DNA of 37,156 nucleotides from Bacteroidia bacterium (GTDB lineage: Bacteria > Bacteroidota > Bacteroidia > J057). A program made the position numbers and the translations under genes. The notes under the pieces are model-generated. The model saw only the letters and a list, made by a program, of their open reading frames with translations, ran no database searches and was not told where the DNA came from. The stretch covers positions 1-37,156 of the forward strand of contig JAUIGE010000052.1 in NCBI GenBank assembly GCA_030430205.1, in the 5' to 3' direction. Shown here in pieces: positions 1 through 37,156 of this stretch. The first letter of the stretch is position 1. Each line of letters starts with the position of its first letter.

Positions 1-71
1 AGCGCATCTCAGTTTCTCGCTGCCATCAGCCGACACAGCGCATCACACCACCCAAAATACCTCGGGCTTGG

Positions 72-560
72 ATGCTATCCGACAGGCTGCTAGAGGCAAA
101 GTGTGTGATATTCATTTTATCCCAAAACCTCAAACAAGAAGATACCTTGTTCCGTTGGCGCTTTTTTGGGAAAAAGGTTCCTGCTCCACATATTCAACTG
201 ACGAATTCTTTCATTTTGCCTCCTCAAAATGGAACGCCTGTGATCTGTAATCGGGATAAGCTTATGCTTTCTGTACAAGCAGATAGCCTGCTTGAAAAGG
301 CAGGATTCTCCTTTCGGATTGATGAGGTTACTTTTATTTCATCCTATGGGCTTTGTTGTTTTACTGTGATTTTCAGATTGGATCATATCCAGGGGCAGCC
401 TTTCTCCCTTCAAAAAAATTCTCGTTTCGGTGATTCACACCTGGCAAAAGTTTACCTGGAAGCAAGCAAAATCACCTTGATTTGCCCGGATGGCTCTGAA
501 AGAGATATAAATATGTATGAAAGAGAGAATTGTATTCCCCTGTATTTTGCAGCCAATTAA
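72..560 (+). CDS. Unrecognised protein, possibly 5'-truncated by the window edge
   Basis: I do not recognise this protein. The reading frame is open without a stop back to base 3, so the gene may begin outside the window; the ATG at 72 is the first start inside it and gives 162 residues. Another frame closes with a stop at about 91-93, so a preceding gene could overlap this start. The translated protein is soluble, with beta-rich stretches (residues 50-150, for example FSFRIDEVTFISS) and no membrane segment. It ends 12 bases before the next gene on the same strand, so the two are probably cotranscribed. The sequence around DKLMLSVQAD and FRIDEVTF faintly recalls the C-terminal domains of the gliding-motility protein GldM, but this is only an impression. 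The start is uncertain. Confidence 0.55.
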   Translation: MLSDRLLEAKCVIFILSQNLKQEDTLFRWRFFGKKVPAPHIQLTNSFILPPQNGTPVICNRDKLMLSVQADSLLEKAGFSFRIDEVTFISSYGLCCFTVIFRLDHIQGQPFSLQKNSRFGDSHLAKVYLEASKITLICPDGSERDINMYERENCIPLYFAAN

Positions 561-572
561 TTGATAATCAAG

Positions 573-1319
573 ATGAAAGCATTCGCTCTCTTATGGCTTT
601 ACTGCCTCACTTCCTGCTATACAGGCATGGCCTTCAGCTACCGATATGAAAGACAGGGATACCACATCCATGTACAGAGCGACTTTGACATGGAAGATGT
701 AAAATGTTTTTACCGGGAGCTTCAACTTCCTGTATTCATTGAGATTCAGAAAAACAAGCAAGCCCAAAAAGTGGTATTTCATGTGGAAGGAGGAAAAGCG
801 CTACCACATCCTCAAAAAGAAGGTTTTTGGCTTCTGACCGCAGATGGCAGCCAATTGACATTGAATATAGGGCTGATGGATGGAGGGAAAGAATTGATCT
901 TATTGAAAAGGCATTTTTCGGTAAACCAGCTTCCGCCGCCTCGATTGCATTGGGAAATAAACGGCAGGAAAGTAGAAGATCATACTCAGGCAATCTCCAT
1001 TCCTCATACTTCGCGGGTAGATTTGGTTATCGAAGTTGATCCTGATTTTCAGAAACGCTTTCCCAAAGAGGCCCGCTATCTGGCCAGCAAAGTAAATGTT
1101 TACACCCAAAGCGGGCTGGGAAGTTCCAAAGAGCCGCAAACCTACCAATCTGAAAAGGCCAACTCTCTTTCGATAAGTCTTAGGTCAGCAAAAAATTCCG
1201 GCACCAAAATATGGATCGAAAAAGGAAGGCTTTACCGCCTTAATGCGTACAATAAAGCCTCCAATGCTCCCTATTCTGATCACATTTGGCCACCGCCTTT
1301 GGTGCTTGTCATCCGATAA
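573..1319 (+). CDS. Unrecognised exported protein, weakly GldM-C-like
   Basis: A 248-residue protein with an N-terminal hydrophobic signal (residues 1-20). LTSC at about residues 12-15 could be a lipobox, although the only early positive charge is Lys2. I chose the ATG at 573 over an in-frame TTG 12 bases upstream because it places the signal at the N-terminus. The segment around residues 160-190 (RFPKEARYLASKVNVYT) resembles the FP-x-DARY motif of GldM C-terminal domains, proteins of the type IX secretion/gliding motor. That is a family impression from memory, not an alignment. It follows the previous gene by 12 bases and ends shortly before the next one, so all three may form one transcript. 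No catalytic motif is visible. Confidence 0.6.
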   Translation: MKAFALLWLYCLTSCYTGMAFSYRYERQGYHIHVQSDFDMEDVKCFYRELQLPVFIEIQKNKQAQKVVFHVEGGKALPHPQKEGFWLLTADGSQLTLNIGLMDGGKELILLKRHFSVNQLPPPRLHWEINGRKVEDHTQAISIPHTSRVDLVIEVDPDFQKRFPKEARYLASKVNVYTQSGLGSSKEPQTYQSEKANSLSISLRSAKNSGTKIWIEKGRLYRLNAYNKASNAPYSDHIWPPPLVLVIR

Positions 1320-1340
1320 ATTAACTTGCCGGAAAAAAGT

Positions 1341-2198
1341 ATGAAGACTTTTGTGGTAGGTGGGGTTCCCGAGCATTTCAACTTGCCCTGGCACCTTGCT
1401 ATCGAGCAAGGATTATTTGAAAAAGCAGGGCTTAAAGTCCAATACAAGGACTTTCCTGGAGGCACAGGCGCGCTCTCGCGCGCCCTTCAAAGCGGTGAAC
1501 TGGACCTGGCGGTCGTTCTGACCGAAGGTATCGCTGCCAGCATCCTCAACGGCAACCCTGCCCGTATCATCAAAACCTATGTACAGACGCCCCTCATCTG
1601 GGGCGTACACGTAGCTGCCGATAGCGATATCCAATCCGAATCGGATATGCAAGGCCGCTCCTACGCCATCAGTCGCTTTGGCTCAGGCTCCCATCTGATG
1701 GCCATCGTAGATGCCGATCAGCGCGGCTGGGAAGGTTCCCAGCTGGAGTTTGTGAAGGTGGGCAATCTCGAAGGCGCCCGAAAGGCGCTCGCGGCGGGAG
1801 AAGCAGAGCTTTTTATGTGGGAAAAATTCATGACCAAGCCCCTGGTCGATGGAGGGGAATTTCGCAGGGTTGCGGAAGTACGCACGCCCTGGCCGTGCTT
1901 TATGATAGCAGCATCTGAAGAGGTTTTGGCTCAATACCCCGAAGAAATAAAAGCGATTTTGGCACAAATCAACCAAAGCTGCGAGCTGCTTATGAAGGAG
2001 CCCGAAAAAGAAAAAATGATCGCTTCGCGATACGGATTGAAGGAAAAAGATGTGGAAGCCTGGCTTTCACAGACGAGTTGGAATACGGACGTAAACCTCC
2101 CAACGCATGCGTTGAACAGGGTCGTCAAAGTCCTGCGGTCGCTGGAGCTGATTCCCGGCGATAGCCGGGGGGCGGGGAAGCTGATCTGGCTAAAATAA
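1341..2198 (+). CDS. Periplasmic-binding-protein-fold protein without signal peptide (Ca3427-like)
   Basis: A 285-residue type 2 periplasmic-binding-protein fold of the NMT1/THI5/SsuA superfamily. The N-terminal lobe starts directly with the first strand (FVVGGVPEHFNLPWHLAIEQGLFEKAGL), followed by the ligand-site Gly-rich segment FPGGTGALSRAL, the LDLAVVLTEG strand and the hinge-like YAISRFGSGSHLMA. There is no signal peptide or lipobox, so the protein should stay in the cytoplasm. The same is true of the Candida albicans Ca3427 subgroup, which it resembles. The ATG at 1341 is preferred to a TTG five codons upstream. No transporter permease or ATPase is adjacent, so a role as a soluble binding protein or thiamin-precursor-like enzyme is more likely than uptake. 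The ligand is unknown. Confidence 0.8.
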   Translation: MKTFVVGGVPEHFNLPWHLAIEQGLFEKAGLKVQYKDFPGGTGALSRALQSGELDLAVVLTEGIAASILNGNPARIIKTYVQTPLIWGVHVAADSDIQSESDMQGRSYAISRFGSGSHLMAIVDADQRGWEGSQLEFVKVGNLEGARKALAAGEAELFMWEKFMTKPLVDGGEFRRVAEVRTPWPCFMIAASEEVLAQYPEEIKAILAQINQSCELLMKEPEKEKMIASRYGLKEKDVEAWLSQTSWNTDVNLPTHALNRVVKVLRSLELIPGDSRGAGKLIWLK

Positions 2199-2201
2199 AA
2201 G

Positions 2202-2236
2202 AGGCAAATCCAACGCCTGACTCGCTGAATTTGCCT
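2202..2236. terminator. Possible weak terminator between convergent genes
   Basis: The arms AGGCAAAT (2202-2209) and ATTTGCCT (2229-2236) are perfect 8-bp complements, directly after the plus-strand stop and before the end of the convergent hpf. The 19-base loop and the lack of an immediate T tract make it weak. Confidence 0.3.
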
Positions 2237-2283
2237 GATTCTCAAAAAGTTGAGTTTGTCTTTACTTTTTTCTTGAGTGTTCC

Positions 2284-2583
2284 TTAATGTGTTCTTAGTT
2301 TTTCTTTAAATGATTTGAGTTGCACCTTTATTTTATCTACTGTCAGATCTGTCGCTGCTTCAAAAGTACTGGCCTGGGTTTTTGCGATAAAAGTCTCTCC
2401 CGGTACATGTATTTTAATCTCTACCTCTTTGTTATCGTTTGTGGCTGGTTTAGTCACTTTGAGGTAAGCCTGACCATCGATAATGTGATTAAAGAAATGA
2501 TCCAGCTTATCACATTTTTTTTGAAGATAATCCAATAGCTTTTGATCCGCGTCAAAGTGAATTGATTGAATGTCCAATTTCAT
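2284..2583 (-). CDS. hpf: Ribosome hibernation-promoting factor (HPF/RaiA family)
   Basis: A 99-residue short-form hibernation factor, which binds the decoding centre of the 30S subunit and inactivates ribosomes in stationary phase. The protein starts with the family's first strand (MKLDIQSIHFDADQKLLDYLQKK). It continues through the alternating strand with acidic and basic patches (EVEIKIHVPGETFIAKTQASTFEAATDLTVDKI) and ends in a Lys-rich helix. It has no C-terminal dimerisation domain, so it is the short type that needs a partner to make 100S dimers, if it makes them at all. It lies 6 bases downstream of xerC, and this xerC-hpf order is common in Bacteroidota. The tRNA/tuf cluster that often follows hpf in this phylum is absent. 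Confidence 0.92.
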   Translation of the reverse strand: MKLDIQSIHFDADQKLLDYLQKKCDKLDHFFNHIIDGQAYLKVTKPATNDNKEVEIKIHVPGETFIAKTQASTFEAATDLTVDKIKVQLKSFKEKLRTH

Positions 2584-2589
2584 ACAACA

Positions 2590-3495
2590 TTAGGCTTTTG
2601 TGGCTCTGGGATGAGCCTGTTTGTGAATATTTTTCAATTTGCTGATACTGTTGTGGGTATAAACTTGTGTAGCCGCCAAGCTGCTATGTCCCAATAGCTC
2701 CTTGATAGCGTTAAGGTCTGCCCCATTATTCAGCAAGTGCGTTGCAAATGTATGCCTCAGCACATGCGGGCTTTTCTGGTGTAAAGAACTAACCATTGTC
2801 AGGTAATGGTTTACCATTTTGTATACGGTATTAGGGGAAAGTGGCTTCGCACTTTTTGTAACAAAGAAGGATGACTTTAGTTCTATTTTTTCTGCTTCTA
2901 GTTTTGCAAGGTAGCCTTCCATGGCTTCCCTGACAGCCTTTCCAAAAGGCAAAATGCGCTCCTTGTTGCCTTTCCCTTTCACCAAAATATTCATTTCATA
3001 CATATCCACATCCTTCCATTGGAGGCCTATAAGCTCTGCTCTCCGCAGGCCGCAGCCATAGAGCACCTCCAGGATGCATTTATCCCGGGCACCTTCCCAG
3101 CTATCGGGAAATACGATTTCCTCAAACAAGCGCTCCGTCTCGCGCTCTTTCAAAAAAGCAGGAAGCTTTTTCTCAAAGGAAGGCAGCTTCAACGCCTTGG
3201 CGGGATTGCTGTCCATAAGCCCCTGGCGCCTGAGCCAGGCAAAATATGTCCGCGAAGCGGAGAGCTTGCGCGCTACCGTCCGGCTTTTCAAGCCCTTTCC
3301 CAACAACTCCCCCATCCAGGCACGCAGCATTCGATGGCTGATCCCAGAGACATCAGAGGACTTAAACAACTGAATACCAAAGCTTTCCCCAAGAAATAGG
3401 CCCAAGCTCCGCAAGTCTCGTTCATACGCTTCCAGGGTATGAGCTGCGTATTGCTTTTCTATTTTGAGATATTGCAGGAACTTTTCTTGAAGCAT
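2590..3495 (-). CDS. xerC: Tyrosine recombinase XerC
   Basis: A 301-residue site-specific tyrosine recombinase that resolves chromosome dimers at dif. The N-terminal SAM-like core-binding domain covers residues 1-100 and the catalytic domain 110-300. All catalytic residues are visible: Arg151 (CGLRRAEL), Lys175 (VKGKGNKER), His244 and Arg247 (HVLRHTFATH), His270 (LLGHSS) and the nucleophile Tyr279 (TQVYTH). Length and motif order match cellular XerC/XerD rather than an integron or phage integrase, and no attachment repeats flank it. It forms a two-gene unit with hpf. XerD-like paralogues cannot be excluded from sequence alone, but the hpf neighbourhood favours XerC. Confidence 0.93.
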   Translation of the reverse strand: MLQEKFLQYLKIEKQYAAHTLEAYERDLRSLGLFLGESFGIQLFKSSDVSGISHRMLRAWMGELLGKGLKSRTVARKLSASRTYFAWLRRQGLMDSNPAKALKLPSFEKKLPAFLKERETERLFEEIVFPDSWEGARDKCILEVLYGCGLRRAELIGLQWKDVDMYEMNILVKGKGNKERILPFGKAVREAMEGYLAKLEAEKIELKSSFFVTKSAKPLSPNTVYKMVNHYLTMVSSLHQKSPHVLRHTFATHLLNNGADLNAIKELLGHSSLAATQVYTHNSISKLKNIHKQAHPRATKA

Positions 3496-3839
3496 GAAGG
3501 AGAGGATATGTGCTATATTTTTGTGTGAATTTAAGTTAGAAAAAATAAAGTCTGGATCAAATCTTTATCAGATTTAGACCGTAAATTGAGGCTTCTCCCC
3601 TACCTGATTCACTATTCCAATATTTATACCCATGGAAAAAGATCATCCTACTAGACATTTTGCCTGGGTAGCCACGCTGAAGAGAAGATTTAGACAGGAT
3701 AAACATGATTTTCAGGATTTACAAGAAAAACTAATGGCATCCTGTTAATCCTGAAAATCCTGTAATCCTGTCAAAAAAGGAGGTATGACAATTTTGTCTG
3801 GCAGTATGAAATAACAAAGCTTGACGCTTTTTTTAGAAA
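3496..3839. other. Intergenic region between xerC and rlaP-like gene
   Basis: A divergent spacer of 344 bases. It holds the palindromic repeat described separately (3693-3772) and a tiny AAAGC/GCTTT hairpin followed by T's (3816-3834). A 38-codon open frame at 3631-3747 overlaps the palindrome and is not convincing as a gene. rpsU, often found upstream of xerC in this phylum, is not here. No clear TAnnTTTG promoter was found for either flanking gene. Confidence 0.6.
3693..3772. repeat. Imperfect long palindrome (AGGATTTTCAGGAT family)
   Basis: The left arm at 3693-3724 (GACAGGAT...GATTTTCAGGATTTAC) is nearly the reverse complement of the right arm at 3741-3772 (CCTGTTAATCCTGAAAATCC...CCTGTC). 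About 26 of 31 positions match, with an 18-base loop. It is built from a short AATCCTG/CAGGATT motif repeated three to four times per arm. From memory, similar CAGGATTTTCAGGATT elements are scattered between genes in many Bacteroidota genomes. As RNA it would form one long stem-loop. Confidence 0.7.
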
Positions 3840-4925
3840 ATGAATCCATTTTTCCTCTGCAACATGAATTTCTCTTTTCTCCAAAATAACCGACGCTTTA
3901 TCCTGCTTGAGGCTATTTCCGGCAGCCGTGCTTACGGCACAGACCTGCCTGAGTCAGACACTGACATCAAAGGTGTTTTCTATTTACCAAAAGAACAGTT
4001 CTTTGGCTTGCAAACAATCGAGCAGCTGGCTGACCCCGGCAATGACCGGGTCTATTATGAGTTGGGGCGTTTTTTTTCCCTTTTAGCAAAAAACAACCCC
4101 AACCTGATCGAATTGCTGGCTACACCAGCAGAAAGTGTGCTGTACAAACACCCCATCATGGAGGCCATCAAGCCGGAAATGTTTCTGTCAAAACTGTGTT
4201 TTCAAAGCTTCGCAGGCTATGCGAGGACTCAGATTCAAAAGGCCCGCGGCCTCAATAAAAAAATTCTTAATCCCATGGATAAAGAGCGGAAATCTATTTT
4301 AGACTTCTGCTATGTTACTGAAAATCAGGGAGCTGTAAAGCTTATCTCCTGGCTTGACAGAAAAAATTTTTCTCAAAAGCAATGTGGACTCGTGCGCATA
4401 GATCACATGCGGGACCTGTATGCTTTATTTTATGATCCATCAGGAGACATGGGATTTAGCGGAATTCAGCAAAGCGAGGATGCCAACGAGGTGGCATTGA
4501 GTTCTGTGCCAAAGGAGGCCCAGCTTGTGGCCTATCTCCACTTCAACCGGGATGGTTACTCGGTCTACTGCCGCGAGTACCGCGAATATTGGGAGTGGGT
4601 GTCAAGCCGCAACGATGCGCGCTACCAAAATACGCTGAATCACGGCAAGCGCTATGACGCCAAAAACATGATGCACACCTTTAGGCTCCTGGACATGGCC
4701 GAAGAAATCGGCCGCGAAGGCATCGTCCATGTCCGCCGTCCCAATCGGGACGAGCTGCTGGCGATTCGCCGTGGCGAATATGAATATGAAGCTTTGCTTC
4801 AGGAAGCAGAAAAAAAGCTCGCTCGTATCGAGCGGGTCTATGCGGCAAGCAGCTTGCCGGTGGAGCCGGATGTGGCAGCGATTGAATCGCTGCTCGTGGA
4901 GATGCGGGAGCAGCTCTATGGGTGA
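3840..4925 (+). CDS. RlaP-type DNA polymerase beta superfamily nucleotidyltransferase
   Basis: A 361-residue predicted nucleotidyltransferase of the PF10127 (RlaP) group. The Pol-beta core motif is clear: Gly28-Ser29-Arg30 (ISGSRAYGTDLPESDTDIKGVF), with metal-binding Asp40 and Asp42 in the D-x-D pair. It continues with FYLPKEQFFGL and an alpha-helical C-terminal half containing HTFRLLDMAEEI and RRPNRDELLAIRRGE, conserved in this family. Related proteins are associated with RNA-repair loci, but no RNA ligase or phosphatase is adjacent here, so the substrate is unknown. A second ATG eight codons in (3864) is an equally plausible start. The next gene on the strand is a toxin-antitoxin pair. Confidence 0.85.
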   Translation: MNPFFLCNMNFSFLQNNRRFILLEAISGSRAYGTDLPESDTDIKGVFYLPKEQFFGLQTIEQLADPGNDRVYYELGRFFSLLAKNNPNLIELLATPAESVLYKHPIMEAIKPEMFLSKLCFQSFAGYARTQIQKARGLNKKILNPMDKERKSILDFCYVTENQGAVKLISWLDRKNFSQKQCGLVRIDHMRDLYALFYDPSGDMGFSGIQQSEDANEVALSSVPKEAQLVAYLHFNRDGYSVYCREYREYWEWVSSRNDARYQNTLNHGKRYDAKNMMHTFRLLDMAEEIGREGIVHVRRPNRDELLAIRRGEYEYEALLQEAEKKLARIERVYAASSLPVEPDVAAIESLLVEMREQLYG

Positions 4926-4988
4926 TGAAATGCACCTTTTGTCTAAAAGTCGTATATTGAGGTATAAAATTCAGCTAAAAGAAATGCC

Positions 4989-5234
4989 ATGCATGAAGCT
5001 ATAAATCTTGAAAATCTAATAAGTAAGGTAATAAAAGGCTTGCCTCAAGAACGCCTTGTAGAAATTGCTGAATACATTTTCTTTATCCGAAAAAAGGCTT
5101 TTCAGCCTGATGTTTTTCAACAAGAAATGGAAACAGAATTACTTAATGAAGAACTTCATCTTAAATCTCAAGCCGAAGTGATGCATCTTGAAGAAGAATT
5201 TGCTGATTATAAAAACCTTTACCCAAAAGAATGA
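4989..5234 (+). CDS. Antitoxin of a PIN-domain toxin-antitoxin pair
   Basis: An 81-residue, acidic, mostly helical protein. The N-terminal part (residues 8-40, LENLISKVIKGLPQERLVEIAEYIFFIRKK) resembles DUF2281-like antitoxins, in which a short helical segment precedes a toxin-binding C-terminus. The C-terminus is rich in Glu (residues 45-75) and probably wraps the toxin. Its stop codon overlaps the start of the PIN gene (ATGA at 5231-5234), the usual antitoxin-first, translationally coupled arrangement. No standard AbrB, RHH or Phd motif is obvious, so the DNA-binding class is unknown and the assignment leans on the neighbour. Confidence 0.7.
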   Translation: MHEAINLENLISKVIKGLPQERLVEIAEYIFFIRKKAFQPDVFQQEMETELLNEELHLKSQAEVMHLEEEFADYKNLYPKE

Positions 5235-5638
5235 AGAAATTTGTGGCAGACACCATGGCCCTGATACTTCATCTAGAGAAACGAAAAATGCCTGAAATAG
5301 CTAAGGCTTTGTTTCGTGAGGCTGATGCGGGGAAGGTTGAGATTCTTGTTCCCGCAATGGTTCTTGCGGAGATTGGATATTTATCAGAAAAGGGAAGAAT
5401 TGAATTGAAAATTGAACAAGTTGAGAGTTATTTCAACACCCATAATTCCTTTCAGCTGTATCCATTAAATATGAAAGTGGTAGAAGCTTCCTTTGAAATT
5501 GATGATATTCATGAATTACATGACAGGCTCATCGCTGGAACAGCCAAACTACTTGGAGTTGAAATAATTACTAACGACCCTGTCATTTCAAACTCAAAGT
5601 TTGTTCATGCAATTTGGAAACATGAACCCAACCTATAA
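5231..5638 (+). CDS. PIN-domain ribonuclease toxin (VapC-like)
   Basis: A 135-residue PIN-domain protein, expected to be a Mg-dependent endoribonuclease that cuts structured RNA such as tRNA or rRNA. The four acidic metal ligands can be placed: Asp7 (FVADTMALILHL), Glu47 (VLAEIGYL), Asp98 (HELHDRLIAGTA) and Asp116 (TNDPVI). Its ATG overlaps the antitoxin stop by four bases, indicating coupled translation. The length is typical for VapC. It is intact, so the module is probably active, possibly acting in stress response or in maintaining the locus. The RNA target cannot be predicted. Confidence 0.85.
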   Translation: MKKFVADTMALILHLEKRKMPEIAKALFREADAGKVEILVPAMVLAEIGYLSEKGRIELKIEQVESYFNTHNSFQLYPLNMKVVEASFEIDDIHELHDRLIAGTAKLLGVEIITNDPVISNSKFVHAIWKHEPNL

Positions 5639-5757
5639 TTCGAGCTTCTCCAACAGTATCCGCTTCCCTTTGGGATTTTCAGTAGTAAACTCCAACATAA
5701 TGTATCGGCTTTCAGTATCCTGCCCTACTTCTTCTCAAAAGTTCGTATTTTTCGACA

Positions 5758-6447
5758 ATGAAAAGAATCTCTTCTTCCCTGTACCAAATTTCCCTTGGCA
5801 CTGTCAACGTATTTCTGATTGAAGGAAAGGACCTCACACTTGTCGATACAGGTACAAAGGGCAGCGAAGCCCGGATTTTCAAGGCCATGCAAAAAGGGGG
5901 CAAAGACCCCCAGGATATCAAAAGGATCATCCTTACACATTCCCATCCCGATCATGCGGGTTGCGCCGCATCCCTTTCCGGTCAATTGAACGCCCCCCTC
6001 TATGCGCATCAGGAGGATGCTTTACTCGTGGAGCAAGGCATCGCTGGCAGGCTTCAGAACCAGGTATCACCTGGTCTTTTCCATAAATTTGTTTTTAGCT
6101 TTTTTATCAAAAAAGCCCCCCTTGAAATCAGCCCGGCAAGCGTGCATGAAAGGCTCGCCGATGGCGATACCATTCCCCTGGCAGGTGGCCTGGAAGTCAT
6201 CCATACACCCGGCCATAGCGCCGGACATATTGCGCTTTTGCTAAAAGATGAAGGAGTGCTGATCGCAGGTGACATCTGCGCCAAGCTGATCGGTCTGGGC
6301 CTCAGTACGGTCTATGAAGACCGTGAGTTAGGGATACAAAGTATCCTCAAAGCAGCCAATTACGATTTTGACAAGGCCGTTTTCGGCCATGGTAGCCCGC
6401 TGATGCAATCAGCGAACAGAAAGATAAAGGAAAAATTCAGCTCATAA
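5758..6447 (+). CDS. Metallo-beta-lactamase-fold hydrolase
   Basis: A 229-residue MBL-fold metalloenzyme. The zinc motif HxHxDH is at His61, His63, Asp65 and His66 (LTHSHPDHAG). Further ligands are the His in TPGHSAGH (about residues 151-155), the Asp in IAGDICAK and the His in FGHGSP. The fold is complete, with no extra domain and no signal peptide, so it acts in the cytoplasm. The family includes glyoxalase II-like thioesterases, lactonases and others; nothing here fixes the substrate. The stop codon is followed immediately by the first CCCRAAA heptamer array, and the convergent gene ends 69 bases away. Confidence 0.88.
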   Translation: MKRISSSLYQISLGTVNVFLIEGKDLTLVDTGTKGSEARIFKAMQKGGKDPQDIKRIILTHSHPDHAGCAASLSGQLNAPLYAHQEDALLVEQGIAGRLQNQVSPGLFHKFVFSFFIKKAPLEISPASVHERLADGDTIPLAGGLEVIHTPGHSAGHIALLLKDEGVLIAGDICAKLIGLGLSTVYEDRELGIQSILKAANYDFDKAVFGHGSPLMQSANRKIKEKFSS

Positions 6448-6510
6448 CCCGAAACCCAAAACCCGAAACCCGAAACCCGAAACCCAAAACCCGAAACCCA
6501 AAACCCAAAA
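6448..6510 (+). repeat. CCCRAAA heptamer array 1 (nine units)
   Basis: Exactly nine tandem heptamers, each CCCGAAA or CCCAAAA, in the order G A G G G A G A A. The first unit begins on the base after the TAA stop of the MBL-fold gene. No unit is interrupted. Read as RNA it is pyrimidine/purine-alternating and cannot form a strong hairpin by itself. Confidence 0.95.
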
Positions 6511-6516
6511 CTTCCC

Positions 6517-7035
6517 CTACTTCCCCCTATGCAGCAAAATATTGCTCGCCCATGCCCCAATCATAGCGGCAAATGATACCCAAAAACCATAGGATACCAG
6601 CCTGAAAAAGCTGAACTTTTGGTGGATGATGATCATGCCTTGCGTGCCATACCACAGGAAAAAGATAGAAAGCAGCATATACACCCAGGCAAAGTCTCTG
6701 CCTCGTTTATAGAAGCCGCCTTGCAGGCCTTTTTTAAAATGGCTGATATGGAATACCAGAAACATGATAGGCCCCAGGATGATAAACCAGACACAAAGTG
6801 CCTGCACCATAGAGTAGGCGCTTTCAGCACCCGTAAGCTGCCCCCAGAAGGTATCGAAAAACTTCGATGCGCCTCCATGCTGGGAAATGCCTATTTTATC
6901 CAGCAAGGCATAGAAGTAGGTCAGGCCACTCAGATACAGTTTTTGCCCTGCAAGGGGTGAGCGCATCCAGGGTAGAAAAAAGGCAATGATGCCTGCAAGG
7001 CCAGAAAGGGTGAGGAGTATGCGGGATAGTTTCAT
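6517..7035 (-). CDS. Unrecognised four-helix membrane protein
   Basis: A 172-residue integral membrane protein of unknown function. Hydrophobic segments lie at about residues 5-24 (LLTLSGLAGIIAFFLPWM), 75-100 (VQALCVWFIILGPIMFLVFHI), 110-130 (FAWVYMLLSIFFLWYG) and 145-168 (LVSYGFWVSFAAMIGAWASNI). A short loop with KKGLQGGFYKRGRDF is positively charged and probably cytoplasmic. I chose MKLSRILL at 7035; the frame stays open about 34 codons upstream, but that extension is AT-rich and overlaps the promoter of the divergent gene. It converges on the MBL-fold gene across heptamer array 1. Confidence 0.7.
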   Translation of the reverse strand: MKLSRILLTLSGLAGIIAFFLPWMRSPLAGQKLYLSGLTYFYALLDKIGISQHGGASKFFDTFWGQLTGAESAYSMVQALCVWFIILGPIMFLVFHISHFKKGLQGGFYKRGRDFAWVYMLLSIFFLWYGTQGMIIIHQKFSFFRLVSYGFWVSFAAMIGAWASNILLHRGK

Positions 7036-7086
7036 AGAAGCGAAGATAAATACGATTTTCGTTTTTTGCGCAGCAAGTAGTAATTT

Positions 7087-7117
7087 TTGAATAAAAATAA
7101 TATTTTTAGTATTTTTG
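7087..7117 (+). promoter_or_regulatory. Bacteroidota-type promoter of the SRPBCC gene
   Basis: TTG at 7087-7089 as the -33 element and TATTTTTG (TAnnTTTG) at 7110-7117 as the -7 element, with 20 bases between them. This fits the Bacteroidota primary sigma factor consensus. It would start transcription near 7125, about 40 bases before the ATG at 7163. Confidence 0.65.
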
Positions 7118-7162
7118 ACAAATTTAATTGCACACATTCACATTCAACCAATCATATTTACA

Positions 7163-8182
7163 ATGAAAACTCTAAAAACCATTGGTATTGTCCTGGGCTC
7201 ACTAATTTTACTGGCATTACTGGCAGCTTTGGTCATGCCAAAAGATGCCGTGATCGAAAGAAGCGTGACCATACAGGCCTCTGCAGATCAAATTTTTGAC
7301 CACGTCAAAATGTTTAACAAACGAGAAGCCTGGTACCCCTGGGGCCGTAATGACAAAAGCATGAAAGCTGAAATCAGCGAAAATGACGGCACCGTCGGAG
7401 CCAGCAGAAGTTGGGTAGGCGACTCCGTTGGAGAAGGCATTCAAACCATCACCCGCATTGTGGATAAGCAAACCGTCGAGACTGAGCTCAAATTCACAAA
7501 ACCTGAAGAGAGCAAGGTAAATACGGCCATTTCCCTTGAAGCCGACGGCAAAGATACCAAGGTTACATGGGCATTTAAGGTCCCCTTCGGATACCCCATG
7601 AATATCTTGATCCCTTTTGTAAAAAGTGATATGGATGCTTCTATAGGGCCGGATTTTGAGAAAGGTCTTTCTCTCTTAAAAGATATCCTCGGCCAGGAAG
7701 CCAAAGGGATATTTGGTGGCTACCAGATCAAAACCGTCAATTTTCCGGGAAGACAATACCTCGGAAAGCGGGATAAGGTAAAATTTGAGGATTTGACCGC
7801 CTATTTTTCCGAGCATTTCCCGGCTGAAGTGGGTGCCATTATGGGGAGCGGAGCCCAAATGGAGGGTATGCCTTCAGGCCTCTATTATGTGTATGATGAA
7901 GCCAATGGCTTCACAGATATGGCAGCAGCTATCGGCTTTACAGGATTTGCCACGAAGGAAGGCTATGAGGTGATCAAGGTTCCTGCGGGAAAAGCCATTG
8001 AGATCGATTACTATGGTCCCTATGAAGAAGCTGACAAAGCCCATTATGCCATAGATGATTATATGAAATTCCACCAAGTAACACCCAAAATGCCTGTCAT
8101 AGAGGAGTATGTTACTGATCCAGGCAGTGAGCCAGATTCTAAAAAATGGCTTACGAAGATTACCTATTTGCTTGAAAATTAA
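7163..8182 (+). CDS. SRPBCC domain plus GyrI-like effector-binding domain protein
   Basis: A 339-residue protein of two parts after a membrane anchor. Residues 5-24 are hydrophobic (IGIVLGSLILLALLAALVM), so it is probably tethered to the membrane. Residues 30-185 form a SRPBCC/polyketide-cyclase-like hydrophobic-pocket domain, starting with the typical ERSVTIQASADQIFDHV and WYPWG segments. Residues 195-339 resemble the GyrI-like small-molecule-binding domain found in AraC/BmrR regulators (YLGKRDKVKFEDL, KVPAGKAIEIDYYGPYEEADKAHYAIDDYM), here without a DNA-binding part. The start at 7163 fits both the anchor and the promoter; the frame is open a little further upstream. The ligand is unknown. 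Confidence 0.82.
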   Translation: MKTLKTIGIVLGSLILLALLAALVMPKDAVIERSVTIQASADQIFDHVKMFNKREAWYPWGRNDKSMKAEISENDGTVGASRSWVGDSVGEGIQTITRIVDKQTVETELKFTKPEESKVNTAISLEADGKDTKVTWAFKVPFGYPMNILIPFVKSDMDASIGPDFEKGLSLLKDILGQEAKGIFGGYQIKTVNFPGRQYLGKRDKVKFEDLTAYFSEHFPAEVGAIMGSGAQMEGMPSGLYYVYDEANGFTDMAAAIGFTGFATKEGYEVIKVPAGKAIEIDYYGPYEEADKAHYAIDDYMKFHQVTPKMPVIEEYVTDPGSEPDSKKWLTKITYLLEN

Positions 8183-8189
8183 GGACATA

Positions 8190-8228
8190 CAAAAAATGGA
8201 AATGGAGGACTGTTGTCTTCCATTTCCA
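8190..8228 (-). terminator. Rho-independent terminator of the ilv operon
   Basis: Arms TGGAAATGGAGGA (8197-8209) and TCTTCCATTTCCA (8216-8228) pair over 13 positions with one G-T wobble and a 6-base loop. On the minus strand the stem is followed by TTTTTTG, so it ends the ilvC transcript. The plus-strand SRPBCC gene may use the same stem. Confidence 0.85.
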
Positions 8229-8248
8229 AAAATTTATTTGACGCCTCC

Positions 8249-9307
8249 CTACACTACTACTTTATCTTCCCTGGGCCTAAGCGACCTTACCGTAGCTCCC
8301 GCGCGCCACATTTCGGATTCGTGCAGTTCCTTCAGTTCTTCTCCCAATTTCTCACGGTAGTCGGGCTGGCTGTTGGCCTCGATGGTGATGCGGGCTTCAT
8401 TGCCGCTTGCAACGCTTTCGTATAACTCATCGAAGACGGGCTCTGTCGCTTCGCGAAATTTATGCCGCCAGTCCAGCGCGCCGCGCTGCGCCGTCGTCGA
8501 GCAATTGGCATACATCCAATCCATGCCATTTTCGGCTACCAGCCGGATGAGGCTTTGCGTCAACTCCTCAACGGTCTCGTTGAAAGACTCCGAAGGGCTG
8601 TGCCCTTTTTTGCGCAGCAGATTGTACTGTGCTTCCATCACACCCGCCAGGGCACCCATGAGGATACCGCGCTCGCCGGTCAGGTCGCTATAGACTTCTT
8701 TTTGAAATGTCGTTTCAAACAAATAGCCCGAACCTATGCCAATGCCCACAGCAATGGCTCTTTCATGGGCTTTGCCTGTGCCATCCTGAAAGACAGCATA
8801 GCTGCTATTCAAACCTTCTCCCGCCAAAAACAAGCGGCGCAGACTCGTTCCGGAGCCTTTGGGCGCAGCCAGAAAAACATCCACACCAGCAGGTGGGATG
8901 ATGCCGGTTTGCTCATGGTAAGTCACGCCAAAGCCATGAGAGAAATACAGGCCTTTGCCAGGTGTCAGGTATTTTTTGACAGTAGGCCATAAGGCGATCT
9001 GCCCGGCATCTGAAAGCAAAAACATCACGATGCTTGATCGCTCCAATGCCTCTTCAATCGGAAAAAGATTCACCCCTTCTTCCCAGCCATCAGCCAGGGC
9101 TTTTTCATAGGATGCCGAAGGCCTGCGCTGCCCAACAATGACGTTAAAGCCATTATCGCGTAGGTTGAGTGCCTGCCCCGGCCCTTGCACACCATATCCG
9201 ATGACCGCCAGGGTCTCGTCCTGAAGCGTTGTTTTTGCTTTTTTGAGGGGAAATTCGTCTCGGGTGATGACTTGCTCATCTACTCCACCAAAATTGATAA
9301 TTGCCAT
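8249..9307 (-). CDS. ilvC: Ketol-acid reductoisomerase
   Basis: A 352-residue acetohydroxy acid isomeroreductase, which converts acetolactate or acetohydroxybutyrate to the dihydroxy acids of valine, leucine and isoleucine synthesis with NADPH. The Rossmann motif GYGVQGPGQALNLRDNG is at residues 37-53, and the next strand ends VGQRRPS, where Arg residues favour NADPH. The knotted C-terminal domain has the Mg ligands in SDLTGERGILMGALAGVMEAQ. Length fits class I enzymes with the short C-domain. It is the last gene of ilvD-ilvB-ilvN-ilvC, 36 bases after ilvN, and is followed by a clear terminator. Confidence 0.97.
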   Translation of the reverse strand: MAIINFGGVDEQVITRDEFPLKKAKTTLQDETLAVIGYGVQGPGQALNLRDNGFNVIVGQRRPSASYEKALADGWEEGVNLFPIEEALERSSIVMFLLSDAGQIALWPTVKKYLTPGKGLYFSHGFGVTYHEQTGIIPPAGVDVFLAAPKGSGTSLRRLFLAGEGLNSSYAVFQDGTGKAHERAIAVGIGIGSGYLFETTFQKEVYSDLTGERGILMGALAGVMEAQYNLLRKKGHSPSESFNETVEELTQSLIRLVAENGMDWMYANCSTTAQRGALDWRHKFREATEPVFDELYESVASGNEARITIEANSQPDYREKLGEELKELHESEMWRAGATVRSLRPREDKVVV

Positions 9308-9343
9308 TTTTCGAATTTATTTGTTTGAAAAAATGTTTGAATA

Positions 9344-9874
9344 TTATTGAATGACCTGTTCGAGATAGGCGTTGTCGAGATAGGACTTCAGGAACAAAGG
9401 TTTTTTGGAAATAGCCACCAATCCTGAACGGGAGAAGCCCTCCACCCCAAAGGGGTCCAGCAATTCGAGCAAACGCTCTGTCTCCCGCGGATGGCCTGTC
9501 TTTTCAAGCATGACATAGTCAGATTCAATCGCCAGAACCCGGGCATGATTGTCTCTGACAATCTGCTCAAAGTTGCCATTTGAAAAGCGGTCTGTCTTCA
9601 CTTTGTACAGCGCAACTTCCTGAAAAACAGCATCTTCCTCTTTTAAGACAAAAGCTTTTACCACCCCGATGATCTTGTCGATCTGCTTGCGCAATTTCTC
9701 TACCTGCTCTTCGGTAGAGTTGATTTGGATGGTAAAGCGGTAGATGCCCGGCACCTCTGATTCGGAAGTGGTAAAACTCTCGATATTGATATGCCGGCGG
9801 GTGAAAACCGTGGTGATGCGGTGCAAGAGGCCCACTTTGTTTTCGGTGAATATGGAAAGGGTGTAGGATTGCAT
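9344..9874 (-). CDS. ilvN: Acetolactate synthase small (regulatory) subunit
   Basis: A 176-residue regulatory subunit that binds valine and modulates the IlvB catalytic subunit. The N-terminal ACT domain (residues 4-75) begins YTLSIFTENKVGLLHRITTVFTRRHINIESFT, with the GLLHRI and NI-ES valine-site pattern. The C-terminal domain (about 90-165) carries the LEKTGHPRETERLLELLDPFGVEGFSRSG segment that activates the large subunit. It sits downstream of ilvB, separated by a 107-base spacer made almost wholly of GGATGAG-type repeats, unusual for an otherwise tight operon. The repeat spacer may alter the IlvN:IlvB ratio (inference). Confidence 0.95.
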   Translation of the reverse strand: MQSYTLSIFTENKVGLLHRITTVFTRRHINIESFTTSESEVPGIYRFTIQINSTEEQVEKLRKQIDKIIGVVKAFVLKEEDAVFQEVALYKVKTDRFSNGNFEQIVRDNHARVLAIESDYVMLEKTGHPRETERLLELLDPFGVEGFSRSGLVAISKKPLFLKSYLDNAYLEQVIQ

Positions 9875-9883
9875 AAATGATTT

Positions 9884-9998
9884 GAGGATGAGTAGATGAG
9901 GGGATGTGAGGATGTGAGGATGAGGGGATGTGAGGATGAGGGGATGTGAGGATGTTTTTAATTTTCGAATCTTCTAATCCCCTAATCCTCTAATCCCC
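9884..9998. repeat. GGATGAG-type array with inverted GGATTAG copy (ilvB-ilvN spacer)
   Basis: Bases 9884-9955 are tandem variants of GAGGATGAG and GGGGATGTGAGG on the plus strand. Bases 9976-9998 carry the inverted form. Arms 9924-9945 and 9977-9998 pair in three 6-base blocks (GGGGAT, GAGGAT, GGGGAT against ATCCCC, ATCCTC, ATCCCC) split by 2-base mismatches, with a 31-base loop. The right arm includes the TAG stop of ilvB and its last codons. Confidence 0.85.
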
Positions 9999-11736
9999 CA
10001 GGGGTTAACATGATTTCATGGACGGCTGCGCCGGAGGGGATCATCGGGAAGACGTTGTCTTCTTTTTCTACCTGGACTTCTAGCAGATAAGGCCCTTCAT
10101 GGGCAAACATCTCGCTGAGCGCCTGATCCAGTCCCTCGCGCTGTTCTACGCGCTGGCTGTTGATGCCGTAGGCTTTGGAGACCTGCACGAAGTCAGGGTT
10201 GTAGAGTTCGGTAAAGGAATAGCGTTTTTCGAAGAAAAGCTGCTGCCACTGGCGTACCATGCCCAGGAATCCATTATTCAGAATGATGACTTTTACAGGC
10301 GTATTGTGCTGCGCAAGGCAGCTGAGTTCCTGAATGGTCATCTGGAAGGCGCCATCGCCTATAAATGCGACGACCTGGCGGTCGGGCTGTGCCAACTGCG
10401 CGCCAAAGGCGGCTGGCAGGGCGAAGCCCATGGTGCCAAGGCCCCCGGAGGAGACCCAGGCATCTGTGTCGGTATATTCGTAGTAGCGTGCCGCCACCAT
10501 CTGATGCTGGCCTACATCTGTGACGACAATGGCTTTGCCCTTTGTCATTTCAGACACACGATGGACCACTTCTGCCATTCGAATTTTTTCCGTTTTCCCA
10601 TGCAAGTCTTTGTTGATGACTTTTTCAAGCTCCATTTCCCTGCATCGGGCAAACTCTCCCAACCAATCTCCATGGCTTTTTTCCTCAACCAAAGGAAACA
10701 AGGCCTGCAACACCTCTTTGGCATCGCCTATCAGCGCAACATCGGTTTTTACATTTTTGTCAATCTCCGCAGGATCAATTTCGATATGGATGACTTTTGC
10801 CTGTTTGGCATATCTGCTCACATCGCCCGTGACCCGGTCGTCAAAACGCATTCCGATAGCGATGAGTACATCTGCCTGATTTGTCAAAATGTTGGGACCG
10901 TAATTGCCGTGCATGCCGGGCATGCCGGTGTGCAGAGGATGAGCCGTAGGCATCACCGAAAGCCCCTGCAAGGTTGTGCAAAAGGGAATTCCTGTTTTTT
11001 CCACAAAATCTTTGAACACCTCCTGGGCTTCCGAGATCAAAAGGCCATGACCAGCCAGGATAAATGGCTTGTTAGCGCCATTGATGAGGGCAGCAGCCTC
11101 AGCCAGATTTTTACGGTAGGTTAAAGGTCGGGGCGTATAACTCTGCACATGGGTGCATTTTTCATACTGCCAGTCCAGTTCTCCCAATTCTGCATTTTTG
11201 CAGATGTCAATTACCACCGGGCCGGGCCTTCCGCTATTGGCGATATAAAAGGCTTTAGCCATGATTTCGGGAATCTCAGCGGCATCTGTGATCTGGTAAT
11301 TCCATTTTGAAATGGACATGCTCACGCCGATCACATCCACCTCCTGAAAAGCATCAGAGCCCAGCAAATGCGCAGGCACCTGCCCACAAATGCACACCAA
11401 AGGTGTCGAGTCAATCATGGCATCTGCGATGCCTGTCACCAGGTTGGTGGCCCCCGGGCCAGATGTCACCAGGCATACGCCTGTCCTGTTGGAAACGCGG
11501 GCATAGCCCTGGGCTGCATGTGAGGCCCCTTGTTCGTGTCGAACAAGGATGTGATTGATCCTGTCCAGGTAGTCATAAAGGGCATCATAAACAGGCATGA
11601 TAGCACCTCCAGGATACCCAAAAATGGTATCAACGCCTTCTTCCAATAAAGAAAGAATGATGGCTTCCGAGCCCGTAACTTTCTTTCCGAAAGCCGGGGC
11701 CACAGCCAGAACAGGTGATGTTTTATTTGCGTCCAT
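9982..11736 (-). CDS. ilvB: Acetolactate synthase large (catalytic) subunit
   Basis: A 584-residue thiamine-diphosphate enzyme making acetolactate and acetohydroxybutyrate from pyruvate and 2-oxobutyrate. The three standard domains are present. The pyrimidine-binding domain holds the catalytic Glu68 ([16 protein letters not shown]) and the [15 protein letters not shown] loop, the middle FAD domain covers about 200-340, and the ThDP-binding domain has [12 protein letters not shown] followed by [16 protein letters not shown]. The first 18 residues are an extension before VTGSEAI. The last residues GLED and the stop codon are encoded by GGATTAG-type repeat DNA. It lies 21 bases after ilvD, so the operon is translated in order. 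Confidence 0.97.
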
Positions 11737-11757
11737 GTTAAAAAATGTTCGTGAGTT

Positions 11758-13425
11758 CTACTCATCTGTCACACAACCTTCGGAGGCGGAGGAGACGAGT
11801 TTCATGTATTTGAGGAGAATACCACTTGTGACTTTGGGAGCTGGAGGCTGCCAGTTTGCTTTTCTCTTGCTGATTTCTTCCTGAGAAATGGCTGCTTCGA
11901 GTTTGTTCTCGATGGCGTCAATGGTGATGATGTCACCATCCTGGAGCAGGCCGAGCAAGCCGCCTTCGGCGGCTTCTGGCGTGATATGCCCCACCACGAA
12001 ACCGTGTGTTCCGCCCGAAAAACGGCCATCTGTGATCAGGGCGACTTTGTCGCCCAGGCCTACACCCATAATGGCCGAAGTGGGCTTGAGCATCTCCGGC
12101 ATACCAGGCCCGCCTTTGGGGCCTTCGTTGCGAATGACGATCACCTCCCCAGCCCGGATGGTTCCGGCCTTGATTCCATCTATAGCTTTAAATTCACTTT
12201 CAAATACCCGGGCAGGTCCTACAAAACGCTCTCCTTCTTTGCCTGTGATTTTGGCCACCGCGCCTTCCTCGGCAAGGTTTCCATACAGGATCTGTAAATG
12301 GCCCGTGGCCTTGATAGGCGTTGAAAAGGAATATATAACATCCTGACTTTCAGGAAGTGATTTCACTTCCTGCAGGTTTTCAGCAAGGCTTTTGCCTGTC
12401 ACTGTCAGGCAGTCGCCATGGAGGAGGTTTTCTTCCAGAAGCATTTTCATTACCGCCGGCGTGCCTCCTATATGGTGGACATCTTCCATGAGGTATTTGC
12501 CGCTGGGTTTGAGATCTGCCAGCAGGGGTGTCCTGTCGCTGATCTGCTGAAAATCCACCAATGAAAGCGGCACTTTAGCCGCTTTGGCCATGGCGATGAG
12601 GTGCAAAACGGCATTGGTAGAGCCGCCGAGAATGGTGATCAGGGTCAAAGCATTTTCGAATGCTTCGCGTGTCATGATGTCGGAAGGCTTGATATTTTTT
12701 TCAAGCAAATTGTACATAAAAGCGCCTGCCGCTTTGCATTCGGTGGCTTTTTCCGCGCTGAGCGCGGGATTGGAGGAGCTGTAGGGCAGGCTCATGCCGA
12801 GCGCTTCTATGGCCGAGGCCATGGTATTGGCGGTATACATACCGCCGCAGGCGCCGGCACCCGGACAGGCATTTTGCACAATGCCTTTGAAGGTTTCCTC
12901 ATTTATTTTGCCTGCCAGCCTTTCTCCCAATGCTTCAAAAGCTGAGACAATATCAAGTTTTCGGTTGCCGTATTTTCCGGAGGCTATGGTGCCTCCATAT
13001 ACCAAGATGCCAGGTCTGTCCAATCTGCTGAGAGCCAGCATAGCGCCGGGCATGTTTTTATCACAGCCTGCCACGGCGATGACGCCATCATACCATTGGG
13101 CATTGACCACGGTCTCGATAGAATCCGCGATCACATCGCGGGAAGGCAGTGAATAACGCATCCCCTGCGTTCCCATGGAGATGCCATCACTCACACCAAT
13201 GGTGTGAAAAATCAAGCCCACCAACTCAGCATCCAATACACCGGCTTTCACTTTGGCTGCAAGGGTGTTGAGGTGCATATTACAGGTATTGCCTTCATAG
13301 CCCGTGCTGACAATGCCCACCTGGGCTTTTTTCAATTCTGCCTCGCTCAGACCGATGCCGTAGAGCATGGCCTGAGCTGCCGGTTGGCTGTCATCCTGGG
13401 TTACATTTTGAGAATAACGATTCAT
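11758..13425 (-). CDS. ilvD: Dihydroxy-acid dehydratase
   Basis: A 555-residue Fe-S dehydratase of the IlvD/Edd family that makes the 2-oxo acids of valine and isoleucine. Cluster ligands are seen in [11 protein letters not shown] and [21 protein letters not shown]. The conserved C-terminal segments [20 protein letters not shown] and [13 protein letters not shown] are complete. The start [10 protein letters not shown] at 13425 fits the family better than an ATG four codons upstream. It is the first gene of the operon, with a 183-base leader from the leader-peptide ATG, which carries the attenuator. [2Fe-2S] and [4Fe-4S] enzymes cannot be told apart from this sequence alone. Confidence 0.97.
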
Positions 13426-13483
13426 GTCTCTTAGCATAAGCGGAGATACTTGTAAAAACAGATATGATGGTTTTAATTTTTTC

Positions 13484-13521
13484 TAAAAGAAAATCGGCCG
13501 ATTCTTTTAGGAATGGCCGAT
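13484..13521 (-). terminator. Attenuator terminator in the ilv leader
   Basis: On the minus strand, ATCGGCC-ATTC (13521-13511), loop CTAAAA, then GAAT-C-GGCCGAT (13504-13493) form an 11-bp stem with one bulged C, ended by UUUUCUUUU. It lies 25 bases after the leader-peptide stop and ends 59 bases before ilvD. This is a standard intrinsic terminator placed before the first structural gene. Confidence 0.85.
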
Positions 13522-13547
13522 CAGTAACTTTTATTTATTAGCCATTC
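13511..13547 (-). promoter_or_regulatory. Predicted ilv antiterminator
   Basis: GAATGGC (minus strand 13547-13541) is the exact complement of GCCATTC (13517-13511), the 5' arm of the attenuator terminator. The GAATGGC arm begins inside the leader-peptide stop codon (TGA, 13548-13546). A ribosome stalled in the Val-Ile run leaves it free to pair, and one at the stop covers it. Confidence 0.75.
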
Positions 13548-13608
13548 ATGGGTGGGGAATTAATCCCACAAGCACGATAATTACATTATTTATGACCCAA
13601 AGTAACAT
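13546..13608 (-). CDS. ilv operon leader peptide (branched-chain amino acid sensor)
   Basis: A 20-codon frame on the minus strand, ATG to TGA, encoding MLLWVINNVI followed by IVLVGLIPHP. Twelve of 20 residues are Leu, Val or Ile, with six in a row at residues 9-14 (VIIVLV). It lies upstream of ilvD, followed by an antiterminator and an intrinsic terminator. That is the order of ribosome-mediated attenuators such as ilvL and ivbL of enteric bacteria. It should act as a sensor of charged Ile/Val/Leu-tRNA and probably has no function as a peptide. No ribosome-binding site is obvious, as is common in this phylum. The structure is seen; the regulation is inferred. Confidence 0.8.
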   Translation of the reverse strand: MLLWVINNVIIVLVGLIPHP

Positions 13609-13790
13609 GGCGTATTTTTTAATTCGTCATAAATGTGACAACAATTAAGGAGTATTCCAAAAGATTATTTAAAATAATAGCATTATCCCTAACAAATTGC
13701 AAGCAAATATCTACTTTAGCATATATTTCCTTCCCACGTCCATCCAAAAGAATTTGTGTACCTTAGTTCTAATAAAAACACCATTGCTTT

Positions 13791-14276
13791 ATGAAAAACC
13801 TTGTCGTTTGGAGCCTGATCATTCTGCTTTCCAGCTGCGTTTTTTCACCTCCTGTTTATGCAAATCAAAAAGCATCACATGGCATAGAAAATAAGGGAGA
13901 GGCCATCTCCTTAAGGCATTATCTTTCACAGGAAAAGGAAAAAATCCGCTCCTTTTTCAAAAAGAAAAAGTTTGCGCATCGTCTAAAAGATCAACGGATC
14001 TTAAATGGATTCGCGATTGCATCGCTGGTCAGCGCAGGTCTGTCCAGTATTTTTTTCCTGATTGCGATAGCTGGCACCAGTGGTTTTTTTCCGGTATTAT
14101 GGGTACTGGGGGCTTTAGCAGCCATTGTCTTTGGTATTATAGGCCTGGTACAAATCAGGCGATATTATGATGAATTTCGAGGCAAGGGACTTGCCATCAC
14201 CGGCCTGATCTGGGGCATATCCTCTTTGGTTTTTCCCACTTTGCTTTTTATTATCGTGCTTCTTGCCTTCTTCTGA
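13791..14276 (+). CDS. Small membrane protein with DUF4190-like C-terminal pair of helices
   Basis: A 161-residue exported or membrane protein. Residues 1-24 are a signal segment with a possible lipobox (LLSSC, Cys16). A charged, Lys-rich stretch (residues 45-70) follows. The C-terminal half has three hydrophobic segments (about 75-95, 100-120, 135-160) with the pattern GFAIASLVSAG ... FGIIGLVQIRRY ... GKGLAITGLIWGISSL. This resembles the DUF4190 family, where a G-x-A-I-x-G repeat starts each segment. Function unknown. It converges on namZ, with only four bases between the stops. Confidence 0.75.
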   Translation: MKNLVVWSLIILLSSCVFSPPVYANQKASHGIENKGEAISLRHYLSQEKEKIRSFFKKKKFAHRLKDQRILNGFAIASLVSAGLSSIFFLIAIAGTSGFFPVLWVLGALAAIVFGIIGLVQIRRYYDEFRGKGLAITGLIWGISSLVFPTLLFIIVLLAFF

Positions 14277-14280
14277 TATT

Positions 14281-15678
14281 TCAATCATATAGCAAATACT
14301 TTGCTCTGACCTGCTTAAAGGCTTCCACGCCTTTCTGCCAACTCCCCCAAATCTCCTCTGGAGATTGTCCTGCTACGATCTGCTCGCGAAAGCGAGCATC
14401 TCCCGACCAGCGCTCAAAGTTTTTCATAAAAAAACTTTCGCCTTCCTGCTTTTGCTCTTCAAATTGTGTGTAAAAACGCTCAAAAAGCATAATTCCTGTG
14501 AGGAAAAGCTCCTTTCCCCCTACCCTGCCCTCAAACTGAAGGCCGTTGCATCGCTTGTTTTCATGCTTGGGATATTTGGATTTTCCTGGCAGGGAAAGGG
14601 GTAAAAAAGCATGGGCTTTCAATTGCAAACCATAAGGCGAAAGCTTGTTTTCAGCCACACGCGCCTGCGCCAATTCCGCATCCCTATACCAGGGAGCCCC
14701 CAGCATGGTGAATGCATCCTCGGTACCCCGGCCTATACTCACTGGGGTGGGCTCAAACCAGCAAATAGCCGGATAGAGATAGGCTGCATATTCGGTAGCC
14801 AGATTGGGAGAAGGTGCGGTCCAGGCCAGGCCTGTCTCTGCCCAGCGCATTTCATGGCTGTAACCGACCACGGGAATGACCGTCAATTGTGCTTTAATCC
14901 GGTCTCTTAACCAGCCTTCTTCATTGACCATGGTGGCATACTCTCCCACAGTCATGCCGTGAACGATGGGGATGCTGTGCAAACCAATAAAAGAGCTGTA
15001 CTGAGGATCAAGAACCGGCCCCTCCACATACCAGCCGTTAGGGTTGGGTCTGTCCAATACCCAAAAATCTACCTGATTTTCTGCACAGGCTTCCATCACA
15101 TAGCTCATCGTTGAGATATAGGTATAAAATCGGGTGCCGACATCCTGTATATCAAAAATGATGATATCCAGGTCTATCAACTGTACATCTGTGGGTTTTT
15201 TATTATTGCCATAGAGGGAAATCACGGATAAACCCGTTTTTTCATCTTTTCCACTTTTGACGCTTTCGCCGGCGTCAGCCGTTCCCCGGAAGCCATGCTC
15301 CGGGGCAAAAACCAGCTGAAGGTCAATACCTTCGGCGATAAAGACATCTACCAGATGTCTTCCATCCTGGAGCAGAGAAGTGTGGTTGGCGACCAGGCCT
15401 ATTTTTTTGCCTTTTAAATGAACTTTATGATCGCGCAGCATGATTTCTGCTCCCAAGAGCAGACTTCCTGCCCGCCTTTGGCGGGCGGGGGCAAGCTCCT
15501 CCTGCACAAGTGTGCCTTCCTCCCCAGAAGGTGCTTCTAAAGGCTTCAGGCCACGTTCTGTGCTTTCCTCTAGGCTATCTATGGGGGTGGAAACACCTGC
15601 TGCCTGGCCCGAATCTGTGGCATCTCCACAGGAGAAAAAAAGGAGAAAAAGTATCAGAAAAAAAGGAGAATTTTTCAT
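14281..15678 (-). CDS. namZ: Exo-beta-N-acetylmuramidase NamZ family lipoprotein (DUF1343)
   Basis: A 465-residue lipoprotein of the DUF1343/GH171 family, whose studied member NamZ removes terminal MurNAc from cell-wall fragments. A lipobox LFFSC sits at residues 12-16 after the start MKNSPFF, which is why I prefer 15678 to an upstream ATG. A low-complexity linker rich in Glu, Pro and Ser follows (17-65), and the catalytic domain begins at GAEIMLRDH. Family motifs include GLVANHTS, FAPEHGFRGTADAGE, FDIQDVGTRFYTYISTM, LDRPNPNG and PTPVSIGRGTEDAF. It probably acts in the periplasm in peptidoglycan recycling. The linker DNA contains a perfect GCCCGCC-TTT-GGCGGGC palindrome. No other recycling gene is nearby. 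Confidence 0.9.
   Translation of the reverse strand: MKNSPFFLILFLLFFSCGDATDSGQAAGVSTPIDSLEESTERGLKPLEAPSGEEGTLVQEELAPARQRRAGSLLLGAEIMLRDHKVHLKGKKIGLVANHTSLLQDGRHLVDVFIAEGIDLQLVFAPEHGFRGTADAGESVKSGKDEKTGLSVISLYGNNKKPTDVQLIDLDIIIFDIQDVGTRFYTYISTMSYVMEACAENQVDFWVLDRPNPNGWYVEGPVLDPQYSSFIGLHSIPIVHGMTVGEYATMVNEEGWLRDRIKAQLTVIPVVGYSHEMRWAETGLAWTAPSPNLATEYAAYLYPAICWFEPTPVSIGRGTEDAFTMLGAPWYRDAELAQARVAENKLSPYGLQLKAHAFLPLSLPGKSKYPKHENKRCNGLQFEGRVGGKELFLTGIMLFERFYTQFEEQKQEGESFFMKNFERWSGDARFREQIVAGQSPEEIWGSWQKGVEAFKQVRAKYLLYD
15470..15486. repeat. GCCCGCC-TTT-GGCGGGC palindrome inside namZ
   Basis: Perfect 7-bp arms with a TTT loop. It is far more GC-rich than its surroundings and encodes ARQRR-type residues in the linker of NamZ, a place that tolerates insertion. 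Confidence 0.7.
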
Positions 15679-15692
15679 TTCGTATTTAGTGG

Positions 15693-15700
15693 TATCTTTG
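15693..15700 (+). promoter_or_regulatory. -7 element of the permease gene
   Basis: TATCTTTG matches TAnnTTTG exactly, 67 bases before the permease start. The -33 region (TTTTTC) is poor, so the promoter is tentative. It lies just upstream of the divergent namZ start. Confidence 0.45.
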
Positions 15701-15766
15701 TGGCTCGCTGGAGAAAAAAAAGCGCAACACATCCAACGAATTTAACAAAAAAAGCCAGCTAAACAC

Positions 15767-16978
15767 TTGAATTTCGCCTATTACTACGCCAAAAGGATTA
15801 CTTTCAAGCAGCAACGCTCCGTTTCTGCTCTGGTGGTGAAATTGGCCGTGATCAGTATCGCCATTTGCATCGCTGTCATGGAGATTTCACTGAGCGTAGT
15901 ACAGGGTTTTGAGACAAAAATCCAGGACAAGGTTGTAGGTTTTGGATCTCACGTTCAGATCGGAAATTATTTCAGCATGGATGAGGAAGAGATTCCCATC
16001 CCGATAGATACTTCCTTTATGGAGCAGGTAAAATCGCTCAAAGAGGTAGTTTCCATCTCTCCTTATGTCCTCAAGTGGAGCATCCTCTCTACCCCGGATT
16101 ACAAAGGGGGGGTAGTGATGAAAGGCGTTGACAGCACCTTTGACTGGCGCTTTTTTGAATCCTGCCTGGTCAAAGGCCGTCTGCCGGATTTTTATCAAGA
16201 AAATGCTTCCCTGGAAGTGATGATCTCCAAGATTCAAGCCAGGCTCCTGGCCCTCGATACCGGGCAAACTGCCCGGGCCTACTTCTTTGAAGATCCGCTG
16301 CGCATGCGGCGGGTGCAGATCGTAGGAATCTACGAGACAGGGATGGAAGAATTTGACAACAACCTGGTTCTCTGCGATTTACGGATGCTTCAAAAGATCC
16401 GTAGGTGGAAGGATGATGAGGTTACAGGTTTTGAGATCAACCTCAAAAGCCTGGAAAAGCTGGACATCACGGCAGATTCCATCAACCAAATGTCAATCAA
16501 TTATGCGGTATACCCTATCACCCGCCTCTATCCGGAGATATTTGAATGGCTGCACCTGCAGCATCAAAATGTGGACTTTATCGTCCTGCTGATGATTATC
16601 GTGGCAGTCATCAATATGACCTCTGTGATCCTGATTCTCATCATCGAGCGTACCCACGATATAGGTATTTTAAAGGCGCTGGGCCTGAAAAATTATCGGA
16701 TTCAATTGATGTTTATGTGGAATGCCTTTTTCCTGATATTGGTGGGAGTAGCCATCGGAAACCTTTTGGGGCTGGGCCTGCTGTATTTGCAGGATGAATT
16801 TGGGCTCCTTCAGGTTGATCAGGAAAATTATTTCATCAGAACCGTCCCTGTAGCCTGGGTCTGGTCGAAGTTTATTTCTGTAAATCTTCTGGTAGTGGGC
16901 GTCTGCACGCTTTTCACCCTCTTACCTGCTCTGGTAACAGCGCGTATCAGCCCGATGCGGGCTATTCGTTTTCGTTGA
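15767..16978 (+). CDS. FtsX/LolC-E-like ABC transporter permease
   Basis: A 403-residue permease with the MacB/FtsX/LolC-E layout: TM1 (about 25-48), a large periplasmic domain (50-265), then three helices (about 268-295, 315-345, 368-392) ending in the ARISPMRAIRFR signature. The starting LNFAYYYAKRITF is typical of LolE-type proteins. These partner with an ATPase (LolD) to extract lipoproteins, but no ATPase gene is here, so the role could also be export of another substrate. No ATG exists before TM1, and an in-frame stop lies eight codons upstream, so TTG at 15767 is the best start. The 3' end overlaps the convergent asparaginase gene by 17 bases. Confidence 0.86.
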   Translation: MNFAYYYAKRITFKQQRSVSALVVKLAVISIAICIAVMEISLSVVQGFETKIQDKVVGFGSHVQIGNYFSMDEEEIPIPIDTSFMEQVKSLKEVVSISPYVLKWSILSTPDYKGGVVMKGVDSTFDWRFFESCLVKGRLPDFYQENASLEVMISKIQARLLALDTGQTARAYFFEDPLRMRRVQIVGIYETGMEEFDNNLVLCDLRMLQKIRRWKDDEVTGFEINLKSLEKLDITADSINQMSINYAVYPITRLYPEIFEWLHLQHQNVDFIVLLMIIVAVINMTSVILILIIERTHDIGILKALGLKNYRIQLMFMWNAFFLILVGVAIGNLLGLGLLYLQDEFGLLQVDQENYFIRTVPVAWVWSKFISVNLLVVGVCTLFTLLPALVTARISPMRAIRFR

Positions 16979-17459
16979 TTTTTTCAAAAAGGCCGTGCTC
17001 TCGGTTCTTGCGCACATTGTTCCACAAAAAATGCTGACCATTCATGACCACATATATATTGGGGGGCAGGGTTTGCACAAAAGCCAATGCGCTTCCCAGG
17101 TTAAAAAAACCATCCGAGCTACCAAATGAATAGGGCACCATGGCGCCTGTCAGTACAACGGTTTTATCCTTTACCCGCTCGGCCAGATAGCGCGCCGTAA
17201 GGTCCATGGTATCTGTCCCATGTGTGATCAGAATATGCTTCTCCGTACAATCCGTGCAATTTTGAGCGATGATTTCGCGATCCTCATCAGTCATATCCAG
17301 GCTGTCCTTCATCATGAGTGTCTTCAGCTTAATGTCAAGCGTCGAACGTCCCTGACGAAACATGCCCGGAAGTTGGGTGGAAGTAAAATACAGCGTACCG
17401 TGGATGTAGTCGTATTCCTTGTCAAAGGTGCCTCCAGTTGCAAAAACGCGGATAGTCAT
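16962..17459 (-). CDS. Single-domain (short) asparaginase-like protein
   Basis: A 165-residue protein matching only the N-terminal catalytic domain of type I/II L-asparaginases, which normally have about 330 residues. The nucleophile motif TGGTFDKEY is present (Thr11, with Tyr16 nearby), as is the second triad THGTDTMD (Thr82, Asp83), with Lys99 in DKTVVLTGAMVP. The C-terminal domain, which supplies a substrate-binding Glu, is absent. The ends are regular, so this is not a truncation. It belongs to the short-chain group, of which the 172-residue Rhodospirillum rubrum enzyme is a known active member. It has no signal peptide. Heptamer array 2 lies just upstream of its start. Confidence 0.85.
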   Translation of the reverse strand: MTIRVFATGGTFDKEYDYIHGTLYFTSTQLPGMFRQGRSTLDIKLKTLMMKDSLDMTDEDREIIAQNCTDCTEKHILITHGTDTMDLTARYLAERVKDKTVVLTGAMVPYSFGSSDGFFNLGSALAFVQTLPPNIYVVMNGQHFLWNNVRKNREHGLFEKINENE

Positions 17460-17470
17460 GGAAGGATGGG

Positions 17471-17575
17471 TTTTGAGTTTTGAGTTTCGGGTTTCGGGTT
17501 TCGGGTTTCGAGTTTCGGGTTTCGGGTTTCGAGTTTCGAGTTTCGGGTTTCGGGTTTCGGGTTTTGAGTTTCGGG
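17471..17575 (-). repeat. CCCRAAA heptamer array 2 (fifteen units)
   Basis: Fifteen uninterrupted heptamers. On the minus strand most are CCCGAAA, with CTCGAAA and CTCAAAA variants. The array begins on the base after the TAA stop of the DUF4834 gene and ends 11 bases before the asparaginase start. Units are 7 bases, so as codons the array would repeat every 7 residues. Confidence 0.95.
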
Positions 17576-17881
17576 TTAAGAACCTCTTATTTCTTCTACT
17601 TCTTCGAAATCCACATCTTCGGCGACTTCTTCGAGGCTGGGGCCTGGACTTTCAGGGCGGGTTTTAGGGATTTTGATCTCCATCTCGCTATCAACGGTAT
17701 GGCGATCGTGGTAGGGATCCTGGCTGTAGTTGCGCTCGTATTGCTGGCTTTGCTCCTCCATGCTCTTCATGGCTTTGTTGACCACTTTTTGTAGCACGAA
17801 AGTGAGAATCTGCTTGCCAAACAAGCGGAAAATCAACCATATTGAAGCAAAGAAAATAAACAGACCGAATAAAAAATTCAT
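17576..17881 (-). CDS. DUF4834 family membrane-anchored protein
   Basis: A 101-residue protein with one N-terminal membrane helix (residues 3-22, FLFGLFIFFASIWLIFRLFG). A basic, amphipathic stretch (ILTFVLQKVVNKAMKSMEEQ) and an acidic tail ending DVDFEEVEEIRGS follow. This layout matches DUF4834, a small family restricted to Bacteroidota with no known function. The acidic tail would face the cytoplasm. It follows bshA-type neighbours on the same strand with a 35-base gap, and its stop is directly followed by heptamer array 2. Confidence 0.8.
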   Translation of the reverse strand: MNFLFGLFIFFASIWLIFRLFGKQILTFVLQKVVNKAMKSMEEQSQQYERNYSQDPYHDRHTVDSEMEIKIPKTRPESPGPSLEEVAEDVDFEEVEEIRGS

Positions 17882-17916
17882 GATACACTTTAATCTTCAA
17901 CGATTAAACAAAAATT

Positions 17917-19068
17917 TTAAGTAGAGGAGAGTTGCCGCGTGTGGTAACTTTTGAGTATTTCCTGGTAATATTCCTCATACATAGGGACGATGAAATCCCG
18001 GGTAAATTGTTCCGCATGTTGACGAGCTGCCTGAGAAAAAGTTGTCCACTTTTCTACATCCTGTAATAAAGACAAGGCATCCGTTGCCATTTTATCTACC
18101 TCTCCAACATTGCTGGTAAAACCATTTACCCCATCAATCACGACTTCAGGTAAGCCGCCTGCATTGGAAGAAATAACCGGTACACCGCTTGCCATCGCTT
18201 CCAATGCTGAGAGCCCAAAACTCTCTGATTCTGAAGGCATAAGGAACAAATCTCCGATTGCATAAATTTCTTCAACAGCGTTTTGGCTACCCAAAAAAGT
18301 AATGTATTCACATAAGTCCAGTTCCCGGCAAAGGTTCTCAGCAGGTCCCCGTTCCGGGCCGTCTCCCACCATCATCAACTTGGAAGGAATTTTATCTTTT
18401 ACCTGCGAAAATACCTGAATAACATCTTCTATGCGCTTTACTTTGCGAAAGTTGGAAGTGTGAATCAGTATCTTTTCTCCCTGAGAAGCGACCATTTTCC
18501 GAAAATGATCCTTGTTATGTGGTCGAAAACGATTGGTATCCACAAAGTTGGGAATAACCTGAATGTCTTGTTTGACCCCAAAATGCTTAACTGTATCTTT
18601 TTTCAAAAAATCGGACACTGCCGTCACCCCATTGCTTTTCTCAATCGAAAATCGTACCACGGGCTTATAGCTTTTGTCCTTGCCCACCAAAGTAATATCC
18701 GTGCCATGCAGGGTGGTAATAAAAGGAATATGCAAATCATAGCCTTCCAATATCTGTTGTGCCAAAAAAGCTACAGAAGCATGCGGAATCGCATAATGCA
18801 CATGAAAAAGGTCTATTTCATTGAACCTTGCAACTTCCACCATGGTACTCGCCAAAGCAGACTCATAAGGAGAAAATTCGAAAAGGGGATAGTTCGGGGT
18901 CCGGACTTCGTGGTAAAATATATTTTCCGAAAAAAGATCCAGCCGAATGGGACGATTATAGGTAATAAAGTGAATTCTATGTCCTCTTTCTGCAAGGGAT
19001 TTTCCTAATTCCGTTGCTACAACGCCACTACCGCCATAGGTAGGATAACAGACAATGCCAATATTCAT
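17917..19068 (-). CDS. bshA: N-acetyl-alpha-D-glucosaminyl L-malate synthase BshA
   Basis: A 383-residue GT4-type glycosyltransferase making the first step of bacillithiol, GlcNAc-malate from UDP-GlcNAc and L-malate. The N-terminal Rossmann fold begins MNIGIVCYPTYGGSGVVATELGKSLAERGH, with the BshA-specific GGSGVVATELG loop, followed by FHVHYAIPHASVAF and TTLHGTDITLVG. The C-terminal nucleotide-binding part has PSESESFGLSALEAMASGVPVISSNAGGLPEVV, with the donor-binding Glu residues. Its length matches the family closely. BshB and BshC are not in the window. A TACCTTTG -7 element lies about 85 bases upstream. Confidence 0.95.
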   Translation of the reverse strand: MNIGIVCYPTYGGSGVVATELGKSLAERGHRIHFITYNRPIRLDLFSENIFYHEVRTPNYPLFEFSPYESALASTMVEVARFNEIDLFHVHYAIPHASVAFLAQQILEGYDLHIPFITTLHGTDITLVGKDKSYKPVVRFSIEKSNGVTAVSDFLKKDTVKHFGVKQDIQVIPNFVDTNRFRPHNKDHFRKMVASQGEKILIHTSNFRKVKRIEDVIQVFSQVKDKIPSKLMMVGDGPERGPAENLCRELDLCEYITFLGSQNAVEEIYAIGDLFLMPSESESFGLSALEAMASGVPVISSNAGGLPEVVIDGVNGFTSNVGEVDKMATDALSLLQDVEKWTTFSQAARQHAEQFTRDFIVPMYEEYYQEILKSYHTRQLSST

Positions 19069-19151
19069 AATGATAGCCTAAAAATGTTCTTTCCTTTAAC
19101 TGTGTGTTGGCGAAATAGTTCTCAGGATTTATTCACCCCAAAAAAGAACTG

Positions 19152-19159
19152 CAAAGGTA
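19152..19159 (-). promoter_or_regulatory. -7 element of bshA
   Basis: Minus-strand TACCTTTG, an exact TAnnTTTG. The -33 region is weak (TTATAAG). It predicts a 5' leader of about 75 bases. Confidence 0.5.
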
Positions 19160-19172
19160 CAAATACCTCTCC

Positions 19173-20303
19173 TTATAAGCGATCTAAAATCGCTTGTCCC
19201 TGCATAAACTGCTTGCGCAGGTCTTTGAGCTTATCCAGATCAAAAGAGCGTTGGGTCTTTTTGGAGGCGGCTTCTAAGAGGGAAATTTCCCTTCGTCGCA
19301 TTCTCCCATCTATCAAGGTAGCTGTTTCCAGTACTTTAAGTACATAGCTTTGCTCCATCCCGCTCAAATTGGCAAGATTGGCCAAAAGCGCCTGGGAGGA
19401 GTCAAACTCCGTTTCGCTCATGGGATCGACCTCAAATGCCTCAGCAAGCAGGCGAAACAACAGCACCAGATTGGGGTGCGGATCTACCGTGCGGACAATA
19501 TTGGCTCCGACAGCCTGCAAAAGGCATTCTTTTGCCTGAGGGGAGAGCAGCTCTTTCTCCTCTTTGAGGCGATCCACAAACTCTCTTGCCAGGGAAGGGC
19601 CCAGAGTACGCACCCGCGCCTCGCGCATGACTACCCGGGCTGCGGCATAATTCCATGCCGCCGTGACAGGGATAGCGATCAGCTCGAGCCAGACACGGGC
19701 TACCACCCGCCCCAACAGCCGCCGGAGGATCAGCCGGGCGATCACATTGGTCGCAAAAATCTTGATCTTGTAGATCAGGGTAGCAAACAAAATGATCCAT
19801 TTTGAGCTTTCGCGGTGATGGTCGAGACCGAGGTCGGTCGCCGGGGGGTTGGGCAGTTCGAGCGCTGCGCGCACGAGGATATAAGCAGTGGCTGATTCAG
19901 GTGTCCCGTCAGGGAAAAGGTCCAGGCCAGCGATAGCGGCCAGTTTTTGAGTCGCCTTTATGGAGGTGATGTGGATGTAGAAAATCTCAAGGGCGGTAGC
20001 CAAAAGGGTGACACCGCCTACCCAGGCGTAAAACTCCAGCCAGATTTGCCATCCCGGGTCTGCCACTCTATACAAAATAGGCTCAGCCATATAGTAGGCA
20101 AATACGGATATGGAGGCCGAGACTGCCCCTACAAAGGCGATCAACCAGGAAGCACGGCGTTCAACCCTGCGCATTTGCTTGCGATCCTCTTCTGTAAGGA
20201 TGTGAATGGCTTGTGTATCCAGTGGCTTTTCTCCCTCTTTCCCTGCCAGACGGTGGAGATAGGATATTCCAAAACGTTCGAGAAGTTGGAGAAGAGAGGT
20301 CAT
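19173..20303 (-). CDS. Membrane protein with TerB-like C-terminal domain
   Basis: A 376-residue protein of unknown function. Two hydrophobic segments sit at about residues 55-80 (SWLIAFVGAVSASISVFAYYM) and 95-115 (FYAWVGGVTLLATALEIFYI). Another stretch, 168-215 (WIILFATLIYKIKIFATNVIARLILRRLLGRVVARVWLELIAIPVTAAWNYAAA), is amphipathic and Arg-rich. The C-terminal 110 residues are helical and resemble the TerB/DUF533 all-helical fold (EKELLSPQAKECLLQAVGA ... LLFRLLAEAFEVDP). It may belong to the LBF_2804 group of Leptospira and Bacteroidota, but that is from memory. I prefer MTSLLQLLERFG at 20303 to an ATG 12 codons upstream. Confidence 0.7.
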   Translation of the reverse strand: MTSLLQLLERFGISYLHRLAGKEGEKPLDTQAIHILTEEDRKQMRRVERRASWLIAFVGAVSASISVFAYYMAEPILYRVADPGWQIWLEFYAWVGGVTLLATALEIFYIHITSIKATQKLAAIAGLDLFPDGTPESATAYILVRAALELPNPPATDLGLDHHRESSKWIILFATLIYKIKIFATNVIARLILRRLLGRVVARVWLELIAIPVTAAWNYAAARVVMREARVRTLGPSLAREFVDRLKEEKELLSPQAKECLLQAVGANIVRTVDPHPNLVLLFRLLAEAFEVDPMSETEFDSSQALLANLANLSGMEQSYVLKVLETATLIDGRMRRREISLLEAASKKTQRSFDLDKLKDLRKQFMQGQAILDRL

Positions 20304-20510
20304 GGGAAGAATTAGAAATTGAAAGTTTTTTCCATACAAATAGAGTCTTTAAAGATGCCAATAGTTTTGTAAATAATCGCAACTGAACATTATTTAGGAA
20401 AGGAAATGAAGAATAGACACTGATCTTACTCTTGATCTTTCACTTAGCAAAATATAATAGCGGAAATTCAAAAGAAGAATTTTTACATTTGACCAAATTT
20501 CAAGCATCTC

Positions 20511-21854
20511 ATGAAAATAATCATCGCAGGGGCAGGCGAAGTCGGCTACCATCTCGCCAAAATGCTGGCAGATGAAGAGCATGATATAGTGTTGATTGAC
20601 AAAAGGGAAAATGCCTTAGCGCATGCTGAGGCCCATTTGGATGTGAATATCCTCAGGGGAAATTCCATTTCCATTCAGTTGCTGGAGGAAGCCGGCATCG
20701 CGCATGCCGATATGCTGATAGCCGCGACTTCGTCGGAAGAAACCAATATCACCTCCGCCATCATTGGCAAGCACCTGGGCGCCAAGCGGGTTATCGCCCG
20801 CATCAGCAACCCTGAATTTCAGCTTGAGAAGAAAAAACTGGACCTGGAGCAGCTGGGCATCGATGCCATGGTCTTCCCGGAGGACCTGGCAGCCAAGGAG
20901 ATTTACCGCTTGATCAAGCGTTCCTCTTTGACAGACTCTTTTGAGTTTGGAGAAGGAAAACTTACCCTTACAGGCGTGGTGCTGGAAGATAACGCGCCTA
21001 TCCTTCATAAAAGCCTCATAGAGGCTGTGCAGCTTGTTCAGGGCCTGAGTTTCACGGTTGTAGCGATACAGCGCAAAGAAAATACCATCATTCCCAGGGG
21101 AGATACCCTCTTTTTGGAGGGAGATCATGTGTACTTTATCAGCCACCCTGAGCGCCTGGGGGACATCATGGACCTCACAGGCAAGCGAAAAATCCAGATC
21201 CGGAATATCATGATTTTGGGGGGAGGATTGATTGCCAAACTATTTGCCCAAAAAAGCCAGCATAAATACCATGTAAAATTGATCGAAGGAGATCGTGACC
21301 GCTGTTTTGAGCTGGCAAACGAACTCCCTCAAACCCTGGTTATTCATGGAAATGGCAGCGACGTAGAGTTGCTTGAGGAAGAAGGCATATCTGAAATGGA
21401 TGCTTTTATCGCTGTTACAGAAAACTCAGATACCAATATCATTTCCTGCCTGGTGGCCAAAAACCATGGCGTCACCCGCACCATTGCGCTGGTTGAAAAT
21501 GTAGACTACATCTCTCTTTCCCAAAATATCGGTATAGACACCCTGATCAACAAAAAGTTGATCACAGTCAACAATATCTTCCGCTATGTGCGCGAAGGCA
21601 AGGTCGCCGCGCTCACAAGCCTGCATGGCGTGGATTCGGAAATACTCGAATTTATTGTCGCCAAAGATTCGAAGATCACAAGAGCCCCTATCAAAAATCT
21701 GACAGATTTTCCCCGCCAGGCAGTGATTGGCGGCATTGTGCGCGGCAAAAAAGCCATGATCGCCACAGGCGATCTGCAAATTCAGGAAGACGACAGGGTC
21801 GTCGTTTTCACCCTCTCTTCGGGTATCTCCAGGATTGAAACTTTTTTCAAATAA
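20511..21854 (+). CDS. trkA: Trk system potassium uptake regulatory protein TrkA
   Basis: A 447-residue cytosolic NAD-binding regulator of the TrkH potassium channel. It has the full duplicated layout of RCK_N (residues 1-120), RCK_C (about 140-220), a second RCK_N (about 230-345) and a second RCK_C (365-447). The Rossmann motifs are GAGEVGYHLAKML (6-18), with the NAD-ribose acid in LIDKRE, and LGGGLIAKLFAQ near residue 238. Its length matches E. coli TrkA. The channel gene trkH is not next to it in this window; the next plus-strand gene encodes a small secreted protein. The start is clear, and the following gap contains a TAnnTTTG-like element. Confidence 0.95.
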   Translation: MKIIIAGAGEVGYHLAKMLADEEHDIVLIDKRENALAHAEAHLDVNILRGNSISIQLLEEAGIAHADMLIAATSSEETNITSAIIGKHLGAKRVIARISNPEFQLEKKKLDLEQLGIDAMVFPEDLAAKEIYRLIKRSSLTDSFEFGEGKLTLTGVVLEDNAPILHKSLIEAVQLVQGLSFTVVAIQRKENTIIPRGDTLFLEGDHVYFISHPERLGDIMDLTGKRKIQIRNIMILGGGLIAKLFAQKSQHKYHVKLIEGDRDRCFELANELPQTLVIHGNGSDVELLEEEGISEMDAFIAVTENSDTNIISCLVAKNHGVTRTIALVENVDYISLSQNIGIDTLINKKLITVNNIFRYVREGKVAALTSLHGVDSEILEFIVAKDSKITRAPIKNLTDFPRQAVIGGIVRGKKAMIATGDLQIQEDDRVVVFTLSSGISRIETFFK

Positions 21855-21963
21855 TTTTCCTGTGAGGGTGCAACCTTTTAGGCCTGAGCGGCATCCTTAG
21901 ATCAAACATGAATGGTAAAGAAAGTTTAACAAAGCTTTAACCTAAATAACTAAAGCTTGTTTG

Positions 21964-21971
21964 CATCTTTG
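21964..21971 (+). promoter_or_regulatory. Possible -7 element of the small secreted protein gene
   Basis: CATCTTTG resembles TAnnTTTG with one change (CA for TA), about 104 bases before the ATG at 22075. The -33 region is not clear. Confidence 0.3.
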
Positions 21972-22074
21972 CTGTAGGAAAAAAGGATACTATATCCCTT
22001 TTCTACTCCTCTCGCCGGTTAGTATGAAGTAAATGCGTTTCCATCTTACCATGGATACATGAGATCATTATATC

Positions 22075-22290
22075 ATGAAACACCTGATCAAATACTTAGC
22101 TGCAATCCTCATCACCCTCACATGGGTGACTTATCCTGATGGCGGGATAGGAAGAGGGCTTGAATGGCAAAAAGACTGCTGTGAGCGAGTGGAGCAAAAA
22201 CGGCCTGAACAGGAAAAGACTTCCGTAAAGCCTGTAAAAAGTCTGCCGAAAATGCAGTTTTTCTATAAACAGGAAAAATTAGTGCGCTAG
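22075..22290 (+). CDS. Small secreted or membrane-anchored protein, unknown
   Basis: A 71-residue frame with a possible signal segment (residues 4-22, LIKYLAAILITLTWVTYPDGG) and a charged C-terminal part (CCERVEQKRPEQEKTSVKPVK). It has no recognised homologue, and its gene status is uncertain. In its favour, it starts with ATG about 100 bases after a promoter-like element and is followed by a hairpin with a T tract. Cys-Cys at residues 35-36 could form a disulphide or a metal site. Confidence 0.45.
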   Translation: MKHLIKYLAAILITLTWVTYPDGGIGRGLEWQKDCCERVEQKRPEQEKTSVKPVKSLPKMQFFYKQEKLVR

Positions 22291-22397
22291 GGTTAAAAAT
22301 TTATCAAAAAAACGAAACATTAATCTACATTTTCTCATATACCTATGACGAGATAAGAATAAGAAGAATTTTCATGTAATTCAGCTTTTGGTTCGAA

Positions 22398-22428
22398 GGG
22401 TCTATCCATAAATGGGGGCCCTTTTTTT
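22398..22428 (+). terminator. Terminator after the small secreted protein gene
   Basis: GGGTC (22398-22402) pairs with GGCCC (22417-22421, one G-T wobble), with inner CCAT/ATGG, followed by seven T's. A plausible intrinsic terminator. Confidence 0.6.
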
Positions 22429-22448
22429 ATTTCCAAAATTTTACAAAA

Positions 22449-22488
22449 AAATAGGTGTACCAAACCTGATAGTTTGGTACACCTATTT
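22449..22488 (-). terminator. Perfect 17-bp terminator of the rpmG-DUF4295 unit
   Basis: Arms AAATAGGTGTACCAAAC (22449-22465) and GTTTGGTACACCTATTT (22472-22488) are perfectly complementary, with the loop CTGATA. On the minus strand it is followed by TTTTTTGT. It can also end plus-strand transcripts. Confidence 0.85.
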
Positions 22489-22491
22489 GTT

Positions 22492-22513
22492 AAAAAACGG
22501 CAACCCGTTTTTT
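22492..22513 (-). terminator. First terminator of the rpmG-DUF4295 unit, overlapping the stop
   Basis: AAAAAACGG (22492-22500) and CCGTTTTTT (22505-22513) pair around a 4-base loop. The arm includes the TAA stop of the DUF4295 gene, and the second terminator starts only 3 bases further on. Confidence 0.75.
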
Positions 22514-22676
22514 AGCTCTTTACGTCCTTCAGAAAATCATCAATTTTCTCAGAAGGAACAATCTCTTCACGGAAGGTATAAGCGCCAGTCTTTGGGTTTT
22601 TTACAGGAACAATCACCTTGGTGAAAGCCTTGGCGGCACTCTTGTCACGGTATCCAGCAACGGTTTTCTTAGCCAT
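22512..22676 (-). CDS. DUF4295 family ribosome-associated small protein
   Basis: A 54-residue basic protein, MAKKTVAGYRDKSAAKAFTK then VIVPVKNPKTGAYTFREEIV then PSEKIDDFLKDVKS. This matches DUF4295, a Bacteroidota protein encoded beside rpmG in this phylum. It starts 32 bases after rpmG, and its stop codon forms part of a terminator stem. Its role is unknown; association with the ribosome is inferred from the neighbour and its strong charge. Confidence 0.9.
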   Translation of the reverse strand: MAKKTVAGYRDKSAAKAFTKVIVPVKNPKTGAYTFREEIVPSEKIDDFLKDVKS

Positions 22677-22708
22677 GGTATTCTTATTTTATTAGCGAAT
22701 AAAAATGC

Positions 22709-22897
22709 TTACTTGATCTCTTTATGGATCGTATATTTTCTCAGGATGGGATTGTATTTCTTCAATTCCAGCCTCTCAGGTGTATTACGACGATTTTTCA
22801 TGGTAATGTAGCGAGATGTACCCGGCTGACCGGAATCTTTATGCTCAGTACACTCCAGGATCACCTGGTGTCGTATTGCTTTACTTTTCTTGGCCAT
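22709..22897 (-). CDS. rpmG: 50S ribosomal protein bL33
   Basis: A 62-residue bL33. The family core is clear: [52 protein letters not shown]. The two zinc-binding CxxC pairs of some bL33 proteins are absent; only one Cys remains, so this is the zinc-free (C-minus) type. It is the first gene of a two-gene unit with the DUF4295 gene and has an excellent promoter. rpmB, which commonly precedes it in this phylum, is missing upstream, and ftsY is not downstream. Confidence 0.95.
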
Positions 22898-22926
22898 TAT
22901 TCTGTCTCATTTATTATTTAGGCCTG

Positions 22927-22958
22927 CAAATATAGGAGAATGTGCAGGGAATGACAAA
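22927..22958 (-). promoter_or_regulatory. Strong Bacteroidota promoter of rpmG
   Basis: Minus-strand TTTG (22958-22955) then 20 bases, then TATATTTG (22934-22927), an exact TAnnTTTG. Transcription would start near 22920, about 20 bases before the rpmG start. It is the clearest promoter of the window. Confidence 0.8.
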
Positions 22959-22962
22959 TTAT

Positions 22963-25257
22963 TTATTGGAGAATCAACTTATGAATGCTTTGATTTTTAC
23001 CATCAGAGATCAAAAGGAAATAAAAACCCGATTCCAGGGAGCTGACATCAAGCCGATGAGGTCCTGCTGTAGCTGAACTTGTCGATTGAAAATTTCGAAT
23101 TAACTGATTTCGAATATTATAAATGGAAACACCGAAGGAAGGTCCCACAGCATCCGCAGGAAAAGAAATATAGACAAAATCCCTTGCGGGGTTTGGATAC
23201 ATCTGTATTTTTCCAACAAACTCATCCTCTAGATCTGTCGCCGGATCATATTCATAGGCTCCTATGTCCACGGTAGCATTAAACATCCGCGCATAGGCTC
23301 GCTGGTCATAGGATGGCGCGCCCTCATTGTCCCCGGAATCGATCGCGGGGCTTCCAGCTAAAAGGGCGTGGGTATAACTGCCTCCACCGTGATTTTTGAG
23401 TCCTCCAATTTTGGGATCCATCCCCAGGATATCTCCCGCACTGCGTGAAAAATGTGCCTGAGAATTGGCCTTCAACAGGTTATGTCCGCGAGAAACCGTC
23501 ACCCCAAAAACCTCCTGGCCTTCATCGGCACGGTTGTCGGCGATGATGCTATTTCGGGTAAAGAAAATCGCATCTGCATTGCTAAAGATAGCCCCGCCCC
23601 GCTTTTTTGCTTCATTATACACAAAAGTGCAATGATTGCTTTCCACGAAAGCAGAGTCAGTGAAAGAGTAATTGTCTATGGCTCCACCGTCCAGTATGGT
23701 TGCTCTATTATTTGAAAAAGTGCTATTCAGCAGATTCAAGGTAGCTTTTCCTCCTTCGCCATAATTGGCGATTGCACCGCCCGAAATGGCCTGGTTATTT
23801 GCAAAAGTACAAGCTTCCACATAGAGGCGACCTTTGTTGAGAATTGCGCCCCCTCCGGCTTGTTCAGGTTTTCCTTCTGCAAAAGAGAGGTTTTTAAGAG
23901 AAACCTGAACCATGGTGTCAACGATCAGATGGCGGTTTTTTCCACTGGCTCTCAGCCATAACACACGATCAGGATTCCCGAAGAAGGTTAAGTCTTTGTC
24001 TATATGAATCTCCGAATCCAGGTAAATACTCCCTTCAAAGCCTCCCAGGTCCAGGGTATCGTCGCCACAAGCATTGATTACAGCAAAGCGAAGCGAACCT
24101 GCTCCTTCATCATTTTTATTCAAAATAAGTCTGTCTTCCTCAGCATTTCTCTCAAAGGCTCCCAAATCAGAAGCGCCGATCCGGGCTCTTCCTGTTTGAT
24201 CATGTGAATATGAAGAAGCGACACCCTTATCTATAGCAGGGCTATTGCACTTAAGCGCATGTGAAGGAATGGGACTACCTCCATAATACCCCAGAGGCCC
24301 TATTTGGGCATCTACATTTACCAGATCATCTGGCATAAGATTATCGCCAATGGAGCTGTTAAAAGTCACTTTTCCCACCAGTAACCCCCCAAAAGAGGTA
24401 AGATTTCCAAAAACATCAGGGTTGTTGAGAGCACCCTTATTGTCTGCAACCAGGGTATTGGTATAGGATGTCAATCCAAATTGGGTGACATCTACACCAC
24501 CCGCTCCAAAAAGAGAGCTATTATTGGTGATTGTACAATGTATCAGGACAATGCTGCGTGTGGAATCTCCCATATCTTGATAATGCATAATAGCGCCTCC
24601 CCTATCTGTACCTTCATTTCCCGAAAAAGTACAATTAATGGCCACGACTTTGCTTCGTCCACCAGATCGGCCATCAGAGAAAATGGCTCCGCCAGATTTC
24701 GGGGTAAGAGTAACATTGGGACGTGCGGGCGTGGCATAATTTTGAATAAATGCACAATTGTTCAAAAACAATTCAGCATTTCTGCCCTGGCCCCCGGAAT
24801 TGCTGATCGCAGCACCATAGCCTCCATAATTATGGAGGAAGAGGCAGTTTTTAAAACTGGCTTTGCCAAAGTTTCTCAACACACCTCCATCGGAAAATAA
24901 ATCAGTCGAATCCAGAAGGGCATTGCCATTTTTGAAAGTTATATTTTCAAAATATACAACCGTAGCTGTATCCACTTTCATGATTCGAACTTTTTCTCCC
25001 CCACTGATGAAAAGAGAATCAGCTCCAGGACCGAAAAAATGGAGAGACTTTTTAATAAAAAGAGTTGAATCCAAAACAATTCCGTCTCTTATTGCAAAAT
25101 AAACAGAGTCCCCGTCTGCAGCATTTTCAATGTGCTCCCGGAGGCTGCCAGCTCCGGCATCAGCCTTCGAATTTACAGTCCATTGGGAGGCAGATAGGTG
25201 GGAAATGCTACAAAAAAGAAGGAAAAACAGAATAGATAAATAGTAATTTCTTTGCAT
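22963..25257 (-). CDS. Type IX-secreted beta-helix (CSLREA/choice-of-anchor) protein
   Basis: A 764-residue secreted protein. A signal peptide (residues 1-24, LSILFFLLFCSISHLSAS) is followed by two similar halves. Each begins with a CSLREA-like motif, VNSKADAGAGSLREHIENAADGDSV (28-52) and LNKNDEGAGSLRFAVINACGDDTL. Each continues into Gly/Asn-rich beta-helix repeats with NNCAF, SGGAI and GNEGT-type turns, and ends near the segment SPAID[KS]G. The C-terminus (about 690-764) is a type IX sorting domain with YPNPARDFVYI and a final GFYFLLISDGKNQSIHKLILQ, so it is exported and attached to the cell surface. Function unknown; probably an adhesin or glycan-binding protein. A TATTTTTG element lies 20 bases upstream. 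Confidence 0.88.
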   Translation of the reverse strand: MQRNYYLSILFFLLFCSISHLSASQWTVNSKADAGAGSLREHIENAADGDSVYFAIRDGIVLDSTLFIKKSLHFFGPGADSLFISGGEKVRIMKVDTATVVYFENITFKNGNALLDSTDLFSDGGVLRNFGKASFKNCLFLHNYGGYGAAISNSGGQGRNAELFLNNCAFIQNYATPARPNVTLTPKSGGAIFSDGRSGGRSKVVAINCTFSGNEGTDRGGAIMHYQDMGDSTRSIVLIHCTITNNSSLFGAGGVDVTQFGLTSYTNTLVADNKGALNNPDVFGNLTSFGGLLVGKVTFNSSIGDNLMPDDLVNVDAQIGPLGYYGGSPIPSHALKCNSPAIDKGVASSYSHDQTGRARIGASDLGAFERNAEEDRLILNKNDEGAGSLRFAVINACGDDTLDLGGFEGSIYLDSEIHIDKDLTFFGNPDRVLWLRASGKNRHLIVDTMVQVSLKNLSFAEGKPEQAGGGAILNKGRLYVEACTFANNQAISGGAIANYGEGGKATLNLLNSTFSNNRATILDGGAIDNYSFTDSAFVESNHCTFVYNEAKKRGGAIFSNADAIFFTRNSIIADNRADEGQEVFGVTVSRGHNLLKANSQAHFSRSAGDILGMDPKIGGLKNHGGGSYTHALLAGSPAIDSGDNEGAPSYDQRAYARMFNATVDIGAYEYDPATDLEDEFVGKIQMYPNPARDFVYISFPADAVGPSFGVSIYNIRNQLIRNFQSTSSATAGPHRLDVSSLESGFYFLLISDGKNQSIHKLILQ

Positions 25258-25277
25258 AATATTTGGCTCTACATTGG

Positions 25278-25303
25278 CAAAAATAAGCTTTCAAATAAGC
25301 CAA
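25278..25303 (-). promoter_or_regulatory. Possible promoter of the beta-helix protein gene
   Basis: Minus-strand TTG (25303-25301) and TATTTTTG (25285-25278). The -7 element is exact, but the 15-base spacing is shorter than the usual 19-21. Confidence 0.45.
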
Positions 25304-25368
25304 TTCTTCCCTTTACATCCTAGCAGTAAACGCGTGATCCCGTGATTTAGCGGCTAAAGGGGGAAAAA

Positions 25369-27336
25369 TTGCTTACTTTCGATTTTATCTCAAATTCAAC
25401 TGCTTTACTCATCGAACCGACAAACACCCCTCTGGAAATCCTGCGCACCTATTGGGGCTATGATGCTTTCAGGCCGCAACAGGAGGACATTATCCGTTCT
25501 GTTTTGGGCGATAAGGACACCCTTGCCCTCTTGCCGACTGGCGGCGGCAAGTCCATCTGCTTTCAGGTCCCCGCGCTGGCGCGCGATGGCATGGCGATCG
25601 TCATATCGCCTCTTATTGCACTGATGAAGGACCAGGTCGAAAACCTGGTAAAACGCGGCATCCCCGCCGCCTATATCAATAGCGGGATGGAGGTCCAGGA
25701 AGTGGACCATGTGCTGCAATCCGCTATGGATGGCGCTTATCGCCTGTTGTATGTGGCGCCAGAGCGCCTGCGGTCCGAGATGTTTCGCTTGAGGTTGCCC
25801 AGGATGCCGGTGCATCTCCTGGTCGTAGACGAGGCACATTGCATCAGCCAATGGGGCTATGACTTTCGTCCTTCCTATATGGATATTCCCCAAATCCGGG
25901 AGCAAAAACCCCACATCCCCATCATCGCCCTGACAGCCTCCGCCACCCCGCGTGTGCAGGCAGACATACAGGAAAAGCTGGAGATGAAGCAGGCAGCAGT
26001 TTTTCGAAAAAGCTTCAGACGCGATAATTTGCGCTATTTTGTGCTTCAGGAGGAAAATGTCACCCAGAGAATACTGACGATCTGTAACCGCACCCTGGGC
26101 AGCGGGATCATCTATGTGCGCACGCGCAAACGCACGACGGGATTAGCCAGATTTTTGCAGGAAAAAGGCCTCTCTGCGGCTGCTTACCACGGAGGGCTTT
26201 CGACCTCCGAGCGGGACGAGATACAGCAAAGCTGGGTTTCCGGCGAAACCCGCATCATGGTAGCCACCAATGCCTTTGGCATGGGCATAGACAAGCCTGA
26301 TGTGCGCTTTGTGCTGCACTTCAACCTGCCTTTCGATCTCGAAAGCTACTACCAGGAGGCAGGCCGCGGTGGCCGCGATGGGCAGACAGCCCTCGCTATC
26401 GCCTTTAACAATCCGGCGGATGTAGCTGAAGCCAGTCGCTGGGTAAAGCAAAAGTATCCCGAATGGGAAAGCCTCGTCAGGCATTATGACTTCCTGTGTA
26501 GCCATTTCAGCATTCCAAGCCAGGGAACAGTGCATGTGCGCCATGAATTTGACATCCGGACCCTGGCTCAGCAATCCGGCGAGCCGCTGCTTCATCTCTA
26601 CAATTCGATCAAATTGCTGGATCGGGAGGGTTTGCTCAAACTCGAAGAGGAAAGCGATGATTATGCCTTGATCCGAATCAAGTCAAACCCGCACAATATC
26701 TTGCGCTACCGGGAAAATTATCCCGCAGAAGGAGATGTGCTGGAATATGCCTTACGCACCATTGGAGGGGAAATTTACCATTATGATATGCGGTTTTTGC
26801 CTGGAAACTGGGCCCTAAAACTGGAAATATCTGCCCCCGCGCTGCAAAAGCGCCTCAACCAACTGGTGCAGCACCAGATGATATACTACCAGCCAGCCCG
26901 GGCTACGCCCACCATCAGCTTCTTCCAGGCGCGAAAGCGCCTCCGCCATGAAGACCTCGACTGGAAGAAATACACATTTCTGCGCCAGCAAAGCGATTTT
27001 CGCTTTGACAAAATGCTCAACTACCTGAATACCACGGAGATATGCAGAAGCCTGCTGATACAACAGTATTTTGGAGAAAAGGCTTTTGAGCCTTGTGGCA
27101 AATGCGATGTCTGCATCGGTCGATACAAAACGAAGGTTTCGGACGACGATTTTCGTTCGCTGCTCAAGGCGATCATGCAGGAGCTGCGCAAGCGCAGCCT
27201 CAGTTACCGGCAGGTAGTGCTGGAAATCCAGCAAGGCACTCCCGCCCAGCGGGAGAAAGTGCTTCGCTATTTACTCGATCAGAAGATGATTCTGATTTCA
27301 GATGATGGCATGCTGAAGGCTACTTCAACGTCCTGA
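25369..27336 (+). CDS. recQ: ATP-dependent DNA helicase RecQ
   Basis: A 655-residue 3'-5' DNA helicase for recombination and replication-fork repair. Walker A is LLPTGGGKS (Lys61), Walker B is DEAH (Asp154-His157, followed by CISQWGYDFRPSY), and the C-terminal helicase motif is TNAFGMGIDKPDVRFVLHFNLP with QEAGRGGRDG. The zinc site is CRSLLIQQYFGEKAFEPCGKCDVC. A winged-helix-like end follows, and no HRDC domain is seen. No ATG precedes motif I, so translation must start elsewhere; TTG at 25369 follows AAAGGGGGAAAAA, a good Shine-Dalgarno site. An in-frame stop lies eight codons upstream. The 3' end overlaps the convergent cytochrome gene by 17 bases. Confidence 0.95.
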   Translation: MLTFDFISNSTALLIEPTNTPLEILRTYWGYDAFRPQQEDIIRSVLGDKDTLALLPTGGGKSICFQVPALARDGMAIVISPLIALMKDQVENLVKRGIPAAYINSGMEVQEVDHVLQSAMDGAYRLLYVAPERLRSEMFRLRLPRMPVHLLVVDEAHCISQWGYDFRPSYMDIPQIREQKPHIPIIALTASATPRVQADIQEKLEMKQAAVFRKSFRRDNLRYFVLQEENVTQRILTICNRTLGSGIIYVRTRKRTTGLARFLQEKGLSAAAYHGGLSTSERDEIQQSWVSGETRIMVATNAFGMGIDKPDVRFVLHFNLPFDLESYYQEAGRGGRDGQTALAIAFNNPADVAEASRWVKQKYPEWESLVRHYDFLCSHFSIPSQGTVHVRHEFDIRTLAQQSGEPLLHLYNSIKLLDREGLLKLEEESDDYALIRIKSNPHNILRYRENYPAEGDVLEYALRTIGGEIYHYDMRFLPGNWALKLEISAPALQKRLNQLVQHQMIYYQPARATPTISFFQARKRLRHEDLDWKKYTFLRQQSDFRFDKMLNYLNTTEICRSLLIQQYFGEKAFEPCGKCDVCIGRYKTKVSDDDFRSLLKAIMQELRKRSLSYRQVVLEIQQGTPAQREKVLRYLLDQKMILISDDGMLKATSTS

Positions 27337-27958
27337 TATAAGACACCAATGCACTCAACTGACCATCAGTAAGCTTTTTGTATTTCGGCATGGCGTTTTT
27401 TCCATTCATGATGACCTCTTTCATCTGATCATCCGTCAGTTTGGAAAGGGTCAAATCCTTGGAACCCGCCGTTCCGGCTTTCCCATCTTCACCATGACAA
27501 GCCACACAGGCCGCTGGTGTTGCATTGTGGTACAGGTGATTTCCCTGTTCGATCTGATTATTAGCCAGATCTGCTGGAACTTCAACAGCTTCTGCCCCTA
27601 CCCCTGCTTTGTGCATTTCTGCCAAACCATAAACGGCGATCAGCAAAACAAATGAAAGCAAAGCCAAAGCTTTATTGGATTTTTTGAAGCCGATGACTGC
27701 CAGCGGAATGGCAGCAAAAACAGCGATGATTTTGATAATCATCAGCATATCTATTCGCGCGGCCGGCAATTGAACCAACATGACAACTCCAGTAACCAGA
27801 AAAAGGGTACTGATAACCATTTCCGGAATTTTCATCGCTTTGGTCAAACGCGCAAGCGTCTCCCGCCGATTCATCAGCAACAAGACCAGCTTGATCAAAT
27901 AAAGCAGGACAAAAAGAATAACAACGGCTTTGTGGGTGTGAAATAAACCTGTGTACAT
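27320..27958 (-). CDS. SirB2-like membrane domain fused to a cytochrome c
   Basis: A 212-residue fusion. Residues 5-115 hold four membrane helices in a SirB2-like arrangement, starting MYTGLFHTHKAVVILFVLLYLIKL, with His7 and His9 as possible haem or quinone-site ligands. Residues 120-212 form a class I c-type cytochrome domain with haem attachment CVACH at 151-155, the distal Met190 in NAMPKY and a final helix LSALVSYIRTLK. The domain faces the periplasm. I chose MYTGLF at 27958 because the frame upstream runs through heptamer array 3 and would add a meaningless NPKPETQ-type repeat. It is last in the folK-led run. The likely role is electron transfer; the partner is unknown. Confidence 0.85.
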   Translation of the reverse strand: MYTGLFHTHKAVVILFVLLYLIKLVLLLMNRRETLARLTKAMKIPEMVISTLFLVTGVVMLVQLPAARIDMLMIIKIIAVFAAIPLAVIGFKKSNKALALLSFVLLIAVYGLAEMHKAGVGAEAVEVPADLANNQIEQGNHLYHNATPAACVACHGEDGKAGTAGSKDLTLSKLTDDQMKEVIMNGKNAMPKYKKLTDGQLSALVSYIRTLK

Positions 27959-28018
27959 AATTTTATTTAGTTGAGATCGGGAAAATGGATATTTTTTAGA
28001 AAAATGACAACTGGGAGG

Positions 28019-28073
28019 TTTGGGTTTTGGGTTTTGGGTTTTGGGTTTTGGGTTTTGGGTTTCGGGTTTCGGG
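28019..28073 (-). repeat. CCCRAAA heptamer array 3 (about eight units)
   Basis: Minus strand: two CCCGAAA units, then five CCCAAAA units and one shortened unit. It lies between the methyltransferase stop and the cytochrome start. An octamer GGATGAG-type array and 4-5 other bases separate it from the stop, so it is one step away from the gene end, unlike arrays 1 and 2. Confidence 0.92.
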
Positions 28074-28081
28074 TTCATCTG

Positions 28082-28113
28082 CTCATCCTCTCATCCTCTC
28101 ATCCTCTCATCCT
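28082..28113 (-). repeat. AGGATGAG octamer array (four units)
   Basis: Four exact tandem octamers, minus-strand AGGATGAG, ending the methyltransferase gene. The last residues (RMRG) and the TGA stop (28101-28099) are encoded by repeat units. Confidence 0.92.
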
Positions 28114-28797
28114 CTCCCAAAGCTGACTCTTTACCATGCCAAGATAAAAGCTTTTTTCATGAGTTAATTGAAAATTTGCATCGCGAAAAAGAGAGCTTGG
28201 ATCGCAGAGTTTATTTCCAGACATGCTGGTAAACAGGCGAAAGAAGCGATACATCACCCAAATCAATGCGCGGGCGAAGGGGCGGAAAGCGTTTGCAGGA
28301 AGCTGAAAATCAATGAGATACCAACAGCCATCCGGCTGAAGCTGCTGCTTGAGTTTTTCGAAAACAGCTGGCAGTTCTTTTTGAGAAAAAAGGTCGAGGA
28401 AAAAAGGGGTGATCAGGATGTCAAACATTTTTTGCTCTGTCAAATCCAGCTGGGTTCCATGCAAAAAAGTGATTTTTTCCAGTTCCTGCGGGATTTCGCG
28501 CCTGGCAAAAGCACGCGCTTTTGCAATCATCGCCGCTGAGGCGTCGAGGTAGAGCAGCTCCGCAGGCTTTGCCTGCGTGCATAGCGGCTTCAAAAGCCAG
28601 CCGGTCCCGCCCCCTATCAGGAGGATTTTTCCTCCTGGAGGCAGTTTCTCCAGCAAGGCGCATTGCGCCTTTTCGATGGCTCTCCCAAACACCAGCCTGA
28701 CCAACAGGTCATAAACACCCGCCAGGCGGTCAAAACCCTTTCCCACCCTCCGCTCATCCTCTAATCCGCTCATCCTCTCATTTTCTAATCCGCTCAT
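28099..28797 (-). CDS. Class I SAM-dependent methyltransferase
   Basis: A Rossmann-fold methyltransferase. Motif I is ILLIGGGTGWLL (SAM-binding Gly-rich loop), followed by the acidic strand end LYLDASAAM and the later FDILITPFFLDLF motif near the active site. The C-terminus has LIWVMYRFFRLFTSM, a hydrophobic amphipathic stretch that may touch the membrane. The substrate is unknown; the family includes small-molecule and ubiquinone-type enzymes. The start is unclear: ATGs at 28824, 28797 and 28773 all lie within GGATTAG/GGATGAG repeat DNA that would add MSGLEDER-type residues, and the fold starts near GFDRLAGVYDLL. The same repeat type encodes the C-terminal residues, so the gene is framed by repeats. 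Confidence 0.85.
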   Translation of the reverse strand: MSGLENERMSGLEDERRVGKGFDRLAGVYDLLVRLVFGRAIEKAQCALLEKLPPGGKILLIGGGTGWLLKPLCTQAKPAELLYLDASAAMIAKARAFARREIPQELEKITFLHGTQLDLTEQKMFDILITPFFLDLFSQKELPAVFEKLKQQLQPDGCWYLIDFQLPANAFRPFARALIWVMYRFFRLFTSMSGNKLCDPSSLFRDANFQLTHEKSFYLGMVKSQLWERMRG

Positions 28798-28803
28798 CCT
28801 CTT
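28744..28803 (-). repeat. GGATTAG/GGATGAG array at the methyltransferase start
   Basis: Minus-strand copies of AGAGGATGAGCGGATTAG with a shortened copy, between the UbiA-like stop (28812) and the methyltransferase fold. It encodes the varying residues MSGLENER and MSGLEDER of the frame. Confidence 0.88.
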
Positions 28804-28811
28804 TCTTTTCC

Positions 28812-29663
28812 TTAAAATAACCAAACCAATACAGGCAGCAGAAAGGCGCCATCGCCAAAATAGCGGTACCGTTCTTTTTTACCGAAAAAAGAAGGCTTAT
28901 AGCAAATTGCCAAAAGCAGGCTTAACATCAATACATAAATGCCTTCTATCACCAGGTAGGAGCTTTCAAACTCTTGGTCCCACAAAACACCAGCCCCTAT
29001 TCCAAGCACACATACCGCAAGGAAAAGGATGATATGCAAGGTCCTTTTTTTGCCTATCGCCAATACAACAGAGGTATGTCCATCCCATTGGTCCGTTTCT
29101 TTTTCATATAGAGAAAAAAACAGCAGGTTGATCATGCAGAGCAGAAAAAACTGGACAAAAAGCAAGAGAGGAGCGAGCAGCCTCAGCTCCTCATACATCA
29201 CAAATGGTCCTCCCCAAACGCCCAGGGCGTAGATCAGACCTACCCCCAACTCCTTGTGCAACAGCCAGGAAACCTTGCTGCCAATCAGGCTCACCAGCGC
29301 CAAATGAAGCAATACAACGCCTCCCATGGCAAAGCCCAGATACAGCATTTCCGAAGGCACAAGCATGGCAACCCAACTCACACAAGACACCAGCAATACC
29401 AGCCATACAATGGCGATAGGCCAGAAATACTGATGATGAAATAAATGACGAGGGGTATGCGCGCGATCCTTTAGCCGCCAGGCATCCATGAGGTGGTCTG
29501 AAGTATAAATAACCCAGACGGCCATAGGCAGGGCAAGCCACCAGATCCAGGGCATAGGTTTGCTCAATAACCAAACAATCATGCTGCCGGAAGCCAGGGC
29601 TCCCAAAACCACATCTATGCTCAGATGCCTGAGTGTGTTCATGACAGCACGGCTTGTTTTCAT
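28812..29663 (-). CDS. UbiA-like membrane prenyltransferase homologue
   Basis: A 283-residue, eight- or nine-helix membrane protein of the UbiA type. The first Asp-rich motif looks like YTSDHLMDAWRLKDR (about residues 53-67), replacing NDxxDxxxD, and the second is YEKETDQWDGHTSVVLAIGKK. UbiA proteins join isoprenoid chains to aromatic or other acceptors. The first motif is diverged (SDHLMDAWR), so activity is uncertain. Its start overlaps the folK stop by four bases (ATGA), showing translational coupling. It is part of the folK - UbiA - methyltransferase - cytochrome run, which resembles a quinone-like pathway, though no quinone gene is certain. Confidence 0.7.
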   Translation of the reverse strand: MKTSRAVMNTLRHLSIDVVLGALASGSMIVWLLSKPMPWIWWLALPMAVWVIYTSDHLMDAWRLKDRAHTPRHLFHHQYFWPIAIVWLVLLVSCVSWVAMLVPSEMLYLGFAMGGVVLLHLALVSLIGSKVSWLLHKELGVGLIYALGVWGGPFVMYEELRLLAPLLLFVQFFLLCMINLLFFSLYEKETDQWDGHTSVVLAIGKKRTLHIILFLAVCVLGIGAGVLWDQEFESSYLVIEGIYVLMLSLLLAICYKPSFFGKKERYRYFGDGAFLLPVLVWLF

Positions 29664-30145
29664 ATCAACTTATCAGGTAATCTCTTCATTTCGGCGACAT
29701 CCATCTCTTTTAAGATATCGGAAAGTGTCCGCTCTCCTCCAGAAGGTATCCAGTCAGGATAAAGTTCAGCGAAAGGCGCGACAACAAATACCCGCTTCGG
29801 GTAGTAGGGATGCGGCAGCTGCAGACCCGGCTCATCCATGATGAGCCCGTCATATTCGACGATGTCGATGTCGATGAGCCGCGGGCCCCACTTGCGCTGG
29901 CGCACGCGCCCCATCTCCTCTTCTATCTGCAGGACGTCCTGCAGTAGTTCGCGAGGGCTTCCCTCGTAAGCCACTTCTGCCACGATATTCAGGAATTCAT
30001 CCTGATCTTTATCTCCCCAGGGGGGAGTCAGGTAGACTGATGACAGCTGGATCAGCTGTATGTCTTTTTTTGCCAAAAGCGCCAGGGCGCTTTGAAGGTT
30101 GGCGATTTTATCGCCTATGTTGGTTCCCAGTCCTAATATCTTCAA
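29660..30145 (-). CDS. folK: 2-amino-4-hydroxy-6-hydroxymethyldihydropteridine pyrophosphokinase
   Basis: A 161-residue HPPK, which transfers pyrophosphate from ATP to the pterin in folate synthesis. Family motifs are LGTNIGDKIANLQ (about residues 6-18), SSVYLTPPWGDKDQDEFLN, the ATP-site RKWGPRLIDIDIVEYD (about 83-98) and LPHPYYPKRVFVVAPFAEL. Length matches the family. The last base of the ORF overlaps the next gene start (ATGA), so UbiA-like protein synthesis is probably coupled. Other folate genes (folP, folB) are not in the window. No clear promoter was found upstream in the divergent spacer to sppA. Confidence 0.95.
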   Translation of the reverse strand: MKILGLGTNIGDKIANLQSALALLAKKDIQLIQLSSVYLTPPWGDKDQDEFLNIVAEVAYEGSPRELLQDVLQIEEEMGRVRQRKWGPRLIDIDIVEYDGLIMDEPGLQLPHPYYPKRVFVVAPFAELYPDWIPSGGERTLSDILKEMDVAEMKRLPDKLI

Positions 30146-30264
30146 GATATATGTAATAATATTGTGGCGCCTTCGACAAACGGATTGTCATCGCTGAAGG
30201 GCTTAAACTAACAAAAAAACCTTAGCCATATCAGCGTTTAACTCTAAAACAACAAAGTTATCAT

Positions 30265-32055
30265 ATGAATTTCTTTAAAACATTTCTCGCTGCACTCTCT
30301 GCCATAGCCGTAGTGATCTTTCTGATCTTCCTGCTTTTTGTGGGAATAATCGGAAGTGCTATTTCCGGTTCGGAAAAACAGGTACTGGTCAAGGATAATT
30401 CGGTCTTACAGATTTCTCTCGATGGCCAGATTGTAGAAAATGCACCTGCAAATTTGGACGACCTGGATTTTGACCTGGGTGAATTTGCGCCTTTCCCCAT
30501 GGGATCAACCACCAATAAACTGGGGCTTTTCCAATTGATAGAAAATATCAAAAAGGCTAAAGATGACAAACGCATACGAGGTATATACCTGACGATCTCT
30601 CCTGCCATGGCGGCCGGACAGACTACCCTCCGCAACCTGCACGACGCCTTGCTGGATTTCAAATCTTCCGGTAAGTTTATCCTCTCTTACTCAGAGATTT
30701 ATACCGAGCAAGGCCTCTACCTTGCCAGTGCCGCTGACAAAATTTATATGCCTTCTTCAGGCATCGTGGAGTTCAATGGCTTTGCTTCCAGCCCGATGTT
30801 TTACAAAGGTTTGTTCGACAAACTTGATATCAAACCTCAGATTTTTAAAGTAGGAACCTTTAAGTCTGCCGTGGAGCCGTATATCACGGACAAAATGAGC
30901 GACAGCGCCCGCAAGCAGGTGGACGTTTTCCTCAATGTCCTATGGGATGAGTATATAGAAGACCTCGCAGAGGCAAGAGGCACGGACAAAGCCAGCCTCA
31001 ACCGGGTTGCTGAAAACTTTGTTTTTGGTGACGGTAGCAAGGCTAAAGCCGCTGGGCTGGTGGACGAATTGGCGTATGAAGAAGATGTTCTGCAAAAGCT
31101 GAGAGAAGAACTGGATTTGAGTGAAAAGCAAAAAATCACTTTTATCTCCATGAAGAAGTATCTCAAGACACCCGCTTTAAATCCTTCTAAGGCAAAAGAT
31201 AAAATCGCTATCATCTTCGCCGATGGCGAGATACGCAGCGGCAAAAGCACCGAGGGGGTCGTTGGTTCGGAGACCATCGTGAAGGCGCTGCGCCAGGCGC
31301 GCGAGGATGACAACGTCAAAGCCGTTGTGCTCCGTGTCAATAGCCCGGGAGGAAGCGCGCTCGCTTCTGATATGATGGCTGACGAGGTGCGCCTGACCAA
31401 AAATGTCAAACCTGTTATTTGCTCTATGGGCAATGTGGCCGCATCTGGCGGATATTATATCGCTGCGCCTTGTGATAAGATTTTCGCTGAAGAAAATACC
31501 ATCACCGGCTCCATTGGCATTTTTGGTATGTTTTTCACTACCAATGAGCTATTTGAGAAAAAATTAGGCCTCACCTTTGACCAGGTGGAGACGCATTCCA
31601 GCGCCAACTTTGGCAATCCTAATTTCGAAATGTCGAAAGCTGAGGAAATGCTGCTACAGCGCAATGTGGAAAAAGGCTATGGCAGTTTCCTGAAGGTAGT
31701 TTATACAGGGCGTCCCGCTCATTTTGCTGACAGCATAGCTGTCGATAAAGTCGGCCAGGGCCGTGTCTGGGCAGGTCGCGATGCCCTCGGCATCCACCTG
31801 ATAGATGAGTATGGCAGCCTACAGGATGCCGTGGCTTATGCAGCAGAAGCTGCGGGCATGGAAAAAGACAACTACCGCAAGCAGCTTTTGCCGCGCCCCA
31901 AAAGCTCTATGGAACAGCTCATGGAAGCTTTCGGCCAATCTCAGGTGAAGAGCATTCCGATGTATGAGGAAATGAAGCAGCTGGAAAGGATCAAAAACAT
32001 GGCGAATCGCCCCGGTGTCTATACACTGATGCCATTCAGCTTTGATGTTTATTGA
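30265..32055 (+). CDS. sppA: Signal peptide peptidase SppA (67K type)
   Basis: A 596-residue membrane-anchored serine protease that degrades cleaved signal peptides. A single N-terminal helix (residues 6-32) precedes two tandem S49 domains. The general base is Lys200 in VGTFKSAVEPY and the nucleophile Ser394 in NVAASGGYYIAAPCD, matching the two-domain long type, where Lys and Ser come from different halves. GSIGIFGMFF follows. Length matches E. coli SppA. It acts in the periplasm. It starts ATG 119 bases after folK, in divergent orientation. Its 3' end overlaps the next minus-strand gene by 7 bases. Confidence 0.95.
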   Translation: MNFFKTFLAALSAIAVVIFLIFLLFVGIIGSAISGSEKQVLVKDNSVLQISLDGQIVENAPANLDDLDFDLGEFAPFPMGSTTNKLGLFQLIENIKKAKDDKRIRGIYLTISPAMAAGQTTLRNLHDALLDFKSSGKFILSYSEIYTEQGLYLASAADKIYMPSSGIVEFNGFASSPMFYKGLFDKLDIKPQIFKVGTFKSAVEPYITDKMSDSARKQVDVFLNVLWDEYIEDLAEARGTDKASLNRVAENFVFGDGSKAKAAGLVDELAYEEDVLQKLREELDLSEKQKITFISMKKYLKTPALNPSKAKDKIAIIFADGEIRSGKSTEGVVGSETIVKALRQAREDDNVKAVVLRVNSPGGSALASDMMADEVRLTKNVKPVICSMGNVAASGGYYIAAPCDKIFAEENTITGSIGIFGMFFTTNELFEKKLGLTFDQVETHSSANFGNPNFEMSKAEEMLLQRNVEKGYGSFLKVVYTGRPAHFADSIAVDKVGQGRVWAGRDALGIHLIDEYGSLQDAVAYAAEAAGMEKDNYRKQLLPRPKSSMEQLMEAFGQSQVKSIPMYEEMKQLERIKNMANRPGVYTLMPFSFDVY

Positions 32056-32978
32056 TGCAAAAACTTCAATAAGTTGGGCGCGCCCGCATCACCTTCATTG
32101 GAGATGAATAGGGTGCCGTCTGGCAAAAAACAAATTCCTTCGGGATGTTTGAATATATCAGGATTAAGGTGAAATGCTTTACGTATTTCACCTTTTCTGT
32201 TTACAGAAACCAGGAGTTTGCCGGTGGAGGCGAGCACATAGATTTCTCCATTCAAAGGATGAAAAGCGATAGCTGAAGGATTAAAGGTAATTTTCTCTTC
32301 CGGCCAAATCTCTCCTTTTTTCATTTGACGTTGAAAATAAGCTTTCAGGCTGTCCCGATTGATCAGGAGGATCGGCTCTGCCAGAAGCGTATCTGCATAT
32401 AAGTCAAAGGCATAAACCGCTCGATTACCACTGTATTTTTTTTCTTCCAAATTGGGGGAAGCCTTACAAGAAATCCATAATTGATGGTTCAGGCTATCAT
32501 AGGCAAGGCCTTCTGTATCATTTTCTTTGCTGATCCGGGTCTCAAATTTTTTGCTCTCTGCTTTATCTTTGAGAAAATGTTGAATTTCAAATACGTCGCC
32601 GTCGCTTTGCAAAGCGTAAATTTTTTCACCAACCCTTTCTATTCCTTCATAATCTCCATTTTTCCCAAATGGAATATGAAGAGTCACTTTCTCTTTTTCC
32701 AGATCAAAAAGGTAAATCATACCATTTTCGTCCTGGAGCATGCATAGTACACCTGTTTCATAAAAGCTGAGGCCTGAGACTTCGTGTAGCTCTTCGGGCA
32801 ATTCGATTAGCTGGTCCGGCGCATCCAATGAATAGGGAAAAGGGTTTGGAAGGAGGGGAATGCTATCTTCGGCCTTATTTTCCACCAGGCTATCTTTTAC
32901 AGATGCAGGATTGTTTTTACAGGCTGAAAAAACGAGCAAAAGGCCCAGTGTCATTTTTATTAAAAAAGATATTTGCAT
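32049..32978 (-). CDS. SdiA-regulated/YjiK-like lipoprotein
   Basis: A 309-residue exported lipoprotein with a lipobox-like VFSAC at about residues 16-20 of the preferred start (MQISFLIKM; an ATG three codons upstream is also possible). The rest is a single SdiA-regulated domain, a beta-propeller-like family, with LPEELHEVSGLSF, GDYEGIERVGEKIYAL, NDTEGLAYDSLNHQLWISCK and the C-terminal HPEGICFLPDGTLFISNEGD. These repeated E-G-x and D-G motifs are typical of calcium-binding six-bladed propellers. It probably sits on the outer membrane; its ligand is unknown. It converges with sppA. Confidence 0.8.
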   Translation of the reverse strand: MQISFLIKMTLGLLLVFSACKNNPASVKDSLVENKAEDSIPLLPNPFPYSLDAPDQLIELPEELHEVSGLSFYETGVLCMLQDENGMIYLFDLEKEKVTLHIPFGKNGDYEGIERVGEKIYALQSDGDVFEIQHFLKDKAESKKFETRISKENDTEGLAYDSLNHQLWISCKASPNLEEKKYSGNRAVYAFDLYADTLLAEPILLINRDSLKAYFQRQMKKGEIWPEEKITFNPSAIAFHPLNGEIYVLASTGKLLVSVNRKGEIRKAFHLNPDIFKHPEGICFLPDGTLFISNEGDAGAPNLLKFLHQ

Positions 32979-33558
32979 ACTACGCATGGGTTCTTAGGTT
33001 AAACATCAACTGGTGAAAACACCGATAAGGACAAAGAAATACAACAAAATTTAGGAAATCCTTACTTTGGCTTAATTTTTTCTATATCTTAGCCCAACGA
33101 AGCCAAAAGTGCCTGTTTAGTTATCTTGTACTCCAGTTCGCTCCCCTTGATTCCAGCCCTCAAATTCATTCATATGCTGCCTGTTTGAAGGTCGCAATAA
33201 CTCCACTCCAACAGAAAAGCTAAATCCTGATTTGCTTGTTTTTACTAACAAGCAAGTTGAGATGTGCCATGTTATTTTTTGGCTGAATGGGTGCTTTTTA
33301 AGTGCCATCTGGTTAGATTCGTCATTGAGAAAATTTATATATTCGGACACTATGCAGCTATGAACTTTTGCTTTAAATCGGAAAGTGACTTCTTATCGAG
33401 ATAGATTTTGAGGCTTTGGCGAGGGTCGCGCTTCAACCATTACGACCACCGACGGTAGAATTTTATACTTACTGGTCCCGGCTTTTGCCAGGACCCTATA
33501 ATCGCGTGTCTTTCCTTTATTCTCAAGAATATAACACTCATATATAACGGATGTACCT
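32979..33558. other. Intergenic region before the Ig-repeat gene
   Basis: A 580-base spacer between divergent genes, with no coding region that I trust. It contains a small hairpin, GCTTGTT (33234-33240) and AACAAGC (33247-33253), and a minus-strand open frame at 33117-33350 that looks random. A TTTG/TATCTTAG pair near 33065-33090 resembles a plus-strand promoter, but with short spacing. Confidence 0.55.
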
Positions 33559-36500
33559 ATGAAGAGGACCGAAGTTTTACTAACTACCCTATTCTTTTTT
33601 TTCTTATTGGTAAGTACGGCCCCGCAAGCTTTGGGGCAGTGTACGCCTTCTTTGAGCATTGACCCGAATAACACCTTGTGCTCGGGCAGCCCCTTACAGC
33701 TGACAGCAACTGTCAACTTGCCCACTGGCTGTATTTTTAATGGCGGATCGCCCTTCCTCTGGAGTGGACCCGGCACGCCGTTTTCAACCTCCTCGAATAC
33801 CCTGAGCCTGGGATTTGCCTCAGCAGGCAATTATTCGGTTTCTGTGAATATCGCAGACAATGGCTCAGGAACCTGCCCCTGCACCTTCGGTGCATTTGGG
33901 ACGGCCATCGTTGGCCCCTCCAATGTCATCACGGTCAACCCGGTAGGCTCTGCGCCTTCTTTGCCTTTCCTTCCCTCCGTCTGTGCGGGAGAAAGTGTCA
34001 CAGTCACAGCAAGCTATGGAGGTTTTACCACCGGTCAGTTTCAGTGGTTTTCCAATGCCGCTGGCACCAATCTCGAATACACTGGCAATCCCTTTGTATC
34101 CCAACCCCTCAACTTTAGCAGGGTATTTTATGTGCGGGAAGTAACCTCCAATGGATGTCCCGGCCCTATCTCCTCTACCTTCCAGGGAGTATTGCCCAAT
34201 CCAGCAGCCCCCACGGGCACGGGTGCTACCGTTTGCCCCGGAACGGATGCCACCATTACGGCCTCCACTACAACCGGAGGTACCGTACTCAACTGGTATG
34301 ATTCGCCCGTTGCCGGAACCTTGCTGGGTTCAGGAGGCTCCTTCAATACTGGGACTTTGTACCAAACCACCATCTTCTATGTAGAAGCAGTGGTCTCTGC
34401 CAATGGTTGTACCAGCGGCAGAACTGCCGTCACGGTTAATGTGCTCCCACCGATCGCCAGACCCGTAGCTCCGGATGTTTTTATCTGCGAAGGAAATCTG
34501 GCAGAAATCATTGCTACAGGAACAGGTACAGCGGGAAATACCTTTTTGTGGTATACCAGCCCGGTTGGTGGCACACCCATCCAGACATCTCCCATGCCTA
34601 CCTCTCCCAATGCACCCAGCGACACGCTGATTGTTGGGCCTTTTTTGGCAGGCTCAATCGTTTTCTATGTCTCCGAATTTGATGTGCTCACAGGCTGTGA
34701 AAGCCAGCGATCTCCTGTCACCGTTTTTGTGACGGCTCAGGTACCTGAGCCGCAGGCCAATGATGAGGAGATTTGCCAGGGTGACTCGGTTACCCTGGTG
34801 GCTCAATATGGAGTAGGCAGCAATCGCGGAGATTTTTACTGGTGGACAGACAGCCTGAATGGCTCACTGCTCCAAATTGGCCAAAATTTTACACCATCAG
34901 CTTCTTTGATAGGAGCCCCTGGCACTTATGATTTTTGGGTTGAAGAGATATTTAAATCTTGTGCAAGCCCCACCCGCGATCGGGTGACTGTGACAGTCTA
35001 TCCCAGGCCTGGATTTCCAACCATTATTTCTGATACCATCTGCGCCGGTGAAAACGGTGTACTTCGGGCTATTTCCAGCACACCTGGTTTTATCGTTGAA
35101 TGGTATACCGACGGCGCAGCAAAAAATATTATTTCTTTCGGTCCTTTTTTCACTACACCGGCACTCAATCAAAATACCACTTACTACTTGCGGGAGCGGA
35201 ATCCTGTTACAGGTTGTATAGGAAATATTATCCCCGTCACAGTTCCTGTATTTGCCAATCCGCCAGCACCCGGTGCCAGCAGTATTACAGTTTGTGAAAA
35301 TGAAAATGCCATCATAACTGCCACAAGCAGTGGAAGCTTTTTTGGCAGACTTGACCTCTATACTCCAGGTGGGGCACTGGTCCAAAGCAGTGGCCGAGGA
35401 GCTACAACCTTCAACTTCAACCTTGGCCAATTGGGACAAGGCATCTATACCTATTTTATAGAAGAGGTAGAAACGATTTCAGGTTGTATCAGCGCCCGGA
35501 CCGCAGTTACCGTAACGGTAAGCGCTATGCCTGCCAACCCCACAGCCAGTGGTACGACCATCTGCTCGGGTGATGTGGCTACTTTGACTGCCGCTTTCGG
35601 AGGATCAACCAATGGTGTTTTTAATTGGTATAGCGATGCTACCCTTTCAAACCAACTGGCCACAGGCAGCTCTTATACGACGCCTGCTTTAACCAGCAAT
35701 ACAACTTATTATGTGACAGAAACCGCCAATGGCTGCGAAGGCCTGGCAACTTCGGTTCTTGTTACAATTAATCCGGTTCCTGCTGCACCAATTGCAACAA
35801 ATGATACCATTTGTTCAGGTGAGACAGCTACCCTGACAGCAACAGCATCAGCGGGAGGTATTTTGAATTGGTATAATAATGCTTCAGGAAATACTCTTTT
35901 ATCCACAGGAAGCAGTTTTACAACTACCGCTCTCAATCAAAGTACTACTTTCTATGTACAGGAAGTAATAGTAGGAAATGCTTGTGCGAGTCCTTTTACT
36001 GCCGTAAACGCTGTTGTCAACCCATTGCCTGCGGCACCCACTGTAAACAACTTTGTTGTCTGTAGCAATGAAGATGCGATCATCCAGGCCTCTGGTTCAG
36101 GATTATCTAATAGAAGAATTGACCTCTATAATAATACCAATACGCTCGTTCAAACCGGTACCCAGGGGCAGGCAAATGTCTCCTTTAACCTCGGGCCTCA
36201 GTCTGCTGGAAGTTATACCTATTATGTAGTAGAGGTAAATGTGAATACAGGCTGCCAAAGTGCACAAAGCGCTGTTAGCTTTTCCTCTGTCAATCCTCCT
36301 GCCATTCCGTCTGTCCCTGTTGTGAGTATTTGCGAGGGGGAAACGGCAACTTTAACTGCCACTTCCGGCGGCGGCACAGGAGGTGCTTTCAGCTGGTATA
36401 GCGATGCGGGTTTAACCAATTTGGTTTATTCAGGTGGCAGTTATACAACACCCGCACTTTCGGCAAGCACAACATATTATGTAACGGAAAGCCTCCAGGG

Positions 36501-37156
36501 ATGTGAAGGAAATGCTTTCGCAGCGACCGTTACAGTCAACGCCAATCCAGCCAATCCTATAGCCACTGGCGCTACCATCTGCGCTGGCAGCAGCGCTATC
36601 CTCACCGCCTCCGGCAATGCCGCCAACCAGCTCAACTGGTATGACAATGCCGCAGGCAATACTGTTATCGGCACAGGGCCTTCTTTCACAACGCCTGTTT
36701 TAACCCAAAACACAACTTATTGGGTGCAGGAAGTGGGGGTAGGAAGCGGCTGTCTGAGCAATCTGGTTGCAGTTACTGTAACTGTGAATCCGCTGCCCGC
36801 CACGCCTTCTGCCAATGATGTCACCTTCTGCGCAAGCGAAGATGTGGTCATCGCTGCTTCCGGCAGTGGGGGAGCAAATAGCAGGCTGGACCTTTACAGC
36901 CAGGCTACGGGCGGCACAGCCGTTCAGACAGGAACCCTTGGCAGCGCTGCTGCCAGCTACAACCTGGGCCAGTTGCCTGTCGGTTCCAGCATTTATTATG
37001 TAGAAGAAATCAACCTGACTACAGGCTGTATCAGCGCCCGCGTGGCGGTCAATGTAACGGTTGACCCCAATCCGGTGGCTCCTGTCGTGACAGGTACACT
37101 TGCTGTCTGTAATGGCAGTGGCACAACGCTGACAGCTGCTTCAGGTGGTGCCACTT
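33559..37156 (+). CDS. Giant Ig-like repeat surface protein, 3' end outside the window
   Basis: At least 1,199 residues, open from ATG to the window edge in one frame. A signal peptide (MKRTEVLLTTLFFFFLLVST APQALGQC) leads into a row of about 80-95-residue Ig-like domains of the CHU_C-associated (Ig_7) type. Each has a first Cys ([IV]C[SEA]G[ED]), an FxWY-like Trp-Tyr strand, TTPAL, a YYV or FYV strand and a second Cys near NGC. Six diverse domains come first. From about 35,260 a three-domain set (C, A, B) is repeated with a period of about 768 bases. Such proteins are usually exported by type IX secretion and used for adhesion or gliding; the sorting domain is not visible. The gene is much more GC- and Thr/Ser-rich than its flanks. 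Confidence 0.93.
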   Translation, partial: MKRTEVLLTTLFFFFLLVSTAPQALGQCTPSLSIDPNNTLCSGSPLQLTATVNLPTGCIFNGGSPFLWSGPGTPFSTSSNTLSLGFASAGNYSVSVNIADNGSGTCPCTFGAFGTAIVGPSNVITVNPVGSAPSLPFLPSVCAGESVTVTASYGGFTTGQFQWFSNAAGTNLEYTGNPFVSQPLNFSRVFYVREVTSNGCPGPISSTFQGVLPNPAAPTGTGATVCPGTDATITASTTTGGTVLNWYDSPVAGTLLGSGGSFNTGTLYQTTIFYVEAVVSANGCTSGRTAVTVNVLPPIARPVAPDVFICEGNLAEIIATGTGTAGNTFLWYTSPVGGTPIQTSPMPTSPNAPSDTLIVGPFLAGSIVFYVSEFDVLTGCESQRSPVTVFVTAQVPEPQANDEEICQGDSVTLVAQYGVGSNRGDFYWWTDSLNGSLLQIGQNFTPSASLIGAPGTYDFWVEEIFKSCASPTRDRVTVTVYPRPGFPTIISDTICAGENGVLRAISSTPGFIVEWYTDGAAKNIISFGPFFTTPALNQNTTYYLRERNPVTGCIGNIIPVTVPVFANPPAPGASSITVCENENAIITATSSGSFFGRLDLYTPGGALVQSSGRGATTFNFNLGQLGQGIYTYFIEEVETISGCISARTAVTVTVSAMPANPTASGTTICSGDVATLTAAFGGSTNGVFNWYSDATLSNQLATGSSYTTPALTSNTTYYVTETANGCEGLATSVLVTINPVPAAPIATNDTICSGETATLTATASAGGILNWYNNASGNTLLSTGSSFTTTALNQSTTFYVQEVIVGNACASPFTAVNAVVNPLPAAPTVNNFVVCSNEDAIIQASGSGLSNRRIDLYNNTNTLVQTGTQGQANVSFNLGPQSAGSYTYYVVEVNVNTGCQSAQSAVSFSSVNPPAIPSVPVVSICEGETATLTATSGGGTGGAFSWYSDAGLTNLVYSGGSYTTPALSASTTYYVTESLQGCEGNAFAATVTVNANPANPIATGATICAGSSAILTASGNAANQLNWYDNAAGNTVIGTGPSFTTPVLTQNTTYWVQEVGVGSGCLSNLVAVTVTVNPLPATPSANDVTFCASEDVVIAASGSGGANSRLDLYSQATGGTAVQTGTLGSAAASYNLGQLPVGSSIYYVEEINLTTGCISARVAVNVTVDPNPVAPVVTGTLAVCNGSGTTLTAASGGAT
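35262..37156 (+). repeat. Three-domain Ig super-repeat, period about 768 bases
   Basis: Domain order from about 35,262 is C1-A1-B1-C2-A2-B2-C3-A3. Type C (RLDLY, FNLG, GCISAR) starts near 35,262, 36,031 and 36,799. Type A (FNWYSDA, YYVTE, NGCEG) starts near 35,531, 36,301 and 37,078. Type B (LNWYNNASGNT, WVQEV) starts near 35,782 and 36,550. Starts of like domains are 768-777 bases apart, about 256 codons. The unit is three domains, not one. Confidence 0.85.

Follow-up and report, generated by a model that had tools for sequence, protein, structure and literature searches.

A predicted Ile/Val/Leu leader-peptide attenuator upstream of ilvDBNC in a Bacteroidia bacterium and its recurrence at ilvD loci

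What controls the ilvDBNC operon of this Bacteroidia bacterium? The original prediction, made for the window studied here (the whole stretch of 37,156 nucleotides), placed a ribosome-mediated attenuator with a branched-chain amino acid leader peptide ahead of ilvD. The operon consists of four genes.

13437-11758, minus strand: ilvD, dihydroxy-acid dehydratase (TIGR00110, 735.6 bits, cut-off 618.15)
11736-9982, minus strand: ilvB, acetolactate synthase large subunit (TIGR00118, 729.7 bits, cut-off 538.35)
9874-9344, minus strand: ilvN, acetolactate synthase small subunit (TIGR00119, 106.4 bits, cut-off 56.9)
9307-8249, minus strand: ilvC, ketol-acid reductoisomerase (TIGR00465, 306.1 bits, cut-off 226.15)

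All four score above the curated cut-offs, and the operon makes the amino acids that match the codons of the leader. The coordinates of ilvD are those of its longest open reading frame; its start is probably ATG 13425, because homologues begin M-N-[RK]-[YH]-S. A tandem 8/24-bp repeat (GATGTGAGGATGAGAGGATGAGGG) lies between ilvB and ilvN (9879-9955), and intergenic tandem arrays of heptamers of the AACCCGA / GGGTTTC / TTTGGGT type are found elsewhere in the window (6446-6511, 17468-17577 and 28019-28075). Similar letters also occur near hisG in L166, a locus of the same genome.

The region upstream of ilvD contains the following elements.

13608-13546, minus strand: leader ORF of 20 codons and a TGA stop, translation MLLWVINNVIIVLVGLIPHP
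Within the leader ORF, minus strand: candidate regulatory codons Val9-Ile10-Ile11-Val12-Leu13-Val14
13611-13607, minus strand: region 1, GCCAT, ending inside the leader start codon (from the MFE fold)
13547-13541, minus strand: region 2, GAATGGC, antiterminator 5' strand, sharing two bases with the TGA stop (13548-13546)
13517-13511, minus strand: region 3, GCCATTC, 3' strand of the antiterminator and at the same time part of the terminator 5' arm
13522-13492, minus strand: predicted terminator hairpin (regions 3:4), -15.0 kcal/mol, 12 pairs, one bulged C
13491-13485, minus strand: U-rich tract TTCTTTT, directly after the terminator stem

Translation and a recount bear out the 20-codon leader, in which 12 of the 20 residues are Ile, Val or Leu (four each) and the run VIIVLV occurs. 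The coordinates likewise confirm that GAATGGC at the leader stop is the exact complement of GCCATTC in the terminator 5' arm. The original prediction put the terminator 59 bases before ilvD, a distance that holds for ATG 13425 and not for the longest ORF, whose ATG 13437 is 48 nt away. Its antiterminator and terminator stand; it left region 1 unmentioned, which we add here. Region 1 complements ATGGC of region 2 and pairs with it in the predicted unoccupied RNA (MFE fold). The 141-nt leader folds with -37.5 kcal/mol (z = -4.17), both 1:2 and 3:4 being formed, and none of 200 shuffles is equally stable. The predicted elements are thus laid out as a classical 1:2 / 2:3 / 3:4 attenuator, which region 1 completes.

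The same terminator might be used by a metabolite- or tRNA-binding RNA (a T-box, ppGpp or other riboswitch), since T-box and ppGpp riboswitches control ilv genes in other phyla. The abstract of PMC10272879 also mentions ppGpp. In the window, however, Rfam gives no match at gathering score, and the only match at E <= 5 is RT-12 (E 0.13), which is below threshold and on the plus strand. In addition, the leader stop and the stem are about 23 nt apart, which is too little for an aptamer. A riboswitch is therefore extremely improbable here.

The elements instead point to a classical ribosome-mediated transcription attenuator, which very probably controls ilvDBNC. With charged Ile-, Val- and Leu-tRNA available, the ribosome would reach the stop codon and cover region 2; regions 3 and 4 would then form the terminator, and transcription would end before ilvD. 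If any one of them is uncharged, the ribosome would stall in codons 9-14 with its leading edge short of region 2. Regions 2 and 3 would then pair before region 4 has left RNA polymerase, the terminator would come too late, and ilvDBNC would be transcribed. If the leader is not translated, regions 1 and 2 would pair and the terminator would form by default. We infer leader translation, termination and the response to starvation at the window from these features.

A ribosome model, in which only the RNA downstream of the ribosome is folded and the edge is set 16 nt after the start of the P-site codon (an assumed footprint), agrees with this geometry. Before region 4 emerges, 2:3 holds 9.0 pairs with the A site at codons 8-17 and 0.2 pairs at codons 19-21. 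With this assumed footprint size, the ribosome at the stop codon is predicted to cover region 2 and the stalled one is not. In the full-length equilibrium fold of the window leader, the terminator (-15.0 kcal/mol) beats the antiterminator (-8.3 kcal/mol) at every ribosome position, so that a switch there would have to be kinetic; a pause of RNA polymerase would allow it. For a relative from the same family (L152), the full-length equilibrium fold is dominated by 2:3 with the A site at codons 11-19 and by 3:4 at codons 20-22.

How far could the window locus have arisen by chance? When the leader segment is shuffled 20,000 times, a perfect 7-nt complement to the terminator arm arises in 201 cases; for the 2:3 duplex, comparison with shuffled region 2 gives p = 0.03. 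Of the window's 487 small ATG ORFs, 2 have at least seven Ile/Leu/Val in eight codons. Loose matches to a hairpin followed by T are common in the window (50 by our own script), and a simple consensus terminator scan, which apparently permits no bulge, did not list this hairpin. Sites resembling sigma-70 promoters occur around the leader at chance level only, and the Bacteroidota promoter box TANNTTTG is absent from the 3.2 kb around the leader. Taken alone, the site moderately excludes chance and is suggestive rather than conclusive. With a single-locus p of about 0.01-0.03, it is the comparison across genomes that makes the attenuator secure.

For this comparison we assembled 144 ilvD loci: the window, 80 loci from named records (the best 80 of at least 596 stretches), the seven other loci of the window's family (13 genomes searched, eight ilvD places, all taken), and the rest of a class sample in which 57 of 295 genomes matched ilvD and all 59 places were used. 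Some species may occur in both the named and the other set, and loci from relatives do not count as independent. At 130 of the 144 loci the gap is long enough to search (90 nt or more). The combined criterion was an ATG-started ORF of 9-60 codons with at least five Ile/Leu/Val in eight codons, and, 10-50 nt after its stop, a hairpin that has a T-rich tail and folds at -9 kcal/mol or below.

Absence of both the ORF and the stem from related genomes was one of the outcomes that, according to the original prediction, would count against it; both are present at 73 of the 144 loci. Five dinucleotide shuffles give 0, 1, 0, 0 and 0 matches, and the reverse complements give 3. With a stricter Ile/Leu/Val density, 63 loci match at six of eight codons, 46 at seven and 25 at eight. 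Any qualifying terminator is found at 91 of 144 real loci, compared with 5-12 in the shuffles and 39 in the reverse complements; given a terminator, a leader precedes it at 73 of 91 real loci and at 3 of 39 reverse-complement loci. Under these criteria 71 loci are without an attenuator, 14 of which lack the 90-nt gap. One locus (L026) has an evident leader and hairpin yet fails. The counted 73 include two loci, L044 (resembling an ATP synthase subunit gene) and L081 (weak), which were kept in the pairing tests and removed for spacing, composition and duplex location (71 loci). A looser scan, which gave 77 of 144, was set aside; it includes chance matches such as L042 and L113, whose frames, judged by eye, resemble the last part of a gene for an ATP synthase subunit.

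These counts bear on the simplest alternative, in which an intrinsic terminator simply ends an upstream transcript and lies by chance behind an Ile/Val/Leu-rich frame. The moderate improbability of the parts in the window would allow it, as would a second small ORF there with seven of eight Ile/Leu/Val codons, arising by chance or as the antisense of a gene. However, shuffles hardly ever reproduce the combination, and the comparison largely refutes a chance frame. Furthermore, the upstream neighbour (13791-14276, plus strand, no match to an NCBIfam family) points away from the leader and therefore needs no terminator here. We regard this alternative as highly unlikely.

The putative attenuators are spread widely. 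Matches comprise 47 of the 80 named-record loci and 26 of the 64 remaining loci, and the genomes include Chitinophaga, Flavobacterium, Chryseobacterium, Chryseolinea, Aquimarina, Tenacibaculum, Dokdonia, Pedobacter and Saprospiraceae. Within the window's own family only four of eight ilvD loci pass, and the sole genome of the same genus that was searched (G009, 99% complete) has no ilvD match at E <= 1e-100. Seventy-two of the 73 leader peptides are distinct and are therefore not one copied sequence. Ile makes up 25.0%, Val 15.2% and Leu 9.9% of the residues of 71 leaders (1622 in total), and the stop codon lies a median of 25 nt from the stem (interquartile range 22-29). The first gene after the attenuator is ilvD at 32 of the 71 loci and a gene upstream of ilvD at 39, many of which look like a branched-chain aminotransferase gene by length and start (by eye).

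An Ignavibacteriae MAG outside Bacteroidia (L089) has an Ile/Val/Leu leader and a terminator before ilvD. Records titled Thalassovita, Planktophila and Planctomycetaceae (L012, L029 and L079) carry a Bacteroidota-like ilvD with 65-71% identity to that of the window, and their titles or bins may be wrong.

In the duplex tests, region 2 was represented by stop-proximal windows and region 3 by the terminator arm and loop. Cognate 2:3 duplexes average -13.6 kcal/mol, compared with -9.1 kcal/mol for permuted partners (sd 0.30; the lowest of 10,000 permutations is -10.2). Among the 73 partners compared, the cognate one ranks first at 16 loci and within the top tenth at 43. Cognate 1:2 duplexes average -13.4, compared with -11.5 for permuted ones, and none of 10,000 permutations is as low (73 loci). 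Against shuffled region 2, the 2:3 duplex reaches p <= 0.05 at 53 of 73 loci and p <= 0.01 at 37; at 20 loci p is above 0.05. Cognate antiterminator pairing is thus kept across loci although the sequences differ. At 67 of 71 loci the centre of the best duplex lies no more than 15 nt from the stop codon, but about 76% of non-cognate pairs share this location, which is thus partly a composition effect.

Seven loci of Flavobacterium type (L017, L023, L025, L030, L031, L098 and L101) have a leader beginning MQISI between a leuB-like gene and ilvD. A TACTTTTG box lies just upstream of this leader in L017, L031 and L098, the three inspected. The arrangement is possibly an internal promoter-attenuator.

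Do the leaders follow the pathway of the gene behind them? When other residue sets are sought with the same geometry at the 144 ilvD loci, His gives 0 matches, Phe/Tyr/Trp 0, Asn/Lys 4 and Ser/Thr/Ala 10. We also sampled 30 hisG loci from 56 matching genomes, 119 genomes of the class having been searched, and required at least three His in eight codons. A His leader is found at 21 of the 30 loci and an Ile/Leu/Val leader at 2; three shuffles give 0, 1 and 0 His leaders, and the reverse complements give 0. Looser criteria gave 24 of 30 and let in at least one chance match (L197); the strict count of 21 is used. Many of the His-leader terminators (L169-L197 and L156) share GGCTTACC.

The genome of the window itself carries further candidate leaders, each with a terminator.

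L163, about 2422-2315, minus strand, terminator from 2290: Ile/Val/Leu leader MQNYNSNMNPFNINILGLLLAVVIISVTKRERPFF before ilvE-ilvA, 2:3 duplex -18.1
L166: His-rich leader MFTQFHHIHHHTTTDSSGG before hisG, 2:3 duplex -12.1
L167: Trp-rich leader MNTFSQNMSFNWWWHTSIPLVGHRRIL before the anthranilate synthase I gene (trpE), 2:3 duplex -15.8
L198: Phe/Tyr/Trp-rich leader MTHFSKQTAWYFCYYFIYQNR before the prephenate dehydratase gene, 2:3 duplex -11.7

The ilvE-ilvA genes are above cut-off for TIGR01122 and TIGR02079. The anthranilate synthase I gene scores 405.5 bits with TIGR00564, below the cut-off of 517.7, and the prephenate dehydratase gene has its best hits below cut-off and PF00800 above it. No leader was found before leuA of the same genome (gap about 60 nt) or at its two aspartokinase loci, L199 and L200, where one chance frame occurs.

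These data also bear on a different use of a translated leader, in which ilvD is controlled by translation coupling, mRNA stability or sequence-specific arrest of the nascent chain and not by termination upon tRNA shortage. Effects on translation and on transcription are inseparable from sequence alone, and the Flavobacterium loci, with leaders and terminators present, have weak 2:3 pairing (-6.3 to -9.9 kcal/mol, p 0.03-0.10 at the seven loci with MQIS leaders). However, what accompanies the leader from locus to locus is a hairpin with a T tract, far more often than in shuffles, and region 2 is complementary to this hairpin. Leader residues other than Ile, Val and Leu are not conserved, which argues against a specific arrest peptide, and the His leaders at hisG and the Trp leader at trpE indicate that leaders track the pathway and not a motif. 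We consider this alternative improbable. The attenuation interpretation of the original prediction is supported by the leader content, the terminator, the antiterminator at the stop codon, the agreement with the pathway, and recurrence far above controls.

Beyond the window, it seems fairly likely that amino-acid operons (branched-chain, His, Trp and probably Phe) across Bacteroidia, and possibly in Ignavibacteria, are generally controlled by classical leader-peptide attenuation that keeps its logic and not its sequence. With 72 of 73 peptides distinct and no Rfam family for them, such leaders are easy to miss. Initiation led by a Shine-Dalgarno sequence is rare in Bacteroidota. If attenuation is general, ribosomes would follow RNA polymerase closely throughout a phylum with this rare mode of initiation, and if such leaders work, transcription and translation would be functionally coupled in these bacteria. 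Amino-acid regulation in this phylum has received little study, and the candidate element offers a precise, testable control point for one of its biosynthetic operons.

The enteric ilvGMEDA, ilvBN and leu operons have attenuators with the leader peptides IlvL, IvbL and LeuL. The window resembles them in its short Ile/Val/Leu-rich leader, its mutually exclusive antiterminator and terminator, and the branched-chain operon downstream; it differs in having ilvD as its first gene, a region 2 that overlaps the leader stop, and an antiterminator of only eight pairs. The likeness is one of layout; no relation in leader or RNA sequence was seen. The Corynebacterium ilvB-II motif, as described in the accessible parts of PMC10272879 and PMC11109978, also has an Ile/Leu/Val-rich uORF, an antiterminator and a terminator before an ilv operon, but it is actinobacterial, precedes ilvB and is conserved in sequence within one genus, whereas the leaders and RNAs at ilvD loci nearly all differ. 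The ilvB-OMG and Leptospira ilvB motifs (PMC10272879, in part) likewise have, ahead of ilvB, predicted uORFs in which branched-chain amino acids and Thr are abundant; by that description they are conserved RNA motifs and are not at ilvD. As far as their accessible parts go, these two papers, PMC8632094 and PMC4833913 concern other phyla or other questions. In 2010, leader-peptide systems were known to the authors of PMC2965389 only in Proteobacteria and Actinobacteria, according to the part available. Our literature search by title or abstract found no branched-chain leader before ilvD in Bacteroidota; Lopatovskaya 2010 may list Bacteroidota cases. The statement in the original prediction that attenuators are poorly described in Bacteroidota is fair, not absolute, since the accessible parts of the Flavobacterium psychrophilum transcriptome paper report strong hints of attenuation by leader peptides ahead of amino-acid operons, with structured 5' elements that include pheA and hisG (PMC9723704). 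That species belongs to the same phylum as the window, and the accessible main text names neither ilvD nor a branched-chain leader. Long 5' UTRs of B. thetaiotaomicron contain short ORFs reminiscent of leader peptides (PMC7366714, in part). The comparison gives good support for the view that the putative attenuator of the window is a further case of an already known kind of system, more telling as a pointer to attenuation being widespread among Bacteroidota.
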